Assembly: GCF_000455365.1 (NCBI RefSeq) | Contig: NZ_HG315684.1 | Location: forward strand, 457,611-521,610 | Reading direction: 5' to 3' | Length of the DNA: 64,000 nt | Origin: Halopiger djelfimassiliensis | GTDB lineage: Archaea; Halobacteriota; Halobacteria; Halobacteriales; Natrialbaceae | Shown here: positions 1 through 64,000 of the stretch, in pieces | Layout of the letters: every line of letters starts with the position of its first letter | Numbering within the stretch: the first letter of the stretch is position 1 | The notes under the pieces: generated by a model | Told to the model about the DNA's origin: nothing | What the model saw: the letters and a program-made list of their open reading frames with translations, nothing else | Database searches by the model: none | Made by a program: the position numbers and the translations under genes

Positions 1-40
1 CGATTCGTTTCCGCTTCGTAGTCCGACCGTATAACTGGAA

Positions 41-49
41 TATTTATTA
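41..49 (+). promoter_or_regulatory. TATA box for the GH3 glucosidase gene
   Basis: TATTTATTA lies 27 bases before the ATG at 76. This is the archaeal promoter spacing expected for a leaderless transcript and supports that start. Confidence 0.6.
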
Positions 50-75
50 CTACCCGAGTTCCGAAATTACCCGCT

Positions 76-2529
76 ATGTCGAACGGTAATTCGAACGTGG
101 ATGGATCGAAAGCGATCAGCGAGTCGCGGCGGGCGGTCATCAAGGCGACCGGGACCGCAACGGCGGCATCGACGATGGGGTTTGGAGCGAACGGCGCGGC
201 GGCGGACGGCGGCCGCCGCGAGATCGATCGTCTGGTCGACGAACTGACGCTCGAGCAGAAGGTCGGCCAGATGACGCAGGTCGCGATCGGCGAAGACGGC
301 GAGGGGCTCGATCCGTCGGATCCCTTCGAGACGTATGACGAGCCTGCGACGGTCGGGGACCTGTTTACCGAGTTTCACGTCGGGTCGATCCTCCACGGCG
401 GTGCATCGGGACCGACGTTCGACGGCGAGGAGTTCGTGTCGGGGCTCAACGACCTCCAGCAGTACAACCTCGAGCAGTCGACGCACGGCGTCCCGTTCCT
501 GTGGGGCGGCGACGCCCTCCACGGGAACACCCTGCTCGACGGCTGCACGAGCTTTCCCCAGCGGCTCAACATGGGCGTGACCCGCGACATCGATCTGGTC
601 GAGGCGGCGGCGACCCACACCGGGACCGAGATCGCGGCGATGGGGGGTCACTGGATCTTCGGCCCGACGGTCGACCTGCTGCGGGACATGCGGTGGGGCC
701 GGTACTTCGAGGGACACAGCGAGGATCCGATCCTGGCGGGCGAGATGGCCACGGCGCGAGCCCGAGGGTTCGAACGCAACGGCCGCGTCGCCGCGACGGT
801 CAAACACTTCGCCGGCTACGGGACGCCAACCACCGGCAAGGACCGCGCCCACGCCCGGACGTCGATGCGCGACCTCCGTAACAGACAACTCCCGGCCTAC
901 GAACGCGCGCTCGAGGAGGCGAAGACGGTGATGGTCAACAGCGGCGCGGTCAACGGTAAGCCGGCCCACGTCTCCCGTTGGCTGCTGACCCAGGTACTGC
1001 GGGAGCGGTTCGGCTTCGACGGGGTCGCCCTGACCGACTGGGACGACTTCGAGCGGCTGCGTTCCAACCACGAGTACCTGCCCGACACGGAGGCAGGGTG
1101 GCGTCGGGCGGTCAAGCGGGGGATCGAGGCCGGCGTCGACATGCACATGTGCGGCGGCGAGACGCCGCCGGCGGCGTTCATCGAGACGACGATCGACCTG
1201 GTCGAGAGCGGTGACCTCCCGGAGGAACGCATCGACGAGTCGGTCCGGCGCATCCTCGAGCTCAAGCAAGACCTCGGCCTGTTCGAGGCACCCTACGCAG
1301 ACGAGGGCGAGATCGGCGACCTCGTCGGCGGCGCACGGGACGTCTCGGAGCGACTCGCCAAGGAGTCGCTGGTCCTGCTGAAAAACGAGGCCGACGCGCT
1401 GCCGCTGTCGGACGACGAGGCGGTGTTGCTGACCGGGCCGGGCGTCGAGGACGGGACACCCAACCGGTTCCTGATGCAACACGGCGGCTGGACGCTCGGC
1501 TGGCAGGGGATCGAGGACGGCGACCTAACCGATGACGGGCCGCGACCGCGCCAGAATACCGTCGCGAGCGAACTCGAGGCGCGGCTCGGCGATCGACTCA
1601 GCCACGTCCCCACGGAGTTCCGCGCGGCACCGTACGAGAGCGTCCAGAACTTCGAAAACGGCTTTTTCGACGTCACGGACGAGCAGGAAGCGGCGATCGT
1701 CGACACCGCCGACGCCGCGGAGACGGTCGTCGTCGTGCTCGGCGAGGGGCCGCACAACGAGGGCTACGGCGATCGCGACAAGATGCGCTTCCCCGAGGCA
1801 CAGCGGGACCTGGTCGATCTCGTCGACGCGGAGACGGACGACGACACGACGCTCGTCGGCGTCGTCCTCGCCGGGAGCCCGCGGGGGACACAGGAGACGT
1901 TCGCGCACCTCGACGCGGTCCTCTTCGCCGGCCAGCCCGGCAGCGACGCCGGCGTCGCCGTCGCAGAGACGCTGTTCGGCGACTACAATCCGTCGGGGAA
2001 GCTGCCGTTCACCTGGGAGGCCAACGTCGGCCACGTGCCCCAGTGCTACGACGATTATCCGCCGCGCCAGTCCGTCGGTGCCGAAGACGAGACGGTCCAG
2101 TACGAGTTCGGCCACGGGCTCTCGTACACCGACTGGGAGTACTCGGGACTCGAGCTCTCGCGGGAGACGATCGGGACGCCCTCGACGAAAACGTCCATCA
2201 CCGCGCGGGTAACCGTCGAAAACACGGGCGGGATGGCCGGCGAGCACGTCGTCGAGGTGTACAACGTCGAGTCCTACGGCTCGGTGCTCCAGCCCCGCCG
2301 CCGACTGCTTGGCTTCGAGCGCGTCCGGGTCGACGCCGGCGACGCCGAGACAGTCGAGATCGACCTCGATCTCTCGGCGCTCGAGGTCGTGCCGGGAGAC
2401 GTCCCGGGCCACCGGCGACCGGTCGTCGAGCCGGGGACGTACGGGATCGCGGTCGGCGACGAGACGGCGACGCTGACGATCCGGAACGCCGGCACGATCA
2501 CCGATTCCGAACCGATGCCCGAGCCGTAG
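76..2529 (+). CDS. Tat-exported glycoside hydrolase family 3 beta-glucosidase
   Basis: Predicted beta-glucosidase or related GH3 hydrolase of 817 residues, acting outside the cell on beta-linked oligosaccharides. The N-terminus has a twin-arginine signal (SRR at 17-19, then an Ala/Gly-rich stretch to about 43). The GH3 N-terminal barrel follows, with the KHFAGYG motif and the nucleophile aspartate in LTDWDDF near residue 321. After it come the GH3 C-terminal domain and a fibronectin-III-like end (from about 690), the usual GH3 order at the usual length. The start is fixed by the TATA box 27 bases upstream. The next gene is a sugar-type dehydrogenase on the same strand 64 bases on, so the two may serve sugar use. 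The exact glycosidic specificity cannot be read from the sequence. Confidence 0.93.
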   Translation: MSNGNSNVDGSKAISESRRAVIKATGTATAASTMGFGANGAAADGGRREIDRLVDELTLEQKVGQMTQVAIGEDGEGLDPSDPFETYDEPATVGDLFTEFHVGSILHGGASGPTFDGEEFVSGLNDLQQYNLEQSTHGVPFLWGGDALHGNTLLDGCTSFPQRLNMGVTRDIDLVEAAATHTGTEIAAMGGHWIFGPTVDLLRDMRWGRYFEGHSEDPILAGEMATARARGFERNGRVAATVKHFAGYGTPTTGKDRAHARTSMRDLRNRQLPAYERALEEAKTVMVNSGAVNGKPAHVSRWLLTQVLRERFGFDGVALTDWDDFERLRSNHEYLPDTEAGWRRAVKRGIEAGVDMHMCGGETPPAAFIETTIDLVESGDLPEERIDESVRRILELKQDLGLFEAPYADEGEIGDLVGGARDVSERLAKESLVLLKNEADALPLSDDEAVLLTGPGVEDGTPNRFLMQHGGWTLGWQGIEDGDLTDDGPRPRQNTVASELEARLGDRLSHVPTEFRAAPYESVQNFENGFFDVTDEQEAAIVDTADAAETVVVVLGEGPHNEGYGDRDKMRFPEAQRDLVDLVDAETDDDTTLVGVVLAGSPRGTQETFAHLDAVLFAGQPGSDAGVAVAETLFGDYNPSGKLPFTWEANVGHVPQCYDDYPPRQSVGAEDETVQYEFGHGLSYTDWEYSGLELSRETIGTPSTKTSITARVTVENTGGMAGEHVVEVYNVESYGSVLQPRRRLLGFERVRVDAGDAETVEIDLDLSALEVVPGDVPGHRRPVVEPGTYGIAVGDETATLTIRNAGTITDSEPMPEP

Positions 2530-2593
2530 GGCGACGAGGGCCGCGTTCGCGCCGACGGAAACGTCTAACAACGCCTCGAGTGAAGGCCAAGGC

Positions 2594-3703
2594 ATGACGC
2601 TCGAAGTCGGCGTGCTCGGCTACCGGTTCATGGGAAAAGCACACGCAAACGCCATGGCGCGGCTGCCGATGTTCTTCCCGGATGCACCGGATATCGAGCG
2701 CACCGTTTTGGTCGGCCGCGACGAGGACGCGCTGTCGGACGCCGCCGACCGGCTCGGATTCGACTCGATCGCGACCGACTGGGCCGACGTGATCGACGAC
2801 GTCGACGCCTTCTATAACCTCGGCCCGAACCACGTCCACGCCGAGCCCTCGATCGCCGCGCTCGAGGCCGGGACGCCGGTCTTTTGCGAGAAGCCGCTCG
2901 CGCCGACCCTCGACGAGGCCGAACGGATGGCCGCGGCGGCGCGCGAGGCGGACGTGCCCGCCGGCTGTGCGTTCAACTACCGGTTCGTGCCCGCGATCCG
3001 CTACGCGAAGGGGCTGCTCGAGGACGGCGAACTGGGCGAGATCCGCCACGTCCGCGGCCGGTACCTGCAGGACTGGCTCGTCGATCCCGAGGAGCCGTGG
3101 TCGTGGCGAAACGACGCGGAACTGGCCGGGTCGGGCGCGCTGGGCGATCTCGGCGCACACACCGTCGATCTCCTGCGGTTTCTGGTGGGCGATCTTGCGG
3201 GCGAGATGACCCGCGTGAGCGGCCACCTGCGGACGTTCGTCGACGAGCGGCCCGTCGAGGGCGGCGACGAGACCCGGCCGGTCACCGTCGACGACGCCTA
3301 CTCCGCACAGGTCGCGTTCGAGAACGGCGCGATGGGAACGCTGGAGGCCTCGCGGGTCGCGGCGGGGCACAAGAACGATCACACCGTCGAGATCCACGGC
3401 TCGAAGGGGAGCCTGCGGTTCTCGCTCGAGCGGCTGAACGAACTCGAGGTGCTCCGCGAGGGCGACCGGGGGTACGAGACGGTGCTGGTGACCGACGCGG
3501 ACGATCCGTATGTCGACCACTGGTGGCCGCCGGGGCACGTGCTGGGCTGGGAGCACACGTTCGTCCACGAGAACGACGAGTTCCTGCGTGCCGTCGACGA
3601 GGGCGGCGAGTTCCACCCGAGTTTCGAGGACGGCCTCGCCGCCCAGCGCGTGCTCGCGGCGATCGAGGAAAGCGACGAACGCGGCGAGTGGGTGTCGCTG
3701 TAG
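2594..3703 (+). CDS. Gfo/Idh/MocA family NAD(P)-dependent oxidoreductase
   Basis: Predicted sugar or inositol-type dehydrogenase of 369 residues, cytoplasmic. The N-terminal Rossmann fold starts with GVLGYRFMGKAHANA, a variant of the family's dinucleotide-binding motif. The family's EKP motif (EKPLAPTLDEAERM, near residue 97) supplies the catalytic-site lysine region. The C-terminal half is the MocA-type alpha/beta domain. It follows the GH3 glucosidase by 64 bases in the same direction, consistent with joint sugar metabolism, but a shared transcript is only inferred. The substrate is not determined. Confidence 0.9.
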   Translation: MTLEVGVLGYRFMGKAHANAMARLPMFFPDAPDIERTVLVGRDEDALSDAADRLGFDSIATDWADVIDDVDAFYNLGPNHVHAEPSIAALEAGTPVFCEKPLAPTLDEAERMAAAAREADVPAGCAFNYRFVPAIRYAKGLLEDGELGEIRHVRGRYLQDWLVDPEEPWSWRNDAELAGSGALGDLGAHTVDLLRFLVGDLAGEMTRVSGHLRTFVDERPVEGGDETRPVTVDDAYSAQVAFENGAMGTLEASRVAAGHKNDHTVEIHGSKGSLRFSLERLNELEVLREGDRGYETVLVTDADDPYVDHWWPPGHVLGWEHTFVHENDEFLRAVDEGGEFHPSFEDGLAAQRVLAAIEESDERGEWVSL

Positions 3704-3723
3704 GCGGCGGACTCGAGGCCGGT

Positions 3724-4119
3724 TTACGGGCCGACCCCGCACTCGGGACGAACGGCGGTGGTTGGGAGGGCCTGTGGATGCGGTTGGGAGCGGCCGTCGT
3801 CCCACAGCGTGGAGTCGGCGTGCCGCCCGGCCCGAGTCGGTTCGTGATCGCGACTCGAGCCCGGAGCCTGCGGCCCGTTACTCGCTCGCGGGGTCGCGGG
3901 CGTCAGGTTCCTCGCTCGAGGTCCCGGCGTCTGACCGCCGATCGAGGATCCCGGCGAGACCGGACAGCCACACGGGCCGGCGGTGGCCTCGAGCGGGCCG
4001 GCCACCGACACCCGCAGGATCGGCGTCCCACAGCGCGGGCACGGCGTCGCCCACGACGGCGGATCGGGGTCGGTTCCGTCGGCGTCGTCGTCGGGAGTCT
4101 CGCGACGTCCGTCGGTCAT
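3724..4119 (-). CDS. Small CPxCG zinc-finger protein, possibly frameshifted
   Basis: The ATG at 4119 opens an acidic haloarchaeal-style N-terminus (MTDGRRETPDDDADGTD) and then a zinc-knuckle pattern: CPRCGTPIL at about 27-35 and PCGC about 24 residues later. After SPG (near residue 60) the open frame becomes poor in acid and rich in Pro, Arg and Ser for about 70 residues to 3724, unlike its neighbours. A one-base shift near 3945 would instead give an acidic tail (GILDRRSDAGTSSEEPD...) ending at 3878, which looks more natural. I read this as either a real frameshift or an assembly error; the zinc-finger half is the reliable part. Function unknown. Confidence 0.5.
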   Translation of the reverse strand: MTDGRRETPDDDADGTDPDPPSWATPCPRCGTPILRVSVAGPLEATAGPCGCPVSPGSSIGGQTPGPRARNLTPATPRASNGPQAPGSSRDHEPTRAGRHADSTLWDDGRSQPHPQALPTTAVRPECGVGP

Positions 4120-4322
4120 CGTCCCACCCGTTCGGTGCCGACGTCGCGGGCGAAAGCGGCGATACGGCCGGCCGACGCGGTCGGCTCGAGGCCCGCCCCT
4201 CGAGCCGCCGCGGCGGACGCAAAGCGGCGAGCCGGAACGGCGGGGCGGCGACCGCATCCGGAACGGACGTGTGCGGACGCTGTCGCTGGTCGGATCGGAC
4301 GGTACTGCCGTCGTGCGGGACG

Positions 4323-4329
4323 TTTATAT
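4323..4329 (+). promoter_or_regulatory. TATA box for the structured transcript
   Basis: TTTATAT, placing the expected transcription start near 4351, exactly where a dense block of inverted repeats begins. Confidence 0.5.
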
Positions 4330-4350
4330 CCCGGTAGAATGTACGCAATC

Positions 4351-4453
4351 ATGGCTTCAAAGCCGAGTGGGCTTTGGAAGCCACGTCTCGGGTGTCCCTA
4401 GCACCCGGGGCATTCAGCGAATGCCCTTCGGAACGTGACTTCCATTCTGCGTA
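4351..4453 (+). ncRNA. Candidate structured RNA (or leaderless 16-codon mini-ORF with structured tail)
   Basis: No protein-coding gene fits here, but the DNA is packed with inverted repeats. Hairpin A pairs 4353-4364 with 4370-4382 (12 pairs, one bulged G). Hairpin B pairs CGGGTG 4389-4394 with CACCCG 4402-4407. Hairpin C pairs GGGCATTC 4408-4415 with GAATGCCC 4419-4426 around a 3-base loop. An 11-base arm at 4376-4386 can pair with 4433-4443 (one mismatch), enclosing B and C and competing with hairpin A, so two alternative folds exist. A TATA box lies about 25 bases upstream. The same start also opens a 16-residue ORF (MASKPSGLWKPRLGCP, 4351-4401) whose stop lies in the loop of hairpin B. 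I do not recognise the family; the 3' end is not defined. Confidence 0.45.
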
Positions 4454-4752
4454 TTGCCGTCGGATAACTTATATTTACTGTTAGAAGTTTGATTGATCTC
4501 TGCGGACCGGCTGGCGGCAACCGCACGCGCCGCGATCGGCTCGAGTGGCAACCGGATGTCTGGGAAATCGGAACCTACCGCGCGAGTCCGCCGTCTCTCC
4601 GCGGGCGGCACGGTCCCCGCGTACTGAAGACTTGATCGCGTGGCGGGGCCGGGTGACGGAGACGTTCACCGACCGCGTCGTCGACGGTCCCTCGAATGAG
4701 TGTGGTATTCCGAATGCGCTCCGCCGTTCACGGATTATTCCGTAGTGGCTGG

Positions 4753-4758
4753 ATTTAT
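4753..4758 (+). promoter_or_regulatory. TATA box for the HTH/TumE-like operon
   Basis: ATTTAT ends 26 bases before the ATG at 4784. It argues for that start rather than the in-frame upstream codon at 4700. Confidence 0.5.
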
Positions 4759-4783
4759 CCCGTTGAAGAACGATGGTACGTCT

Positions 4784-5359
4784 ATGAAAGAACCGCGCCC
4801 GGACCGGAAGGCGAACGCCGACGAACGCGCGGAGCCGCCGGATTTCGACGGGCTGACGCCCCCTCGAGAACTCGTTCGCGGTGAGCGCACGCGCGACGAT
4901 TTCTTCGATGCGGTTCTCGGACTCGATAGTCCTGCAACCGTCAGCGACGTCGCTGACCGCGCCGGCCACGGGGTCGACGCGGCGAGGGAGTATCTGGAGT
5001 GGTTCGAGCGGATGGGGATCGTCACGCAGGTCACCGAATCGCCGGCGACGTACGAGCGAAACCGGGAGTACCTGCGCTGGCGTCGCGTCCAGCGGCTCCG
5101 AAAGCAGTACGCTACCGATGACCTTCTCGAGTTCCTGAACGCGGCGGTAGAGCGCGACGAGAAATACGCCGAGCTGTTCGACGCCGACTCCCCGAGCGCG
5201 GTTTCGGTCACGGCACACGCATCGAGAACCGATCGATCGATAGCGGACGTCTGGAAGGACGTTTCCGCGTGGAAGACGACCCGTGAGCGGATCGCCCTCC
5301 TCGAACGGGCGCTCCCGACCGGATCCGGTACGTCGACCGAGGAACGGTCCGCCGTATGA
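4784..5359 (+). CDS. Winged-helix DNA-binding protein, likely antitoxin/regulator of a TumE-like pair
   Basis: Protein of 191 residues. Residues about 40-90 form a helix-turn-helix region (ATVSDVADRAGHGVDAAREYL, then a recognition-helix-like stretch), followed by a charged helical C-terminal half. It resembles the haloarchaeal HTH family often filed as DUF7342. Its stop overlaps the start of the next gene by 4 bases (ATGA), so the two are translated together. In toxin-antitoxin pairs of this layout the HTH gene comes first and represses the operon. Here that role is inferred from gene order and partner family, not shown by sequence. Confidence 0.7.
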   Translation: MKEPRPDRKANADERAEPPDFDGLTPPRELVRGERTRDDFFDAVLGLDSPATVSDVADRAGHGVDAAREYLEWFERMGIVTQVTESPATYERNREYLRWRRVQRLRKQYATDDLLEFLNAAVERDEKYAELFDADSPSAVSVTAHASRTDRSIADVWKDVSAWKTTRERIALLERALPTGSGTSTEERSAV

Positions 5360-5802
5360 CTGACGGCGGCGACGGGACGGAACGGCCCGACGACAGCAGC
5401 GGCGCGCCGACCGATTTCGATCGCCTCGAAATCATCGCGGAACGGCTGTCTACCGACGATCGCTTTGCCCGGGTCGTTCTTCGACCCGAGTTCGCTCCGG
5501 ATCGACTGGTATGCGTCTACGATTCCGGATTCTACCCGAGCAGCGTTCACACGGCCCGTCTGGAGATCGTGTGGTTCGAGAACGGGGACTTCTCGATCCA
5601 TTACCACGAGGAGCAGCGCGACGGAACGTTCGATCACCGATGGGACCGGCATCCGTCGGAGCACAACGCGCGTGACCACGTGCATCCGGGACCCGATGCG
5701 CCGACGCCGGGGGCGGACACGACGCATCCGCCGGACTGGCGTGACGTCCTCTCGATGGCCCTCGCCGAGATCGAGGACCGACAGCGGGCCTTTTGGACCT
5801 AA
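5356..5802 (+). CDS. TumE-like protein (DUF6516-type), putative toxin
   Basis: Protein of 148 residues with a compact core: PEFAPDRLVCVYDSGFYP, then LEIVWFENGDFSIHYHE, then WDRHPSEHNARDHVHPGP and a C-terminal DVLSMALAEIEDR helix. From memory, this YP..-ENGDF-HY-WDRHP-H..RDH-HP pattern matches haloarchaeal proteins annotated as toxin-antitoxin TumE family. The invariant His, Arg and Asp would suit a nucleic-acid-acting active site, but no activity is proven. It overlaps the upstream HTH gene by 4 bases. No membrane segment or signal is present. Alternative: a non-toxic partner of the regulator. Confidence 0.62.
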   Translation: MTDGGDGTERPDDSSGAPTDFDRLEIIAERLSTDDRFARVVLRPEFAPDRLVCVYDSGFYPSSVHTARLEIVWFENGDFSIHYHEEQRDGTFDHRWDRHPSEHNARDHVHPGPDAPTPGADTTHPPDWRDVLSMALAEIEDRQRAFWT

Positions 5803-5986
5803 GCCCCCCTCGTCGACCCTGCTGCCGTCGCGAGCGGCGTCGGGATGGCGGTCGATATCCGGGCCGACGTAACCGGGGCCGCCATGCCGGGGCCACCACT
5901 TCCAGCTCTCGTCGACCTCCTCGTCGGCTGGCCGCTCGGCCGCCTGATGGACCCTCGCTCGGAACCGTAGTCCATTGCGGCCGCGG

Positions 5987-7525
5987 TCACTCGAGGGTGA
6001 CCGACTCGAGGCCGTACCGCGACTCCGTCGGGTGCGGTTCGTAGCCGCCGAGCTCGGCGGTCGTCGCGACGACGTTCGTGTAGTTCGTCAGGAACGCGAT
6101 CGGTGCCTCCTCGAGGACGATCGACTGGACCTCGTGGTACCGGTCCAGCCGTTCCTCGCGATCGGACCGTTTCCGGGCTTCCTCCAGAAGCGTATCGACC
6201 CGTTCGTTCTCGTAGCCGTGGAACAGCGTCGATTCCGTCGAGTGGAACATCTCGGCGAGCCGGTCCGGATCGGGGTACCAGAGCATCCCCCACGAGGAGA
6301 GATAGCCGTCGAACGTGCCCTGTGAGACCGCGTCGATCATCGCGTTGTACTCCATCGTCGTCACGTCGACGTCGAACCCGACCCGCCCGAGCTGGTCCTG
6401 AATCGTCTCGGCGATCAGCGGCAGGCTCCGGGCGTCGAACGTGTGGAACTCGATCGACAGCGACCCGCCGTCGCGGGTCCGGACGCCGTCGCCGGCCGTC
6501 CACCCGGCGTCGGCGAGCAGGGACCGCGCCCGAGCGGGCGCGTGGGGATGGCCCTCGAGATCCGGGTTGGCCCACTCCGTCACCGACTCGGGGAACGGGC
6601 CGACGGCGGGGTCGTCGACGCCCTCGAGGAGCGTGTCCGTGATCGCCTCCCGATCGATGGCGTAGCTCGCCGCCCGCCGAACGCGGGCGTCGTCGAACGG
6701 GGCCGAGGTCGTATCGAACGCGAGGAACCTGATCCGGGGGATCTCCGGCGTGTAGACGTCGATCTCGTCGGCCGACTCGAGCGAGTCGACCATCTCGGCC
6801 GGGAGGATCCGCGCCATCTCGAGTTCGCCGTTCTCGAGTTTCATCCGGCGGGTCTGGTCGTCCGAGACGACCTCGTAGCGGACGGACTCGATCGAGGGGA
6901 TCTCGCCGTAGTAGTCGTCGTTTCGAACCGCCCGGAGTTTGGACCCGGGATGAAACGAGTCGAAGACGAACGGGCCGGTGCTGACCGGCTCCGCGACCGC
7001 GCCGTCGTCGTCCGGGAGGGCTGCCGGACTGAGGAGGACCGCTTCGTTTCGCGAGAGGTGGGCCGGCAACGGCGCGAACGGAACGGCGGTCTCGACCTCG
7101 ACGGTCAGGTCGCCGGTCGCGTCGATCGTCTCGATCGGAAGGTCCGCGAACGCCGTCGACGCGGCGGTCCGACGGAGCGACGCGACGGCCGCCGCCGCGT
7201 CGAGGGACTCGCCGTCGTGGAACGTCACGCCCTCGCGGAGCTGAAACCGCCAGGTGTGATCGTCGAGGCGCTCCCAGTCGGTCGCAAGCCCCGGCGCGGG
7301 GTTGGCGTCGTCGTCGACCCGGACCAGCGCCTCCGTGATCCCGAGCCGTCGCAGCGTGTGTCCGCCGTCGAGGGGATCCCGGTTGGCGTCCCACGGCGAG
7401 CCGATGCGAACGTCGGCGTCCGCGCCGTCGCCCGAGAGACAGCCCGAGAGCGCGAGCGCGCCAGCGCCGAGCGTTGCCTGTAGTGCGGTACGTCTGTCGA
7501 TCGTCAGTCGTGGGGTTTCACTCAT
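5987..7525 (-). CDS. Dipeptide/oligopeptide ABC transporter substrate-binding lipoprotein (family 5)
   Basis: Solute-binding protein of 512 residues. It begins with a twin-arginine motif (DRRTALQ, residues 10-16) and a lipobox (LSGC, Cys about 29), so it is probably exported by Tat and lipid-anchored. The body is the SBP_bac_5 fold with typical family 5 phrases such as WRFQLREGVTFHDGE and RRAASYAIDREAI. It is the last gene of a minus-strand operon, overlapping the stop of the fused ATPase gene by 4 bases (start 7525, stop 7522). Most Dpp/Opp operons put this gene first, so its last place is slightly unusual. The ligand could be peptides, nickel or another small solute. Confidence 0.92.
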   Translation of the reverse strand: MSETPRLTIDRRTALQATLGAGALALSGCLSGDGADADVRIGSPWDANRDPLDGGHTLRRLGITEALVRVDDDANPAPGLATDWERLDDHTWRFQLREGVTFHDGESLDAAAAVASLRRTAASTAFADLPIETIDATGDLTVEVETAVPFAPLPAHLSRNEAVLLSPAALPDDDGAVAEPVSTGPFVFDSFHPGSKLRAVRNDDYYGEIPSIESVRYEVVSDDQTRRMKLENGELEMARILPAEMVDSLESADEIDVYTPEIPRIRFLAFDTTSAPFDDARVRRAASYAIDREAITDTLLEGVDDPAVGPFPESVTEWANPDLEGHPHAPARARSLLADAGWTAGDGVRTRDGGSLSIEFHTFDARSLPLIAETIQDQLGRVGFDVDVTTMEYNAMIDAVSQGTFDGYLSSWGMLWYPDPDRLAEMFHSTESTLFHGYENERVDTLLEEARKRSDREERLDRYHEVQSIVLEEAPIAFLTNYTNVVATTAELGGYEPHPTESRYGLESVTLE

Positions 7526-9681
7526 CGTCGATCATAGTTGCTCCGTGTCTCGTCCACGTCGGTTCGCTCGCTCGAGCGGCCGTTCCGATCGTCGGGGGAC
7601 CATGCCGTCGCGTACAGACACCGTGATCGGACCCCGTCGATGGACTCGAGGGCCGGTTCGGTCCGCGAGCAGTCCGGTCGGGCGATCGGACAGCGGGAGT
7701 GGAACGAACAGCCGTCGGGCGGCGACGCGGGGTCGGGTGGCTCCGCCGAGCCAAGCGCCCGGTCGGTCTCGCCGCGGTCGCCCGGGATCGCGTCCAGCAG
7801 CGCGTGCGTATACGGATGCGTCGGCTGCGAGAACACCCGCGTCGCCGGCCCGACTTCGACGAGTCGGCCGAGATACATCACCGCGATGCGGTCGGCGACG
7901 TGGCGAACGACGTCGAGGTCGTGGGAGACGAACAGGGACGCGAACCCGAGCGCGTCTTGCAGGTCGGCGAGCAGGTTGAGAATCCGCGCCTGCGTCGAGA
8001 CGTCGAGCGCCGCCGTTGGCTCGTCGAGGACGAGCACGGCCGGATCGAGCGCGAGCGCGCGGGCGATCGCGACGCGCTGGCGCTGGCCGCCCGACAGCTG
8101 TCCCGGATACCGGTCGGCGTACTCGAGGGGCAGATCGACCAGTGAGAGGAGGTCCGTGACCCGTTCGCGCCGGCGCGAGCGCTTCCAGCCGGCCTCGGAC
8201 AGCGGATCGGCGATCGACTCGGCCACCGTTCGCTTCGGATCGAGACTCGTCCCCGGGTTCTGGAAGACGAACCCGACGTCGGAACGCTGGGCGGCCGTTC
8301 GCGAATTGACGTCGCCGACGCGCTCGCCGCGGAGTCGAACGGTCCCGGCGGTGGGGGTCTCGAGGCCCGCGATGAGCTGTGCCAGCGTCGACTTGCCACA
8401 GCCGCTCTCGCCGACGAGGCCGACGGTCTCGCCCGCACGAAGCTCGAGGCTGAGGTCCCTGACGGCCGTCCTCCCGTCCTCGGCTCCGCGCCCGAGGAGC
8501 CGATCGACGAGCGACTCGGACTGCCGAAAGGTCTTCGTGACGCCCTCGAGTTCGACGACCGGTTCGTCGGGTCGGGGTTCGTCCGTCGATCCCCTGCGGG
8601 TCCGCGAGAAGTCACGCGCGTCTCCGGCTGGTTCCGGTTTCGCCCGCAGCGACTCGAGAGACGCTTCGCGTGCTCCGGGAACGCTACAGCGGACCGTGTG
8701 GTCGTCGCCGACGGAAACGACCGGCTGGGACGTGTCGTGACAGCCCTCGGTCGCGAACGGACAGCGGTCCGCGAACGCACAGCCGTCCGGCGGCGCGGAG
8801 CCGTCCGGCGGCGTCCCCTCGACCGTCGGCAGCCGCGTTCCCGGCTCGAAGCGGTGGGGAAGACAGCCGAGCAGCGCCTTCGTGTACGGGTGGGCGGGGT
8901 TCGAGCGGAGCCGCTCGGTCGGCCCCTGTTCGACGACGACGCCGTCGTACATGACCACGATCCGATCGCACAGCTCCGAGACGACGCCGAGATCGTGGCT
9001 GATCACCAGCATTCCCGTTCCGTACTCGTCGTTGAGTTCGGCGAGTCGATCGAGGATCGCCGCCTGCGTCGTGGTGTCAAGCGCCGTCGTCGGCTCGTCG
9101 GCGATCAACAGCGACGGCCGGCGGGCAAGCGCGATCGCAAGCATCACCCGCTGGCGCATGCCGCCGCTGAACTGGTGGGGGTAGTCGTCGATCCGCGCTT
9201 CAGGTCGGGCGATCCCGACCGTCTCGAGCAACTCGAGCACCGTCGATCGCGTCCGCCGCGAGCGGAGCCGGGAACTCATCCCGGCGGCGAGTTCGCGGAC
9301 GAACGGCTGGCGATCCGGATCACGGCGGACCCGCAGCGCCTCGGCGATCTGCTCGCCGATCGGATAGGCCGGGTTGAGCGTCGTCGACGGGTCCTGAAAG
9401 ACCATCGCGAGTTCGCGACCGCGGAGCCGCCGCAGCGTCCGGTCGTCGGCCGCCGTGAGATCGTCCCCGTCGAACCGAATGCTGCCCGCGGTGATCTCGC
9501 CGGGCTCCTCGAGCCTGGTGATCGCCCTCGCGGTGACGGACTTGCCACAGCCGCTCTCGCCGACGAGACCGACGATCTCGCCGGGAGCGACCGCGAACGA
9601 TGCCCCGTTGACCGCGTGGATCGGTCCCGATCGGGTCCGAAACCGGACGTGAAGGTCCTCGACCTCGAGTGCACCGCTCAC
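7522..9681 (-). CDS. Fused DppD-DppF type peptide ABC transporter ATPase
   Basis: Two complete ABC ATPase units in one 719-residue chain. Each has a Walker A GESGCGKS (about residues 36-43 and 400s), a signature (FSGGMRQR, LSGGQRQR) and Walker B (LLIADEPT, LVLDEPT). Each ends with the oligopeptide-transporter extension bearing spaced cysteines (DGCAFADRC..C and DGCSFHSRC..C), a motif that in related transporters can hold an iron-sulfur cluster. I chose the GTG at 9681 (SGALEVEDLHV), 2 bases after the permease stop. The open frame continues upstream over the permease gene without meaning. In bacteria DppD and DppF are usually separate, so this is a gene fusion. Confidence 0.93.
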   Translation of the reverse strand: MSGALEVEDLHVRFRTRSGPIHAVNGASFAVAPGEIVGLVGESGCGKSVTARAITRLEEPGEITAGSIRFDGDDLTAADDRTLRRLRGRELAMVFQDPSTTLNPAYPIGEQIAEALRVRRDPDRQPFVRELAAGMSSRLRSRRTRSTVLELLETVGIARPEARIDDYPHQFSGGMRQRVMLAIALARRPSLLIADEPTTALDTTTQAAILDRLAELNDEYGTGMLVISHDLGVVSELCDRIVVMYDGVVVEQGPTERLRSNPAHPYTKALLGCLPHRFEPGTRLPTVEGTPPDGSAPPDGCAFADRCPFATEGCHDTSQPVVSVGDDHTVRCSVPGAREASLESLRAKPEPAGDARDFSRTRRGSTDEPRPDEPVVELEGVTKTFRQSESLVDRLLGRGAEDGRTAVRDLSLELRAGETVGLVGESGCGKSTLAQLIAGLETPTAGTVRLRGERVGDVNSRTAAQRSDVGFVFQNPGTSLDPKRTVAESIADPLSEAGWKRSRRRERVTDLLSLVDLPLEYADRYPGQLSGGQRQRVAIARALALDPAVLVLDEPTAALDVSTQARILNLLADLQDALGFASLFVSHDLDVVRHVADRIAVMYLGRLVEVGPATRVFSQPTHPYTHALLDAIPGDRGETDRALGSAEPPDPASPPDGCSFHSRCPIARPDCSRTEPALESIDGVRSRCLYATAWSPDDRNGRSSERTDVDETRSNYDRR

Positions 9682-9683
9682 GG

Positions 9684-10601
9684 TCAGGGTCGCCTCCGTT
9701 GGTCGGTCTCTACGTGATCGGGGTCCAGCACGTCCCGCAGCCCGTCGCCCAGCAGGTTGAAGCCGACGACGGTCGCCGCGATCGCGACGCCGGGCGCGGT
9801 GGTGAGCCACGGGGCCGACCGGAGGTAGTCCCGCCCGCCCGCGATCATCGTCCCCCACTCGGCCGTCGGCGGCTGTGCGCCCAGTCCGAGAAAGGAGAGT
9901 CCCGCAGCCGCGAGCACGACGGTCCCGATGTTGAGGGTCGCCAGGACGAGGACGGGACTGACGACGTGGGGCAGCAGGTGTCGCCTGACGATCCGTCGCC
10001 GCGGGGTTCCATAGAGGCGGGCCGACTGGACGAACGGGCGGTCTTTCACGGCGAGTGCGCTCGCCCGAACAACCCGTGCGTACGTCGCCCAGCCGACGAC
10101 CGACAGGGCGATCACGACGTTCGTGAGGCTCGGGCCGAGCGCGCCGGCGATCACGAGCGCCAGCACGAGTCCGGGAAAGGCAAGCTGGACGTCCACGAGC
10201 CGCATCAACGCGGCGTCGACCAGTTCGCCGCCGGTAGCCGCGAGCAACCCGGTTGCGGTCCCGATGGTGAGTCGAACGAGCGTCGCGACGACCGCCAGCG
10301 CGAGCGAGACGCGGGCTCCGTAGACGAGCCGTGTCGCCACGTCCCGGCCGAGCGCGTCGGTTCCGAGCGGATGCGCGAGCGACGGTCCCTGTAGGCGGGC
10401 GTCGAGGGCCTGCGCCGTCGGATCGTACGGCGTCAGCACGGGACCGACGACGGCACCGAGCGCGAGGAGACACACGATCCCGCCGCCCAGCCGGATCCGG
10501 AAGTTCGTCCGGAGTGCGACACCGAACCGGGACCGCGAGAGCGTGCGCATCCGTGCTCCGAGGGCCGCCAACCGCGAGCCGCGAGCGTCGCGGTCGCTCA
10601 C
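9684..10601 (-). CDS. Peptide ABC transporter permease, DppC type
   Basis: Membrane permease of 305 residues with a predicted first membrane helix near 35-55 and five more in the BPD_transp_1 domain. The EAA-like coupling loop (DALGRDVATRLVYGARVSL and later ARLYGTPRRRIVRRHLLP) is typical of DppC/OppC. It overlaps the upstream dppB-type gene by 4 bases and is followed 2 bases later by the fused ATPase, so all four transporter genes form one operon. Confidence 0.92.
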   Translation of the reverse strand: MSDRDARGSRLAALGARMRTLSRSRFGVALRTNFRIRLGGGIVCLLALGAVVGPVLTPYDPTAQALDARLQGPSLAHPLGTDALGRDVATRLVYGARVSLALAVVATLVRLTIGTATGLLAATGGELVDAALMRLVDVQLAFPGLVLALVIAGALGPSLTNVVIALSVVGWATYARVVRASALAVKDRPFVQSARLYGTPRRRIVRRHLLPHVVSPVLVLATLNIGTVVLAAAGLSFLGLGAQPPTAEWGTMIAGGRDYLRSAPWLTTAPGVAIAATVVGFNLLGDGLRDVLDPDHVETDQRRRP

Positions 10602-11539
10602 GCCCGGTCACCTCCTTCGAGGCGCGGATCGAGCGCGACGTACGCGAGGTCGACGAGCTGGTTCGTCACGACGAAGGTAAACGCGGTCACGAGCACGACT
10701 CCCTGGACGATCGGGTAGTCACGGGCGAAGACGGCGTCGACGAGCAACGTCCCGAGCCCCGGCCGCTGGAAGACGACTTCGACGACGACCGCGCCGTTGA
10801 GCACGAACCCGAACTGGAGGCCGACGATCGTCACGACCGGCACGAGGGCGTTCCGGAGCGCGTGTTTGTACACGACGAGCCGTTTACGGACGCCCTTCGA
10901 ACGTGCGGTATCGACGTAGTCGGCCTCGAGCACCTCGAGCATCGAGGTCCGGACGAGACGCGTCACGACCGCGGCCATGCCGGTTCCGAGGGTAAGCGCC
11001 GGCAACACGAGGTGACCGAGCGTCCCCGCACCCGAGACGGGGGTCAGGCCGAGCCACAGCGAGCAACACAGGATCAACAGATACCCGAGCCAGAAGTTCG
11101 GGACGGAAACGCCGAGCAACGCGACGAACTGGCAGGTGCGATCGATCCAAGTGTCTCGGTGGACGGCACTCAGGACCCCAGTCGGGACGGCCAACAGCAA
11201 CGAAACGGTCATCGCCGCCAGCGCGAGCTCGAGGGTGTTCGGCAGGTGTTCGAGCAACAGCGAGGTGACGGGCTCCGATCGGTAGTACGACGTGCCGAGA
11301 TCCCCCCGGAGGACGTCCGACAGCCACGAGAGATACTGAACGACGAACGGTTCGTCGAGACCGTGTTCGGCCCGAAAGGCACGGAGTTCCTGCTCGGACG
11401 GCGGCCGCTGTCGTTGTTCCCTGAGGATCGTATACGCCGGGTCGCCCGGCGTCAGGAAGACGAACCCGTACGTCAGAAGCGATACGCCGCCCATCACGAT
11501 CGAAAGCGATCCGAGCCGGGAGAGCAACGTCCGTAACAT
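10598..11539 (-). CDS. Peptide ABC transporter permease, DppB type
   Basis: Permease of 313 residues, first gene of the transporter operon. The N-terminal helix (SLSIVMGGVSLLTYGFVFLTPGD) is the usual DppB/OppB opening. The C-terminal BPD_transp_1 domain contains the coupling stretch DYVDTARSKGVRKRLVVYKHALRNALVP. I chose the ATG at 11539 (MLRTLLSRLG), which begins right at the first membrane helix; the open frame extends about 24 codons further without family support. Confidence 0.9.
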   Translation of the reverse strand: MLRTLLSRLGSLSIVMGGVSLLTYGFVFLTPGDPAYTILREQRQRPPSEQELRAFRAEHGLDEPFVVQYLSWLSDVLRGDLGTSYYRSEPVTSLLLEHLPNTLELALAAMTVSLLLAVPTGVLSAVHRDTWIDRTCQFVALLGVSVPNFWLGYLLILCCSLWLGLTPVSGAGTLGHLVLPALTLGTGMAAVVTRLVRTSMLEVLEADYVDTARSKGVRKRLVVYKHALRNALVPVVTIVGLQFGFVLNGAVVVEVVFQRPGLGTLLVDAVFARDYPIVQGVVLVTAFTFVVTNQLVDLAYVALDPRLEGGDRA

Positions 11540-11921
11540 AGCACTGGCTACCCCGCGTACGGCTCGCGGCCGCTCGAGGCCGGATCGATGGCGATCGGGT
11601 CCCCCATCCAACTAAAGTTTAGATACTGAAATGTAGCTTGTAAAGCTTCGGATTCCGCTTTTCCGGTGGGAGTGAGCGGTCGGTCGAGGGGCGGACTCGA
11701 GACGGCGAAATCGGCCTCGCCGCGACCGAGCGGTCGTTGGCGACTGCACAACGGAACGACGGAGACGACCGGTCGAGCTCGAGTGACAGATCGGGATGTC
11801 ACAGGCGACGATTAGCCGGCTCGGCGGTATTTCCGACCTTTATTTGTAATATGATTAAATGTAAATGCATACTATTCAGAAGCGAAAGTAACATTCTGTG
11901 GGTGTGAGATAGAATGCAGGT
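11540..11921. other. Divergent intergenic region between the transporter operon and a membrane protein gene
   Basis: About 380 bases with no convincing gene. AT-rich patches at 11608-11645 (minus-strand TATA candidates for the transporter operon) and 11830-11895 (plus-strand side) suggest two promoters pointing outward. I see no clear operator palindrome. Confidence 0.4.
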
Positions 11922-12284
11922 ATGAACACCAGTAGACCGCTTTCGGTCTCGGTTCTCGCAACGTTATCGATCCTGTTCGGGTCGCTGTTCGTTATCAGCA
12001 GTCTCCAGCACTACTCATCGTCCGCGTCCCCGTTGCGCAGTATGTACGGTGCGGGGCTGGTGGTAATCGGCGCGGGACTCTTTCGGGGCCATCTGTGGGC
12101 GTGGCGTGGCGCGATCCTGTTCATCCTCGTCGGAGTGGGTGAGAACACCGTCGGGATAGTCGAACGCACCACCGGTGATATCGTCGGCACCCCCGACACG
12201 GTCGTCGGTATCTTCGTCAGCCTCCTGTTGATCGTCACACTGTTCGTCGAGCGGCCGTGGTTTTCGGACGACGGGAACGGGTAG
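11922..12284 (+). CDS. Small membrane protein of unknown function
   Basis: Protein of 120 residues with about four hydrophobic segments (roughly 8-26, 42-56, 62-78 and 94-111) and an acidic C-terminal tail (FSDDGNG). No recognised motif. Its 3' end converges on the minus-strand gene that ends at 12297. Function unknown. Confidence 0.7.
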   Translation: MNTSRPLSVSVLATLSILFGSLFVISSLQHYSSSASPLRSMYGAGLVVIGAGLFRGHLWAWRGAILFILVGVGENTVGIVERTTGDIVGTPDTVVGIFVSLLLIVTLFVERPWFSDDGNG

Positions 12285-12296
12285 CCGAGACGGTGT

Positions 12297-12545
12297 TCAG
12301 GCGGATTCGATTCTGGTCACGGTGTGTATCTCGTCGTATCGGATACTCCCCTCGTCGAGGGGCTGGCCGTCGAGTTCGAGGTAGCCGGGCTCGAGGCCCG
12401 TCACTTCGCCGGTCAGCGTGTGTTCCTCGCCGCCGGTGCGGTCGGCTTCGCGAACCTCGACCGTGTCGCCGATTTCGATGTGGTCGCTGACGAGTTCCGC
12501 GGCCCGTCCCGCGTCGGCCTCCGATGGGATTGTCAGTTCGGTCAT
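12297..12545 (-). CDS. Small acidic protein, hypothetical
   Basis: Protein of 82 residues starting at the ATG at 12545 (MTELTIPSEADAGRAAELV). The N-terminal half looks helical, and the rest is beta-rich with Gly turns (IGDTVEVREA, LTGEVTGLEPGYLELDG), suggesting a small beta-barrel of SH3 or Tudor type. No catalytic or metal motif is visible. It is divergent from the zinc-finger gene at 12662. Function unknown. Confidence 0.65.
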   Translation of the reverse strand: MTELTIPSEADAGRAAELVSDHIEIGDTVEVREADRTGGEEHTLTGEVTGLEPGYLELDGQPLDEGSIRYDEIHTVTRIESA

Positions 12546-12661
12546 CGTCCGGGACGAGGGGTTCCACGGGGGTAAACGCCGCCGCGTCAGGTGCTGGGGC
12601 GTTTTGTACCGGTGGCACGCGGCAACAACGGTTATGTGCACGACCGGGCGTCGATACTGGT

Positions 12662-12907
12662 ATGAGCCGGATCGACCTCGCGGACGGGTTCAGCATCCAC
12701 GACTATCGGTCGAAACTCAAGCTGTTGAAGGACTCGGGCGAGACGCGGACCCTCGAGAACCGGGACGGCCTCCGGTGTCCCGCGTGTGACGCCGCGTTCG
12801 ACCGCCTGTTCGTCACCGAGCGACGAACGGCCACGTTCGACGTGCCGCCGGAGCGCCCCTTCTGTCTCGCACGGACCGGCGACAAACTACTCCTTTGCAC
12901 CCACTGA
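12662..12907 (+). CDS. Small zinc-binding protein, DUF7385-like
   Basis: Protein of 81 residues. It matches, from memory, the haloarchaeal family that opens with DLADGFSIHDYRSKLKLLKD and continues TLENRDGLRCPACDAAFDRLF; some annotations call it a flagella-cluster protein. The RCPAC knuckle and a later FCLART and terminal CTH supply possible metal ligands. The ATG at 12662 is chosen because family similarity begins there, although the frame is open upstream. Function unknown. Confidence 0.75.
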   Translation: MSRIDLADGFSIHDYRSKLKLLKDSGETRTLENRDGLRCPACDAAFDRLFVTERRTATFDVPPERPFCLARTGDKLLLCTH

Positions 12908-12931
12908 CAGGGACGGGGATCGATCCGCCGG

Positions 12932-13027
12932 CTACTCCTCCCACTGGGTCGAGATGTACAACAGCGCGATCAGACAGAGGATCACGATCACGAACAGCGC
13001 GACCGTCATGAGCTGTGGGGCTGTCAT
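12932..13027 (-). CDS. 31-residue single-span membrane protein
   Basis: A tiny ORF whose product is nearly all one membrane helix (about residues 7-25, LMTVALFVIVILCLIALLY), ending in a short STQWEE tail. The ATG at 13027 lies 94 bases from, and divergent to, the HD hydrolase gene. Haloarchaea carry many such mini-membrane proteins, but this call rests only on composition and position. Confidence 0.55.
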   Translation of the reverse strand: MTAPQLMTVALFVIVILCLIALLYISTQWEE

Positions 13028-13121
13028 ACCGGCCGTTCGAAACCGCCGATAAAAGGACTGGCGGTCGACCGACCCGTAACTGCGACGACAGCTTTTCCAC
13101 GATAGCGCAAAAACAGGGGAT

Positions 13122-14354
13122 ATGAAGACGATCAAGGACAGCGTTCACGATCACATCGCTGTCGACGGCGTCGCCCGCGAGTTGCTCGATACGCCGGCGG
13201 TCCAACGGCTCCGGCGGATCAGCCAACTCGGGACCGTCTCGCTGGTCTATCCCTCCGCCAATCACACCCGCTTCGAACACAGCCTCGGCGTCTACCACCT
13301 CGCCTGTCAGGCCCTCGAGCACCTCGGCGTCGGCGGAAAACAGGCCGACCGGGTACAGGCGGCCGCGTTGCTACACGACGTCGGGCACGGCCCCTTCAGC
13401 CACAACCTCGAGTCGTTGACCTACCGCCGAACGGGCCGCTATCACGACGACGTCCACGACCTGCTCGCGGACGGCGAGGTCGGCGACGTGTTGCGCGCCC
13501 ACGACCTCGAACCCGACATCGTCGCCGGCCTCGTCGCCGGCGAGGGCCGGTTCGGACAGCTCGTTTCTGGCGAACTCGACGTCGATCGGATGGACTACCT
13601 CGTTCGGGATGCCCACCACACGGGCGTTCCCTACGGAACGATCGATCACGGACGGCTGGTCAGGGAACTGACCTTCGTCGACGGAGAACTCGTCCTGGAC
13701 GAAGGGAACGTCCAGACGGCCGAGAGCCTGCTTGTCGCGCGGGCGCTGATGAACCCGACCGTCTACAGCCACAGCGTCGCCCGGATCAGCAAGGCGATGC
13801 TTCGGCGGGCCGGCGAACGGCTGCTCGAGTCGCCGGACGCCGACGTCGACGCCGAAACGCTGCAGCGGATGGACGACGCCGACCTGATCGTGGCCCTGCG
13901 TTCGTGTGCGGCGACCAGCGAGTTCTCCCGACGGCTGGATCGGCGGGCATTGTTCAAGCGAGCCGTCTGGGCCGAGATCGACGACGTCCCCGGCGGCGTC
14001 ATCGAGGCCGACCACGAATCGATCCGGGCGTTCGAGCGCGAAATCGCCGCCGAAGCGGGCGTCGATCGAGAGCACGTGATCCTCGACGTTCCCGGTCGGC
14101 CGTCGATGACGGAGTCGACCTCGCGCGTGATGGTAAACGGCGACATCCGGCGGCTCGAGCAGCAGTCGCCGCTGGTCGAGGCGCTCCGGGCGGCCCAGTA
14201 CTCGCAGTGGCGACTGGGCGTCTACTCGCCCCGGGACCTGCGCGAGCAGGTGGGGCGGGCCGCCGTCGACGTGCTCGGACTCGATATCGACGGGGCGCTG
14301 GTTAGCGAGGTTCGCAACGGGCTCGACGCGACGCTCGATCAGTTCGTCGACTAG
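13122..14354 (+). CDS. HD-domain phosphohydrolase (dNTPase/SAMHD1-like family)
   Basis: Metal-dependent phosphohydrolase of 410 residues. The N-terminal HD domain has the family ligands in order: H in TRFEHSLGVYHLA (about 49), the HD pair in ALLHDVGHGPFSHNLE (about 85), and a distal Asp in ELDVDRMDYLVRDAHHTG. The ordering and the DRMDYL...H motif match the family that includes dGTP triphosphohydrolases and SAMHD1. Cytoplasmic, with no signal or membrane helix. The true substrate (dNTPs or another nucleotide) is not determined. Confidence 0.88.
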   Translation: MKTIKDSVHDHIAVDGVARELLDTPAVQRLRRISQLGTVSLVYPSANHTRFEHSLGVYHLACQALEHLGVGGKQADRVQAAALLHDVGHGPFSHNLESLTYRRTGRYHDDVHDLLADGEVGDVLRAHDLEPDIVAGLVAGEGRFGQLVSGELDVDRMDYLVRDAHHTGVPYGTIDHGRLVRELTFVDGELVLDEGNVQTAESLLVARALMNPTVYSHSVARISKAMLRRAGERLLESPDADVDAETLQRMDDADLIVALRSCAATSEFSRRLDRRALFKRAVWAEIDDVPGGVIEADHESIRAFEREIAAEAGVDREHVILDVPGRPSMTESTSRVMVNGDIRRLEQQSPLVEALRAAQYSQWRLGVYSPRDLREQVGRAAVDVLGLDIDGALVSEVRNGLDATLDQFVD

Positions 14355-14410
14355 GACGGCCGGGAGTTCCACGTCGAACCGTTGAAGGAACTACCCACGA
14401 ACAGTCCGCT

Positions 14411-15442
14411 ATGGAACGAACCGGCACGATACTGCGTGGACGCGAGTTCGAGCCCATCGAGGGACGGGTAGTCGTCGACGAGGACGGCCGGGTCGAGGCC
14501 GTCGAGGCGGAGTCGGTCGACAGTACCGACATCATCGTCCCGGCGTTTGTCAACGCCCACACCCACATCGGGGACTCGATCGCGAAGGAAGCAGGCGGGG
14601 GCCTCTCGCTCGAGGAACTGGTCGCGCCGCCGGACGGGCTGAAACACCGGCTGCTCCGGAACGCCGACCGCGAGGAACTCGTCGCCGCGATGGAGCGATC
14701 GCTGCGGTTCATGCAGCAAAGCGGCACGGCGGCCTGTCTCGATTTCCGCGAGGGCGACGTGTCCGGCGTTCGCATGCTCGCGGACGCGGCGGCCGGACTC
14801 GAGGTCGACGCGCTCTCGTTCGCCCGGGGGTCGGTCGACGCGATGCACGAAGGCGACGGGTTCGGTGCGAGCGGAGCGAACGACGACGAGTTCGGCCGCG
14901 AGCGGACGGCGACCCGGGAGGCGGACAAGCCCTTCGGCATCCACGCCGGCGAGGTCGACGCGAGCGACATCGACCCGGCGCTCGATCTGGAACCGGACTT
15001 TCTCGTCCACGTCGTCCATCCGGAGCCGGCACACCTCGAGCGGATCGACGACGAGGCCGTGCCGGTCGTCGTCTGTCCGCGCTCGAACCTCGTAACCGGC
15101 GTCGGCCTGTCGCCGTACGCGGAACTGGCCGAGCGGACGACGCTCGCGCTCGGGACCGACAACGTGATGCTCAACTCGCCGTCGATGTTCCGCGAGATGG
15201 AGTTTCTCGCCAAACTCTCGGAGCTGCCCGCCGACGAAATCCTCCGGATGGCGACGGTACACGGGGCCGACATCGCCGACCTCGAGTACGGGGTGATCGA
15301 GCCGGGTCGGGAGGCCCGACTGCTGGTCCTCGACGGCGACTCGGACAACCTCGCCGGCGCGCGCGATCCGGTCCGGGCCGTGGTTCGGCGGGCCGGCGTC
15401 GACGACATCCGCGAGGTCGTCTTCGGACGTACGTCGACGTGA
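14411..15442 (+). CDS. Amidohydrolase-superfamily metal-dependent hydrolase
   Basis: Hydrolase of 343 residues in the cytosine-deaminase/chlorohydrolase branch. The metal ligands appear in order: HTH in VNAHTHIGDS (about 50), H in FGIHAGEV (about 178), H in LVHVVHPEP (about 200) and D in LGTDNVMLNSPSM (about 250). This spacing fits deaminases and aminohydrolases acting on nucleobase-like or amidine substrates. It lies 56 bases after the HD phosphohydrolase in the same direction, so nucleotide salvage is possible but unproven. Confidence 0.87.
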   Translation: MERTGTILRGREFEPIEGRVVVDEDGRVEAVEAESVDSTDIIVPAFVNAHTHIGDSIAKEAGGGLSLEELVAPPDGLKHRLLRNADREELVAAMERSLRFMQQSGTAACLDFREGDVSGVRMLADAAAGLEVDALSFARGSVDAMHEGDGFGASGANDDEFGRERTATREADKPFGIHAGEVDASDIDPALDLEPDFLVHVVHPEPAHLERIDDEAVPVVVCPRSNLVTGVGLSPYAELAERTTLALGTDNVMLNSPSMFREMEFLAKLSELPADEILRMATVHGADIADLEYGVIEPGREARLLVLDGDSDNLAGARDPVRAVVRRAGVDDIREVVFGRTST

Positions 15443-15465
15443 GGGGCGGCGTTTTCACGACAACG

Positions 15466-15473
15466 TTATTATA
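15466..15473 (+). promoter_or_regulatory. TATA box for the universal stress protein gene
   Basis: TTATTATA, about 31 bases before the ATG at 15504, consistent with a leaderless or near-leaderless transcript. Confidence 0.5.
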
Positions 15474-15503
15474 GCGTCGCGAACTACGTTATCATATCGC
15501 ACG

Positions 15504-15980
15504 ATGTACGACCGTATCCTCGTCCCGACCGACGGCTCCTCGGAAGTCGAGCGCGCCCTCGAGTACGCGTTCGATCTCGCACACACCCACGACGCGACGA
15601 TCCGGGCGATCTACGTCGTCAACACGACCGGGTACGGAGGGTTACCGATGGAGACCGCCTGGGAAGGGATCAGCGACGCGCTCCGTCGGGAGGGCGAGGC
15701 CGCGATCGGTCGGGTCGAGGAACTCGCGCCCGGCGATATCGACGTCGAAACGGCGATTCTCGAGGGCGTTCCCAGTCGAGTGATCGTCGACGAAGCCTCG
15801 CCCGAAGTCTGTGATCTGGTCGTGATGGGAACGCACGGTCGCGGCGGGATCGATCGACTCCTTCTCGGGAGCGTCACGGAGCGGGTGGTCCGGCGAGCGC
15901 CGGTCCCGGTGCTTACGGTCCACGTCGATTCGGAGGCGACGGACGAACAACCCGACGAGCCACGCGTCGCCGTCGAGTAA
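15504..15980 (+). CDS. Universal stress protein, UspA family
   Basis: Protein of 158 residues with the complete UspA fold. It opens with MYDRILVPTDGSSEVERAL and carries the ATP-binding signature GTHGRGGIDRLLLGSVTERVVRRAPVPVL (about 112-140), matching G-2X-G-9X-G(S/T). This places it in the ATP-binding branch of the family. It ends with a short acidic tail and is a single-gene unit with its own TATA box. Confidence 0.93.
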   Translation: MYDRILVPTDGSSEVERALEYAFDLAHTHDATIRAIYVVNTTGYGGLPMETAWEGISDALRREGEAAIGRVEELAPGDIDVETAILEGVPSRVIVDEASPEVCDLVVMGTHGRGGIDRLLLGSVTERVVRRAPVPVLTVHVDSEATDEQPDEPRVAVE

Positions 15981-15990
15981 TCGCCGGCAG

Positions 15991-16929
15991 TCAGACGGGA
16001 CGGAGGTGCTCGCAATCGCCCGCGGAAACGGTGACACGGCCGTCGTCGGTCTCGAGCACGAGCGCCCCCGAGTCGGTGACGTCGACGGCGTCGCCGACGA
16101 GTTCGCCACCGGGGCGGTCGATCCGAACGCGCTGGCCCAGCGTCAGCGTCAGTTCGCGCCAGTCCGGAACCACGGTCTCGAGGTCGGTCCGGTAGTCGTC
16201 GAACGTCTCGAGAAGCCGCTGGACGAACCGTCGCCGATCGACGTCGCCCGCTTCGTCGCGGATGCTCGTGGCACCCGCCGGGAGGGTCGCGGCGTCGACG
16301 TTCGCGTTGAGGCCGACCCCGACGACGAGCCACTCGATACGATCCGTCTCGCCCTCCATTTCCGTGAGAACGCCCGCGAGCTTTCGGTACCCGCCGTCGT
16401 CGCCGGTCGGGACGACCACGTCGTTGGGCCACTTGATCCGCGCGTCGACGCCCGCTTCCCGGACGGCCCGGGCGGTCGCGACCGCAGTGGCGAGCGTATA
16501 CAGCGGTGCCTGCGGCGGCGCGATCGCCGGTCGTGTCACGATGCTCGCCCAGACGCCGCCCGACGGCGCTTCCCACTCGCGCTCGAGGCGACCCCGTCCC
16601 CCGGTCTGTTCGTCCGCGAGCACGACCACGTCCGCGGCCCCCTCGGTCGCCCGCGTTCGGGCCAGATCGTTCGTGCTCCCGACGGAATCGTGGTATTCGA
16701 CGGTAAACGGGGCCTCGAGTCCGTACTCGACCGTCGGACCGTTGTACGCCGTCACCGCCGTGAGTTCGTAGCCGTCCGGCCCGCTGTCGATCTCGAACCC
16801 CACGTCACGGAGCGCGTCGATGTGTTTCCAGACGGCGGCCCGCGATACCCCGAGTGCGTCGGCGAGGTCGGGTCCCGACACCGGACCGTCGGACAGCGAC
16901 TCGAGGATCGATCGTCGCGTCTCGTTCAT
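15991..16929 (-). CDS. birA: Biotin--[acetyl-CoA-carboxylase] ligase with N-terminal HTH
   Basis: Bifunctional BirA-type protein of 312 residues. Residues 1-60 form the winged HTH (SGPDLADALGVSRAAVWKHIDALRD) used in bacteria for biotin-operon repression. The catalytic domain follows, with the biotinyl-AMP loop GGRGRLEREW (about 112-121) and KWPNDVVV (about 170). The C-terminal SH3-like domain (LGQRVRIDRPGGELVGDAVDVTDSGALVLE) completes the usual length. I chose the ATG at 16929; 10 upstream codons lack family similarity. It converges on the uspA gene with a 10-base gap. Confidence 0.92.
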   Translation of the reverse strand: MNETRRSILESLSDGPVSGPDLADALGVSRAAVWKHIDALRDVGFEIDSGPDGYELTAVTAYNGPTVEYGLEAPFTVEYHDSVGSTNDLARTRATEGAADVVVLADEQTGGRGRLEREWEAPSGGVWASIVTRPAIAPPQAPLYTLATAVATARAVREAGVDARIKWPNDVVVPTGDDGGYRKLAGVLTEMEGETDRIEWLVVGVGLNANVDAATLPAGATSIRDEAGDVDRRRFVQRLLETFDDYRTDLETVVPDWRELTLTLGQRVRIDRPGGELVGDAVDVTDSGALVLETDDGRVTVSAGDCEHLRPV

Positions 16930-17084
16930 ACCCGGGAGCGGGGTCCGCTTGCACTTCAATCGGCGGGATCACCGCCGTCACCGATCGTCGCGGTTGCCGA
17001 CCGGTTCCCGCACCGACCAGTCCCTAGGCTTTTGGTGTCGCTCGATCGATCTACGACTAAGAGTGGGGTGTGTTAGCACCAATC

Positions 17085-17255
17085 ATGAAAGTTGGAACAC
17101 GCTGTACGGTCTGTGGAACGAGCATCGACGACGAACGGGTCCACTACTGCGAGACGTGTGGTCGTGGCGTACACGAGCGGTGTGAACAGTACGAGACGAC
17201 CTTCGAGTGTCGGCACTGCGGGGACGAGACGTGGATCGGCGCGGTCGAGTTCTGA
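17085..17255 (+). CDS. Small zinc-ribbon protein
   Basis: Protein of 56 residues with cysteine/histidine pairs at CTVCGTS, YCETCGRGVHERCEQY and FECRHCGDE, enough for two zinc sites (double treble-clef or ribbon). The ATG at 17085 starts just before the first pair. Haloarchaeal genomes carry dozens of such short zinc-finger proteins, mostly of unknown function, possibly for nucleic-acid or protein contacts. Confidence 0.75.
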   Translation: MKVGTRCTVCGTSIDDERVHYCETCGRGVHERCEQYETTFECRHCGDETWIGAVEF

Positions 17256-17293
17256 GACCGTCGCCGGTCGATCCGGAACCGACCGGATGGCGG

Positions 17294-17956
17294 TCAGTCG
17301 ATCGTGATCTCGAGTTCGAGGATACCCAGATACGACTGGTCGCTGCCGCCGCTGGTGCGGAACTCGGTTGGGGTCGAGTTTACGTACTCGTAGAACTCCG
17401 ATTGGGTCGAGGGCAGCATGATCGATCCGTCCTCGCTGCGGAGATACGCGGGTGCGTTGGTCCGCTCGATTCGGTCCTTCCGCTCCTGCCAGTCCTCGCC
17501 GGCATAGAGGTAGACGCCGAACGAGAACCGACCCGCGGCGACCGCGTCCCGTTTCGTCGCGAACTGCTCGGCCTCCTCGATCCGGTACTCCTCGTCGCTC
17601 AACCAGGCGACGGCCGCCATCCCCTGTGTTCGAAGGAGATAGACGTCCCAGGACAGCGTCCGGTCGAACACCGCCCAGGTGTTGCGCGGCCCGACGGAAT
17701 CGACCTCGACGCTGAAGGCGGGCCGCCCACGGGAGCCGGATGGTTCGTGGACGAACGTGGCGTCGTAGCCGGGAACGCGAATGCCCCGGTCGTGATAGAC
17801 GACGCCGTCGGCGTCGATCTCGATGTCGGCCGCGCCCTCGGCGGTCAGCTCCTCGACCAGATCCAACACCGGGATGCCGCCGGCTTCCTCGAGTCGATCG
17901 AAGAAGGACGGGATCTCGTAGACGTCGGTCCAGCCGTGGGCCTGCGCTGCGGTCAT
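17294..17956 (-). CDS. Hypothetical haloarchaeal protein next to rqcH
   Basis: Protein of 220 residues beginning at the ATG at 17956 (MTAAQAHGWTDVYEIPSFF). It has a mixed alpha/beta pattern, no membrane helix, no cysteines and no metal motif. Conserved-looking parts are YDATFVHEPSGSRGRPAFSVEVD and a tryptophan-rich middle (TWAVFDRTLSWDVYLL). The frame runs open a further 75 codons upstream, but that part is rich in Arg and lacks acidic composition. It is divergent from rqcH. I do not recognise the family. Confidence 0.65.
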   Translation of the reverse strand: MTAAQAHGWTDVYEIPSFFDRLEEAGGIPVLDLVEELTAEGAADIEIDADGVVYHDRGIRVPGYDATFVHEPSGSRGRPAFSVEVDSVGPRNTWAVFDRTLSWDVYLLRTQGMAAVAWLSDEEYRIEEAEQFATKRDAVAAGRFSFGVYLYAGEDWQERKDRIERTNAPAYLRSEDGSIMLPSTQSEFYEYVNSTPTEFRTSGGSDQSYLGILELEITID

Positions 17957-18158
17957 GGGTATCGACGACCCCCGTTGACGGAACTGCCTGAGGAACGGGT
18001 CCGCTCGAGCGACGATTCGACGACAGCGTCGTTCATGTGTGCGTTCAATGGATCGGTCCGGATTAGCCTTTCCGACCGCGGGCGGACGGGCGGCGACGCG
18101 AACCCGAGCGGCAACCGGGAGCGACACGTCTTTTTGACAGCGCCGGGCAGTTGGAGGT

Positions 18159-20291
18159 ATGGATTCAAAGCGGGAGCTCACCAGCGTCGACCTCGCCGCC
18201 CTCGTCGAGGAGTTCGGGGCCTACGAGGGCGCGAAGGTCGACAAGGCCTATCTCTACGGCGACGACCTCGTGCGACTCAAGATGCGGGACTTCGATCGCG
18301 GCCGCATCGAACTGGTCCTCGAGGTCGGCGAGGTCAAACGCGCACACACGGTCGCACCCGAGCGGGTTCCCGACGCCCCCGGCCGACCGCCGCAGTTCGC
18401 GATGATGCTCAGAAACCGGCTGTCTGGTGCCGACTTCGTCGGCGTCTCCCAGTACGAGTTCGACCGCATCCTCGAGTTCGTCTTCGAGCGCGAGGACGGC
18501 ACCACCCGGATCATCGTCGAACTGTTCGGCCAGGGCAACGTCGCCGTCACCGACGGCGAGTACGAGGTCATCGACTGCCTCGAGACCGTCCGCCTGAAAT
18601 CCCGGACCGTCGTCCCGGGCTCGCGCTACGAGTTCCCCGAGAGCCGGACCAATCCGCTGACGGTCTCCCGGGAGACCTTCGAGCGGGAGATGGACGACTC
18701 CGATACGGACGTCGTCCGGACGCTTGCGACCCAGCTCAACTTCGGCGGGCTCTACGCCGAGGAACTCTGTACGCGCGCCGGCGTCGAGAAGGGACTGGAC
18801 ATCGAGGACGCCGACGAAGACGTTTACGGACGACTTTACGAGGCGATCGAACGGCTCGCACTGGACATCCGGAACGGGAACTTCGATCCGCGGCTGTACC
18901 TCGAGGCCGACGGAGACGAGGAGGGAGACGACGCCGACCGCGTCGTCGACGTCACCCCGTTCCCGCTCGAGGAACACGTCGAACTGGCCGGGGAGCCATA
19001 CGAGTCGTTCCTAGCGGCGCTCGACGACTACTTCTTCCGGCTCGAGCTCGAGGACGAGGAAGAACCGGACCCGACCGACCAGCGCCCAGACTTCGAGGCG
19101 GAGATCGCCAAACACGAGCGGATCATCGAGCAACAGCAGGGAGCCATCGAAGGGTTCGAGCAGGAGGCCGACTCGCTCCGGGAGCAGGCCGAACTGCTGT
19201 ACGCCGAGTACGGACTGGTCGACGACATCCTCTCGACGGTCCGGGAGGCTCGCGAGCGGGATCGCTCGTGGGACGAGATCGAAGCCCGCTTCGAGGAGGG
19301 AGCCGAGCGCGGCATCGAGGCCGCCGAGGCGGTCGTCGACGTCGACGGTAGCGAGGGAACGATCACCGTCGACCTCGACGGCGAGCGGATCGACCTCGTC
19401 GCCCGCGACGGCGTCGAACAGAACGCCGATCGACTCTACACCGAGGCAAAGCGCGTCGAGGAGAAAAAGGAAGGCGCGCTGGCGGCCATCGAGGACACCC
19501 GCGAAGATCTCGAGGCGGTCAAGCGCCGCCGCGACGAGTGGGAAGCCGACGACGGCGACGGGGACGACGCCGACGAAGACGAGGAAGAAGACGAGCGGGA
19601 CTGGCTCGCCGAGCCCTCCGTCCCGATCCGCGAGAACGAACCGTGGTACGACCGCTTCCGGTGGTTCCACACGAGCGACGGCTACCTCGTGATCGGCGGC
19701 CGCGACGCCGATCAGAACGAGGAACTCGTCAAGAAGTACCTCGAGCCGGGCGACAAAGTCCTCCACACGCAGGCCCACGGCGGTCCCGTCACCGTCTTGA
19801 AGGCGACCGATCCCAGCGAGGCCTCCTCGAGCGACATCGAACTGCCCGAATCGAGCATCGAGGAGGCCGCCCAGTTCGCGGTCTCGTACTCGTCGGTCTG
19901 GAAGGACGGCCGCTACGCGGGCGACGTGTACGCCGTCGATTCGGATCAGGTGACCAAGACCCCCGAAAGCGGCGAGTACCTCGAGAAAGGCGGGTTCGCG
20001 ATCCGGGGCGATCGGACCTACTACCGCGATACGCCGGTCGGTGCCGCCGTCGGCATCCAGTGTGAGCCGTACACTCGCGTCATCGGCGGCCCGCCGTCGG
20101 CTATCGAGGGGAAGGCGGTGACGACGATCGAACTCGAACCCGGCCGGTACGCACAGGCCGACGCGGCAAAGCGGCTGTACCGGCGATTCCGTGAGCGGTT
20201 CGAGGACGAGACGTTCGTCCGCAAGATCGCCAGCCCGGACCGCATCCAGCATTTCATGCCGCCGGGCGGGAGTCGGATCGCCGAGGAGTAA
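18159..20291 (+). CDS. rqcH: RqcH (NEMF/NFACT family) ribosome quality control factor
   Basis: Archaeal NEMF/Rqc2 homologue of 710 residues, which binds stalled large ribosomal subunits. The NFACT-N domain (1-200) includes the DR motif (EYEFDRILEFVF, about 105), which in bacterial RqcH is needed for tRNA-directed tailing. A HhH-like middle and a long coiled coil follow (about 300-350 and 420-450). The NFACT-R domain then contains YDRFRWFHTSDGYLVIGGRDADQNE. A strongly acidic run of Asp/Glu at about 455-480 separates coiled coil and NFACT-R and looks like a haloarchaeal insertion. The Pelota gene lies 1.2 kb downstream, grouping two ribosome-rescue factors. Confidence 0.93.
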   Translation: MDSKRELTSVDLAALVEEFGAYEGAKVDKAYLYGDDLVRLKMRDFDRGRIELVLEVGEVKRAHTVAPERVPDAPGRPPQFAMMLRNRLSGADFVGVSQYEFDRILEFVFEREDGTTRIIVELFGQGNVAVTDGEYEVIDCLETVRLKSRTVVPGSRYEFPESRTNPLTVSRETFEREMDDSDTDVVRTLATQLNFGGLYAEELCTRAGVEKGLDIEDADEDVYGRLYEAIERLALDIRNGNFDPRLYLEADGDEEGDDADRVVDVTPFPLEEHVELAGEPYESFLAALDDYFFRLELEDEEEPDPTDQRPDFEAEIAKHERIIEQQQGAIEGFEQEADSLREQAELLYAEYGLVDDILSTVREARERDRSWDEIEARFEEGAERGIEAAEAVVDVDGSEGTITVDLDGERIDLVARDGVEQNADRLYTEAKRVEEKKEGALAAIEDTREDLEAVKRRRDEWEADDGDGDDADEDEEEDERDWLAEPSVPIRENEPWYDRFRWFHTSDGYLVIGGRDADQNEELVKKYLEPGDKVLHTQAHGGPVTVLKATDPSEASSSDIELPESSIEEAAQFAVSYSSVWKDGRYAGDVYAVDSDQVTKTPESGEYLEKGGFAIRGDRTYYRDTPVGAAVGIQCEPYTRVIGGPPSAIEGKAVTTIELEPGRYAQADAAKRLYRRFRERFEDETFVRKIASPDRIQHFMPPGGSRIAEE

Positions 20292-20353
20292 CGCAGTCCG
20301 ATACCGATCGTATTCGGACGAACCCTGATGTGGCCGGCGCCAGTAGTTTCCGT

Positions 20354-20605
20354 ATGGTGGGTTCGATAGCCGGAGCGATCGGCCACCTCGAGCCGTTGCA
20401 GGTCGAACCGACGGCCGGGATCACTGCGGTCGTGGTCGTGGCGCTGATCGGTGCCGTCGCGTTCATGATCTATCTCGCGTTCGGGACGCAGGGCCGACAG
20501 TCGACCGCCGACGCGGGTGCGGATAGCACGGTCCAGTCACCCGACGAGTCCGGGGCCGATGCGATGCAGGCCGACGGGGACGAGCCCGAGACACCACGGG
20601 AGTAA
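20354..20605 (+). CDS. Small single-span membrane protein with acidic tail
   Basis: Protein of 83 residues from the ATG at 20354, or 91 from an in-frame GTG at 20330. One membrane helix (about residues 20-43) is followed by a low-complexity acidic tail (Asp, Gln, Ser, Glu). There is no motif. It follows rqcH by 62 bases and could share its transcript. Function unknown. Confidence 0.6.
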   Translation: MVGSIAGAIGHLEPLQVEPTAGITAVVVVALIGAVAFMIYLAFGTQGRQSTADAGADSTVQSPDESGADAMQADGDEPETPRE

Positions 20606-20784
20606 GAACGACGAACGGCCGTCCAGCGGCGGGACGGAAAAGCGAGTAAGTGGCGGTGGTTCTACGCCGATCGCACAGTTGCCGTGCGATCGGGTGTGCC
20701 GAACGAGCGACTCGAGATACTCGAGCGTTCATCTCTCGACAGGACGCCGATCGACACCAACAGGAAACCGAAGCCGACCCGGTA

Positions 20785-21309
20785 TCAGCCGTCGACGTCT
20801 CCGGGATCCGCGTTGTGCTCGATCCGATCGGCCCACTGCCGTTGGCTCTCGTCGTACGACGCCCCGAGAGCGATCAAGAACCCGATGATCGCAGTCACGA
20901 GGGCGATGCTGCCGACGGCGACGACGGCGATCGGGAGCACCGATCCCGGGAGGACCTGTGCGGAGGTCAGCAGCGACACTGCCGTCACGGCCGCGATCAG
21001 CGCGAGGAGGCGACCGAACCGGCCGGTATCGAGTCCCTGTCCGGCGTCATCGCCACCGATATCCAGCAGTTCGTTCAGGACCCCGTCGTACTCGTCGCCG
21101 CCGGCGACGTTCCCGAGCGAGTGGATCGAATGAGCGACCCACAGTCCTGCGGTGAGGTTGAGCAGCGCGACGAACGAGACGAGACCGAGTTTCCCCTCGA
21201 CGAACAGCCCGACCAGAACGGCGTTGACGAACGCAAGCGCCATGAGCGCGTGGATCGCGAGCGAGCGCGTTCCGAAGTCTTCGAAAAGCGTAACGTGTGC
21301 GAGCTTCAT
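20785..21309 (-). CDS. Membrane protein, four predicted helices, hypothetical
   Basis: Protein of 174 residues from the ATG at 21309 (MKLAHVTLFEDFGTRSL). Hydrophobic segments lie at about 18-36, 42-58, 100-118 and 126-148, with an acidic loop (GGDEYDGVLNELLDIGGDDAG) between the second and third. No catalytic signature is seen. It sits between the rqcH and pelA genes on the opposite strand and is divergent from pelA. Function unknown. Confidence 0.65.
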   Translation of the reverse strand: MKLAHVTLFEDFGTRSLAIHALMALAFVNAVLVGLFVEGKLGLVSFVALLNLTAGLWVAHSIHSLGNVAGGDEYDGVLNELLDIGGDDAGQGLDTGRFGRLLALIAAVTAVSLLTSAQVLPGSVLPIAVVAVGSIALVTAIIGFLIALGASYDESQRQWADRIEHNADPGDVDG

Positions 21310-21448
21310 GCTATATATTGACACGCAATTGAGATACGACTGACCCCTAACTGTGTCAACTTCGACGGCGAGAAACCGACGCGAGACGGGAGACGGACGC
21401 GAACGCGGGATCGCAGCCCACTTACCGTCACCGCGAGAAGCCACGCCC

Positions 21449-22516
21449 ATGCAGATCAAAGACCGGGAACAGGTCGAGGGCGGCCGCGTTCGGGTGACCG
21501 TCGTCCCCGAGAGCGTCGACGACCTCTGGCATTTGCAGTACGTCCTCGAGCCCGGCGATCGGGTCGCGGGCGATACGACCCGGCGGATCCAGCGCAACGA
21601 CGACCAGATGCGCGATACCGGCGGCGAGCGCGAGCACATGTGGGTTGCCATCGCCGTCGATGACGTCGAGTTCCACAAGTTCGCCAACCGGCTGCGGGTC
21701 GGCGGCGAGATCGTCGCCTGCTCGCGCGAAGACCAACTCGGCTTTCACCACACGCTGAACGTCGAGGAGCGCGACGAACTCTCGATCGAGAAGCGGTTCA
21801 AGCCCGATCAGGAGGCCCGCCTCGAGGAGGCCGAGGAAGCGACCGAGAACCCGGACGTCGCCATCGCGACCGTCGAGGAGGGACAGGCCCACGTCCATAC
21901 GGTCGCCCAGTACGGCACCGAAGAACGGGCGACGATCACCGGTCCCACGGGCAAAGGCGAGTACGCCCGCGAGCGCTCGGAGCTGTTCTCGGAACTCGGT
22001 GCCGTCCTCGAGCGGCAGGACGCCGACGCGGTCATCCTCGCCGGCCCCGGCTTTACGAAACAGGACGCCTACAAGCACCTCGAGGAGAACCACCCCGATC
22101 TCGTCGAGTCGATCACGATGGTCGACACGGCAAGCGTCGGCGACCGCGGGGTCCACGAGGTGCTCAAACGCGGTGCCGTCGCGGACGTCCAGCAGGAGAC
22201 CCGCATCGAAAGCGAGGCCGAGTACATCGACGAACTCACCGAACGCATCGCACAGGGGGCGAAAGCCGCCTACGGCCCCGAAGAAGTCGAGAAAGCCGCC
22301 GAGTTCGGCGCGATCGATCGCCTGCTCGTGCTCGACGACCGCCTGCGGAAGGAACGGGGTCCCGACGGCGAGTGGGACGTCGACGTCGACGAGATCGTCC
22401 GCACGACCGAGCAGAAAGGCGGCGACGTGACGGTCTTCTCGAGCGAGTTCCCGCCCGGCCAACAGCTCTCGAACCTCGGCGGCATCGCGGCGCTGTTGCG
22501 GTATCGCCTCGAGTGA
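21449..22516 (+). CDS. pelA: mRNA surveillance protein Pelota
   Basis: aPelota of 355 residues, the eRF1-like factor that enters stalled ribosomes with aEF1A/ABCE1 for no-go rescue. It shows the N-terminal Sm-like domain ([27 protein letters not shown]), the central domain with [17 protein letters not shown] (about 195) and the C-terminal eRF1-3 domain with [10 protein letters not shown]-type wording and a final [12 protein letters not shown]. It lacks the GGQ motif of release factors, as expected. The ATG at 21449 begins the family similarity; a long open extension upstream does not. Confidence 0.95.
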
Positions 22517-22565
22517 GCAGGCGGGGCCGGAACTGCTACGGCGTCCGTGTCCGTAGCCCCCGGTC

Positions 22566-22868
22566 GTGAACTCCCTGCTGTGGGCGCTGGCCGTGCTCTG
22601 GTACGGCGTCGGCGATCTGGTTTCGACGCACGCAGGGCTCGAGTACGACGGTCTCGAGGAGGGACAGCCGCTGGTCCGGGCGATACTCGGCGACCCGCCG
22701 TCGACGTGGCGGTTCGGACTTTTCAAGGCCGGCCTCCTCGGCGTCTGCTACGTCGGCTACGCCGCGCTCGAGGGGTACCGCATTCGATTCCTCGTCCCGG
22801 CCGGGCTCGCCGCGGTCGGCGTCGCCGCCGTGTCCAACAACGTCCGGGCGATCCTCGAAGCCCGATGA
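22566..22868 (+). CDS. Small membrane protein (DUF5658-like)
   Basis: Protein of 100 residues using a GTG start at 22566, 49 bases after pelA. Three hydrophobic segments (about 1-22, 48-66, 72-92) with a charged loop (LEYDGLEEGQPLVRAIL). The opening LLWALAVLWYGVGDLVST and the loop resemble the DUF5658 type of small membrane protein, at low certainty. Function unknown. Confidence 0.6.
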   Translation: MNSLLWALAVLWYGVGDLVSTHAGLEYDGLEEGQPLVRAILGDPPSTWRFGLFKAGLLGVCYVGYAALEGYRIRFLVPAGLAAVGVAAVSNNVRAILEAR

Positions 22869-22902
22869 GGTCGGTCCTCCGCCGATTCGATCGGCCCCCA
22901 CA

Positions 22903-23655
22903 TTACGACGGCGTTTCGGCGCTGGCCTCGATCAGTTGGATCAAAACGGCGGCGAACACCGATTCCGAACTCCAGATGGCGGTCTCACAGCCCTCGTCGT
23001 CGATCACGCTCAGCAGGATCCCGTCGTCGTCGGCGATGACGATCCGGCCGGACCGCCGATCGTCCTCGCGGTGGGCCGGCGGCGATTCGCTCGAGACGCC
23101 CTCGAGCGACCCGAGCCGGTCCCGAATCGAGGGGTTCTGGCTGACGGCGAGCACCGAAACGCCGGCGGCCGCCCGCGACGCGAGCGTCCGTTCGATCCGT
23201 TCGGGAACGAACTCCGGGAGTCGTGTTCCGAAGACGAGTCGATCGTCGGCGTTCGAGAGGAGTTCGACGACGCGGTCGTCGATCCGATCCCGGCCCCTGA
23301 TCGTCCAGATGTCCTCTTGTGTTTCCTCGCCGGCCGACTCCCGTTTGACTGCATCAACGTACTCGAAGGCACGCTCCTGTTCGCGCTCGAACCGCTCTCG
23401 CAGGGTCGTCCGGGCCTCCTCGACGCTGACCGGCCGGTAGCGGATCGGACTCGAGTGCTGGATCTCGAGCAGTCCCCGCTCCGCGAGGTTGTCGGCGACG
23501 CTGTAGACCTGCGAGCGGGGGACGTCGGCGACACGGGCGACGTCCCGTGCCGTTCCCGACCCGAGCCGGTGGAGCGCGATGAAGACTTTGGCCTCGTAGC
23601 TGGTCAACCCGAGCCGCTCGAAGGCATCGACGGCGTCGGGTTCGTCGACGCTCAT
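22903..23655 (-). CDS. TrmB-like transcriptional regulator of the RND exporter
   Basis: Protein of 250 residues. The N-terminal winged HTH is characteristic of TrmB regulators (LGLTSYEAKVFIALHRLGSGTARDVARVADVPRSQVYSV, about 17-55), followed by a coiled coil (about 75-105) and a C-terminal PLD-like sensor domain. TrmB proteins usually sense sugars or small effectors. The gene overlaps the start side of the exporter operon, its start lying 4 bases inside the exporter's stop, so the regulator is cotranscribed after the exporter it probably controls. Confidence 0.88.
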   Translation of the reverse strand: MSVDEPDAVDAFERLGLTSYEAKVFIALHRLGSGTARDVARVADVPRSQVYSVADNLAERGLLEIQHSSPIRYRPVSVEEARTTLRERFEREQERAFEYVDAVKRESAGEETQEDIWTIRGRDRIDDRVVELLSNADDRLVFGTRLPEFVPERIERTLASRAAAGVSVLAVSQNPSIRDRLGSLEGVSSESPPAHREDDRRSGRIVIADDDGILLSVIDDEGCETAIWSSESVFAAVLIQLIEASAETPS

Positions 23656-26600
23656 TCGTCGTCACCACCGGGCAGCCGGGACGCCTCCGAACCGTCGGCA
23701 CTCGTCCCCGCGTCGGTCGCCGTCCCGCCGTCGCTCGCGGTCGGGGTCGTCCGGCGCGCGCGTCGTTTCTCGAACGAGACGTCGGGACCGAAGTACCGCG
23801 TCCAGAGCACGAGCAACGTCGGGAGGACGATCACGCTGGCGAGAAACGCGTACGTGATCGTCAGCCCGGTAATGATCCCGAACTGACTGAGCACCGGCAG
23901 GATGGCGAAGGCGAGCGTTCCGAACCCGCCGATGGTCGTCGCCGCGCTGCCGAGCAACGCCCCGCCGGTGCCGGTGACCGTCGTCTCCATCGCGTCCCAG
24001 ACGTTCCCCTGTCGCTCCAACTCGAGCGTGTAGCGGGCGCTGATGTGGATGCTGTAGGCGACGCCGAGGCCGATCGTCAGGCTGGTTATCATGCCGGTCA
24101 GGACGTTGAACGGCATATCGATGAGGTACATCGTTCCGAGGATCCAGCTGACGGCGAACGCGACCGGAAGCAGGGTTACGGTCCCGAGCGTGGCGCTGTT
24201 GCCCGTCGCCCAGTAGGCCACCGTCAGGAAGGCGAAGACGGCGACGAGCGTGATCAGCAGGCTCTGGAGGACGGTATCGAGCAGGTCCTGTTCGACGATG
24301 TGGGTGACGATCGGATCGCCGGTCGCGATGGCGTTGCGGTCCGCGTCGTCGCCCGCGTCGATCGTCGCCGCGATGTCGCGCATCTCGGCGGTCGTTTCGT
24401 CGACGGCGGCATCGCCCTGAACGGCGACGAGCAAGCGGACCGACTCGTACTCGCCGTCGGCCGTCCGGTGGATAACGTCGCTCGCCCCGGCCTCGTTGAC
24501 CGCGAACAGTTCGTCGTACAGTTCCGCGACGTTTCGGTCCGGGACGCCGTCGCCGTCCGTGTCCGCGGCGGTGAACGAGGCGTTGAACGACTCGTTTTGC
24601 CCCGCCGTCTCCTCCATCACCGACAGCGGTCCCCGGACGTCCGCCTCGCCGTTCGGAAGGGTGTAGGTAACGTCGCTGGCGACGGCCTCGTCCCGTGCCC
24701 GATCCAGCCGCGCCATCGTCTCGGCGGTGGCGACGTCGCCGTCGACGAGGATCTGTGCCTGCGAGTCCTGTCGCTGGAAGTTCTCGTTGACATACTCGAG
24801 GTCGTCGGCCGCCCGATAGTCGCCGGGTTGCATCGGTGCCGGCAGGGTCTCGGTCCAGTCGGGCGGACTCTCGGCGAGGAAGTCCTCCTCCTCGAAGCTG
24901 GTATCGACCTGACTCGCCCCGTAGACGCCGCCGGCGGTGAGCAACAGGACCGCCACGAGGAGCACGATCGGCGCTTTTCTGGCGGCGACCGCGCCGACGG
25001 TGAGTGCGTCGCTGAACCGGCTCTCCCCGGTTCCGAACGCGCGCTTGTGCCGATCGAACCCGCGGGCCTCGAGTGCCGAATCGAGTTCGACTTTGGCCGC
25101 CGGGATCAGGCCGCCGAAGACGATCAACGCGGCGAGGATCCCGAACGAACTGACGACGCCGAACTCCCGGATCGGAGCGATCGGACTGACGAGGTTCGCG
25201 AGAAAACCGATCGCGGTCGTCGCGGTCACCCAGACGAGCGCGACGCCGACGCCGGCAAGCGCGACCGCCATCGAGCCGCGAACGCCGCGTGCGGTCCCCT
25301 CGCTCCCGCGTTGTTCCCGGTGGCGCATGAAGACGTGAATCGCGTAGTCGATCGAAAGGCCGATCAGGAGGACGGGAACGGCGACGAACATCTGGTTGAA
25401 CGCGATCCCGGTCCAGCCCATAAAGCCGAACGTCCAGACCAGCACCGTCACGATCCCCGCGACGCCGAGGACGATATCGAGGAGGTCGCGGTAGGCGATC
25501 AGCAACGCCGCGACGACGAACAGCAACGCCAGCGGGCCGACGATCGCGAGGCTGTCGCCCATCGAGCGGTCGATCTCGTCGGTGATGATTCCGGCTCCGA
25601 AGACGACGTACTCGTGTTCGTGGTCGGCCGCGAGATCACGAATGTCGATCTGGCTCTCGGTAAGCCGGTCGCCGACGCCACCCATCTCCATCCCGCTGCC
25701 GGCCGACGTCTGGGTGATCGCGGTCATCCGGGCGTCCGCCTCCGTCGACCCCGGCTCGTACGAGGACGGCATGAACGCAAGCGCCGCGTTGCGGTCGTCC
25801 CCGTCGTCCGACAGCGTTCGTTCGAGGACGTCGTCGAACGCCCCGTCGTCCATGTCCTCGAGCGCCGCGATCTGTTCCTCGAGCGGCGGCCGCTCGTCGC
25901 CGTCTTCGAGCGCCGCTTGCTCTCGCTCGAACGCCGCGAGGTCCGCCTCGAGTCGGTCGTACTCGTCCTCGAGAACGCCCATGGTCGCCCCGGCGTAGAC
26001 GTCCTCGAGTTGGGCCTGCAGGTCCTGATACTCGGGCTCCGACGCCGGATCGTCGGCGGTCCGTTCGATCTCGGCGAGCCGGCTCTCGATCCCCCGGGCA
26101 TCCCGGGCACGCTCCTCGTACTGGGCCGCCTGTTCGGCGTCCAGATCGGCCGTCGCGTTCCCGAGAACGGCCTCGTACTCGGCGTCCAGTTCCGCCGCCC
26201 GCTCCCGGTACTCGGGCGTGGTTTCGTTCGTCGTCTCGTTGAGCCGCTCGTACTCGCGCTGGATCTCGCGAACCTCGTCGATGCCGGCCTCGAGACGGTC
26301 GCGCGTCGCGTTGAGCCGCTGCTCTCGCCGTTCGAGTTCCTCGCCCCGGGCTTCCAGCTGCGCGACCCGCTCGTCGGTGATCGCGGTGATCGCGACGAGG
26401 TTCTCGACGCCGATGATCGGCTCCTCGTCGACGAGCGTCCCGTTGATCGACTCGTTTTCCCTGAGCGTCCGCTGGAACTCGAGGGACTCGATCAGCGATT
26501 CGCGCGTGAGAACGTTCTCGCCGTCCCCTCTGTCGATCAACTGGACGCTGGTCGTGTTCTCCTCGTCGGCGACGACGAACTGCTCGTCGATCTCCGCCAT

Positions 26601-26762
26601 CGCCTGCGCTTCGGGCGAGTCGGTCTCGAACTGCTCGAGCGAGGAGTCGTCGTCGACCATCGGCATCCCCGCACCGATCAGCGCCGTCGTCACGAGAAGC
26701 GCGACGAGAACGAGACGCGAACGGGAGGTAACGACGTCGGCGATCCGGTCCGGAACGCTCAT
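23652..26762 (-). CDS. RND/MMPL-family exporter with a large extracytoplasmic coiled coil
   Basis: RND superfamily membrane protein of 1036 residues with twelve predicted helices in two repeats. The first helix (about 17-36) is followed by a very long outside loop. Residues 130-305 of this loop are an almost continuous charged coiled coil containing several N-X-T sequons (NATR, NETTNETT, GNAT) that could be glycosylated. Helix block two begins near 390. A second extracytoplasmic region spans about 650-800. Typical transport motifs (GLSIDYAIHVFMRHRE, GLGVAYSIHISARY) identify the MMPL branch. The substrate is unknown (lipids, terpenoids or drugs are possible). Operon with the TrmB-like gene. 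Confidence 0.9.
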   Translation of the reverse strand: MSVPDRIADVVTSRSRLVLVALLVTTALIGAGMPMVDDDSSLEQFETDSPEAQAMAEIDEQFVVADEENTTSVQLIDRGDGENVLTRESLIESLEFQRTLRENESINGTLVDEEPIIGVENLVAITAITDERVAQLEARGEELERREQRLNATRDRLEAGIDEVREIQREYERLNETTNETTPEYRERAAELDAEYEAVLGNATADLDAEQAAQYEERARDARGIESRLAEIERTADDPASEPEYQDLQAQLEDVYAGATMGVLEDEYDRLEADLAAFEREQAALEDGDERPPLEEQIAALEDMDDGAFDDVLERTLSDDGDDRNAALAFMPSSYEPGSTEADARMTAITQTSAGSGMEMGGVGDRLTESQIDIRDLAADHEHEYVVFGAGIITDEIDRSMGDSLAIVGPLALLFVVAALLIAYRDLLDIVLGVAGIVTVLVWTFGFMGWTGIAFNQMFVAVPVLLIGLSIDYAIHVFMRHREQRGSEGTARGVRGSMAVALAGVGVALVWVTATTAIGFLANLVSPIAPIREFGVVSSFGILAALIVFGGLIPAAKVELDSALEARGFDRHKRAFGTGESRFSDALTVGAVAARKAPIVLLVAVLLLTAGGVYGASQVDTSFEEEDFLAESPPDWTETLPAPMQPGDYRAADDLEYVNENFQRQDSQAQILVDGDVATAETMARLDRARDEAVASDVTYTLPNGEADVRGPLSVMEETAGQNESFNASFTAADTDGDGVPDRNVAELYDELFAVNEAGASDVIHRTADGEYESVRLLVAVQGDAAVDETTAEMRDIAATIDAGDDADRNAIATGDPIVTHIVEQDLLDTVLQSLLITLVAVFAFLTVAYWATGNSATLGTVTLLPVAFAVSWILGTMYLIDMPFNVLTGMITSLTIGLGVAYSIHISARYTLELERQGNVWDAMETTVTGTGGALLGSAATTIGGFGTLAFAILPVLSQFGIITGLTITYAFLASVIVLPTLLVLWTRYFGPDVSFEKRRARRTTPTASDGGTATDAGTSADGSEASRLPGGDDE

Positions 26763-26993
26763 CGAATCGCCTCCGACAGCGGGCCGTCGTGGCTAGAGCG
26801 CATGCTGTTGTGACGATCCTACAAACGCGTTCGCTTATATGTGTTAGGTTAGTTACAACTTCACGAACGTCACAGAATCCGATATATCGACCGATAGCAG
26901 TATCCTCGACTCTTCTGGAGAGAACGTCAGAAAATACAACCTATCTGATAAGATCCCAGCGACAACACTCGAGGGAAAACCGAGTCGACGCCG

Positions 26994-27728
26994 CTACTCG
27001 ATCGTGACCGTCTTCAGGTCCTCCGCGAACCGGACGTCGCCGTCGTAGTGGGTACCGATCGACTCGAGCATCTCCTCGTGTCGGCCGTCCGTGTGCGGGT
27101 AGAGGTGGGTGAGGTAGACGCGGCCGATCTCGCGGCCCGCCAGTTCGCGGCCGAGCGTCTCCGGGGTCGGATGGTTCGAGACGTCGATATCGTCCGGGAA
27201 CGAACAGTCGTGAGCGAGGATCGCCGACCCCTCCGCGAAGTTCGCCAGTCCTGCAAAGGCCTCGCTGTCGCCGCTGAACGTAAACAGGTCGCCGAAGCGG
27301 TAGGCCAGACACGGCAGCGAGTGGCGGGTCTCGTAGGCCGAGACGTCGAATCCGGCGACCGAGAACTCGCCGGGGACGACCTCCCGGACCTGCAGGTCGA
27401 GTTTGTCCTGCAGGTAGTCGTACACCGACAGGAGGTCGTCGACCAGCGCCTTCGTCCCCTGCGGACCGACGACCTCGAGGTGTTCCTCCCCGGCGAGCCA
27501 GCGGGCTTTCATCAGCGGCAACAGGTCGGCGACGTGATCGAGGTGATGGTGGGTCAGAAGTACCGTCGAGACGTTCTCGTAGCCGACACCGGACTGCTGG
27601 AGTCGGTGGAGAACGCCGGACCCGCAGTCGACCAGCAGGGTCCGACCGTCGTCCTGCACGAGGAGTCCGGCCTGAAAGCGCTCGCCGGTCGGCATCGCGC
27701 TGCCGGTCCCGAGAAAGGTGACACGCAT
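26994..27728 (-). CDS. MBL-fold hydrolase, RNase Z-like
   Basis: Metallo-beta-lactamase fold protein of 244 residues. It starts MRVTFLGTGSAMPTGERFQ and has the metal motif THHHLDH (about 61-67), a later H in TRHSLP, the FSGDSE aspartate (about 150), and a terminal HLYPHTDGRHEE histidine region. This ordering is the RNase Z/ElaC-like group, but it lacks the long exosite arm of true tRNA 3' endonucleases, so it may act on another phosphodiester. The ATG at 27728 is chosen over 9 upstream codons with no family support. Confidence 0.88.
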   Translation of the reverse strand: MRVTFLGTGSAMPTGERFQAGLLVQDDGRTLLVDCGSGVLHRLQQSGVGYENVSTVLLTHHHLDHVADLLPLMKARWLAGEEHLEVVGPQGTKALVDDLLSVYDYLQDKLDLQVREVVPGEFSVAGFDVSAYETRHSLPCLAYRFGDLFTFSGDSEAFAGLANFAEGSAILAHDCSFPDDIDVSNHPTPETLGRELAGREIGRVYLTHLYPHTDGRHEEMLESIGTHYDGDVRFAEDLKTVTIE

Positions 27729-27847
27729 GCGAGAGCGTGTGTCCGGCCCGGGCAAAAGGATTCGGGTTCCGCGGATTCCCCGGTCAGGACGACTGCGCCG
27801 TCGTGTCCGGAACGGCGTTCCGTACGTTTCCTCGATGACCCCGCTCG

Positions 27848-28045
27848 CGTGAGCGCGATCAGTCCGAAGCCGACCTTGGTGAGCAGGTCCAGATAGACGA
27901 TCAACATGATATCGACCGAGAGCACGCCAAAACCGGCCGACCCGAGCAACCAGACGATCGGATACACCGACCGGAGGACGACGGTGAGGTTCCGGAGGCT
28001 CGTAAACAGCAGGCCGACGCCGGCCGTCTGGCGGCGACGAATGAC
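27848..28045 (-). pseudogene. sop2: Remnant of a sensory rhodopsin II gene (helices F and G)
   Basis: Read on the minus strand, this stretch encodes the last part of a microbial rhodopsin. RRQTAGVGLLFTSLRNLTVVL corresponds to the loop into helix F, VYPIVWLLGSAGFGVL to helix F and the F-G loop, and VDIMLIVYLDLLTKVGFGLIAL to helix G. The retinal-binding lysine (in LDLLTKVGFG, codon 27875-27877) is kept. These phrases match the Natronomonas pharaonis SRII end region almost word for word as I recall it. The first five helices are missing: upstream, the frame has no start codon and meets a TGA near 28108. No HtrII transducer gene is near. I read it as a decayed 3' fragment. Confidence 0.8.
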
Positions 28046-28299
28046 TACGATACGTGCGGCATGAAGCTCGTCACGGAGTTTTGATCGCCACTCGTTTCGA
28101 CCGCGTCACTCGACTCGTACGGACCGATTCCCGCGGGCTCGGAATCGACAAAGGGGTCTCCGGACTGAATCCTTTCCCCAAACTAGAAGGCCGATGTCTC
28201 GCCTCGAGTACTACGACACGCTTCCGTCCGCGATCGTCCCGTGTCATCAGGCGATGGTGTTCCCCCTTCGATCCCGTAGCCCGACGACGAACGACGACG

Positions 28300-28974
28300 T
28301 CACCCGAAGAACGCCCCGAATACGGGAACCACCCAGACGAGTACGTGCGCACCCGCAACCGGCACCAGCGTGCGACGCCGTATGTAGACGGCGATAAACA
28401 GCGCGGAGACCGCAGCGACCTGGACCAGATTTCCGAGCGGCCACGCGACTGCGTGTACGACGGTAAAGCCGATCAGCGTAAGCCCGCCTGCCACGACCGC
28501 ACTGTCCGAGTAGTCGAGGAGCCGTTCGATGGCGTACCCCCTGTACAGAACCTCTTCGACGATGCCGGTCGTGATCGCGGACGCAAGCGCCACGGGGAGA
28601 CTCGGGAGCTCCCCGAGTCCGCTCGTGCCTGCCTCGACGGGGAGTCCGAGGGCCTGAACGAGCGGCCCGGCGAAGACGAAGATCAACAGCGCGGCCACAC
28701 CGGTTCCGAGCAGATACGCTAAATCGATCCAGGCCGGACGTCGAAACCCGATCGACGAGAGCGACAGATCCTCGACGCCGAGCGCACTGCCGATGACCGT
28801 GACGGCGACGAGCCACTCGAGCACGATCGCTTGCGGCTGCGAGACCGCCACCGCCGAATCGGCGAGGGAAAGCGCGGGTAGTGCACCCATCGCAATCGCG
28901 AGCGTCACTGCGGTCACGACCGGAACCTCCGCGAGACTCGCTATCGGACTCGTTTCGTCCGCCGTCCGTGTCAT
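28300..28974 (-). CDS. CPBP-family intramembrane metalloprotease
   Basis: Membrane protein of 224 residues with about six hydrophobic segments. The Abi/CAAX protease motifs are present: EEVLYRGYAIERL (about 140), where the paired glutamates and Arg sit, and later FTVVHAVAWPLGN (about 170), which supplies the second metal-side histidine. In bacteria and eukaryotes members cleave prenylated or signal-like peptides, and some serve bacteriocin immunity; the haloarchaeal role is unknown. The gene is divergent from the Lhr helicase. Confidence 0.87.
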   Translation of the reverse strand: MTRTADETSPIASLAEVPVVTAVTLAIAMGALPALSLADSAVAVSQPQAIVLEWLVAVTVIGSALGVEDLSLSSIGFRRPAWIDLAYLLGTGVAALLIFVFAGPLVQALGLPVEAGTSGLGELPSLPVALASAITTGIVEEVLYRGYAIERLLDYSDSAVVAGGLTLIGFTVVHAVAWPLGNLVQVAAVSALFIAVYIRRRTLVPVAGAHVLVWVVPVFGAFFG

Positions 28975-29134
28975 ACACGGTGTTTTCCACGATTCGAGTT
29001 AATTCTTATGTAATTGTTACTTTTGGCTGGCCACACAGGAATCAGCGCGATCTACCGTTTCCCGATCCGCACCCGATTTCACTTTCGCTCCGCTGGCCAA
29101 ATCCTCTTACGTACCCGGTCCCGAGACCACGGTG

Positions 29135-31912
29135 ATGGCTGGGAACGAGCGCCTCGAGTTGCCGGTCTCCGATTCTTCGCTCCCGTTCGATCCGGACGCG
29201 GTCCCGATCGAGGACGCCGACGTCTTCGACCTGCTCGAGCCGGCCGTCCAGGAGTGGTGGCTCGAGCAGTTCGGCGAGTTCGTTCCCGAGAACGAGGGCT
29301 TTTTTACGCCGCCACAGCGGGGCGCGATCCCGACGGTCCACGAGGGGACGAACACGCTGATCTGTGCCCCGACCGGCTCGGGGAAGACGCTCGCATCGTT
29401 TACCTCGATCATCAACGAACTCTACAGGCGCGACCGCGAGACCGAGTCGGGACTCGAGAACTCCGTCTACTGTCTTTACGTGTCGCCGCTCAAGTCGCTC
29501 GCGAACGACATCCACCGCAACCTCGAAGTGCCCCTCGAGGGGATCGAGGGGATCGTCGACCGGCGCGACGGCGACCGGGAGATGGGCGAGATTCGCCACG
29601 CCATCCGCCACGGCGATACGGCCTCGAGCGAACGCCAGAAGATGCTCGAAAAGACGCCCCACATCCTCAACACCACGCCCGAAACGCTGGCGATTTTGCT
29701 GAACTCGCCGAAGTTCCGCGAGAAACTCCGGACCGTCGAGTACGTCATCGTCGACGAGATCCACTCGCTTGCCGCGGGCAAGCGCGGCACCCACCTCTCG
29801 GTCAGCCTCGAGCGACTCGCGGCGCTGGCCGACGGCGGAATCACGAGGATCGGCTGCTCGGCGACGATCGACCCGCTCTCGGACGTCGCCGAGTTTCTCG
29901 TCGGCCGCGCGGAACCCGGCGGCAAGCCCCGGGAGTACGAAATCGTCGACGCACGCTTTGCCCGCGAGTTCGACCTGCAACTCGAGTGTCCGACCGACGA
30001 CCTGATCAACACGTCCCGCGAGGTCGTCCAGGAGCGGTTTTACCGGCGGCTCCACGATCATATCCAGACCCACACGAACACGCTCGTATTCACCAATACC
30101 CGGTCGGGGGCGGAACGGGTCCTGCACAACCTCCGCGAGCGGTTCGACGCCTACGACGAGGAAAACTCCGGCTGTCACCACGGCAGCCTCTCGAAGGACG
30201 TCCGACAGGACGTCGAAACGCGGCTCAAGGAGGGTGGCCTCGACGTGGTCACCTCCTCGACGAGCCTCGAGCTGGGGATCGACATGCCCCACGTCGACCT
30301 CGTGGTACAGGTCGGCTCCCCCAAGTCCGTCGCGGCGCTGCTCCAGCGGGTCGGCCGCGCGGGCCATCGCGTCGGCCAGACCGTCATGGGCCGGGTGATC
30401 GCGCTCGACCGCGACGAACTCCTCGAGTGTGCCGTCATGCTCAACAAAGCTACCGAGGGATTCGTCGATTCGGTGTCGATCCCGGAGAACGCACAGGACG
30501 TCGCGGCCCAGCACGTCTACGGCATGGCGATCGCCGAGATCCGGCCCGAACGCGAGGTGAAAGCGATCCTGCGGCGGGCATACCCCTACCGGAACTACTC
30601 GAGCGAGGGGTGGGAGTCGCTGGCCCGCTATCTGACCGCCGAGTACGCCGGGCTGGAGGAGCGAAACGTCTACGCGAAGATCTGGCGCGACGAGAACGAC
30701 CCGCCGGACGGCCACCACCACCACGAGGAGTTTCCGGTCGGCGAACCGCTGATCGGCAAACGCGGCCGGCTGGCGCGGGTCATCTACATGACCAACATCG
30801 GAACGATCCCCGACTCGTTTACGTGTGAGGTCTACACCCGCGCGAGCGACGAGTGGGTCGGACAACTCGACGAGGACTACCTCGATACCCTCGAGAAGGG
30901 GGACGTCTTCGTGCTGGGCGGCGATCACTTCGAGTACCGCTACCGGCGCGGCTCGAAGGTCTACGTCGACCGCACAAGCGATCGACCGACGGTCCCCTCG
31001 TGGTACTCCGAGCGATTGCCCCTCTCGTACGATCTCGGCCGTGAAATCCTGTCGTTCCAGGGGGAACTGCTCGAGCGCTACGACGAGGGTGGCCCGCCGC
31101 GGGTCCGGGCGTGGTTGCGGACGTTCCCGCTTGATGACGACAGCGTCCGGGCGATCGCCCGACTGTTCGACCATCAGCTCCGGTATGCAGGCGAGGAAAG
31201 CGTAAGCACCCGCGACCGGATCGCGATCGAGGTCGAGCGCGACCGCGAGGAGTACGAGCGCCACTACTACGTCCATTCGACGTACGGCCGGAAGTTCAAC
31301 GACGGGTTCGCCCGCCTGCTGGCATATCGCTGTGCCCAGGAGGCGACCGCGAACGTCCGCGTGGCGGTCGCGGACAACGGGTTCGTGCTCTCGATGCCGT
31401 TGAATCGCAAGGTCGATCTCGAGGGGCTCGTCGACGACCTCGAGCCCGAAACCGTCCGGGCGGACCTGCGGGCGGCCCTCTCGGGGACCGATCTCCTCCA
31501 GCGGTACTTCCGGATCAACGCGACCCGATCGCTGCTGATCCTCAAACGCTACAAGGGCTACGAGAAGTCCGCCAGCGAACAGCAGGTCTCGAGCGAGATG
31601 CTGCTCGGCTTCGCCGAGGATCTCGAGGAGTTCGCGGTCATCGAGGAGACCTACCGCGAGATCCTCGAGGATAAACTCAACGTCGAAGGGATCGAAGCCG
31701 TCGTCGAAGCGATCGACGACGGCGAGATCGTCGTCGAGCGACACCTCGTCGATTCGCCGACGCCGCGATCGTTCGGGCTGGCGACGCTGTCGGCCAGCGA
31801 CGTCGTCCTCGCCGAGGACGAAAGCGCCGCGTTACAGGCGTTTCACGAGCACGTGCTCGAGGAGATCGGCGAGGAGTCGCTTCGCGGCCTCTCCTCGGAC
31901 CCGGTCGACTAG
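29135..31912 (+). CDS. Lhr-type ATP-dependent DNA helicase
   Basis: Superfamily 2 helicase of 925 residues, from the ATG at 29135. Motifs in order: Q-like motif FFTPPQRGAI, Walker A APTGSGKTLASF (about 73-84), Ia SPLKSLAND, DEIH box VIVDEIHSLAAGKRG (about 207), SAT GCSATIDPL, then the second RecA domain with TNTRSGAERVL and SSTSLELGIDMPHVDLVVQ, and QRVGRAGH. The winged-helix and Lhr-core C-terminal domain follow. The length fits Lhr-Core. In archaea these act in replication-coupled repair and 3'-5' DNA unwinding. An adjacent in-frame GTG at 29132 is an alternative start. Confidence 0.92.
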   Translation: MAGNERLELPVSDSSLPFDPDAVPIEDADVFDLLEPAVQEWWLEQFGEFVPENEGFFTPPQRGAIPTVHEGTNTLICAPTGSGKTLASFTSIINELYRRDRETESGLENSVYCLYVSPLKSLANDIHRNLEVPLEGIEGIVDRRDGDREMGEIRHAIRHGDTASSERQKMLEKTPHILNTTPETLAILLNSPKFREKLRTVEYVIVDEIHSLAAGKRGTHLSVSLERLAALADGGITRIGCSATIDPLSDVAEFLVGRAEPGGKPREYEIVDARFAREFDLQLECPTDDLINTSREVVQERFYRRLHDHIQTHTNTLVFTNTRSGAERVLHNLRERFDAYDEENSGCHHGSLSKDVRQDVETRLKEGGLDVVTSSTSLELGIDMPHVDLVVQVGSPKSVAALLQRVGRAGHRVGQTVMGRVIALDRDELLECAVMLNKATEGFVDSVSIPENAQDVAAQHVYGMAIAEIRPEREVKAILRRAYPYRNYSSEGWESLARYLTAEYAGLEERNVYAKIWRDENDPPDGHHHHEEFPVGEPLIGKRGRLARVIYMTNIGTIPDSFTCEVYTRASDEWVGQLDEDYLDTLEKGDVFVLGGDHFEYRYRRGSKVYVDRTSDRPTVPSWYSERLPLSYDLGREILSFQGELLERYDEGGPPRVRAWLRTFPLDDDSVRAIARLFDHQLRYAGEESVSTRDRIAIEVERDREEYERHYYVHSTYGRKFNDGFARLLAYRCAQEATANVRVAVADNGFVLSMPLNRKVDLEGLVDDLEPETVRADLRAALSGTDLLQRYFRINATRSLLILKRYKGYEKSASEQQVSSEMLLGFAEDLEEFAVIEETYREILEDKLNVEGIEAVVEAIDDGEIVVERHLVDSPTPRSFGLATLSASDVVLAEDESAALQAFHEHVLEEIGEESLRGLSSDPVD

Positions 31913-32305
31913 CCGGTGGTGTCCCGTCTTCGGTCCGATCCGCTCGAGGAGATATCGACGAATCCCCTATTTATCTGAATACCATCAATGAGAGCCCACA
32001 AATATATTTATATTATGGTACGTTTGCGATGGAGTGGCTGAAGAGGCAATAGATAGTTCACAGTGCCTCAAATAGCCATTTTTACTCGAGAAACGTCACC
32101 CGATATCGGAGCATGGTGTTCAACCCGAAGAGTAGTGACGAGGCCTCCATCGGAGTGAATTATCGGTGTCGAGTTCTTCGGCCGGCGATACTACGATTCA
32201 ATCACTATTCCGATAGGAACGCAAATAATAAATTCAGCTATCAGTTCGGTCAGTTGCGGGTGCGGGATAGACGGACGAACATACATATAGCGCCGCCACC
32301 ATGAC
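31913..32305 (+). other. AT-rich intergenic region
   Basis: About 390 bases with lower GC than the surroundings, notably 31980-32025 (runs such as AAATATATTTATATTATGG). One inverted repeat is visible (GAGGCA near 32045 with TGCCTC near 32065). A 63-codon open frame at 32113-32304 has no family resemblance, so I do not call it. The region probably holds the promoter of the 32306 gene. Confidence 0.4.
32283..32289 (+). promoter_or_regulatory. TATA-like box for the amidohydrolase gene
   Basis: ACATATA, 17-23 bases before the two nearby ATGs. Distance fits the ATG at 32312 slightly better than the one at 32306. Confidence 0.4.
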
Positions 32306-33181
32306 ATGGGTATGGGTTTGCCCACGGTACTCGAGGAGCCGCGTGCAATCGACACACACGCACACCAGCCGACCAGCGAGTTCCTCCACGATGCGGGCGG
32401 TCAGATGATGCAGGACGCGGCCGACCGGTTCGGGTCGGATCTCGAGACGGACACCTACGAGAACATGATCGCGGAGTACCGCGACGCCGGCGTCGACCGC
32501 GCCGTCCTGCTCGGGTGGGACGCCGAGACCAACACCGGAAACCCCCCCGTTCCAAACGACTACGTCGCCGAGGTCCGCGACGAGTATGCCGACTTTTTCG
32601 TCGGCTTCGGTTCCGTCGATCCGCTCAAGGACGACTGCGTCGAGGAGGCCGTGCGGTGCGTCGAGGACCTGAACCTCTCGGGGTTCAAGTTCCAGCAGAT
32701 CGCACAGGGGTTCGATCCGTCCGACCCCGAACACGAACCCCTCTGGGAGACCATCGAGGACCTCGGCGTCCCGGTCGTCTTCCACGGCGGGAACTCCACG
32801 CTCGGAGCGTGTTCACCGGGCGGTCGCGGCCTGCAGATCAAGTACGGGAATCCGATGTTGATCGACGACGTCGCGGCGGCCCACCCCGACCTGCAGATCC
32901 TCATCGCCCACCCCGCCTACCCCTGGGAGAAAGAACAGCTCGCGATCTGCCAGCAGAAAGGCAACGTCTACATGGACCTGTCCGGCTGGATGCCGCGATA
33001 CATCGACGAGCAGGTGCTTCACTACGCGAAGACCCTCCTCGCCGACAAGGTCATGTTCGGCACCGACTACCCCATGCTCGAGCCGGAGCCGTGGCTCGAG
33101 CAGTTCGCCGAACTCGACTTCGACGAGGAGACCCAACGCAAGATCCTCTGGGAGAACGCGGTTGAATTCCTGAACCTGTAG
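32306..33181 (+). CDS. ACMSD-type amidohydrolase-fold hydrolase or decarboxylase
   Basis: Enzyme of 291 residues (289 if the ATG at 32312 is used). Motifs: HAH in IDTHAHQPTSEF (about 17), a central H in VVFHGGNST, H in ILIAHPAYPWEKEQ and a late D in MFGTDYPMLEPEP. This is the amidohydrolase_2 pattern found in ACMSD, gamma-resorcylate decarboxylase and 4-oxalomesaconate-type enzymes. The reaction therefore is a metal-dependent decarboxylation or hydrolysis of a small, often ring-derived, acid. It is the first gene of the 32-42 kb cluster beside an IclR regulator. Substrate not known. Confidence 0.82.
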   Translation: MGMGLPTVLEEPRAIDTHAHQPTSEFLHDAGGQMMQDAADRFGSDLETDTYENMIAEYRDAGVDRAVLLGWDAETNTGNPPVPNDYVAEVRDEYADFFVGFGSVDPLKDDCVEEAVRCVEDLNLSGFKFQQIAQGFDPSDPEHEPLWETIEDLGVPVVFHGGNSTLGACSPGGRGLQIKYGNPMLIDDVAAAHPDLQILIAHPAYPWEKEQLAICQQKGNVYMDLSGWMPRYIDEQVLHYAKTLLADKVMFGTDYPMLEPEPWLEQFAELDFDEETQRKILWENAVEFLNL

Positions 33182-33224
33182 CGACCGCCGGCCCGAGCCA
33201 CGGCCGTCCGCGTTCGCCGGTGCT

Positions 33225-33241
33225 GTTCGAATTACTCGAAC
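33225..33241. promoter_or_regulatory. Palindrome GTTCGA-N5-TCGAAC, candidate IclR operator 1
   Basis: Perfect 6+6 inverted repeat with spacer ATTAC, 44 bases after the amidohydrolase stop. The same repeat recurs at 33374-33390 and 52133-52149, always beside an IclR gene. Confidence 0.5.
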
Positions 33242-33353
33242 GAAACGCGATCGAAATCCGAATCGATTGGACGGGCGATCGACCCCTCGTTCGGGGCGTA
33301 TTTCAGCCTCCAATTACACACATACGAGTGTAAAATATCGGGGAGCGATCGGT

Positions 33354-33378
33354 CGAACGGATGGCGCGCATCCGTTCG
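33354..33378. terminator. Perfect 10-bp hairpin between convergent genes
   Basis: CGAACGGATG (33354-33363) and CATCCGTTCG (33369-33378) flank a 5-base GCGCG spacer. It lies between the convergent amidohydrolase and IclR genes, so a shared transcription-stop role is possible. No U-run follows. It overlaps operator 2 by 5 bases, so it could instead be part of the regulatory site. Confidence 0.35.
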
Positions 33379-33390
33379 AAATACTCGAAC
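33374..33390. promoter_or_regulatory. Palindrome GTTCGA-N5-TCGAAC, candidate IclR operator 2
   Basis: Spacer AATAC; 149 bases centre to centre from operator 1 and 25 bases from the IclR stop codon. Confidence 0.5.
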
Positions 33391-33414
33391 ACGCTGGCGC
33401 TGTGAAAGCGTGGC

Positions 33415-34182
33415 TCAGGTATGGGCGAGGTTGATCTCCACCTCGTTGGCCCCTCCGAGCAGGAGATCGGGCAGTTCGTCGGTCAGCAACTCGCCGCGAA
33501 GCCGATTTGCGGGGCCTGCGACGCTGATCGCGCCGATGGCGTCGCCCGACTCGTCTCTGATCGGAGCCCCGACGGCGTGGACGCCGGCGACCGATTCCCC
33601 ACGATTGAGCGCGTACCCCCGCTCGCGGATCGTCTCGAGTTGCTCGAAGAGGGTGTCGCGGTCGGTGATCGTCCGGTCGGTCCGGGCGGCGAGGCCGTAC
33701 TCCTCGAGGATCGCTTCGACGCGGTCCGGCGGGAGGTGTGCGAGGATCGCTTTTCCGGCAGCGAACTGATGCAGGGGCGTCCGCTGTCCGAGGCGCGCGT
33801 GGGTTTTGATGGAGTGGCGGCCTTCGGCACCGTAGATGTGGACGCCGACGCCGTGCTCTTCGATCACGCACCAGACTTTCTCGTCGGTTTCGGCGGCCAG
33901 TTCGTCGACTTTGGGTCCGGCGACGTCGTACAGCCTGTGGCGATTCCGGACGTAACCCCCGTAATCGAGAACCCACGAACTGATGCGGTAGATCCCACTC
34001 TCTTGGACGAGCAGTCCGCGTGACTCGAGGGTCTTGACGTGTCGGTGGACCGTACTCTTGGCGAGTCCGAGTTCGTCGGCGAGCGTCGTGATTCCCGCAC
34101 CGCCGTTGCGTTTGAGCGCGTCGATGATGTCGAACGCCGTGTCGACCGTTTCGACGGGCCTGTATTGCGAGTCGCGTGCCAT
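33415..34182 (-). CDS. IclR-family transcriptional regulator
   Basis: Regulator of 255 residues, start ATG at 34182 (MARDSQYRPVETVDTAFDIID). The winged HTH (about 8-75) includes LADELGLAKSTVHRHVKTLESRGLL. The effector domain has the usual IclR run ARLGQRTPLHQFAAGKAILAHL and a final VAGPANRLRGELL. IclR proteins bind aromatic or small organic acids and act as repressors or activators of adjacent catabolic genes. The divergent partner is the aldehyde dehydrogenase at 34354. CCGTTCGAACGG at 34254-34265 in the shared promoter is a further GTTCGAAC-type site. Confidence 0.92.
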   Translation of the reverse strand: MARDSQYRPVETVDTAFDIIDALKRNGGAGITTLADELGLAKSTVHRHVKTLESRGLLVQESGIYRISSWVLDYGGYVRNRHRLYDVAGPKVDELAAETDEKVWCVIEEHGVGVHIYGAEGRHSIKTHARLGQRTPLHQFAAGKAILAHLPPDRVEAILEEYGLAARTDRTITDRDTLFEQLETIRERGYALNRGESVAGVHAVGAPIRDESGDAIGAISVAGPANRLRGELLTDELPDLLLGGANEVEINLAHT

Positions 34183-34353
34183 ACGATTTCGATCCCTCCG
34201 GCTCGACAAAAGCGTTGTTTCCGCTACTCGAACGGATTGGAATTTCGATCGTCCCGTTCGAACGGCTCCGCGTCCGATCCCCGCGGAGACGATACCGGCA
34301 ATGCTAGTCCGGGAAGTAATCCATTTTACCCGCAGGGTAGTATCAGCGGCTCG

Positions 34354-35715
34354 ATGGATTCGATCGATCCCGCGACCGGCGCTCATCTCCGGTCGTACCG
34401 GGAGGACAGCGACGCCGACGTCGAATCGAAACTCGAGCGCGCAAACGACGCCTTCGCGGACTGGCGCGAGCGCCCGCTTCGCGAGCGGGAGGAACTGCTC
34501 GCGGCGGCGGCAACCGTGCTTCGGGACGACGAGGACGACTACGCGACGTTGATGACCGAAGAGATGGGGAAACCGATCACGCAGGCGCGTGCCGAAATCC
34601 GGAAGTGTGCGTGGCTGTGTGACCACTACGCGGAATACGCGAGCGCGTATCTCGAACCGGACCACTACCCGAGTCCAGCGGGGACGACGGTGAAGACGGT
34701 TTACGATCCGCTCGGGCCGGTTCTCGCCGTGATGCCGTGGAACTACCCGTTCTGGCAGGTCATCAGGTTCGCCGCACCGTATCTGACGGCCGGCAACGTC
34801 GGACTGCTCAAACACGCGTCGAACGTTCCCGGCTGTGCGAAAGCGATCGAGGAGGTCTTTCGGGAGGCCGGATATCCGGACGGCGTCTTCCAGACGCTGC
34901 TGATCGGCTCCGACTCGGTGAACGACGTCCTCGAGGACGACCGGGTCCGGGCGGCGACGCTGACCGGGAGCGGCCCGGCCGGTCGCGCGGTTGCCAAGAC
35001 CGCGGGCGAATCACTGAAGAAAACGGTCCTCGAGTTGGGCGGCAGCGACCCGTTTATCGTCCTCGAAGACGCCCCGCTCGAGGACGCAGTCGAGACGGGC
35101 GTCACGGCACGAACCCAGAACGGCGGCCAGTCGTGTATCGCGGCAAAGCGGTTCATCGTCCACGAGGCCGTCTTCGACGAGTACGTCGACCGGCTGGTGG
35201 CGGCGTTCGAGGATTTGGCCGTCGGCGATCCGATGGACGAGGACACCGACGTCGGTCCGCAGGCCGACCCCGACCTCATGGACGCCCTCCACGAGCAGGT
35301 GGTCGAAAGCGTCGAGGCGGGAGCGACCGTACTGACCGGCGGCGAACCGCTCGACCGCGACGGCGCGTACTATCCGCCGACCGTGCTCACGGACGTTCCG
35401 GCGGGGTGTCCGGTCGATACGGAGGAGACGTTCGGCCCCGTTGCGGCCGTCTACGAGGTCGCGTCCGAGCGCGAGGCGATCGAGCTCGCGAACGACACTC
35501 GCTTCGGTCTCGGCGCGAGCGTCTGGACGGCCGACAGAGCCCGGGGCGAACGGCTCGCCCGCGACATCGAAGCGGGCTGTGTGTACATCAACCAGCTCAC
35601 CAAATCGGATCCGCGAGTTCCGTTCGGCGGGATCAAGGATTCGGGGTACGGCCGCGAACTCTCGGAGCCGGGAATCACGGCGTTCGTCAACCGGAAAACG
35701 GTCTGGACCGAATAA
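34354..35715 (+). CDS. Aldehyde dehydrogenase, succinate-semialdehyde dehydrogenase type
   Basis: NAD(P)-dependent aldehyde dehydrogenase of 453 residues. Visible motifs: VMPWNYPFWQ (about 128), the glycine motif LTGSGPAGRAV (about 204), the glutamate in LELGGSDPF (about 228) and the nucleophile cysteine in NGGQSCIAAKR (about 262). The wording and the short length fit the GabD/YneI group that oxidises succinate semialdehyde or similar semialdehydes. I chose the ATG at 34354; the frame stays open through the IclR promoter without support. Divergent from IclR, so probably one of its targets. Confidence 0.9.
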   Translation: MDSIDPATGAHLRSYREDSDADVESKLERANDAFADWRERPLREREELLAAAATVLRDDEDDYATLMTEEMGKPITQARAEIRKCAWLCDHYAEYASAYLEPDHYPSPAGTTVKTVYDPLGPVLAVMPWNYPFWQVIRFAAPYLTAGNVGLLKHASNVPGCAKAIEEVFREAGYPDGVFQTLLIGSDSVNDVLEDDRVRAATLTGSGPAGRAVAKTAGESLKKTVLELGGSDPFIVLEDAPLEDAVETGVTARTQNGGQSCIAAKRFIVHEAVFDEYVDRLVAAFEDLAVGDPMDEDTDVGPQADPDLMDALHEQVVESVEAGATVLTGGEPLDRDGAYYPPTVLTDVPAGCPVDTEETFGPVAAVYEVASEREAIELANDTRFGLGASVWTADRARGERLARDIEAGCVYINQLTKSDPRVPFGGIKDSGYGRELSEPGITAFVNRKTVWTE

Positions 35716-35716
35716 C

Positions 35717-36328
35717 CTACGAGGTCTGGGAGTACCGCTCGACCCACTCCTGTAAGGTGATGTCCATCGTCGCCTGCGTGATCGCGTTCGACGACGCGGA
35801 GTTCGCGCTCTTTACGAGTTCGGCCTCGAGCGTCCGTTTCGGAACCTCGCCGAGGAAATGCGGGATGGCCCGCTGTACCGCCAGCGGACAGCCGACCTCG
35901 TGGGCGAGGGCGTAGCCCGAAATCGAGTGCGGGATCTCCTCGCTGACGTACGTCGGGTCGGGTTCGTCGAGCGTGTCGTCGTCGACGTGGTCCGGATACT
36001 CGTAACACTTGCCGACGTCGTGCAGGAGACACGCGGCGACGAGCGTGTCGGTATCCGGATCGGCCCCGTGGAACTGCCGCTGTTCGTGGGCCGACTCGAG
36101 GGCGATCCGCGTGACGCCGCGGACGTGCTCGACGTTCGTGACGTCGTGAATGTTCCAGGCGTAGGGGATGTCCTCGATCCGCCGCCACCCGCCGCGTTCG
36201 AGGCCGAGTACCCACGCCTCGACGACGCGCTCGCGGAGGTCGTCGCTCTCGATGTGCTCGAGTTCCGGGAAGGCCTCGCGAACTTGCGTTTCGAACGGGT
36301 GGTTCGATTCGGGGTCGGATTCGGACAT
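35717..36328 (-). CDS. HD-domain metal-dependent phosphohydrolase
   Basis: HD protein of 203 residues. Ligand pattern: H in NVEHVRGVTRIAL, HD in ACLLHDVGKCYEYP (about 101), a HSISGY histidine near 135 and FLGEVP-linked residues after it. It follows the tandem EthD gene by only 5 bases, so the two are an operon. Its 3' end meets the aldehyde dehydrogenase gene with a single base between. In catabolic clusters HD proteins of this sort are sometimes hydrolases of nucleotides or esters; the substrate is unknown. Confidence 0.82.
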   Translation of the reverse strand: MSESDPESNHPFETQVREAFPELEHIESDDLRERVVEAWVLGLERGGWRRIEDIPYAWNIHDVTNVEHVRGVTRIALESAHEQRQFHGADPDTDTLVAACLLHDVGKCYEYPDHVDDDTLDEPDPTYVSEEIPHSISGYALAHEVGCPLAVQRAIPHFLGEVPKRTLEAELVKSANSASSNAITQATMDITLQEWVERYSQTS

Positions 36329-36333
36329 CGTGA

Positions 36334-37050
36334 TCAGCGCTCGCGTTTGACGAGTCGTTCCCGGCCGATAAACCGGGGTCGGTCGTCGATCGCGAGGAAG
36401 TTATCCACGTCCTCGCGGGCCGCCTTGGCTTTGCCCCTGTCCGGGTCGTAGTCCCGGGACCCCTCGCTCCCGAGGGCGTCGTACAGTTTCTCGAGGTCGT
36501 CGAAGTAGAGTTCGGCGACGCCGTCGAACTCCGCGTTCTCGGGATCGGTCGGCACGATCGTGTTGTACTTCACGACGCCCTCGATTTCCCGCGCGATCGG
36601 GGTGTGGTTGGTCTGCCAGTAGTCGACGAACTCCTCGTGGGACATCCCGTCCTGTCGGACGAGAAACGCCGAGTGCTTGTACAGCCCCTCCGTGTCGCCG
36701 TCGACCTCGTCCTTCTGGACGATCTCCTCGCCGATGAACCGCGGCCGCTGTTCGACCGCGAGGAAGTTGTCGACGTCCTCGCGGGCTTTCGCCGCGACCT
36801 CTTTGGTCGGATCGTAATCCCGCGATCCCGGACTTCCGAGGGCATCGTGGAGATCCTCGAGGTCGTCGAAGTAGAGTTCGGCCAGCCCGTCGAACTCGGC
36901 GTGGTCCGGTTCCGTCGGCAAGACCTGCTGATAGCGAACGACGCCTTCGATGTCCTTGGCGATCGGTGTGTGGTTGGTCTGCCAGTAATCGACGAACTCC
37001 TCGTGAGACAGTCCCTCCTGACGTACCAGTAGGGCTACGTGCTTGTACAT
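36334..37050 (-). CDS. Tandem EthD-domain protein
   Basis: Protein of 238 residues made of two nearly identical EthD domains (about 1-105 and 118-225). Each begins YKH.A.LVRQ.G.SHEEFVDYWQTNHTPIA and ends NFLA...RPRFIG. EthD and related Dabb domains are small ferredoxin-like barrels, usually dimers, found with monooxygenases, ring-cleaving enzymes and aldoxime or ether degradation. Here two domains are fused, giving a built-in dimer. The start is set at the ATG at 37050 because the second repeat aligns exactly there and a TATA box lies about 26 bases before it; an ATG at 37068 is an alternative. Confidence 0.85.
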   Translation of the reverse strand: MYKHVALLVRQEGLSHEEFVDYWQTNHTPIAKDIEGVVRYQQVLPTEPDHAEFDGLAELYFDDLEDLHDALGSPGSRDYDPTKEVAAKAREDVDNFLAVEQRPRFIGEEIVQKDEVDGDTEGLYKHSAFLVRQDGMSHEEFVDYWQTNHTPIAREIEGVVKYNTIVPTDPENAEFDGVAELYFDDLEKLYDALGSEGSRDYDPDRGKAKAAREDVDNFLAIDDRPRFIGRERLVKRER

Positions 37051-37075
37051 CACGGGGAACTTTTGCATACTCTGC

Positions 37076-37082
37076 AATAAAT
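37076..37082 (-). promoter_or_regulatory. TATA box for the EthD gene
   Basis: ATTTATT on the minus strand, about 26 bases before the ATG at 37050; supports that start over 37068. Confidence 0.5.
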
Positions 37083-37332
37083 CATGAGGTCGCTCCCTCT
37101 CGATCGGTCGCCTCGAATGACAGTCACGTGATGGAATCGCACCGATAGAGCAAAGTTATCAGCCCGCAACGGTAGGGATGCATGCTCGAACTGGTGGAGT
37201 CGTTCGTCCGTCCGGACGGCGACAGTCACGACGAATCCGTCAAGCGACGGCAGGCCACTCGTGCCGCCGTCGCTCGCGCGGCTTCCGAATCGAACCACAC
37301 AGCGACCCCCTCGCCTTCACAACCACCGACCC

Positions 37333-39030
37333 ATGACGACGACAGCAGCTGACCTCGTGACGACGCTCGAGGAGCTGGACGTCGAGTACGTGTTCGGCTA
37401 TCCGGGCGGTCGGGTCATCGAACTGCTCGATCACCTGCCCGACTCCGAGGTCGAGGTCGTTCGGCCGCGCGACGAGCGCGAGGCGAGCGTGATGGCCGAA
37501 ATGCACGGTCGGCTGACGGGTGCCCCCGGCGTGCTCGCCGGACAAGGGCCGTGGGTCGGCAGTCTGGGGCTGATCGGCCAGATGGAGGCCCGGCTGTCGT
37601 CCTCGCCGATGGTCGTCCTGACGGAAGCGTCCGAACGCGGCGAGTACTCGACGCTGGCCCCCTATCAGCAGGCTCGCGGCGATTACGGCGGGTTCAGCCT
37701 GCCCGACATCCTCGACGGGGTGACCAAAGAGTGGTGGTTCCCGCGGACGCCCGTCGAGACGGTACGGTCGACGCAACTGGCGTTCAAACACGCCGTCGCC
37801 GGTCGGCCGGGACCGACGGCGGTGATCCTCGACGGCGACGCGATCACGGGCGAGATGCCCGACGACCAGACGCCGCCCGCCTGGAACGCACGCGCCCAGA
37901 CGCGAACGTGGGATGCACGGCCGACCGCCGAGGACACCGTCGCGGCCGCCGAGGCGCTCGAGGAAGCCGACCGGCCGGTGATCGTCGCGGGCAACGGCGT
38001 CCACGCCGCCAAGGCCTACGACGAACTCGCATCGGTCGCCGAGACCTACGACTGCGCCGTCGCGACCTCGTATCTCGGCAAGTCGACCTATCCGGAGACG
38101 GACGACCGCGCCGTCGGCGTCATGGGGTCGTTCGGCCACGAGGGCGCGAATCGTGTCGTCAGCGAAGCCGACGCGTTGCTCGTCGTCGGCTGTCGGCTGA
38201 ACCCGATGGATACCAACTGGCAGGCCCCGGAGTTCATCCGGCCCGACGAGCAGACGATCGTTCACGCGGACATCGACACGCGCAACGCCGGCTGGGTCTA
38301 TCCCGCGGACGTGGGACTCATCGGCGACGCGAAAGAGAGTCTCGCAGCGCTCGCCGACGCCGGCGGCGGGACAAACGGCTGGGCGCTCGAGCGGGCTCGG
38401 CAGGCCCGGGAGTGGTTCAGCGCTCCCGAATGCGACGACGATTCCGCGCCGATCAAACCACAGCGTGCGGTCAAAGAGATCGAGGCGGTCGTCGACGAGG
38501 AGACGATCGTCACGGCCGACTCCGGAAACAACCGGTTCTGGCTGCTGTACTACCTCCAGACGCCGGCGGTCCGCACCTACTTCGGCAGCGGCGGCGTCGG
38601 CGGGATGGGCTGGGCGAACCCGGCCGCGGTCTCGGCCGCGTTGACCACCGACAAGGACGTCGTCGCGGTCGCCGGGGACGGCGGCTTCTCGATGACGATG
38701 AACAGCGTCGAGACGGCCGTCGAGTACGGCGTCGCCCCGACGTTCGTCGTCCTGAACGACACCAGCCTCGGGATGGTCCGGCAGATGCAACGCGAGGACG
38801 GCGACATCGCCGGCGTCGAGTTCCACGACACCGACTTCGTGAAAGCCGCCGAGGCGTTCGGCGCGGTCGGCCGGCGCGTGACCGACCCAGCCGACCTCGT
38901 CGACGCGCTCGAGGCCGGCAAAGCGGCCGACACACCATACGTCCTCGACGTTCGCATCGACCGCGAGGAGGACATGGCCGACACGCTGGCGTCCTCGTTC
39001 TACGAATCGGTCGGCGGACTCCACGAGTAG
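37333..39030 (+). CDS. Thiamine-diphosphate-binding enzyme, acetolactate synthase large-subunit-like
   Basis: ThDP enzyme of 565 residues with the three usual domains. The N-terminal Pyr domain has the catalytic glutamate in RDEREASVMAEMHGRLTG (about 52). A central Rossmann-type domain follows, then the PP domain with the metal/ThDP motif GDGGFSMTMNSVETAVEYG..VVLNDTSLG (about 456-484). These match acetolactate synthase, benzoylformate decarboxylase and glyoxylate carboligase relatives. No acetolactate small subunit is next door, so a 2-oxoacid decarboxylase or carboligase role in the local catabolic cluster is more likely than branched-chain synthesis. Start ATG at 37333. Confidence 0.9.
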   Translation: MTTTAADLVTTLEELDVEYVFGYPGGRVIELLDHLPDSEVEVVRPRDEREASVMAEMHGRLTGAPGVLAGQGPWVGSLGLIGQMEARLSSSPMVVLTEASERGEYSTLAPYQQARGDYGGFSLPDILDGVTKEWWFPRTPVETVRSTQLAFKHAVAGRPGPTAVILDGDAITGEMPDDQTPPAWNARAQTRTWDARPTAEDTVAAAEALEEADRPVIVAGNGVHAAKAYDELASVAETYDCAVATSYLGKSTYPETDDRAVGVMGSFGHEGANRVVSEADALLVVGCRLNPMDTNWQAPEFIRPDEQTIVHADIDTRNAGWVYPADVGLIGDAKESLAALADAGGGTNGWALERARQAREWFSAPECDDDSAPIKPQRAVKEIEAVVDEETIVTADSGNNRFWLLYYLQTPAVRTYFGSGGVGGMGWANPAAVSAALTTDKDVVAVAGDGGFSMTMNSVETAVEYGVAPTFVVLNDTSLGMVRQMQREDGDIAGVEFHDTDFVKAAEAFGAVGRRVTDPADLVDALEAGKAADTPYVLDVRIDREEDMADTLASSFYESVGGLHE

Positions 39031-39099
39031 TATCGATGGAACGATACCGAACGAACATGAAACACAGGATGCGACGAACCGACGACACGGGATCCATAC

Positions 39100-40068
39100 A
39101 TGAACGACACTGATGCGACCGTACTGGTAACGGGCGGAACCGGATTCATCGGTTCCTACGTGGTACAGGACTTGGTCGAACACGGCCACGACGTCGTGGC
39201 CTACGACCTCTCGACGGACACGGAGATCCTCGAGAAACTCGGCGTCGCCGACGAGGTGACGGTCCGGCGGGGCGACGTCTCGGAGCCGACCGACGTCATC
39301 CGTGCGGTCAGGGAGACGGGGACGACTCACATCATCCACCTGGCCGCGCTGTTGACGACGACCGCACGCGAGAACCCCCGCGCCGCGGCCGACGTGAACA
39401 TCATGGGAACGAACAACGTCTTCGAGGCGGCTCGAACGCTCGACGATCAGGTCGAGCGCGTCGCGTGGGCGTCCTCGGCTGCGGCGTACGCGCCGCCGGA
39501 ACACTACGACGACGAGTGGATCGACGAGACGGAACTCGTCTATCCCGACACGCTCTACGGCGCGACCAAGGAGTACAACGAACACCAGGCGCGGGTCTAT
39601 CACGAGGACTACGGACTCGACCACGTCGCGCTCCGGCCGACCGTCGCCTACGGTCCCTACCGCGAGACCGGCGGCTCGGCTTTCCTGGCGAACATCATCG
39701 AAAAGCCCGCCCTCGGCGAGTCCTACAGCGTCGAGTACGGCGACCAGTACGTCGACTGGCAACACGTCGAGGACATCGCTCAGGCGTTCCGGAAGGCGGC
39801 GTTTACGCCCGAGTCGGAGCTGAGCCAGCGCGTCTACAACGTTCGCGGCGTGCTCGCAACCGTCCGTGAAGCCGCCGAAGCCGTCGAATCCGTTATGCCG
39901 GAAGCCGATATCGACGTCTCCGACGACGGCGAACTCCCCTGGACCCAGAACCTCGACATGACGAAGGCCCAGGCGGATCTCGGCTACGACCCCGAGTACG
40001 ACCTCGAGTCCGGGTTCCGGAAGTACATCAACGTCCTGCGCGAGGAGAACGGTCTCGAGCCGATCTAG
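39100..40068 (+). CDS. NAD-dependent epimerase/dehydratase family protein
   Basis: Extended SDR protein of 322 residues. The Rossmann motif GGTGFIGSYV is at about 12-21. The catalytic site has serine in WASSAAAY and YGATK in LYGATKEYNEH (about 158). It resembles UDP-glucose 4-epimerase-like proteins but, within a catabolic cluster, could equally reduce or dehydrate a small hydroxyacid or lactone. It follows the ThDP enzyme by 69 bases in the same direction. Confidence 0.88.
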   Translation: MNDTDATVLVTGGTGFIGSYVVQDLVEHGHDVVAYDLSTDTEILEKLGVADEVTVRRGDVSEPTDVIRAVRETGTTHIIHLAALLTTTARENPRAAADVNIMGTNNVFEAARTLDDQVERVAWASSAAAYAPPEHYDDEWIDETELVYPDTLYGATKEYNEHQARVYHEDYGLDHVALRPTVAYGPYRETGGSAFLANIIEKPALGESYSVEYGDQYVDWQHVEDIAQAFRKAAFTPESELSQRVYNVRGVLATVREAAEAVESVMPEADIDVSDDGELPWTQNLDMTKAQADLGYDPEYDLESGFRKYINVLREENGLEPI

Positions 40069-40143
40069 GTCGTCCCCGCTCGGTCGACGCGGGGTCGGAA
40101 GCGGTACAATTTATGTAGTTCGCTTCGGTTGGTTTACCTGTCC

Positions 40144-41418
40144 ATGACATTCTACGAGCGGCGCTTCATGGAGGGAACGCGTGGCACCCAGGCCGTCGAC
40201 TGGGAACAGCGGATCGATACCCGGCGGCTTCGCAAAGAGCGCAAGGAGAAAGCGCTCGAGCGTCTCCGGGAGACGGATCTCGGGGCGATGTTGTTGGTAT
40301 CCGATCCGAACATCCGCTATGTCACCGGGCTGGCGATGACCGGCGGCAGCGGCGCGGATCACTACACGCTCCTGACCGAAAACGGCGACGTCGTTCACTG
40401 GGACACGGCAGATCACGCGAGCAACCAGCGGTTCAACTGTCCCTGGCTGCACGACGTCCGGTACGCCTGCCCGGGTCTCGGAAACGTGCCGCGAGCCTCC
40501 GGCAGCGCGTCTGCGCGGCAGTTCCTGCTCTCGAAGATGGCCGAAACCGTCACCGAGGCCATGGCGGAGTACGGCGTCGACGACGACCCGCTCGGCATCG
40601 ACATCGGCAACCGGGGACTCGTCGCGGCCTTCGAGGACCGCAACGTCGAGGTCGACGTCCCGACGGCGCAGGCGGTCATGGAGGACGCCCGCAAGACCAA
40701 AACCGAAGACGAAATCGAGTGTCTCCGCATGGTCGCGGCGATCTGCGAGGCCGGGTTCCAGACGATCAAAGAGACCGCCAAACCCGGGATGCGGGAAACC
40801 GAGGTGTGGGGTGAGGCCGTCAACGAACTGTGGCGCCACGGCGCGTTCGTCGGCGGCGGCTACGTCACGTCCGGCCCGAACACGTGGCCGAAACACCAGG
40901 CCAACACTACCGACCGGGCGATCCGGCCCGGCGACCTCGTCTACGCCGACTTCTACAACATCGGCTATCTGGGCTACCGGTCGTGTTACTACCGAACCTT
41001 CTCGATGGGCGAGCCGACTCAGGCCCAGCGGGACGCCTACGAGAAGGCCCGCGACGACCTCTACGACGTCCTCGAGCGGATCGAGCCGGGGGCCACGACC
41101 GACGAGATCTGTCGGGGCTTTCCCGACGAGGACGGCGAACACATGGACTGGTACGACGCCGACGAGTTCTGGCAGATGACGACCAACCACTGGGCACACG
41201 GCCTCGGCCTCCAGTTGTACGAAGTGCCGTTGATCTGGCGCGGTCTCTCGCCGGACCACCCGATCGAGATCGAGGAGGGGATGACCATGGCCGTCGAGAC
41301 GATGCAACCGGCCGACAGACAGGGCGTTCGCGTCGAGGAGATGGTCGTCGTCCGCGAGAACGGCGTCGAAGTCCTGAGCCAGTGGCCCGTCGACGAGATC
41401 ACCGTCATCGATCACTGA
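40144..41418 (+). CDS. M24-family metallohydrolase (Xaa-Pro peptidase/creatinase-like)
   Basis: Protein of 424 residues, start ATG at 40144, with a TATA-like box (ATTTATG) near 40109. It has the creatinase N-domain (RDTDLGAMLLVSDPNIRYVTGL-like opening) and the pita-bread catalytic domain. DIRPGDLVYADFYN supplies Asp, WAHGLGLQ the His, and MAVETMQP and VRVEEMVVV the Glu ligands. The family hydrolyses X-Pro peptides, creatine and similar amides, or in some members dimethylsulfoniopropionate-like substrates. Here it belongs to the unknown 32-42 kb catabolic cluster. Confidence 0.88.
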   Translation: MTFYERRFMEGTRGTQAVDWEQRIDTRRLRKERKEKALERLRETDLGAMLLVSDPNIRYVTGLAMTGGSGADHYTLLTENGDVVHWDTADHASNQRFNCPWLHDVRYACPGLGNVPRASGSASARQFLLSKMAETVTEAMAEYGVDDDPLGIDIGNRGLVAAFEDRNVEVDVPTAQAVMEDARKTKTEDEIECLRMVAAICEAGFQTIKETAKPGMRETEVWGEAVNELWRHGAFVGGGYVTSGPNTWPKHQANTTDRAIRPGDLVYADFYNIGYLGYRSCYYRTFSMGEPTQAQRDAYEKARDDLYDVLERIEPGATTDEICRGFPDEDGEHMDWYDADEFWQMTTNHWAHGLGLQLYEVPLIWRGLSPDHPIEIEEGMTMAVETMQPADRQGVRVEEMVVVRENGVEVLSQWPVDEITVIDH

Positions 41419-41548
41419 CCGCTCGAGAGTTGCCGATTCGGGCCGTCCGTTCTCAGTACTCGAGACCCGTCGGACCCTGCCGACTCGCGGGGGCGTACGG
41501 ATCGCTGGTTCGCCAACTGTTAAGGTGGATGTCCTGTATGTGTACGGT

Positions 41549-42556
41549 ATGCAACTCGGGACCGGTCTGTTTACCGCCCAGCGACGGCCGGGCGACGACC
41601 GCGAGGCGAGCGAACTGTACGACGAACTGCTGTCGCTGACCCGCGAGATCGAGGCCGCCGGCCTCGACAGCGCGTGGGTCTCCGAACACCACTTCGCCGA
41701 GGACGACTACCTCTCGGGGACGATGCCGACGCTCGGCGCGATGGCCGCCGAAACCGAGCGTCTCGAGATCGGCAGTTGCGTCGCACTCGGACCGCTGTAC
41801 GACCCCATCAGGCTCGCGGAAGACGCCGCCACCGTCGATCTGCTCGCCGACGGACGGCTCACCCTCGGACTCGCGATCGGCTCGAACCCGCGGGAGTTCG
41901 ATGCGTTCGGCGTCCCGCAGGACCAGCGGGCCGACCGACTCGCGGACCTCGTCCCCTTCCTCCGGGGGGCCTGGAGCGAGGGCACCCTCGGCTACGAGTC
42001 CGCGTTTCACGACGTGCCGGACGACGTCACCGTCACGCCCAAACCCGACGACGGCACCGTTCCGATCATGCTGGGCGGCGGCGCCAAGCCGGCCGTCCGG
42101 CGGGCGGCCCGAACCGCCGACGCGTGGTGTGCCCCGTCTTCGCTTTCGGTCGAGGGCGTCCGAAAGCGCGTCGAGGACATCCGGAACGTCCGCGAGTCGG
42201 ACGGACTCGACGACGACTTCACGATCTACGTCCTCCAGCACGGGTGGGTCGGCGACTCCCGCGAGGCGGCCTGGGCGACGATGCGCGACGGCTACTTCTA
42301 CATTCAGCGGCGCTACGAGGAGATCTTCTCCGGCGAACCCGTCGACGAACTCGACGACGAACGGAAACGGGAGCTGAAAGAGCAGGCCGTCTTCGGGACG
42401 CCGTCACAGGTCGTCGACGAACTCGAGACCTACCGGGAGGCGCTGGGCGACGACGTCCACTTCATCCTGCGGACCTACCACCCCGGCGTCGGGACCGAAG
42501 AGATGATCGACTGCGTCCACCGCCTCGGCGACGAGGTAGCCCCCGAACTCCGATAG
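41549..42556 (+). CDS. LLM-class flavin-dependent oxidoreductase
   Basis: Luciferase-like monooxygenase-superfamily protein of 335 residues, starting MQLGTGLFTAQRR at 41549. The TIM-barrel wording (AWVSEHHFAEDDYLSGTMP, LTLGLAIGSNPREFDAFGV, PIMLGGGAKPAVRRAAR) is typical, and the EHHF motif is the substrate/flavin pocket signature. Such enzymes use reduced FMN or F420 to oxidise alkanals, amines, sulfonates or to desaturate substrates. It is the last cluster gene, 130 bases after the M24 gene. Confidence 0.9.
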   Translation: MQLGTGLFTAQRRPGDDREASELYDELLSLTREIEAAGLDSAWVSEHHFAEDDYLSGTMPTLGAMAAETERLEIGSCVALGPLYDPIRLAEDAATVDLLADGRLTLGLAIGSNPREFDAFGVPQDQRADRLADLVPFLRGAWSEGTLGYESAFHDVPDDVTVTPKPDDGTVPIMLGGGAKPAVRRAARTADAWCAPSSLSVEGVRKRVEDIRNVRESDGLDDDFTIYVLQHGWVGDSREAAWATMRDGYFYIQRRYEEIFSGEPVDELDDERKRELKEQAVFGTPSQVVDELETYREALGDDVHFILRTYHPGVGTEEMIDCVHRLGDEVAPELR

Positions 42557-42713
42557 GCACCCGGATCGCGTTCTTCGCGGCCGGCCTCACGATGCGGGCA
42601 CGACGAGGACGGATCGAGTCGATCCCGCAGATGCCGCGATCGCCGCCCGGGTGCGGCCAGTACTGCTGCTACCCTGCTAGTTTATTACAGGAGCGACTGA
42701 ATACCGGAACGGA

Positions 42714-42926
42714 ATGGCGACTGCAAACCAGCGATCTAGCCCCGACGCCGAGCGGGTCGTACAGCTTTCGACTCGCGTCCGTTTCTCGGGGAGCACGACC
42801 TGCGAGGCGTGTGGCTGCCGGATCTCGTCTCGAACGCGGTACAAGTGTGCGACCGTCCGGACGACCGCCGGTCGGTTCGCGGAGTTTTCCTTCTGCGACG
42901 AACGCTGTTTTGCGACACTGTTCTGA
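42714..42926 (+). CDS. Small zinc-finger (TRASH-like) protein
   Basis: Protein of 70 residues with a cysteine cluster: CEACGC (about 30-35), a later C in YKCATVR and FCDERC (about 60-65). The order and the small size resemble TRASH/FCS-type metal-binding domains. Basic N-terminus. It stands alone between the flavoprotein and the broken lpdA gene. Function unknown. Confidence 0.7.
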
Positions 42927-43014
42927 GCCGCCTCGGGGGACGATCCGTTCGGATCGTCCCTCGAGCAGTCGCGACTGGCGGGTTCCAGTCGGGAAGCGAC
43001 GGCGACCGCCCGGG

Positions 43015-43415
43015 TTAGCGTGTGAATCGCGCGGCCGAGGCGTTCTCTGTGGCCTCCATGACCGCTTCGGCGAACGTCGGATGCGTACGGAACGTCGCCG
43101 CGAGGTCCTCGTACCGAGTGCCGATCTCGAGTGTGAGTAACCGCCGCGACGAGTTCGGCGGCATCCGGACCGACGATTTGGGCACCGCGTACGATCCCGA
43201 CCGCCTCGGCTTTGGTCTCGGTCAAACCGACGGTACCGCTCTCGGATGCAGTAAATTTGACGGAATGCACCGCGGTTGAGACGGGTGCCGCCGTCGGCGT
43301 CCGTCTCGACGAGCGTGACGTCGAGACCGAGTTGTCCCGCGCGGATGGCGGCGACGTCGCCGCCCGGGCCGGCACCGATAACCAGGACGTCCGTGCGCCG
43401 GGTACCGTCTCAAAC
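43015..43415 (-). pseudogene. lpdA: Deleted and frameshifted dihydrolipoyl dehydrogenase (E3) gene
   Basis: Three pieces of one E3 protein lie in order on the minus strand. First, [39 protein letters not shown]: the N-terminal FAD-binding site (about 43275-43390). Second, in another frame, [21 protein letters not shown] and [16 protein letters not shown] (about 43140-43270): interface-domain text. Third, in a further frame, [30 protein letters not shown], the C-terminal His-Glu pair region, ending in TAA at 43015. The middle of about 330 residues, including the redox disulfide, is gone, and an in-frame TGA follows the possible start. It sits where the E3 gene normally ends a 2-oxoacid dehydrogenase operon. 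Confidence 0.85.
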
Positions 43416-43420
43416 GCCCA

Positions 43421-44938
43421 TCATTCTACCAGCAGGAGTGTCGGGGTTTCGAGGTACTCCGTGACCTCGTTCACGAATCGCGCGCCGTCGGCACCGTCGA
43501 TGAGCCGGTGATCGAAGCTCAACGAGACCGGAAGGACGTGTCTGCTCTCGATCGCGTCCTCGCCGTTCTCGTCGGTGACGACGCGGGGTTTCTTGGTGAT
43601 CTCGCCGAGCGCCAGGATGGCCACCTCGGGCTGGTTGATGATCGGCGTCGCGTACTCGCCGCCGATTCCGCCGACGTTGGAGATCGTGAACGTCGACCCC
43701 TGTAACTCCGCGGGATCGATCGTCCGTTCGCGGGCGCGCTCGGCCAAGTCGCTCACCTCCGCGGCGAGTTCGAGCAGCCCCTTTCGATCGACGCCCTCGA
43801 CCACGGGCACCATCAGCCCGGCGTCGGTCGCGGTCGCAACGCCGATGTCGTAGTAGTGTTTCGTGACGATCTCGTCGGATTCCTCGTCGAGCGAGGCGTT
43901 GACGATCGGATACTCCTCGAGCGCCGCCACGCACGCCTTCATTACGAACGGCATGTACGTGAGCGCCCCGTCGCGGTCGTCGACGTGTGCCTCGAGTTCG
44001 GCCCGCGTCTCGACGAGTTCGGTCACGTCGATCTCGTCGTGATGGGTGACGTGTGGTGCGGTGGCCTTCGAGTCGACCATCGCCTCGCCGATGGTGCGAC
44101 GAACGCCGCGGTAGGGTTCCCGCGTCTCGGGCCGGTCCTCGCCGACGCCGGCCGGACCGGTATCGGCGGTCGGGGTCTCGCAATCCGTCGTCCGGACCGT
44201 CCGCTGGCTGTCGGCGTACTCGCGGACGTCTTCGGTCGTGACGACCCCGTGACCGTCCCGGTTCTCGGACGCCGGCACGTCGTCGATGTCGACGCCGGCC
44301 GCCGCGGCGACGCGCCGCGTCGCGGGGGTCGCCAGCGTCGTCTCGCGTCCGGCGGCCGCCGGGCGCTCCGCGCTTCCGGAAGCGCTTGTGGCCGCGACCC
44401 GCTGGGCGGCCTCGGTCTGGCCTGCGGTCCCAGTATCGGTCACCGCCGCGCGTTCCTCGGCCGTCCCGTCTTCGCTCGCGTACGCTCGAACGTCGGTCTC
44501 GGTCACCCGACCCGACGATACGGCGGCGGAAACGTCGTCGATATCGACGCCGAGCTCGCGCGCCAGCCGGCGAACGCTCGGTGGTGCGAAGACGCGACCG
44601 TCGGGTGTTTCGGCCTCGTCGGGCGCTCGAGCGTCGGTACCGTCCTCGTCGGGTTCGGGCTCGCGTTCCGTCTGGGAATCGGCTTCCTCGCGAGCGTCTC
44701 CGTCGACGGCGAACACGACGATGACGTCGCCGACGGGGACGACCTCGCCCTCGTCGGCACACAGCTTCGATACCGTCCCGTCGACCGGCGACGGCACCTC
44801 GACGAGGGCCTTGTCGGTTTCGACCTCGGCGATCGGTTGCTCCTCCCGGACCGAATCGCCTTCGGCGACGAGCCAGCTAACGAGTTCGCCTTCGGCGACG
44901 CCTTCACCGACGTCGGGAAGTTCGAATTCGCGCCCCAT
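43421..44938 (-). CDS. 2-oxoacid dehydrogenase E2 (dihydrolipoamide acyltransferase) with two E3-binding domains
   Basis: Acyltransferase core of a 2-oxoacid dehydrogenase complex, 505 residues. Lipoyl domain at 1-80 with the lipoylated lysine in VETDKALVEV (about 43). There are two peripheral-subunit-binding domains: FAPPSVRRLARELGVDIDDV (about 117-153) and LATPATRRVAAAAGVDIDDV (about 202-241); most E2 proteins have one. The catalytic domain (about 275-505) has the active-site DHRLIDGAD motif near 478. Pro/Ala/Glu-rich linkers join the domains. Third gene of the operon, immediately before the broken lpdA. The duplicated binding domain remains although the local E3 partner is lost. Confidence 0.93.
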   Translation of the reverse strand: MGREFELPDVGEGVAEGELVSWLVAEGDSVREEQPIAEVETDKALVEVPSPVDGTVSKLCADEGEVVPVGDVIVVFAVDGDAREEADSQTEREPEPDEDGTDARAPDEAETPDGRVFAPPSVRRLARELGVDIDDVSAAVSSGRVTETDVRAYASEDGTAEERAAVTDTGTAGQTEAAQRVAATSASGSAERPAAAGRETTLATPATRRVAAAAGVDIDDVPASENRDGHGVVTTEDVREYADSQRTVRTTDCETPTADTGPAGVGEDRPETREPYRGVRRTIGEAMVDSKATAPHVTHHDEIDVTELVETRAELEAHVDDRDGALTYMPFVMKACVAALEEYPIVNASLDEESDEIVTKHYYDIGVATATDAGLMVPVVEGVDRKGLLELAAEVSDLAERARERTIDPAELQGSTFTISNVGGIGGEYATPIINQPEVAILALGEITKKPRVVTDENGEDAIESRHVLPVSLSFDHRLIDGADGARFVNEVTEYLETPTLLLVE

Positions 44939-44940
44939 CG

Positions 44941-45957
44941 CTAGAACTCGACGGTCTCGAGGATTCCCTCCTGAATCCGGACGGCCTGCGGGAGGTAGTA
45001 ATCCTCGAGGGAATGCAACGGCATGGGCGTGTCGAACCCGGTGATGCGCTTGATGGGGGCCTCCTGGTAGAGGAGCGCGTGCTCCTGGATGGTCGTCGCC
45101 ACTTCCGCGCCGAGTCCGCCGGTCTTGGGCGCTTCGTGGACGATCGCGGCCCGGCCGGTCTTCTCGAACGAGTCGACGATAGTCTCGACATCGAGCGGCG
45201 ACAGCGTCCGGAGGTCGACGACCTCGACGTCGACGCCGTGTTCCTCGGCGAGGTTGTCCGCGGCGATGAGGGTCGGCCGGGTCATCGCTCCCCACGTGTA
45301 CACCGCGACGTCGCTTCCTTCCCGCCTGACGGCGGCGTCGCTCAGCGAAACTTCGTAGCTGCCCGTCGGAACGTCCTCGCGAAACGCGCGGTAGATCAGC
45401 TTTGGCTCGAGGAAGATCACCGGATCGGGGTCGCGGATGGACGCGATGAGCAGCCCCTTCGCGTCGGCGGGCGTACTCGGGGAGACGACCTTCAGTCCGG
45501 GCTCGTGGACGAAAAACGCCTCCTTGGACTCGGAGTGATGTTCCGGCGCACGAATCCCGCCGCCGTAGGGTGCCCGGACCACCATCGGGACCGAGTACTG
45601 GCCGTGACTGCGGCTTCGCATTCTGGCGGCGTGACTGACCAGTTGGTCGAACGCGGGATAGGAAAAGCCCATGAACTGCATCTCCGCGACGGGGCGCATC
45701 CCGGACAACGCCAGCCCGATGGCAGCACCGACGATACCCGACTCCGCAAGCGGCGTGTCGACGACGCGTTCCTCGCCGAACTCCTCGTACAGCGCCTCGG
45801 TAGCGCGGAAGACGCCGCCGTTTTTGCCGACGTCTTCGCCAAGGACGACGACGCTGTCGTCCGACGACATCTCCGTGTAGAGGCCATCACGAACCGCCTC
45901 GACGAGCGTCAGGCTGTCCGTTCTGGCATCGGTACTCGGTGTCGCAGCCGAACTCAT
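44941..45957 (-). CDS. 2-oxoacid dehydrogenase E1 beta subunit
   Basis: E1 beta of 338 residues, start ATG at 45957. Typical text: VVVLGEDVGKNGGVFRATE near 40, LAESGIVGAAIGLALSGMRPVAEMQF, PYGGGIRAPEHHSES and the C-terminal domain VEVVDLRTLSPLDVETI...HEAPKTGGLGAEVAT. Together with E1 alpha it decarboxylates a 2-oxoacid with ThDP and acylates E2. Its start overlaps the E1 alpha stop by 4 bases. Haloarchaeal complexes of this type have been linked to branched-chain or other 2-oxoacids rather than pyruvate, so the substrate is open. Confidence 0.93.
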   Translation of the reverse strand: MSSAATPSTDARTDSLTLVEAVRDGLYTEMSSDDSVVVLGEDVGKNGGVFRATEALYEEFGEERVVDTPLAESGIVGAAIGLALSGMRPVAEMQFMGFSYPAFDQLVSHAARMRSRSHGQYSVPMVVRAPYGGGIRAPEHHSESKEAFFVHEPGLKVVSPSTPADAKGLLIASIRDPDPVIFLEPKLIYRAFREDVPTGSYEVSLSDAAVRREGSDVAVYTWGAMTRPTLIAADNLAEEHGVDVEVVDLRTLSPLDVETIVDSFEKTGRAAIVHEAPKTGGLGAEVATTIQEHALLYQEAPIKRITGFDTPMPLHSLEDYYLPQAVRIQEGILETVEF

Positions 45958-47102
45958 TCTAACACCTCTGAGAAGGCTTCGTCGCCGTACTTCTCCCGGA
46001 GGGCGTTCAGTTCGTCGCGTTGCTCTCGGAGCCGTTCGGGCATCTCCTCGTAGACGTGTTCGAAGATGCGTTCCGGATCGGTCTCGGCGGCTTCGACCGT
46101 CTCCATCGCGTCGCTGATCCGCGACTCGATCCGCTCGTCGATCTCGGCGTCGTACGCCTCGTCGAGGATTCCCTCCGCGGACAGGTAGTTCCGGAGTCGG
46201 TCGAGGGGGTCTTTCTGCCGCCACGCTTCCGCCTCGTCTTCCTCGCGGTATACTGAGGGGTCGTCCGCCGTCGTGTGTGCCCCGTAACGGTACTGGACCG
46301 CCTCGATGAGGGTCGGCCGGCGTTCGTCGTCGGTCGGGTTCTTCGCCTTTCTGAGGGCGGTACGGGTGACCTCGTACATGGCGAGCGGATCGAGGCCGTC
46401 GACGCGGACCCCCTCGAGCCCGTACGCGGCGGCCTTCTGTGCGATCGTTTCGCTTGCGGTCTGTCGGTCCCGTGGCACGGAGATCGCCCACTGGTTGTTG
46501 TTACAGACGAACACCGCGGGGACGTCGAACACGCCGGCGAAGTTTAGCCCTTCGTGGAAGTCGCCTTCGGAGGTCGCCCCGTCACCGAAGTGACACAGGA
46601 CGGCGCTGTCGGTCTGCCCCTGGAGTTTGTTCCCCCAGGCCATCCCCATCGCTTGGGGGAGCTGGGTCGCGATCGGAATGTACTCCGGCATGACGTTGAC
46701 GTCGTCCGGGATCGCATACCCGTCCCGGAGGCCCCGAAGCGGTTTCAACAGCGACGCGAGACTCATACCGTGAACGTACTTAGCTGCGTGCTCGCGGTAG
46801 GTCGGGAACAGCCAGTCCTGTTCCTCGAGGGCGTAACTCGTCGCAACCTGTGCCCCCTCCTGGCCCGTCATCGGGGCGTAGGTCGCGATGCGGCCCTGTC
46901 GCTGGAGGCTGATCGCACGCTGGTCGAACCGGCGTGCGAGCTTGATGTCCTCGTACATGGCCAGCAACTCCCCGTCCGAGAGGTCGGGTACCTCGGCGTT
47001 CGGCAAGACGTTCCCGTCCTCGTCGAGGATCCGGATCGGCTCGTCGTCGACGTGCGTGGGTTCTCTGTTCGCTCGCTGGTCTGCTTCTTCTTGTGCGCTC
47101 AT
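45954..47102 (-). CDS. 2-oxoacid dehydrogenase E1 alpha subunit
   Basis: ThDP-binding E1 alpha of 382 residues, start ATG at 47102. Key motif GDGATSEGDFHEGLNFAGVFDVPAVFVCNNNQWAIS (about 180-215) is the metal/ThDP site, and RYGAHTTADDPSVYR (about 280) is the phosphorylation-loop region of the family. First gene of the E1alpha-E1beta-E2 operon. The substrate may be phenylpyruvate or branched-chain 2-oxoacids, given the aminotransferase and amino-acid symporter next door and the paa genes beyond; that link is inference. Confidence 0.93.
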   Translation of the reverse strand: MSAQEEADQRANREPTHVDDEPIRILDEDGNVLPNAEVPDLSDGELLAMYEDIKLARRFDQRAISLQRQGRIATYAPMTGQEGAQVATSYALEEQDWLFPTYREHAAKYVHGMSLASLLKPLRGLRDGYAIPDDVNVMPEYIPIATQLPQAMGMAWGNKLQGQTDSAVLCHFGDGATSEGDFHEGLNFAGVFDVPAVFVCNNNQWAISVPRDRQTASETIAQKAAAYGLEGVRVDGLDPLAMYEVTRTALRKAKNPTDDERRPTLIEAVQYRYGAHTTADDPSVYREEDEAEAWRQKDPLDRLRNYLSAEGILDEAYDAEIDERIESRISDAMETVEAAETDPERIFEHVYEEMPERLREQRDELNALREKYGDEAFSEVLE

Positions 47103-47193
47103 TGATAGTGGTGTCTGGACCGGTGGCTGCTCACGGGGCTGTACCACGGCCGGTCTGGGTGACCCCGGGATCGATGGGAACGAATCCCGTGAG

Positions 47194-47355
47194 TTATCCC
47201 CAGAGAGCGTGTCCGATGCGAGCGCGGTTCCCGCCTCGCATCGAAGCGACTTCCGCCAGTGTAAATGTAAAGAGGAAAAGCGCGCTGACGGTAGCCTCGA
47301 GCTGTCGACATGGCTCGGTCGCGGCGCGGACCTCCTGCGTACTGGCGGTTGCCAT
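47194..47355 (-). CDS. Possible 53-residue leaderless small ORF upstream of the E1 alpha gene
   Basis: From the ATG at 47355 runs MATASTQEVRAATEP..., with one hydrophobic patch (ATVSALFLFTFTLAEVASM, about 24-42). A TATA-like ACTATTAAGT lies about 27 bases upstream on the minus strand, which suits a leaderless start. There is no family resemblance. It may instead be a 5' leader of the dehydrogenase operon. The remaining bases between this ORF and the transporter (47356-47524) show nothing else. Confidence 0.25.
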   Translation of the reverse strand: MATASTQEVRAATEPCRQLEATVSALFLFTFTLAEVASMRGGNRARIGHALWG

Positions 47356-47524
47356 ATGAGACACAATTATCGAGATGATACTTAATAGTTCTGTGAGACA
47401 TACTCTCAATATCACGCGACGATGGACGACCAACCCGAGACGGAACGTCGAACAGCGGCCGGGCGGTTCTGACTCGAGAAGCGTCGTATCGGATCGGCCT
47501 ACCCGTGAAACCACTGAGCGGCCG

Positions 47525-48952
47525 TCAGTCGGCGGTATCGACGTTCTCCGTCCGAACTTCCTGTTCGGACCACAGCACCAACAGGACGAACAGAACGGTC
47601 GTGACGAGAGCAACAAGCGCGATCACGCTCGTCCCCGGGCTGTAGCCCGCCAGACTCAACGCGTCGGAGTAGAAGGTAAAGAGGAGAAACGTCGGGAACA
47701 CCGTCCCGATCGCGTACCGCCACGGGGTAGCCAGCGAGCGCGAGACCCTCCCGGCCCCGTTGCGGAACTCCTGTACTGCGTCCGGGCCGAGCACCCACGC
47801 CCCGTAGAACATGAACCCGATCAGGCCGAGCGTCAACAGGAGATCAACGAGTTGGTCAGCAAAGAGCCCGAACACGTCCGCGTTGAAGGCGTTCAGGGCA
47901 CCCGTCCCGACGATCAGGACGAACATTCCCCGCGTCGCCATCGAACGCTCGAGGTCGAATTCGTCGACGACGAACGCGACGGGAATCTCGAGGATGCTGA
48001 TCGAACTGGTGATCGCGGCCAGCAAAACGACGAGGAAGAACACGGCCCCGAGAAGCTGTCCTGCAGGGAGTGTCGCGAACGCGCCGGCGATGCTCACGAA
48101 GAGTGCGCCGGGTCCGCCGCCGGTCGGCCCCCCGGCGAACGAAAAGAGGAGCGGAAACACGACGAGGCCGGCAAGAATTCCGATACTGAGGTTGAGTCCG
48201 GCGATCATCGTCGCGTCGAACGGCAGCGATCTATCGTCGTCGATGTACGAGGCGTACGTGATCATCGTCCCGCCACCGACCGAGAGGGTAAAAAGCGCCT
48301 GCCCGGCGGCAGAGCCGAGGACGGCGAGGAAGTTGTCAGCGAGGTATCCCCCGTCGAAGGCCAGATAGAACTGGTATCCCTCGATCGCGTTGGGCTGCCG
48401 TGAGGCCCAGATGGCGAGAGCAACGAGCAAAACGGCGATACCCGGCATCATGAACTTCGTCGTCGCCTCGATGCCCCGCCGTACCCCGGCCATCACGATG
48501 AGCGCGGTCACGCCGAGAAACGCGATTTGATACAGGAAGGCGCTCGTTCCGAAGTTGATCGCCTCGAAATGAGCGCCGGGATCGGCGAAGTACGCCCCGG
48601 TAAAGCTCTCGACGAAATACCGGAGTATCCATCCCCCGACGACGCTGTAAAACGAGATCAGTACGACGGAGGTGACGACACACAGTACTCCAAGGAGCGT
48701 CCACGCTCGCGATCCCTTCAACGATTTAAACGCCCCGACCGGATTTCGTTTCGAGCGTCGCCCGATCACGAACGCTGTCAGCAGTCCCGGAACGCCGATC
48801 CCGAGCACGATGAGGAGGTACATCAGCAAGAACGCACTCCCCCCGTTCTCCGCCGTCATCCACGGAAACCGCCAGATATTCCCCAGTCCGACGGCGCTCC
48901 CGACCGCCGCCAGAATGAATCCGATACGACTTGCCCAGGTCTCGCGTGACAT
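47525..48952 (-). CDS. NSS-family sodium-dependent amino-acid symporter
   Basis: Membrane transporter of 475 residues of the LeuT/NSS family. The unwound first helix has the diagnostic VGSAVGLGNIWRFPW (about 17-31), followed by ENGGSAFLL. Helix 6 and helix 8 regions (LFTLSVGGGTMITYASY) carry sodium-site residues. About twelve helices are visible. NSS proteins import amino acids with sodium. It lies downstream of the aminotransferase gene (same strand) and beside the 2-oxoacid dehydrogenase operon, suggesting uptake of the amino acid that these enzymes degrade. Confidence 0.93.
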   Translation of the reverse strand: MSRETWASRIGFILAAVGSAVGLGNIWRFPWMTAENGGSAFLLMYLLIVLGIGVPGLLTAFVIGRRSKRNPVGAFKSLKGSRAWTLLGVLCVVTSVVLISFYSVVGGWILRYFVESFTGAYFADPGAHFEAINFGTSAFLYQIAFLGVTALIVMAGVRRGIEATTKFMMPGIAVLLVALAIWASRQPNAIEGYQFYLAFDGGYLADNFLAVLGSAAGQALFTLSVGGGTMITYASYIDDDRSLPFDATMIAGLNLSIGILAGLVVFPLLFSFAGGPTGGGPGALFVSIAGAFATLPAGQLLGAVFFLVVLLAAITSSISILEIPVAFVVDEFDLERSMATRGMFVLIVGTGALNAFNADVFGLFADQLVDLLLTLGLIGFMFYGAWVLGPDAVQEFRNGAGRVSRSLATPWRYAIGTVFPTFLLFTFYSDALSLAGYSPGTSVIALVALVTTVLFVLLVLWSEQEVRTENVDTAD

Positions 48953-49070
48953 GCAATATCATATAACATAAACTGGCATAATAAAGGCTTTCCATTAATT
49001 CCGAAAATAACCGGTGTATAGTATAGCTCTGTTGAGAATAGAACAGCGACGACTGGCCGGAAGACGGCCG

Positions 49071-50192
49071 TTAGAAGGAGGTTCGAGTAACCGACCGCAT
49101 CACTTCCAGCGACTCTTTCAACTCCGGTATTCCGGTCGCATACGACAGTCGAGCGTACCCCGCGCCGTGTTCCCCGAACGCCTCGCCGGGAACGACGACG
49201 ACGCCGTTCTCGAGCACCGCCTCGCACCACCCTTCGGGTACCTCCGGCATCGCGTAGAACGCCCCCTCGGGCGTCGGCGTCGGGAGGCCGATGTCTTCCA
49301 GCCCGTCGAGCAGGACATCGCGCCGGTTCTCGAACGCGTCGACCATCTCCTCGATGGGGTCCTGTGGCCCCGTCAGCGCAGCCGCCGCGGCGTACTGGGC
49401 CGGCGCGCTCGCACAGGCCTGGACGTACTGGTGGACGCGCAACATCCGTTCGATGCGATCGGAACTCGCGACGACCCAGCCGAGTCGCCAGCCTGTCATC
49501 GAGTACGCCTTCGAGCAGGCGTTTACCTGGACCACGTTGTCGGTCGTCGCAAACGCCATGGGACTGTAGTGGTCGCCGTCGAACACGATGTGTTCGTAGA
49601 CTTCGTCGGACAGGCAGACGACATCCCGTTCGTCGGCGAGACGAGCGAACGCGCGCATATCCGCTTCGGACTGGACTGCACCCGTCGGGTTGGCCGGGCT
49701 GTTGACGATAAACAGCGACGTGTCGTCGGTGATCGCTGCTTCGACCGTCTCGGGGTCGAGGGTCAGGTCGTCCCTGAGTGGGACGGGTTTGGGCGTCCCG
49801 CCCGCGAGCAGTATCAACTGTTCGTATGCAACGAACCCGGGATCCGGATAGATCACCTCGTCGCCCGGCTCCACGTGGGCCTCGATGGCGATATGGAGCG
49901 CTTCGCTTCCGCCCGCCGTCGCGATGACGTCGTCCGGATCGACCGAGAGCCCGTTGTCCCGTTCGTACTTGGTACTGATCGCCTCCCGGAGTTCGGGGAT
50001 CCCTTTGTTCGACGTGTACGAGTCGACGGTCCCCTCCTCGATCGCGGTGAGAGCGGCGTCCCTGGCGTGCTCGGGCGTCGGAAAGTCCGGCTGTCCGATG
50101 CCGAGGTTGATATCGTCCTCGCTTGCAGCCTCGAACACTTCCCTGATTCCACTGATATCCATCTCTTCGACGCGCGTTGCGTATCTACTCAT
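49071..50192 (-). CDS. PLP-dependent aminotransferase, class I/II
   Basis: Aminotransferase of 373 residues. The PLP lysine is in NACSKAYSMTGWRLGW (about 228-243). Other landmarks are the tyrosine/aspartate region NSPANPTGAV and SDEVYEHIVFDG, and the substrate arginine in YARLSYATG (about 350). The wording matches the aspartate/aromatic (AspC/ArAT) subgroup (fold I). Its place between the HTH regulator and the NSS symporter suggests transamination of an imported amino acid to a 2-oxoacid. Specificity is not decided. Confidence 0.9.
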   Translation of the reverse strand: MSRYATRVEEMDISGIREVFEAASEDDINLGIGQPDFPTPEHARDAALTAIEEGTVDSYTSNKGIPELREAISTKYERDNGLSVDPDDVIATAGGSEALHIAIEAHVEPGDEVIYPDPGFVAYEQLILLAGGTPKPVPLRDDLTLDPETVEAAITDDTSLFIVNSPANPTGAVQSEADMRAFARLADERDVVCLSDEVYEHIVFDGDHYSPMAFATTDNVVQVNACSKAYSMTGWRLGWVVASSDRIERMLRVHQYVQACASAPAQYAAAAALTGPQDPIEEMVDAFENRRDVLLDGLEDIGLPTPTPEGAFYAMPEVPEGWCEAVLENGVVVVPGEAFGEHGAGYARLSYATGIPELKESLEVMRSVTRTSF

Positions 50193-50245
50193 TGTTGGAT
50201 CGCTTGTCGTTGATGTGGTGCGTTCTCACGTCGTTTGTCCGCGAG

Positions 50246-50527
50246 CTACCGGTTCGGCTCCCTGTCCTCGAGCGTCAACCTGTACAGACGCTTCCGGGCG
50301 TCGGTCCAGCAGTGCCTGCTCTCGAGGTGATCGTCGTCCTCCAGCGTGTTCACCGCGTGACGGACCGTTCTGGCCGGAAGCATCGTTTCCTCGACGAGAT
50401 CCCGCTGTGTCATCTCCCCGTGGACGGTCAGGACTTTCGCAACGAGCTTCGCGCTCGGTGGGTACTCCCGCAACTGAGAGGCGTTCTGGCCCCAGGTCTG
50501 CTCTCGTGGCTGGACACCGTATGACAT
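50246..50527 (-). CDS. Small MarR-like winged-helix regulator
   Basis: Protein of 93 residues (start ATG at 50527, MSYGVQPREQTWGQNASQL). The core AKLVAKVLTVHGEMTQRDLVEETMLPARTVRHAVNTLEDDDHL is a winged HTH, with a short wing and a charged tail. A TATA-like AATATGA sits about 25 bases upstream on the minus strand. It lies 53 bases before the aminotransferase gene in the same direction and could regulate the aminotransferase/symporter/dehydrogenase genes; no operator is evident. Confidence 0.78.
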   Translation of the reverse strand: MSYGVQPREQTWGQNASQLREYPPSAKLVAKVLTVHGEMTQRDLVEETMLPARTVRHAVNTLEDDDHLESRHCWTDARKRLYRLTLEDREPNR

Positions 50528-51210
50528 GATCGCGTCTATACCCTCATATTCCGTCGTGAAAACTGTTTCGTTGTGAAAGATCGTGTTGATGTCGCGGACT
50601 CGCACCGGTTCGGGCGGGCTGAAACCGGACAACGGACCCACTGGTTCCGTGCGTTTCTGGCCGATCGCCGTCGAGGTTGTCCGAGTGATTCGGATAGATG
50701 ACCGTTCGCACCGGATACCGATACTGACTTCACAACGGGTAGAAAACCGATCGTCGGATTTCTTCGGCCGGGAGCGCCGATTCTTTTCGAACGAATCGGT
50801 CGAAGGGGTAGAATACGATCCGAATAGCTCGAATTTCGTCCGAAAGTGATAGAAATCCATGGCTCTTGACACCAGTGAAAGCCGACCGAACGGGCCGCAT
50901 ACCGTCTCGTCACGGCGCTTGACTGCAGGCGATACGGAACGAATCATACGGAACCGAAACCGTCACAGCGACCGAGACGCAGTACTTGTCGGGCGGAAAC
51001 GGATGGAATAACAGCCCTGTATTTACAACTGTACATTCGTAATTCACTGCCGCGTTCGGTGGGGGAAGAGGAACAAGTTACTCGGACAAACGACGGAAGC
51101 GCGATCGGGTGACCGGCCACGACCGGATCCCGACTCGACCGGGATCGGGTGCCCGAGTCGACGGTGGGTCGAACCCCTGTCGCCCCGGGCACGGCGGGGC
51201 CCGAACAGTA
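50528..51210 (-). other. Long gene-poor intergenic region
   Basis: About 680 bases. I see no convincing gene. A long open frame upstream of the small HTH gene has non-haloarchaeal composition (many Arg, Ser, Thr) and no family match. The HTH gene's promoter lies at its right end (about 50545-50555). No strong palindrome was found here apart from ordinary TCGA-rich text near 50795-50830. Confidence 0.4.
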
Positions 51211-51987
51211 CTACGTCGAACTGTATCGAAGGTTGATATGGATCTCGTCGATCGCCGCGAGGAGTTTGTCCGGGAGTTCGTCTTTCAGGTAGTCGCCTTT
51301 CACCCGGTTTGCCGGCCCGGAGATGCTTATGCCGCCGATCGGCGTCCCCTCGTCGTTCCGGATCGGTGCACCGACCGCGTTCAGCCCCTCGATCGATTCG
51401 CCGGTGTTGAACGCGTACCCCCGGTCCCGAATCGCCTCCAGTTCCTCACGGAGTGCATCCGCATCGGTGATGGTGTGATCGGTCATCCGCAACAGGCCCT
51501 GTCGATCGATGATCGCCCGGAACTCTTCCTCGTCGAGATACGCCAGTATGGCCTTGCCCGCGGCGAGTTGGTGAAGGTATCGTCGCTGTCCAACCCGTGC
51601 GGAGGTCCGCAGCGGGCTGTCGCCCGATGCTTTGTAGAGGTGGACGCTGAAATCACCTTCCTTCGCGACGAGCCAGACCTTTTCTCCGGTTTCTTCGGCC
51701 AGTCGATCGACCTGTCGCCGACCGACATCGAAAAACGGGACGCGGTTGCGGGCGCTGATCCCGAAGTCCAGAAACCGAAGGCCGAGGTAGAACCCGCCGT
51801 CCTCCCTGACGAGCAAGTCGTTGTCCTCGAGCGTGAGGAGATGCCGGTGAATCGTACTGCGAGCGAGATCCAACTCGTCGGTCAGTTCGTCGAGCGTCCC
51901 GCCGGGGTTTTGCTTCAGTTGCTCGAGGATCCGGATCGACGACTCCGTCGTCGTGACCGGCCGATTCGATCGCGAGGTGTCGTCCAT
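51211..51987 (-). CDS. IclR-family transcriptional regulator (second copy)
   Basis: Regulator of 258 residues, paralogous to the one at 33415. The winged HTH (about 14-80) has LTDELDLARSTIHRHLLTLEDNDLL. The effector domain shows ARVGQRRYLHQLAAGKAILAYL and ISGPANRVKGDYL. It stands at the edge of the phenylacetate cluster, and IclR proteins are common in aromatic catabolism, so control of the paa genes is a fair guess. The strongest palindrome of the window lies 144 bases upstream of its ATG. Confidence 0.9.
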   Translation of the reverse strand: MDDTSRSNRPVTTTESSIRILEQLKQNPGGTLDELTDELDLARSTIHRHLLTLEDNDLLVREDGGFYLGLRFLDFGISARNRVPFFDVGRRQVDRLAEETGEKVWLVAKEGDFSVHLYKASGDSPLRTSARVGQRRYLHQLAAGKAILAYLDEEEFRAIIDRQGLLRMTDHTITDADALREELEAIRDRGYAFNTGESIEGLNAVGAPIRNDEGTPIGGISISGPANRVKGDYLKDELPDKLLAAIDEIHINLRYSST

Positions 51988-52130
51988 GTCCCCTTATCGA
52001 GGGAGGGACGGTTTAGTTTTTGTTCTGGCAGAAAACAACACCTGTATCCGCGTCGAAAATTCGAACGGCCGTCGGTGCTACCGCGTCCGTCCCGGCAGGT
52101 TCGACGAGCCGCCGGTGGCCAGCAGGCGAC

Positions 52131-52151
52131 GCGTTCGAAAGATTCGAACGC
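52131..52151. promoter_or_regulatory. 21-bp palindrome GCGTTCGA-N5-TCGAACGC, candidate IclR operator 3
   Basis: 8+8 perfect arms around AAGAT, containing the same GTTCGA-N5-TCGAAC as at 33225 and 33374. It lies between the small gene ending at 52218 and the IclR start. TTCGAAC half-sites also occur at about 52061 and 52178. Confidence 0.55.
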
Positions 52152-52217
52152 GACCCGCTCCCGTCGTCGGTTTTCGGTATTCGAACGGTCGCGATCGTTT
52201 CGGGAGCCGACACCGGA

Positions 52218-52397
52218 TCAATCGGGACCGCTCTCGTCGTCGATGAGCCGTCGGATCTCGTCCTCGGACAGGAGATCGATCAGCTCCGCGTCGCCGTTCC
52301 TGTAGGCCTCCAGCTCCGACTCGGAGAGGGACGCCTCGAGCCGTTCCCCCTCGAGCGCGTCGTCGATGTCTTCCGGATCGTACCCGGGTACAGGCAT
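52218..52397 (-). CDS. Small acidic protein upstream of the IclR gene
   Basis: Protein of 59 residues from the ATG at 52397 (MPVPGYDPEDIDDALEGERLEASLSESELEAYRNGDAELIDLL...). It is highly acidic and helical, with no cysteines and no membrane helix. It follows the thioesterase gene by 44 bases in the same direction. No family is recognised; it may be a haloarchaeal accessory of the paa region. Confidence 0.6.
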   Translation of the reverse strand: MPVPGYDPEDIDDALEGERLEASLSESELEAYRNGDAELIDLLSEDEIRRLIDDESGPD

Positions 52398-52441
52398 GGC
52401 GACACGTCCCACCTCGAGGGCCTTATAGTCCGGTTCGACCG

Positions 52442-52828
52442 TTAGCCGGTCTTGTAGACGCCGCGCGCGTCGGCGATGTGGGTCTCGTCGTCTTCGGCGT
52501 ACACGTCGACGTCGACGACGCCGACGTCGTTGCCACAGCGGACGACGTCGGCTTCGGCGTAGAGATCGCCCGTCCCGGCGCTGAGATAGTCGATCCGCAT
52601 GTCGATCGTCGGCACCGGCTGGTCGACCACCGAGACCAGCGCCGCCCCGCCGACGGTGTCCGCGAGCGTGAAGGTGACGCCGCCGTGGGCCATCAGCTGG
52701 TCCTCGTTCCAGGAGAGGTCCTCCGTCATCTCGAGTCGGCCCTCGGCGTGGCCGTCGGCGCATTCGGTGACGTCGATTCCGAGCAGGGACGCGAAGGGCA
52801 TCCCCTCGAAGAAGGATTCGATGTCCAT
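52442..52828 (-). CDS. paaI: PaaI-family hotdog thioesterase
   Basis: Hotdog thioesterase of 128 residues. The conserved NEDQLMAHGGVTFTLADTVGGAAL (about 40-63) holds the Asn, HGG and catalytic Asp arrangement of PaaI. PaaI hydrolyses ring-hydroxylated phenylacetyl-CoA derivatives that otherwise trap CoA. It lies 63 bases after the paaK gene on the same strand, in keeping with the phenylacetate cluster. Confidence 0.85.
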   Translation of the reverse strand: MDIESFFEGMPFASLLGIDVTECADGHAEGRLEMTEDLSWNEDQLMAHGGVTFTLADTVGGAALVSVVDQPVPTIDMRIDYLSAGTGDLYAEADVVRCGNDVGVVDVDVYAEDDETHIADARGVYKTG

Positions 52829-52891
52829 GCAACACGGTTGTCCGCCGAACGATAATAAATGTGCCAGCTAGTGGAACCGTTTGCCTCGACG

Positions 52892-54175
52892 TCACCGGTG
52901 GTCGAAGACCCGCCTTACCTTCCCGACCTCGGTCCGTTCGATCGTTCCGTACTCGACGAGTTCGAGCGCATCGGGCGTGATCGACAGGGCGTTCGCTAAT
53001 CGCTTGCGGACGGCCGCACGGAGTCTGTCAGCGTCACCGTCGAACCCCGCTTCCAGTTCGATCGTGAGTTCGAAGCGATCGAGGGCGTCCTCGCGGTAGA
53101 GATCGATGCGGTAGTAAGGAGCGACGGCGTCGAACTCGAGGACGACGGCTTCGATCTGGCTGGGATAGAGGTTGACGCCACGGACGATCAGCAGGTCATC
53201 GGTGCGGCCGGTGACGCCGTCCATGCGGACCATCGTGCGGCCACACTCGCATTCGTCGTAGGTGAGTGTAGTCAGATCGCCGGTGCGGTACCGAAGCACC
53301 GGCAGGGCCTCCTTCGACAGCGACGTCAGAACCAGTTCGCCCTCCTCGCCCGCCGGCAGCGGTTCGCCAGTCTCTGGGTCGATCACCTCGGGATAGAAGT
53401 GATCTTCCCAGACGTGCAGTCCGGACTGAGCTTCGCGACATTCGACGGCGACGCCCGGCCCGATCAGTTCCGAGAGGCCGTAGTTTTCGATCCCCGTCGC
53501 GTCCAGCCGCGATTCGATCTCCTCGCGCATCGGCTCGGTGCAGGGCTCGGCTCCGAAAAGGACCGTCGAGATCGACAGCGCCCGGGGGTCGACGCCCATC
53601 TCCGCGGCCGTTTCGGCGAAGTAAATCGCGTACGACGGCGTACAGCCGAGCGAATCGCTCTCGAGATCACGCGCGAGTTCGACCTGTCGCCGGGTGTTGC
53701 CGCTGCTTGCGGGGATGACCGTCGCCCCGAGTTCCTCGGCACCGCCGTGGAACCCGAGCCCGCCCGTAAAGAGCCCGTAGGCGTAGGCGTTCTGGAACGT
53801 CTCGCCTCGCTCGATCCCCGCCGCTGCCATCGATCGAGCCATCACCTCGTTCCAGCGGTCGAGATCGGAGCGGGTGTAGGCGACGATCTTGGGATTGCCG
53901 GTAGTACCGGAGGAGGCGTGGACGCGCCGGATGCGGTCGTCGTCGACGGCGAACAGCCCGTCGGGGTACTCCTCGCGGAAGTCGGCTTTGGTCGTCAACG
54001 GCAGCGCCGAGAGATCGTCGACGGTCTCGATTTCGGCCGGCGAAATACCCGCCGCGTCGAGGGTCTCGCGGTAGAACGGAACGGTCCGGTAGGCGTACTG
54101 GACGGTCTCGCGGAGCCGTTCGTTCTGTGTCACCCGTAACTCCTCGCGGGGCACTCGTTCGATACGCTCTGGCAT
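52892..54175 (-). CDS. paaK: Phenylacetate--CoA ligase, copy 1
   Basis: AMP-forming ligase of 427 residues converting phenylacetate to phenylacetyl-CoA. It opens with LRETVQYAYRTVPFYRETLDAAGI and has the AMP-binding loop ASSGTTGNPKIVAYTRSD (about 90-107), LFGAEPCTEPMREEIE, the YRTGD hinge aspartate and the C-terminal GRTDDLLIVRGVNLYPSQIE. Length and motifs match PaaK. Parts are almost identical in DNA to copy 2 at 59179 while other parts differ, so the pair looks like a gene-conversion mosaic. Confidence 0.9.
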   Translation of the reverse strand: MPERIERVPREELRVTQNERLRETVQYAYRTVPFYRETLDAAGISPAEIETVDDLSALPLTTKADFREEYPDGLFAVDDDRIRRVHASSGTTGNPKIVAYTRSDLDRWNEVMARSMAAAGIERGETFQNAYAYGLFTGGLGFHGGAEELGATVIPASSGNTRRQVELARDLESDSLGCTPSYAIYFAETAAEMGVDPRALSISTVLFGAEPCTEPMREEIESRLDATGIENYGLSELIGPGVAVECREAQSGLHVWEDHFYPEVIDPETGEPLPAGEEGELVLTSLSKEALPVLRYRTGDLTTLTYDECECGRTMVRMDGVTGRTDDLLIVRGVNLYPSQIEAVVLEFDAVAPYYRIDLYREDALDRFELTIELEAGFDGDADRLRAAVRKRLANALSITPDALELVEYGTIERTEVGKVRRVFDHR

Positions 54176-54283
54176 GCGTTCGTCTTTCGCTCACGCAATC
54201 GATCCTCAAAACCTTTCGTCCGATCGGGGGTCTCGGGTCCGGCGAGCGTCGCGATGTCCGTTCGGCTCCACGGTCCTGACAGT

Positions 54284-54454
54284 TCACTCGAACTTCTCGA
54301 AGGGCTGTTCGCAGTCGCGACAGTAGTGCATCGATCGACAGAGCGACGGCCCTTTCGGGTGCTCGCGGACGGTATCGGTCGACTCGCAGTACGGACACTC
54401 CGCGCCGCTGTCGTCCCCGCCCGTCGTCACGCTCGGATCGGATGCGCGTCTCAT
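54284..54454 (-). CDS. Zinc-ribbon protein equal to the C-terminal part of PaaD
   Basis: Protein of 56 residues from the ATG at 54454: MRRASDPSV..., then CPYCESTD (about 21-28) and YCRDCEQPFEKF (about 43-54). This matches in spacing the zinc beta-ribbon that ends bacterial PaaD. It is therefore PaaD's second half encoded as a separate gene. Its start overlaps the stop of the DUF59-type paaD gene by 4 bases, so the two halves are translated together. Confidence 0.82.
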   Translation of the reverse strand: MRRASDPSVTTGGDDSGAECPYCESTDTVREHPKGPSLCRSMHYCRDCEQPFEKFE

Positions 54455-54870
54455 ACGCTCAGCCCGAACTCCCGCAGGTCGTCCTCGCCCTGTTGGGTTA
54501 CCATCTCGACGGACCACCCCGGACTCCACACCAGCCGCAGGTCCACCTCGTCGACGCCGTCGACGGAGTCGACGCGACGCTCGACCTCGTCGGTGAGCAT
54601 GTCACGGGCCGGACAGCCCGAGTAGGTGAGCGTCATGTCCACGGTCGCAACGCCGTCCTCGACGGCCACGCCGTAGAGCAACCCGAGGTCGACGATGCTG
54701 ATCGGCATCTCGGGGTCGTCGATATCGTACAGGACTTCCCACACGTCGGCCTCGAGACCGGTGGCATCGTCGCCGGTCGCCGGGAGGTCTTCGCTTGCCG
54801 TCCCCTCGCGGTACTCGGTGTACGCACAGGGCGTGGCGTCGCCGTCCGGGTCAGGAACATTACTACTCAT
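54451..54870 (-). CDS. paaD: Phenylacetyl-CoA epoxidase maturation protein PaaD (DUF59 part)
   Basis: Protein of 139 residues with a MIP18/DUF59 domain (VWEVLYDIDDPEMPISIVDLGLLYGVAV, TLTYSGCPARDMLTDEVERRV) and a haloarchaeal N-terminal extension of about 40 residues. The reactive cysteine lies in YSGCPARD (about 96). PaaD-type proteins assist metal-cluster or reductase assembly for the PaaABC complex. The usual C-terminal zinc ribbon is missing here and is encoded by the next gene. Overlaps paaC by one base (TAATG). Confidence 0.87.
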   Translation of the reverse strand: MSSNVPDPDGDATPCAYTEYREGTASEDLPATGDDATGLEADVWEVLYDIDDPEMPISIVDLGLLYGVAVEDGVATVDMTLTYSGCPARDMLTDEVERRVDSVDGVDEVDLRLVWSPGWSVEMVTQQGEDDLREFGLSV

Positions 54871-55763
54871 TAGTCTGGATTGGACATGATCTTGGTCGGT
54901 TCGCTCCGCTCGAGTTCGCGGTACGTGTGCGTGAATTCGTCGTAGAGATCCGCCCACGCGTCGGTGTGGGTGCCGTCGCGGCCACGCGCGTCGGGCAGCA
55001 GGTCGTCGGTCGCCTCGAACGCGAACTCCTCGTCGCCGTCCCGTTCCGCGACCGGAACCGAGAGATCGAGCGACTCGAGGAACGGGACGACGGTCGACAG
55101 CCACTCGGTGCCCATCTCCGCGAGGGTCGCCTCGCGCAGACCGAGATCGACGATGTCGTCCTCGAGGTCGCCGCGCATAGCGTCCGCACCCGCACGCGGC
55201 GCGGACGGTTCGAAGATCGTCAGCGCGTATGGGAACAGCCGATCGAGTGCGTCCTGGACGCGCTCGTGGCCCTCGTCGCCGTCGGCGAGTCGCTCCAGCC
55301 AGTTCTGGGCGTGCTCGAGGTGGTACTCCTCCTCGCTCCGGATCTTGCCGACGCGGTCGGTGATCTTCGGATGGGCGGAGTCCTCGAGGGCCGCAAGCCG
55401 GATCTCCTCGGCGGCGTCGTAGAGGTACGAGCGGAGGACGGCGTCGGCCCAGTCGCCGTCCTCGAACGGCAATTCGACGAGCGTGCTGTGCCGGAAGTCG
55501 GCCGGATCGCGCTCGTAAACGAGATCCCGTTCCGTGAACCCGAGGTCTTCGAGCACGTCGTACCACAGGCGGGCGTGGCCGAGTTCGTCCTGTGCGTTGT
55601 TCGCCAGCGCGAGGTCGGACTCGAGGGTGGGTGCACGGACCTGCCACTCGGTGTAGCGCTCGGCGAGCACGAACTCGTCGTCGCCTAGGCGTTTCAGCAG
55701 CGCCTCGAGCGCGGCGCGTTCGCGTTCGTCGAGGGCGTCCGGATCGGCGAAGTCCGTGGCCAT
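54870..55763 (-). CDS. paaC: Phenylacetyl-CoA 1,2-epoxidase structural subunit PaaC
   Basis: Ferritin-like protein of 297 residues, the non-catalytic partner of PaaA in the four-helix core. It shows NAQDELGHARLWYDVLEDL (about 56) and EEEYHLEHAQNWLERLADG (about 145). These are the two helix-pair regions that hold metal ligands in PaaA but only partly here, as is normal for PaaC. Within the operon paaA-paaB-paaC-paaD, its start overlaps the paaB stop by 1 base. Confidence 0.93.
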   Translation of the reverse strand: MATDFADPDALDERERAALEALLKRLGDDEFVLAERYTEWQVRAPTLESDLALANNAQDELGHARLWYDVLEDLGFTERDLVYERDPADFRHSTLVELPFEDGDWADAVLRSYLYDAAEEIRLAALEDSAHPKITDRVGKIRSEEEYHLEHAQNWLERLADGDEGHERVQDALDRLFPYALTIFEPSAPRAGADAMRGDLEDDIVDLGLREATLAEMGTEWLSTVVPFLESLDLSVPVAERDGDEEFAFEATDDLLPDARGRDGTHTDAWADLYDEFTHTYRELERSEPTKIMSNPD

Positions 55764-56080
55764 CAGGCGTCACCCCGTTGTTTCTCCGCGGTCGCTTGCT
55801 CGTCTTCGGATTCGACGACCTCGCTGGCGTCGGTCCCGGTCGTGCTGTAGCTCGTCGCCCACCGATAGCTCTTGTCGGTCGTCCCGCCGAACGCGACGTC
55901 CGCGTCGTCGATTTCGCCGATCTCGTCCTTGGGGACTACCCAGAGGCTGTTGGTCGGCTTGCGACGGCCGTGCTGGATGGCGGCGAACTGTTTGGCCATC
56001 TCGCGGTCCGGCGCGTGAACGTTGCCACAGTGGGTGTGGTACTCGCCCGTTTTCTCCTGTCGGAACACTTCCCAGATCAT
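55763..56080 (-). CDS. paaB: Phenylacetyl-CoA 1,2-epoxidase subunit PaaB
   Basis: Protein of 105 residues that bridges two PaaAC halves. It opens MIWEVFRQEKTGEYHTHCGNVHAPDREMAKQFA and has HGRRKPTNSLWVVPKDEI near 40, both typical of PaaB. The C-terminus carries a haloarchaeal acidic tail. It lies 2 bases after paaA, so the subunits are translated in one operon. Confidence 0.93.
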   Translation of the reverse strand: MIWEVFRQEKTGEYHTHCGNVHAPDREMAKQFAAIQHGRRKPTNSLWVVPKDEIGEIDDADVAFGGTTDKSYRWATSYSTTGTDASEVVESEDEQATAEKQRGDA

Positions 56081-56082
56081 GG

Positions 56083-57066
56083 TCAGTCGGCCGCCTGCGG
56101 CGCGTGGCCGCCGGCGGCGGTAGCGTCGTCGCTGTCGATCGTTTCGCGAACCCACTCGACGGCCTCCTGTGCGGCCTTGCGACCGTTGATCTGTCCGAGG
56201 CCGGGTTCGTACTCGTTTTTGGCGATCGTGAAGAACTCGTCCCAGTCGAGGTCGTCCTCCTCGACCTCGTAGGTGCCGTCGTCGCGCTCGCGGATGCGCG
56301 GCTCGTCGGGGATCTCGAGGCCGTACTTCCGCGCTTTCGGGATGTACTGATCGAGAAAGGCATTGCGCAGCGCGTCGTTTGACTGCTGTTTCAGGCCGAC
56401 GTCCGACGCGAAGTCGTGGTGGGTGCTCTTGTCGTCGGTCGGGCCGAAGAACTGGATGATACGCGGCCACCACGTCTCGAAGGCCTCCTGAGTCAGCCGC
56501 TGTTCCTTGCGGGAGCCGGTCATCAGCTCCTTGAGGATGTCCTCGCCGTGTTTGACGTGGAACCCCTCCTCGAAGCAGACCTTGTCCATCGCGTGGGCGT
56601 AAGGCTCCCAGCTGGTCCGCCGGAGCGTCGCCTGTCGGCGCATCGCCGCCCCGTCGACGAAGAAGGCGATCATCGGCGTCTCGACCCAGCTCTCCATCGG
56701 GTAGTGAAAGCAGTTGAGGAACTTTCCGTCGCCGTTTGCCAGATCGTCGAGCATCTCCTCGCGGGTTTTGACGCCCAGCGACTCGGCCGCCCGGTAGAGC
56801 AACTGCCCGTGGCCGATCTCGTCCTGGACCTTCGCGGAGAACGCCAGCTTGCGATCGATGCTGGGCGCTTGCCGGATGAACGGCCGCTCGAGATACGCCC
56901 CCATGATCTCGCTGTTGGCGTGGAACTCGATCATCCGCGTCGCCGCCTCACGATACTCCTCCGGGAGGTCGTCGGCGGGGCTGAACTCCCGCGGGCCCGC
57001 TCGTTCTTTGACCGTGTCTAGGTCCATGGTCTCGACCGAATGTACGTTGGTAACATCCTTATCCAT
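56083..57066 (-). CDS. paaA: Phenylacetyl-CoA 1,2-epoxidase catalytic subunit PaaA
   Basis: Diiron oxygenase subunit of 327 residues. Ligand helices are visible as MIEFHANSEIMGAYL (about 47), VQDEIGHGQLLYRAA (about 80) and CFEEGFHVKHGEDILKEL (about 166), giving the Glu/Glu-x-x-His pairs. It uses dioxygen to epoxidise the ring of phenylacetyl-CoA. A TATA box about 24 bases before the ATG at 57066 supports this start and a leaderless operon. The usual reductase gene (paaE) is not in the operon, so another ferredoxin-type donor must supply electrons. Confidence 0.95.
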   Translation of the reverse strand: MDKDVTNVHSVETMDLDTVKERAGPREFSPADDLPEEYREAATRMIEFHANSEIMGAYLERPFIRQAPSIDRKLAFSAKVQDEIGHGQLLYRAAESLGVKTREEMLDDLANGDGKFLNCFHYPMESWVETPMIAFFVDGAAMRRQATLRRTSWEPYAHAMDKVCFEEGFHVKHGEDILKELMTGSRKEQRLTQEAFETWWPRIIQFFGPTDDKSTHHDFASDVGLKQQSNDALRNAFLDQYIPKARKYGLEIPDEPRIRERDDGTYEVEEDDLDWDEFFTIAKNEYEPGLGQINGRKAAQEAVEWVRETIDSDDATAAGGHAPQAAD

Positions 57067-57086
57067 TGACCGCTATATAACGAGGT

Positions 57087-57094
57087 TTTAAATA
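57087..57094 (-). promoter_or_regulatory. TATA box for the paaABCD operon
   Basis: TATTTAAA on the minus strand, about 24 bases before the paaA ATG. Confidence 0.6.
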
Positions 57095-57127
57095 TTGACG
57101 CCGTATAGACGATCGTACGGGTTCCGC

Positions 57128-57775
57128 ATGATCGACGAATGCCTCGCCGTCGAATTCCGGGTGCGAAACGACGACTGTCCGCTCGCGGAGGCGACACGGG
57201 GTGCCAACGTCGAAATCGATGCACAGCCGCCCCAGCACCGAAACGACGGGTACGATCTCCTGCAGTTCAGCTCCTCCAGAAACGACCGACTTACCGCGCT
57301 GCTCGACGGGGACGACCGGATCACGTATCTCCACGTTTCGAAGACCGACGGTCGCTATCGGTACCGGTGTCTGTCGAAACACCCGTGTGTCGTCCACCGG
57401 CTGATCGACGGGGGACTCATCGTCGAGACGCTGTGTTACCGCGACGGCGCGGCGACGATCTCCGGGGCCGTCGTCGGGCGCGACGTCCTGAAAGGCGTCA
57501 TGGAAGCCGCCGGCGATACCGTCGGCGTCCAACTCGAGCGGATCTATCCACTCCAATCGGAAGCCAAGGAGATCCCGAGTCAGCGGTGGGATCTCACGCC
57601 GCCCCAGGAGGAGTGTATCCGTCAGGCCCTCGAGATGGGTTATTTCGAGATCCCGCGGGAGACCTCCACGGAGGCGGTCGCCGACGAACTCGGGATCAGC
57701 AAGTCCGCGTTCCTCGAGCGGCTTCGCCGGGCCGAACAGTCGGTGTTCGAACGGATGTTCGGCTCGAGCAACTGA
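57128..57775 (+). CDS. Bat-type HTH-10 transcriptional regulator
   Basis: Regulator of 215 residues from the ATG at 57128 (MIDECLAVEFRV). The C-terminal HTH-10 domain is diagnostic: DLTPPQEECIRQALEMGYFEIPRETSTEAVADELGISKSAFLERLRRAEQ (about 150-205), as in bacterio-opsin activator-like proteins. The N-terminal part is a sensor domain of the Bat-associated type. The gene is divergent from paaA with only 61 bases between starts, so it most likely controls the epoxidase operon, as HTH-10 genes often do in haloarchaeal catabolism. Confidence 0.88.
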   Translation: MIDECLAVEFRVRNDDCPLAEATRGANVEIDAQPPQHRNDGYDLLQFSSSRNDRLTALLDGDDRITYLHVSKTDGRYRYRCLSKHPCVVHRLIDGGLIVETLCYRDGAATISGAVVGRDVLKGVMEAAGDTVGVQLERIYPLQSEAKEIPSQRWDLTPPQEECIRQALEMGYFEIPRETSTEAVADELGISKSAFLERLRRAEQSVFERMFGSSN

Positions 57776-57913
57776 TGGATCGGACGGGAAGCGTGGCGGA
57801 AGAGACCGATCGACGCCCGTCCGTCCAGCGCCTCGATGATGCGGGCCGCTGCAAACGAGCGCAACCGGCCCGCGGGCGAAGGTTTAACTCGAGTTCGGTC
57901 GACTGACAGGACG

Positions 57914-59083
57914 ATGTCCGAAGTCGAGGCCGTTATCGTCGACGCAGTACGAACGCCACAGGCGCGAACGGATGGCGGACTGGCCGGGACCTACCCCGAG
58001 GACCTCGTGGTTGCGGTACTCGAGGCGCTGGTCGACCGGACGACCGTTCCGGCGGCCGACTGGGACGACTTCCGACTCGGGTGTGCGAATCAGGAAAACG
58101 AGCAGGGGCGAAACCTCGCCCGGCAGTCGCTGCTTGCCGGCGGCTTCCCGGAGTCGGTCCCGGGGGCCACGCTGACCCGCCTCTGTGGGTCCTCGCTGAC
58201 GGCGCTCGTGGACGCGACGCGGGCGATCGAGGTCGGTGATGCCGAGGTCGTCCCCGTTGCCGGCGTCGAGCACATGAGCCGCGTACCGTTCTCCGACTGG
58301 CTCCACCCCGCCATCGAAACGCGGTACGATCCGGACGCGCTCCCGATGGGTGCGACCGCAGAGCGCATCGCCCGGGAACACGACATCGGTCGCGAGGAAC
58401 AGGATCGGTTCGCCCTCCGTTCACACGAGCGTGCGGTCGCCGCCCGGGAGGCGGGTCGGTTCGACGACGAAATCGTCCCCGTCGAAACGGGCGGGCCGTC
58501 GGAGCGCCGACGGGACGCTGACGAAGCCGCGGTCCTCGAGCGGGACGAAGGCCCGCGACCCGACACGGACCTCGAATCGCTCGCCGACCTGCCGACCGTC
58601 TTCGCCGACGACGAGGCGGCGACGGTCACCCCGGGTAACGCCTCGCCGCTGACCGACGGCGCAGCCGGCCTGCTCGTGACCAGCGCCGACTACGCGAGGG
58701 AGTACGGACTCGACGTTCTGGCTCGCGTTCGGTCCCGAGCCGTCGCCGGCGTCGATCCCCGCGTGATGGGGATCGGCCCGGTTCCCGCGACGCGGACCGC
58801 ACTCGCGGAGGCCGATCTGACGATCGACGATCTCGACCTCGTGGAACTCAACGAGGCGTTCGCCGCACAGAGTCTCCACTGCAAGCGCGAACTCGGGATC
58901 GACGACGATCGACTGAACGTCAACGGCGGGGCGATCGCGCTTGGCCATCCGCTCGGCTGCTCCGGCGCTCGTATCACGACGACGCTCGTCCACGAACTCG
59001 AGCGCCGCAACGGCCGCTACGGTCTCGCGACGATGTGCGTCGGGTTCGGGCAGGGGGTCGCGACGATCGTCGAACGGCCGTAG
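57914..59083 (+). CDS. Acyl-CoA thiolase (beta-ketoadipyl-CoA/acetyl-CoA type)
   Basis: Thiolase of 389 residues, start ATG at 57914. Active-site residues: nucleophile Cys in [13 protein letters not shown] (about 90), His in [19 protein letters not shown] (about 345) and the second Cys in [11 protein letters not shown] (about 378). In the phenylacetate route a thiolase of this kind cleaves 3-oxo-5,6-dehydrosuberyl-CoA and 3-oxoadipyl-CoA. The neighbourhood supports that role, but general beta-oxidation use cannot be excluded. Confidence 0.92.
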
Positions 59084-59178
59084 CCGGTCCGTCGGTGCCC
59101 GTCCAGAGACACGGTACTCAGTGATTGGTACACATACCCCATGATTTTTGTTTCGGCACTCCGGAGTGATGTGTGAGG

Positions 59179-60465
59179 ATGAGTTACACGCAGATAGAAA
59201 CGGCCCCGAGAGCGGAGATCCGGGCACTGCAGAACGAACGGCTCCGCGAGACCGTCGAACACGCGTACGAGAACGTCGAGCACTATCGAACCGCACTCGA
59301 CGCGGCGGGTATTTCGCCGGCCGAAATCGAGACCGTCGACGATCTCTCGGCGCTGCCGCTGACGACCAAAGCCGACTTCCGCGAGGAGTATCCCGACGGG
59401 CTGTTCGCCGTCGACGACGACCGCATCCGGCGCGTCCACGCCTCCTCCGGTACTACCGGCAATCCCAAGATCGTCGCCTACACCCGCTCCGATCTCGAGG
59501 TGTGGAGCGAAGTCGTCGCGCGGTCGCTCGCGGCGGCCGGGGTTGAGCCGGGGCAGACGGTCCAGAACGGGTACGGCTACGGACTCTTTACGGGCGGGCT
59601 TGGTCTCCACTACGGCATCGAGGAACTCGGGGCGACGGTCATCCCGGTCGGGGGTGGACAGACCCAACGGCAGGTGGAGCTGTTGCGGGACCTCGAGAGC
59701 GACGTCCTTTCGTGTACTCCCTCGTACTCGCTGTATCTCGCGGAAACGGCCGCGGAGATGGGTATTGACGTCGCCGACCTGCCGGTGTCGACGGTCCTTT
59801 TCGGAGCCGAACCCTGCACCGAGCCGATGCGCGAGGAGATCGAATCGCGGCTGGGCGTCACGGGGATCGACATTTACGGGCTGTCGGAGATCATCGGCCC
59901 CGGCGTCTCGAACGAGTGCCACGAGGCACAGGACGGACTGCATATCTGGGAAGACCACTTCTACCCCGAGGTGATCGATCCGGAGACTGGCGAACCGCTG
60001 CCGGCGGGCGAGGAGGGCGAACTCGTGTTGACGTCGCTGTCGAAGGAGGCCCTGCCGGTGCTTCGGTACCGCACCGGCGATCTGACTACACTCACCTACG
60101 ACGAATGCGAGTGCGGCCGTACGATGGTCCGCATGGACAACGTTACCGGCCGCGCCGACGATCTGTTGACCGTCCGCGGCGTCAACCTCTATCCCAGCCA
60201 GATCGAAGCCGTCGTCCTCGAGTTCGACGCCGTCGCCCCCTACTACCGCATCGATCTCTATCGCGAGGACGCCCTCGACCGGATGGAACTGACGATCGAA
60301 CGCGAACCCGGCTTCGACGGCGATCTCGAGGCCCTTCGGGACCGCGTGCTGACCCGCCTGTCGAACGTCCTCTCGTTTACGCCGGACGAACTGGATATCG
60401 TCGGGCCGGGCGAGATCGAACGCACGCAGGTCGGGAAGGTAAAACGGGTTTACGATCACCGGTAG
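59179..60465 (+). CDS. paaK: Phenylacetate--CoA ligase, copy 2
   Basis: Ligase of 428 residues (an in-frame GTG at 59173 would add 2), opposite in strand to copy 1. Motifs: ASSGTTGNPKIVAYTRSD, LFGAEPCTEPMREEIE, YRTGDLTTLTYDECECGRT, VRGVNLYPSQIE. Differences from copy 1 are concentrated in the N-terminus, residues about 105-205 and the last 60 residues. The other parts are almost identical, even in silent positions. Possibly a ligase for a related arylacetate, kept similar by conversion. Confidence 0.9.
   Translation: MSYTQIETAPRAEIRALQNERLRETVEHAYENVEHYRTALDAAGISPAEIETVDDLSALPLTTKADFREEYPDGLFAVDDDRIRRVHASSGTTGNPKIVAYTRSDLEVWSEVVARSLAAAGVEPGQTVQNGYGYGLFTGGLGLHYGIEELGATVIPVGGGQTQRQVELLRDLESDVLSCTPSYSLYLAETAAEMGIDVADLPVSTVLFGAEPCTEPMREEIESRLGVTGIDIYGLSEIIGPGVSNECHEAQDGLHIWEDHFYPEVIDPETGEPLPAGEEGELVLTSLSKEALPVLRYRTGDLTTLTYDECECGRTMVRMDNVTGRADDLLTVRGVNLYPSQIEAVVLEFDAVAPYYRIDLYREDALDRMELTIEREPGFDGDLEALRDRVLTRLSNVLSFTPDELDIVGPGEIERTQVGKVKRVYDHR
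59296..59497 (+). repeat. Near-identical block shared by the two paaK genes (inverted copy at 53860-54061)
   Basis: About 200 bases with only a couple of silent differences seen by eye against the reverse complement of 53860-54061. Outside this block the genes drop to ordinary paralogue similarity. A second such block runs about 59940-60290 against 53060-53420. Confidence 0.75.
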
Positions 60466-60570
60466 GTCGGCCATCGCTCGCCGAGTCAATCGGGACCCCA
60501 CCCCAGCAAGTCGCTGTTGGAACGGACCGTCGGTCCGATCGCACGCTCCGTTTCGGGGGATTATCGAAGT

Positions 60571-60577
60571 AAACTAT
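60571..60577 (+). promoter_or_regulatory. TATA-like box for the MaoC gene
   Basis: AAACTAT, about 27 bases before the ATG at 60604; fits a leaderless start. Confidence 0.4.
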
Positions 60578-60603
60578 TTGTGTTGTGGTTGGGATGTCTA
60601 CAT

Positions 60604-61062
60604 ATGGCATACAGCTACGAGCCACATCACTTCGAGGACTTCGAACCGGGCCAGACGTTTCAGAGCGTCGGCCGGACCGTCACGGAAGCCGATTTCGTCA
60701 TGCACTCGGCGCTGAGCGGTGACTGGACCGAACTCCACACCAACAGGGAGTACGCGGACGACGGCCCTTTCGACGGCCGCATCGCCCACGGCCCGATGAC
60801 GTTCGTCCAGGCGACGGGTTTCGTCTACCGCACCGGGATCGTCGAACGGACCGCGTACGCGTTTCTCGGAATGAACTACATGGATCTCCCCAATCCGGTC
60901 TACATCGGGGACACCCTCTCGCTCGAGATCGAGGTCAGCGAGAAGAAAAACGTCGACCACGACGACGCCGGCATCGTCGTCCTCGATACCGAGATGACGA
61001 ACCAGGACGATACCGTCGTCTTTCAGGGCGACATGAAGTTCCTCATCAAACACAGGGAGTAG
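60604..61062 (+). CDS. MaoC-family (R)-hydratase/dehydratase
   Basis: Hotdog hydratase of 152 residues. The hydratase-2 motif is visible as SGDWTELHTNREYA (about 38-51, Asp and His catalytic pair) and FDGRIAHGPM (about 57-66). MaoC proteins hydrate enoyl-CoAs. In the phenylacetate pathway the C-terminal half of PaaZ is a MaoC-like oxepin-CoA hydrolase, so this single-domain protein may do that step with a separate aldehyde dehydrogenase. That assignment is inference from context. Confidence 0.88.
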   Translation: MAYSYEPHHFEDFEPGQTFQSVGRTVTEADFVMHSALSGDWTELHTNREYADDGPFDGRIAHGPMTFVQATGFVYRTGIVERTAYAFLGMNYMDLPNPVYIGDTLSLEIEVSEKKNVDHDDAGIVVLDTEMTNQDDTVVFQGDMKFLIKHRE

Positions 61063-61175
61063 CCGGCGCGACCGGCGGTAGTCCCGGTGTCGGAACAGGA
61101 CGGTCGCGTCGGTCGTTCCGTCGCCGAGTCGACCGTGGGCCTACCACGAAGTGATCGCCGGACACACGACCGTGC

Positions 61176-61940
61176 ATGCAGGTCCACGACGAGGACAGCG
61201 TCCGGTATCTCACGTTCGACCGCCCGGAGGTTCGAAACGCGTTCACGGCCGACGCCGCCCGGGAACTCGCGGCCGGACTCGAGGACCTCGATCCCGAACC
61301 GTTCGACGCCGTCGTCATCACCGGGACCGGGGACGCGTTCAGTGCGGGCGGGGATATCGAAGCGATGGCCGACCGCGACGAGACGACCTCGGAGGCGTAC
61401 GATCGCGTCAGGGAAACGCTCGGGCGGGTCGCCGAGCGGATGCTGACGGCTCCGGTGCCGATCGTCGCGAAGGTAAACGGCGACGCCGTCGGAGCCGGAC
61501 TGTCGCTGGTCGCCGCGTCGGATTTCGCCTACGCCGCCGACTCCGCCCGCTTCGGAGCGTCGTTCGTCAACGTCGGACTCGTCCCCGACGCGGGCGCAAC
61601 GGTGACGCTCCCGCGACTCGTCGGGTTGCGGACGGCGAAAGAACTCGCGTTCACTGGCCGCCTCGTCGATGCCGCAACCGCCGCCGACCTCGACATCGTC
61701 ACCGCCGCCGTCCCCGACGAGGCCCTCGACGACCGGATCGACGGCGTTCTCGAGACGCTCGCGGCCCGGCCGACCGAAACGATCGGCCTCGCGAAGGAAG
61801 CCATCCACGAGAACCTCGGGCGACCGCGGCGAGACGGACTCGAGCGAGAGGCGCGCCTCCAGTCGGCCGCGTACGACACCGCCGCCCACGAGGAAGGCGT
61901 CGACGCGTTTCTGAACGATCGTCCGCCTCGATTCGAGTAA
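61176..61940 (+). CDS. Enoyl-CoA hydratase/isomerase (crotonase family)
   Basis: Crotonase-fold enzyme of 254 residues. The oxyanion-hole motifs are in VITGTGDAFSAGGDIEAM (about 48-65) and VNGDAVGAGLSLVAASDF (about 100-117). In the helix where hydratases keep the second catalytic Glu, the text is VGLVPDAGATVTLPRLVG, with an Asp after Pro. This resembles PaaG-type isomerases that make oxepin-CoA or shift double bonds. It is therefore a candidate PaaG or PaaF of the local pathway; precise reaction undecided. Confidence 0.88.
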   Translation: MQVHDEDSVRYLTFDRPEVRNAFTADAARELAAGLEDLDPEPFDAVVITGTGDAFSAGGDIEAMADRDETTSEAYDRVRETLGRVAERMLTAPVPIVAKVNGDAVGAGLSLVAASDFAYAADSARFGASFVNVGLVPDAGATVTLPRLVGLRTAKELAFTGRLVDAATAADLDIVTAAVPDEALDDRIDGVLETLAARPTETIGLAKEAIHENLGRPRRDGLEREARLQSAAYDTAAHEEGVDAFLNDRPPRFE

Positions 61941-62564
61941 CGGTCCGGAGCCGCGTCGGTTCGTCACCGTCAGGACCGGCGGACTCCGTCGGGAACGTGC
62001 CTCACAGAAATCGGAACCATGGAACGTAGTACACCAAATAATAAAAAGTATGTTATTAGTCCAAAACAGTCAAGATAAGGACCTATATTAACGGAGGAGT
62101 TTCACAGTCGTGGATAGTGCGATTAAAGCGTCGGAAAACGGAACACACGCCCAGTAAGTGGATCGAATCGGGAACCGTTTCCACGGGTCAGTTTTGGCCC
62201 AAAGTATCGTCCGCACACCCACACATATGCTGATTTCGTAGCTTTCGATAGCAGTTCATCGCCACCTCTACTCCAGCAAATAACTGCTTTCCGATATAAT
62301 AAGTAGACAGATATTAGATGTCGAGACGCGTTCGGGATGCGTCGGTCTCACACGTTGCACCGCCCCCCGATCCGGATTCGCTCGGCGGCGAACGAAGGAT
62401 CGTTCCCGTCGTCGGCTTCGGTACCGGCGATGCCCTCGAGTCGGACGCGGTTTCCCGTGCGTATCGCGTTCTACCGCGTGAATTCGAAACGCGGACGGGC
62501 GGAAACAACAGAGTCAAATACGCAAATGCCACTAGTGGAACAAATGGCTTCCGGACGGTCGTCG
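61941..62564 (+). other. AT-rich island without a convincing gene
   Basis: About 620 bases. The part 62025-62320 is much richer in A and T than the rest of the window (for example AATAATAAAAAGTATGTTATT near 62037). No family-like gene, tRNA or inverted-repeat terminus was recognised. Open frames from 62318 and 62337 start within it but lack acidic composition until the lipoprotein signal at 62565. It could be old transferred DNA or a promoter-rich spacer. Confidence 0.4.
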
Positions 62565-63764
62565 ATGATGAACCGTCGGGCGGTACTGTCGCTTTCCTCG
62601 GTCGCGATAGCGACGTCGGTCGCCGGCTGTACGGGGCTCCGGACTCGGCTTCGGGAACTGCGTCTGGGAAAGCCGGTGCGACGGGTCGCCGCCGACTGGC
62701 AGCCAGCCCCCGGCCAGTGGCCGATGGACGGGTACGATCACGCTCGAACGAAGTCCAATCCGTTCGCGACGCCGCCCCGAACCGAGCCGGAACCCGCGTG
62801 GACGTACGACGAGAGCGGCGGCGTCGACTCGCTGGTCGTGATCGACGGGACGGTGTTCGTCCGGACCGAAAGCGCCCTCGCCGCGGTGGACGCGACCGAC
62901 GGCAGCGAACGATGGCGACGGCCACGGGACGGCAGTGGCAGTCTCAAATACGTCGCCGGCCGGCTGTACGACATCAGGGACCATTCACTGCGGGCGCTCG
63001 ATCCCGATGGAACGGAGCAGTGGTCGACAGCGCTGGACGAAGCGTACTATTTTCTGCTCGAGCGCGACGGATGGGTGATGCTGTGTGCCCGTGATTCGGT
63101 CATCCGACTCCACGCGGATACGGGCGATGTCGTCTCCGAAGCCGAACGTGACGCGTATGGACCGGCAACCGACGGCGGACTCGTCTACGCCGGCAAGTTC
63201 GACGTGTCCGCGTTCGAGTTCGAGGACGGCGAGTTCGTCACCCAGTGGACCGCCGACGACGAGGAGGCGTACGAGAGCGCCGCGTCCGTGGTTTATTCCG
63301 GTGATCGGCTCTATCGGGTGGAACGAACGTTCCCGAGTCGAGAGTCGATTCGGCTGACGGTATACGATGCGACGGACGGCTCGCAACTGACGACCGTTCC
63401 TTTCGACCGCACGCCCCTTTCACCGGCCGCCGACGGGAATTCGGTCTACGTGAGTAGTTCGATCCTCACGGCGGGGAGCGTCGGTGCCGATGGACGGCTC
63501 GTCGCGCTCTCCGAGGACGGCGACGAGCGCTGGCGGTTCGACCCCGGTGCGGGCCTTCGATCTCCCGTCGTCGCCGACGGGACCGTGTACGTCGGCCCGT
63601 TTGCCAACGATCGCGTCCCACTAGTGGCGTTCGACGCCGCGACCGGGGAAGAGCTGTGGCGACGGGAGGTCCCCGGGACACCGGAACTCGCGGTCGCCGG
63701 GGACACGCTGTACGTCGGGACCAGCGACGGCGTCCATGCGTTGCGGGAAGCTTCCCAGCCGTAA
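62565..63764 (+). CDS. Exported lipoprotein with PQQ-like beta-propeller repeats
   Basis: Protein of 399 residues. The N-terminus MMNRRAVLSLSSVAIATSVAGC gives a twin-arginine-like pair and a lipobox with Cys at residue 22, so it is probably exported and lipid-anchored. The rest is a PQQ-like/outer-membrane BamB-type propeller with repeated blades such as VVIDGTVFVRTESALAAVDATDGSERWR, VYVSSSILTAG and VAFDAATGEELWRREV. Other in-frame ATGs at 62526, 62544 and 62568 are possible; the signal peptide favours 62565-62568. Such proteins serve as assembly platforms or dehydrogenase-like sensors; function unknown. Confidence 0.85.
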   Translation: MMNRRAVLSLSSVAIATSVAGCTGLRTRLRELRLGKPVRRVAADWQPAPGQWPMDGYDHARTKSNPFATPPRTEPEPAWTYDESGGVDSLVVIDGTVFVRTESALAAVDATDGSERWRRPRDGSGSLKYVAGRLYDIRDHSLRALDPDGTEQWSTALDEAYYFLLERDGWVMLCARDSVIRLHADTGDVVSEAERDAYGPATDGGLVYAGKFDVSAFEFEDGEFVTQWTADDEEAYESAASVVYSGDRLYRVERTFPSRESIRLTVYDATDGSQLTTVPFDRTPLSPAADGNSVYVSSSILTAGSVGADGRLVALSEDGDERWRFDPGAGLRSPVVADGTVYVGPFANDRVPLVAFDAATGEELWRREVPGTPELAVAGDTLYVGTSDGVHALREASQP

Positions 63765-63852
63765 CCCGCTCCCGAGAGGGCGTCGGTTCGAGGACGGCAC
63801 ACGACCGTTCAGCGGGCGACTATCCGATAGTCGAACGGAACCGATCGGAAAC

Positions 63853-64000
63853 CTACAGTACCCGAAGCTCCCGGGGATAGTCGGTCAGATTCTCGTAGCC
63901 GGTCTCGGTCACGACGACGACGTCCTCGAGGCGGACACCGCCGGTACCTCGTTCGTACAGTCCCGGCTCGACCGCCACGACGTGGCCGGACTGGAGTTCC
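63853..64000 (-). CDS. M24-family peptidase, C-terminal end (gene runs off the window)
   Basis: The minus strand from the window edge encodes about 48 residues: [48 protein letters not shown], stop TAG at 63853-63855. AVEPGLY and VRLEDVVV supply the two terminal Glu ligands of the pita-bread M24 fold. It is an Xaa-Pro-type peptidase distinct from the one at 40144. The start is outside the window. Confidence 0.85.

Follow-up and report, generated by a model that had tools for sequence, protein, structure and literature searches.

Structure of the locus

The window analysed is a stretch of 64,000 nt of the Halopiger djelfimassiliensis genome. At 4323–4453 it carries a structured element, which on the minus strand is framed by a TATA-like region on one side and by two overlapping reading frames on the other; the second of these encodes a small zinc-finger protein (Table 1). 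Beyond the TATA-like region, a DUF7342 gene and an uncharacterised 148-aa gene follow each other on the plus strand (4785–5802); similar pairs occur near two other copies of the element in our set, there on the other side.

A sequence-only reading of the plus strand had described three hairpins, A, B, and C, and a long-range arm (4376–4386/4433–4443) competing with hairpin A, and all of them are found in place. The complement of 4350–4449 (100 nt) folds with z = -4.97 relative to dinucleotide shuffles, and the plus strand with z = -3.96; for either strand, 0 of 200 shuffles are as good. The same reading had seen in the element a possible new structured haloarchaeal RNA that does not look like a tRNA. 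This agrees with the lack of an ARAGORN tRNA or tmRNA model match and of a match at or above the gathering score in the window for all 4227 Rfam families, the E-value search yielding only sub-threshold chance matches.

Two smaller features proposed there are present but do not stand as proposed. The TATA-like TTTATAT at 4323–4329 coincides with a hairpin loop of the minus-strand RNA and is missing from relatives outside the Natrialbaceae. The 16-codon ORF does end with a TAG (4399–4401) inside the loop of hairpin B, but its length and frame differ between the copies, and a leaderless 16-codon peptide is rejected on this ground.

Table 1. Coordinates of the features in and next to the element (window positions).
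Feature	Position	Strand	Sequence and basis
Putative promoter TATA region of the minus-strand transcript	4467..4480	-	5'-CAGTAAATATAAGT-3' here; family consensus CAGTAGATATAAGT
Expected 5' end of the minus-strand leader	4446..4450	-	Placed by spacing, about 25 nt from the TATA region
P-long 5' arm, first element of the leader	4434..4443	-	GGAAGUCACG; pairs with 4376-4385; covaries across families
Hairpin C of the three-way junction	4408..4426	-	Fold; double-sided changes in 4 of 6 pairs
Hairpin B	4389..4407	-	6-bp stem CGGGUG/CACCCG; fold and alignment
Hypervariable loop of hairpin B	4395..4401	-	TCCCTAG on the plus strand, CUAGGGA on the minus strand; 6-7 nt
Switching strand	4376..4385	-	CGUGGCUUCC; P-long 3' arm or hairpin A 5' arm; both pairings conserved
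Hairpin A	4350..4385	-	In the outer stem, GAAGCC immediately before the AUG is paired, as is the AUG itself
AUG start codon at the leader end	4350..4352	-	CAT of the near-invariant plus-strand CATGG
Upstream ORF, 78 codons	4116..4352	-	MIAYILPGYKRPARR...; stop overlaps the zinc-finger start (ATGA at 4116-4119)
Hairpin D, within the upstream ORF	4316..4333	-	CGGGAU-AUAAA-CGUCCCG; the "TATA box" of the sequence-only reading; possible plus-strand antisense promoter
Divergent CPxCG zinc-finger gene	3724..4119	-	MTDGRRETPDD...CPRCGTPI...GPCGC...; profile and codon-position selection

Distribution of the family

When 4300–4500 is used as a DNA query, the window's genome shows at least 13 copies, and 22 of 61 sampled genomes have matches. 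The covariance model built from 31 copies matches 84 of 125 Natrialbaceae genomes in 26 of 29 genera, the copy number reaching at least 29 per genome; H. djelfimassiliensis has about 20 copies (17 strong and a few divergent), and named carriers are Natrinema, Natrialba, Halostagnicola, Halovivax, Natronorubrum, and Halopiger. Some copies are located on megaplasmids. Other haloarchaeal families contain divergent relatives, weaker but consistent; for instance, one genus has a genome with 32 copies and another with 17, and Haladaptatus-type genomes have 14 and 7. A second, cross-family model gives E <= 1e-4 in 121 of 392 genomes of the order, and only six genomes of a phylum-wide sample of 197 match, all of them Natrialbaceae. 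The viral and phage collections contain no match to the element, hence an origin from a virus or phage is rejected.

Several leader copies reside together on one 219-kb contig. At each of the three loci read there, the leader adjoins the same 124-aa Cys-rich gene, and variable cargo, in one case with a DNA cytosine methyltransferase, lies between this gene and a repeated gene set.

Two mutually exclusive folds

The switching strand CGUGGCUUCC may pair either with the 5' arm of the leader (P-long) or with GAAGCCAUG, forming hairpin A and burying the AUG. The two folds had been proposed from this copy as a switch or attenuator, and dozens of relatives retain both pairings, showing compensatory changes; a comparison for homologues that lose the pairing finds the relatives preserving it. 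In the 50-sequence cross-family alignment, the fold with the free AUG (ON) shows 78 doubly compensated cells, compared with 29.8 in shuffles (0 of 500 as good), and 87% of cells are paired in register, compared with 32–50% in slid controls. All six positions of the hairpin B stem are paired in 50 of 50 diverse sequences, with compensatory changes at three of them. Moreover, relatives swap the three interacting segments jointly: they read GGAAGCC.../GGCUUCC/GAAGCC in one family, GGAAGA.../GGUCUUCC/GAAGACC in a second, and GAGAAC.../GGGUUCUC/AGAACCC in a third. By computation, the element has two mutually exclusive conserved folds, one of which is predicted to hide the start codon.

The predicted energies in this copy are -46.3 kcal/mol for the junction (AUG free) and -47.6 kcal/mol for hairpin A (AUG paired, OFF). 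Over 163 copies, the junction is favoured by a median difference of -2.9 kcal/mol. With energy parameters that are not for molar KCl, the ON fold is predicted to be more stable in 84% of the copies, so that the switch may be weak.

Strand of the working RNA

A G-U pair is tolerated in RNA and reads as A-C on the opposite strand. Read on the plus strand, P-long (4376–4384 with 4435–4443) comprises 1442 Watson–Crick cells, 126 A-C, and 4 G-U in 179 copies; on the minus strand, with G-U counted, 97% of the cells pair. The stem of hairpin D covaries, and 91 of 161 copies have an innermost pair there that reads C-A on the plus strand and, accordingly, G-U on the minus strand; the hairpin D pattern occurs at 18 genomic places with at most two mismatches (16 exact), and the reversed-pattern control at none. 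A palindromic repressor operator at 4316–4333 was also considered and rejected, as the C-A centre in the 91 copies is more in keeping with a hairpin in RNA than with symmetry in a DNA site.

Two helices show a bias that would favour the plus strand: the outer stem of hairpin A has 58 G-U against 9 A-C when read on it, and an extension of hairpin B is G-U-rich on the plus strand only (317 against 0). We read the latter as no helix on the working strand; it is superfluous where P-long, hairpin B, and hairpin C coexist as a three-way junction.

Of 108 scored copies, 98 have the TATA-like motif 30 nt past the 3' arm, and the motif also appears in the logo of 179 copies. In the other families, this site is canonical (TTTATAA, TTTAAT; in some cases with a preceding GAAA) only in the minus-strand reading. 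Counting against the minus-strand reading, the Natrialbaceae motif is nearly symmetrical, and the Natrialbaceae logo has a small conserved bump on the plus strand, 24–26 nt downstream. At the other end of the element, the CAT of CATGG is conserved at 100%, 99%, and 100% (161 copies), and CATG is invariant in the cross-family alignment used; being a minus-strand AUG, the near-invariant CATGG supports a minus-strand leader.

Because the P-long pairing signal, the reverse-facing TATA, and the AUG with the zinc-finger gene at the other end agree, the working RNA is probably a minus-strand mRNA leader, and the plus-strand reading, with its strand, promoter, and ORF, is probably wrong. A plus-strand non-coding RNA as the main reading is rejected by the strand-specific pairing signal and the gene arrangement; a plus-strand transcript from 4351 could be an antisense RNA. 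The initial observation of a structured element is confirmed, and the interpretation given to it is supported in part. As in structured cis-regulatory leaders, the conserved structure lies directly upstream of a coding gene in the same orientation.

Genes downstream of the putative leader

The stop of the upstream ORF overlaps the zinc-finger start in 114 of 142 copies, with a stop-to-ATG offset of 4 (ATGA) in 76, 8 in 25, and 11–17 in 13 of them; therefore, translational coupling is proposed. The upstream peptide shows no protein-level selection, its codon differences having no third-position excess, and it is rejected as a selected protein for this reason; this is as expected if its role is coupling. 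The zinc-finger gene has 349, 233, and 1051 differences at codon positions 1, 2, and 3, respectively, in close pairs, indicating selection on the protein.

Among the 192 copies with full flanks, the zinc-finger profile matches upstream on the minus strand in 154, never upstream on the plus strand, and twice downstream. This minus-strand gene, with the motif CPxCG...PCGC, is the only recurring neighbour; no conserved gene was found on the 3' side of the element among the neighbourhoods of the copies. The protein has no Pfam or NCBIfam match above the cut-off, and is without annotation in the two public records examined.

About 20% of the copies, nine of them in the window's genome, lack a detected zinc finger, and the link between leader and zinc finger is therefore not universal. 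In one genus of another family, a 48-aa zinc protein starts at the AUG, and a second gene is coupled to it through an ATGA; in other cases, a 45-aa zinc protein or SWIM proteins (Haladaptatus) begin at this AUG, or it opens a 23–24-aa ORF with a 58-aa zinc protein behind it.

Nine leaders of the window's genome form a sub-family with CGAGACGTTTATGTCTCG and no zinc finger, and solo leaders of this kind are also seen in Natrinema and Halovivax. One divergent copy of the window's genome is followed by an 88-codon ORF that overlaps a 234-codon ORF starting with MANPTPTPIGVDLGEYNLY; the first 100 aa of the latter have no Pfam match above the cut-off. At three copies of this genome, adjoining N stretches mask part of the upstream context.

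Hypervariable loop of hairpin B

In 17 syntenic interspecies pairs, the loop of hairpin B diverges by 23.4%, its flanks by 6.7%, and the rest of the element by 4.5%; hence, the loop evolves 3–5 times faster than the flanks or the remainder. Three or more loop changes are seen in 6 of the 17 pairs, with 0.19 expected, and mismatches in close pairs amount to 38% in the loop compared with 0.3% in the adjoining strand. The 201 copies carry 114 different loop sequences. YUNR motifs are found in 81 loops on the minus strand (25 expected) and in 93 on the plus strand (53 expected); loops of the YUNR type occur in the CopA/CopT and RNAI/repZ systems, and a hypervariable loop on a conserved stem, as in CopA/CopT-type pairs, is what is seen here.

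Several readings of the loop were considered and rejected. Complements of the loop are not enriched in cis, within about 600 nt, or in another copy of the same genome, so pairing of either kind is dismissed. Inversion of the loop is discounted as well, as the loops of the syntenic pairs are, by inspection, not mutual reverse complements. Finally, the loop is not specific to the zinc finger, since near-identical zinc fingers in one Natrinema genome have loops that all differ. Separately, two leaders located about 4 kb apart in one genome are almost identical around the element save for the hairpin B loop (CGCCAA and TTTGTGG).

Taken as a pattern of sequence change, the loop suggests copy-specific RNA–RNA recognition, although neither the search in cis nor that among copies of one genome yielded a partner, which counts against it. 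An antisense RNA would be the obvious candidate partner, because its loop matches automatically. We put forward only tentatively, at somewhat less than an even chance, that the fast-changing loop of each copy is read by an RNA partner, so that a genome would have as many as about 30 zinc-finger genes under RNA control, each insulated from the others.

Proposed mechanism and alternative explanations

Judged by comparison of sequences, the case for the family, its competing helices, and its gene context is strong, and the element looks like a new, undescribed family of switch-like minus-strand mRNA leaders for small Cys-rich proteins. We consider it probable that the element is the structured 5' leader, of about 100 nt, of a minus-strand mRNA, that it forms a switch between two folds, and that it is coupled to the zinc finger. 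Transcription of the minus strand would start near 4446–4450 from the facing TATA at 4468–4474. In the three-way junction of P-long, hairpin B, and hairpin C, the AUG at 4352 would be free; in the other fold, the switching strand would pair with this AUG and the bases just before it (hairpin A), and initiation would be blocked. Ribosomes starting at this AUG would read the upstream ORF up to its stop at the ATGA, and the zinc-finger protein would be made by translational coupling. The trigger would most likely be an RNA recognising the copy-specific loop of hairpin B, e.g., an antisense RNA from the opposite strand.

This leader could form a CopA/CopT-like pair with an opposing transcript, which is an extension of the explanation above and not its opposite. 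Both strands would be transcribed, the plus-strand RNA from 4351 being an antisense RNA that binds the hairpin B loop, blocks translation of the upstream ORF and, hence, of the zinc finger, while divergence of the loops prevents cross-regulation of paralogues. A plus-strand TTTAT with a C/A start 28–29 nt downstream is near-invariant in the Natrialbaceae; the loops diversify between paralogues and orthologues on fixed stems; YUNR is enriched on both strands; and the geometry of leader-peptide coupling resembles that of plasmid R1 and I-complex control (PMC10724649 and its references). However, this TTTAT doubles as the hairpin D loop, relatives whose loops vary just as much lack it, and identical loops within a genome are avoided no more than under random dealing. 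We regard both the pair itself and its insulating role as possible but rather unlikely.

The leader might instead be autoregulated or metal-sensing, the zinc-finger protein or zinc binding the three-way junction and setting the switch. The presence of the leader before several different types of Cys-rich proteins across families would fit, but the loop does not track the protein, as in the Natrinema genome mentioned above, and leaders without zinc fingers occur; we find this explanation distinctly doubtful. An independent plus-strand small RNA from 4351 with alternative folds, the minus strand having no role, could draw on the TATA-like box and on the G-U tolerance of the hairpin B extension and the hairpin A outer stem, but is very improbable in view of the strand signal of P-long and hairpin D, the absence of the plus-strand TATA from the other families, and the arrangement of AUG, ORF, and zinc finger on the minus strand. 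Hardly any credence is left for a dispersed MITE-like mobile repeat in which the hairpins act as signals for transposition and regulate nothing: the copies are scattered, some in tandem, in duplicated units of about 350–500 bp (with ends visible only as limits of similarity), but the zinc finger is under protein selection, syntenic copies are retained between species, the compensatory structure extends across families, no terminal repeats are seen, and neither a transposase nor any other generally conserved gene besides the zinc finger is found within about 3 kb of the aligned copies.

Relation to known systems

To our knowledge, natural switch leaders are almost unknown in archaea. Translational switches are exemplified by the fluoride riboswitch of Thermococcus kodakarensis and a synthetic theophylline riboswitch in Haloferax volcanii, and a single experimentally determined archaeal riboswitch, not a haloarchaeal one, was named in 2021 (PMC8241225). 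In its predicted structure, the element resembles translational riboswitches and start-masking leaders: the two folds exclude each other, there is a junction domain, and a hairpin hides the AUG of the downstream gene. It differs in having no known ligand and no match in Rfam, in the dozens of paralogues that a genome may contain, in its single hypervariable loop, and in the proposed coupling via an overlapping upstream ORF.

Similarly to the CopA/CopT-tap-repA and RNAI/repZ systems of plasmid copy control (PMC10724649), there is a structured leader, a stable stem with a relative-specific loop, and a leader ORF coupled by overlap to the next gene, the last in geometry only. In contrast to them, the element is archaeal and mostly chromosomal, the antisense RNA is putative, and the downstream genes encode zinc-finger proteins and not a Rep protein or another replication initiator; a plus-strand TATA-like site from which an antisense RNA could cross the leader is seen only in the Natrialbaceae copies. 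The haloarchaeal sRNA132 and s479 are likewise intergenic and missed by gene finders; however, they are described as single sRNAs, whereas here a multicopy leader family lies on the strand of the adjacent gene.

If this reading is true, the element provides a large, testable leader family in cultivable strains, combining competing helices around the AUG, translational coupling, and a hypervariable loop; as the loop behaves like a specificity code, it may provide a naturally occurring collection of RNA regulators, dozens in number and separate from one another. It would also give a regulatory context to many unannotated genes of zinc-finger micro-proteins. The genes led by the element are of the same type as the haloarchaeal C(P)xCG zinc-finger micro-proteins, described as very small proteins with CPxCG motifs (PMC11241148; PMC6562870), the titles and abstracts of which make no mention of the leader or the coupling; they differ from these in the motif CPxCG...PCGC and in having no Pfam or NCBIfam match above the cut-off. 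The zinc finger of the window itself retains the CPxCG...PCGC core (3919–4060, minus strand) and continues beyond the point where its nearest paralogue (68 aa) stops, and its tail looks frame-shifted.

Follow-up and report, generated by a model that had tools for sequence, protein, structure and literature searches.

The sop2 Locus of Halopiger djelfimassiliensis

The window, by which we mean the whole 64,000-nucleotide stretch of Halopiger djelfimassiliensis DNA that was analysed, contains a short segment resembling the end of sop2, the gene for sensory rhodopsin II (SRII). It is set between two intact genes, one for a metallo-beta-lactamase (MBL)-fold protein and one for a CPBP/Rce1-like membrane protease, with an MMPL/Patched-type gene and a large helicase-like gene, putatively lhr, as further markers of the locus (Table 1). 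SRII binds retinal through a lysine of helix G and relays its blue-light signal via the transducer HtrII to the chemotaxis pathway. We place the SRII-like codons at 28030-27851 on the minus strand, a refinement of the interval 27848-28045 given in an earlier note on this DNA; 254 bases separate position 28045 from the next gene (28300).

Table 1. Features of the sop2 locus and of the second opsin locus in the same genome
Feature	Position	Strand	Remarks
MMPL/Patched-type gene	23652..26762	minus	further locus marker
Metallo-beta-lactamase-fold gene	26994..27728	minus	intact; locus marker; start at the ATG of MRVTFLG
Probable C-terminal tail remnant	27819..27851	minus	HASGVIEETYG vs NASAVIEAERG, in another frame; from nucleotide alignment and position
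sop2 remnant	27851..28030	minus	covers helices F and G (SRII codons ~152-213) with the retinal lysine; Arg for Trp in the pocket; F-G loop 2 codons short
Putative deletion junction	28029..28030		would join the htr2 upstream spacer to sop2 codon ~152; clear in 1 of 9 relatives
Spacer remnant, upstream of htr2	28030..28238	minus	aligned to L041 about 3430-3641
Second small ORF, 5' end (MSRLEYYDTLPSAIV...)	28194..28240	plus	divergent; remainder does not align to the intact L041 version
CPBP/Rce1-like membrane protease gene	28300..28974	minus	intact; neighbour on the other side
Helicase-like gene	29132..31912	plus	further locus marker
Lysine-less opsin (L002), 247 aa	C1:917617-918357	minus	sole PF01036 match besides the remnant
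Lysine-less opsin and HtrII-like HAMP/MCP transducer, overlapping	L002 1387-3566 / L033 5615-7989 (G000:C1)		

The translation of the segment, QTAGVGLLFTSLRNLTVVLRSVYPIVWLLGSAGFGVLSVDIMLIVYLDLLTKVGFGLIAL, comprises 60 residues that match helices F and G of SRII. Pfam PF01036 (Bac_rhodopsin) matches it with 55 bits (E 1e-14) over profile positions 156-218 of 224, and the best matches in a phmmer search of the PDB were SRII chains (E 5.3e-16 to 9.6e-16), with bacteriorhodopsin from 4.5e-13. The alignment to NpSRII (PDB 1jgj, 1h2s and others) spans residues 151-212 of that protein and 60 of the 65 query residues (E 5.3e-16), and the retinal-binding lysine of helix G is present in the motif YLDLLTKVGFG. 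At the protein level, among 17 loci (L034-L050), the remnant shares 65-77% identity with 15 SRII-type copies, 57% with the opsin of L049 and 50% with that of L047; identity to the opsins of L003-L032 is 41-51% (50 matching rows).

Unlike NpSRII, the remnant is without five of the helices, a start, a stop and a transducer, and it carries Arg in place of a pocket Trp; of the seven-helix architecture with start and stop, only helices F and G are there. Among the reading frames of the window, neither helices A-E nor a start codon could be found at the remnant: past the upstream stop, its frame offers no start before GTG 27967, midway through helix F, and no htr2 or other transducer gene adjoins it. 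The earlier note had described the segment as the helix F-G end of a rhodopsin, retinal lysine included, with no start, no helices A-E and no transducer, a description with which all of these results agree.

The Same Slot in Other Natrialbaceae

We searched 125 Natrialbaceae genomes for PF01036. The MBL-fold gene was found in 123 of them, and in nine (G009, G010, G011, G033, G034, G036, G039, G040 and G096, one of which is a metagenome-assembled genome) intact sop2 and htr2 lie upstream of it. In these syntenic loci sop2 (235-243 aa) is the next gene upstream of the marker, 69-569 bases away, and overlaps the upstream htr2 (554-619 aa). The remnant occupies the same slot, in the same orientation, as sop2 of these relatives, for example Halopiger goleimassiliensis (L142), Natrarchaeobius chitinivorans AArcht7 (L131) and Natrialba swarupiae (L179), whose two genes, unlike those of the remnant locus, are both complete. 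The fragment therefore lies in the orthologous slot, and a remnant in that position is direct evidence for loss in the H. djelfimassiliensis lineage.

Another six genomes carry SRII-type genes away from this locus (L034, L036, L037, L042, L043 and L050), and five of these fall in a supported clade separate from the syntenic copies; the remnant itself was not placed with support in the SRII tree. A search for further remnants began with 148 loci, of which eight were dropped for want of a marker gene at 60% identity. In the 140 that were left, duplicates included, no further clear sop2 remnant was seen up to 6 kb upstream of the marker beyond that of the window; the upstream sequence extended to 1500 bases for L053-L082 and to 274 for L141 and L199, so that other remnants may exist. 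SRII-like matches in this search came from the window (L001, L053), from the nine relatives with intact genes and four duplicates of these, and from L122 and L123, where they were weak (31%, E 4e-3) and more than 5 kb away.

On a tree of the MBL gene (112 distinct rows, built by a quick method from one gene, with weak deep support), absence of sop2 requires 8 changes against a mean of 9.7 after shuffling, with 19 of 500 shuffles as low; when all three states are considered, 3 of 200 shuffles are as low. Absence is thus weakly clustered, and gain and loss are indistinguishable on this tree. The window groups there with 47 rows that have no sop2 at the locus (SH-aLRT 83), as would be expected had the fragment never been resident and had a piece of sop2 been acquired by recent transfer. 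We consider such a history very improbable, as the fragment shares both place and orientation with sop2 of nine relatives and an htr2-type upstream spacer lies on the far side of the junction, while the tree in its favour represents a single gene with weak deep support.

The Putative Deletion Junction

Upstream of the remnant, local alignment of the spacer to the relative locus L041 gave a score of 103.6, compared with a maximum of 44.2 from 100 mononucleotide shuffles, and reaches position 28030. Relative to L041, about 2243 bp (~2.2 kb) are missing, which correspond roughly to the last 96 bp before htr2, the whole of htr2 and sop2 codons 1-151. For the other eight relatives, seven spacer alignments fell below the null maximum, and that to L045 lay above it (57.8 versus 44.6) and is gappy, so that we judged it unreliable. 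The final 56 bases of the L041 alignment are ~66% identical by eye, and a few htr2 codons may remain. Most likely, a single deletion would have taken htr2 together with the leading two thirds of sop2, after which smaller changes would have broken what remained of sop2.

An htr2-sop2 fusion had been suggested by a tblastn match of the HtrII N terminus immediately before the fragment (E 2.85e-6 at best among the matches listed, in a tiny search space). We dropped this candidate because the spacer alignment accounts for the sequence, as that upstream of htr2, down to 28030.

The spacer also holds the 5' end of a second small open reading frame, intact in L041 and several other relatives and cut to its first codons at 28194 here. 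Pfam gives no match for the intact version in L041, which is 83 residues long, and several other Natrialbaceae have similar small open reading frames close to the helicase-like gene.

Lesions in the Remnant

In the nucleotide alignment the remnant lacks six bases in the F-G loop and a single base directly after helix G. The latter gap probably represents a frameshift, judging from the aligned sequences, and would appear to be a true mutation. Beyond it, a probable remnant of the C-terminal tail continues in another frame; we identify it by its position and the nucleotide alignment, because the tail pieces alone give chance-level matches as protein (E about 2.5). Neither frame of the remnant meets a stop codon before the next gene, and the frame of the MBL gene is open for 358 aa.

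Among 32 columns that are invariant in the nine intact copies, the sole private change of the remnant is a Trp to Arg substitution, at the position of W171 of NpSRII by alignment. W171 is counted among the residues of the retinal cavity in the available text of Becker et al. (2016; PMC4915679), and the retinal pocket of the remnant is not intact at this position. pN between the remnant and the nine intact copies is 0.15-0.19, and among the intact copies it averages 0.135 (range 0.008-0.168, 36 pairs), with pairwise pS near 0.45 and close to saturation. As the remnant is little worn and its single private change at invariant sites lies within the range of the intact copies (0-2 each), substitutions alone do not show decay. 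The slight wear suggests that decay was probably recent, with the reservation that pN/pS is a crude method.

An open frame and a mild substitution pattern could also be expected if a short membrane peptide of helices F and G were still made from the remnant and had some role. We regard this as highly improbable, given that no in-frame start precedes GTG 27967 inside helix F, that an Arg sits in the retinal pocket, that the frame runs into the next gene with no stop of its own and that no transducer adjoins it.

Retinal Synthesis and Motility Genes

The H. djelfimassiliensis genome (G000) is a draft of 3.78 Mb in 6 contigs, 96.66% complete, and its assembly gave no match to PF15461 (Brp/Blh-type, retinal synthesis). 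In a set of 14 genomes, all nine that have canonical opsins (G060 plus eight of the nine syntenic ones) gave a match to this family, against 0 of 4 without, H. djelfimassiliensis having none either. Across the family, 72 genomes have a high-scoring opsin, a class defined by score (best PF01036 E below 1e-30) irrespective of the lysine, and PF15461 exceeded the cut-off in 63 of these and in 0 of the 53 without such an opsin; a sub-threshold match in G122, which belongs to the latter, was left uncounted. None of 14 named control genomes matched, and the sensitivity of PF15461 therefore rests on the relatives. The marker is imperfect, given that nine genomes (G029, G030, G032, G037, G045, G097, G116, G124 and G117) have a high-scoring opsin without it. 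Completeness is as low as 66% in G116 and 53% in G124; the remaining seven may obtain retinal otherwise.

A tandem-domain lycopene cyclase, present in all nine canonical-opsin relatives tested, was likewise not found in the H. djelfimassiliensis assembly, where the lycopene-cyclase domain family has only one, weaker match (50 bits), of the single kind that all 14 genomes tested share. Six of the nine syntenic genomes have a PF15461 gene at a distance of 2.8-3.7 kb from sop2. The cyclase search covered all of these six but G034; the cyclase is near sop2 as well in G011, G033, G039 and G096 and is located elsewhere in G036. Sensor, transducer and retinal synthesis thus form one cluster in several relatives. 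Motility and chemotaxis matches are kept in H. djelfimassiliensis (6 CheW, 14 MCP and 6 archaellin).

At 96.66% completeness, genes could hide in gaps of the assembly, and errors in a 6-contig draft might produce both the one-base frameshift and the 2.2 kb gap from a true genome with intact sop2-htr2. We find this scarcely credible, with the locus inside a contig of 1.18 Mb between intact neighbours, the adjoining small open reading frame likewise cut, and both PF15461 and the tandem-domain cyclase missing from the whole assembly.

Evidence for Loss of Sensory Rhodopsin II

We conclude, with a probability of about 0.93, that the fragment is left over from sop2 and non-functional. The earlier note had read it as a decayed SRII gene that records loss of the receptor in this lineage, and had proposed a search with SRII, a comparison with relatives and a look for other rhodopsins. 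That reading is supported by similarity, synteny and the missing parts: the likeness to SRII is strong in both PDB phmmer and Pfam, nine relatives carry intact sop2-htr2 at the same locus, and besides the remnant PF01036 finds just one opsin in the genome, which lacks the lysine. The lysine-less opsin and its transducer, the missing PF15461 and lycopene cyclase genes and the second trimmed open reading frame are additions to that note. Sensor, transducer and retinal-synthesis markers are missing together, motility genes and a non-canonical opsin are kept, and the gene content suggests that the cells have lost retinal-based phototaxis.

The patchy rhodopsin content of haloarchaea is ascribed, in the available part of PMC1885257, to both gene loss and lateral transfer. 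In Haloquadratum walsbyi, sensory rhodopsin was lost along with motility genes, according to the accessible text of PMC4500146, and such loss is thus already known. The remnant is an ordinary pseudogene of a known kind, and its value lies in an unusually clear context; among the papers listed by the literature searches none describes an SRII remnant of a similar kind, and a prior report may exist.

The Surviving Lysine-less Opsin

PF01036 has two matches only in the H. djelfimassiliensis genome, the remnant and the lysine-less opsin L002. In the latter a leucine replaces the Schiff-base lysine (YIEVILLVGFGG), and by eye Y174 is changed to L and W178 to G. Its gene overlaps that of a 544-aa HAMP and MCP transducer, which matches the whole HtrII membrane domain with 35-41% identity over 92-95 residues (best E about 1e-19), while the other MCP loci of this genome give weak or partial matches to that domain (best E 1.9e-5). 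In a tree from which published ORP sequences were absent, the opsin and two relatives that also lack the lysine (K to R) form a group on a very long branch (4.21).

As far as the available text of Becker et al. (2016; PMC4915679) goes, ORP group B is defined by replacement of the lysine by Leu or another hydrophobic residue, 17 of its 32 members are linked to a HAMP/MCP transducer, non-light sensing is proposed for ORPs, and crtY and brp are lacking in all eight species that have ORPs and no canonical opsin. With its K to L change and adjoining HAMP/MCP transducer, the predicted pair fits group B as presented there; the sop2 remnant differs from that group in keeping the lysine. Of 53 genomes with an ORP-like match (one query, E 1e-8, so that groups may be mixed), 26, H. 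djelfimassiliensis included, have no high-scoring opsin, and PF15461 exceeds the cut-off in 0 of the 26.

It is conceivable, though we hold it somewhat less likely than the contrary, that this lineage is seen soon after loss of retinal-based light sensing, with a lysine-less opsin and its HtrII-like transducer as the only opsin system, one that must sense something other than light absorbed by retinal. If true, the lineage would be a natural setting in which to test whether ORPs are, as proposed, non-light receptors outliving the photoreceptor.

Two further opsin genes may be decayed. A C-terminal ORP-like stretch with two internal stops in G036 (C3:3403766-3404002) is a probable opsin remnant, and an ORP-like match in G040 (C43:26147-26875) with one internal TGA is possibly another.
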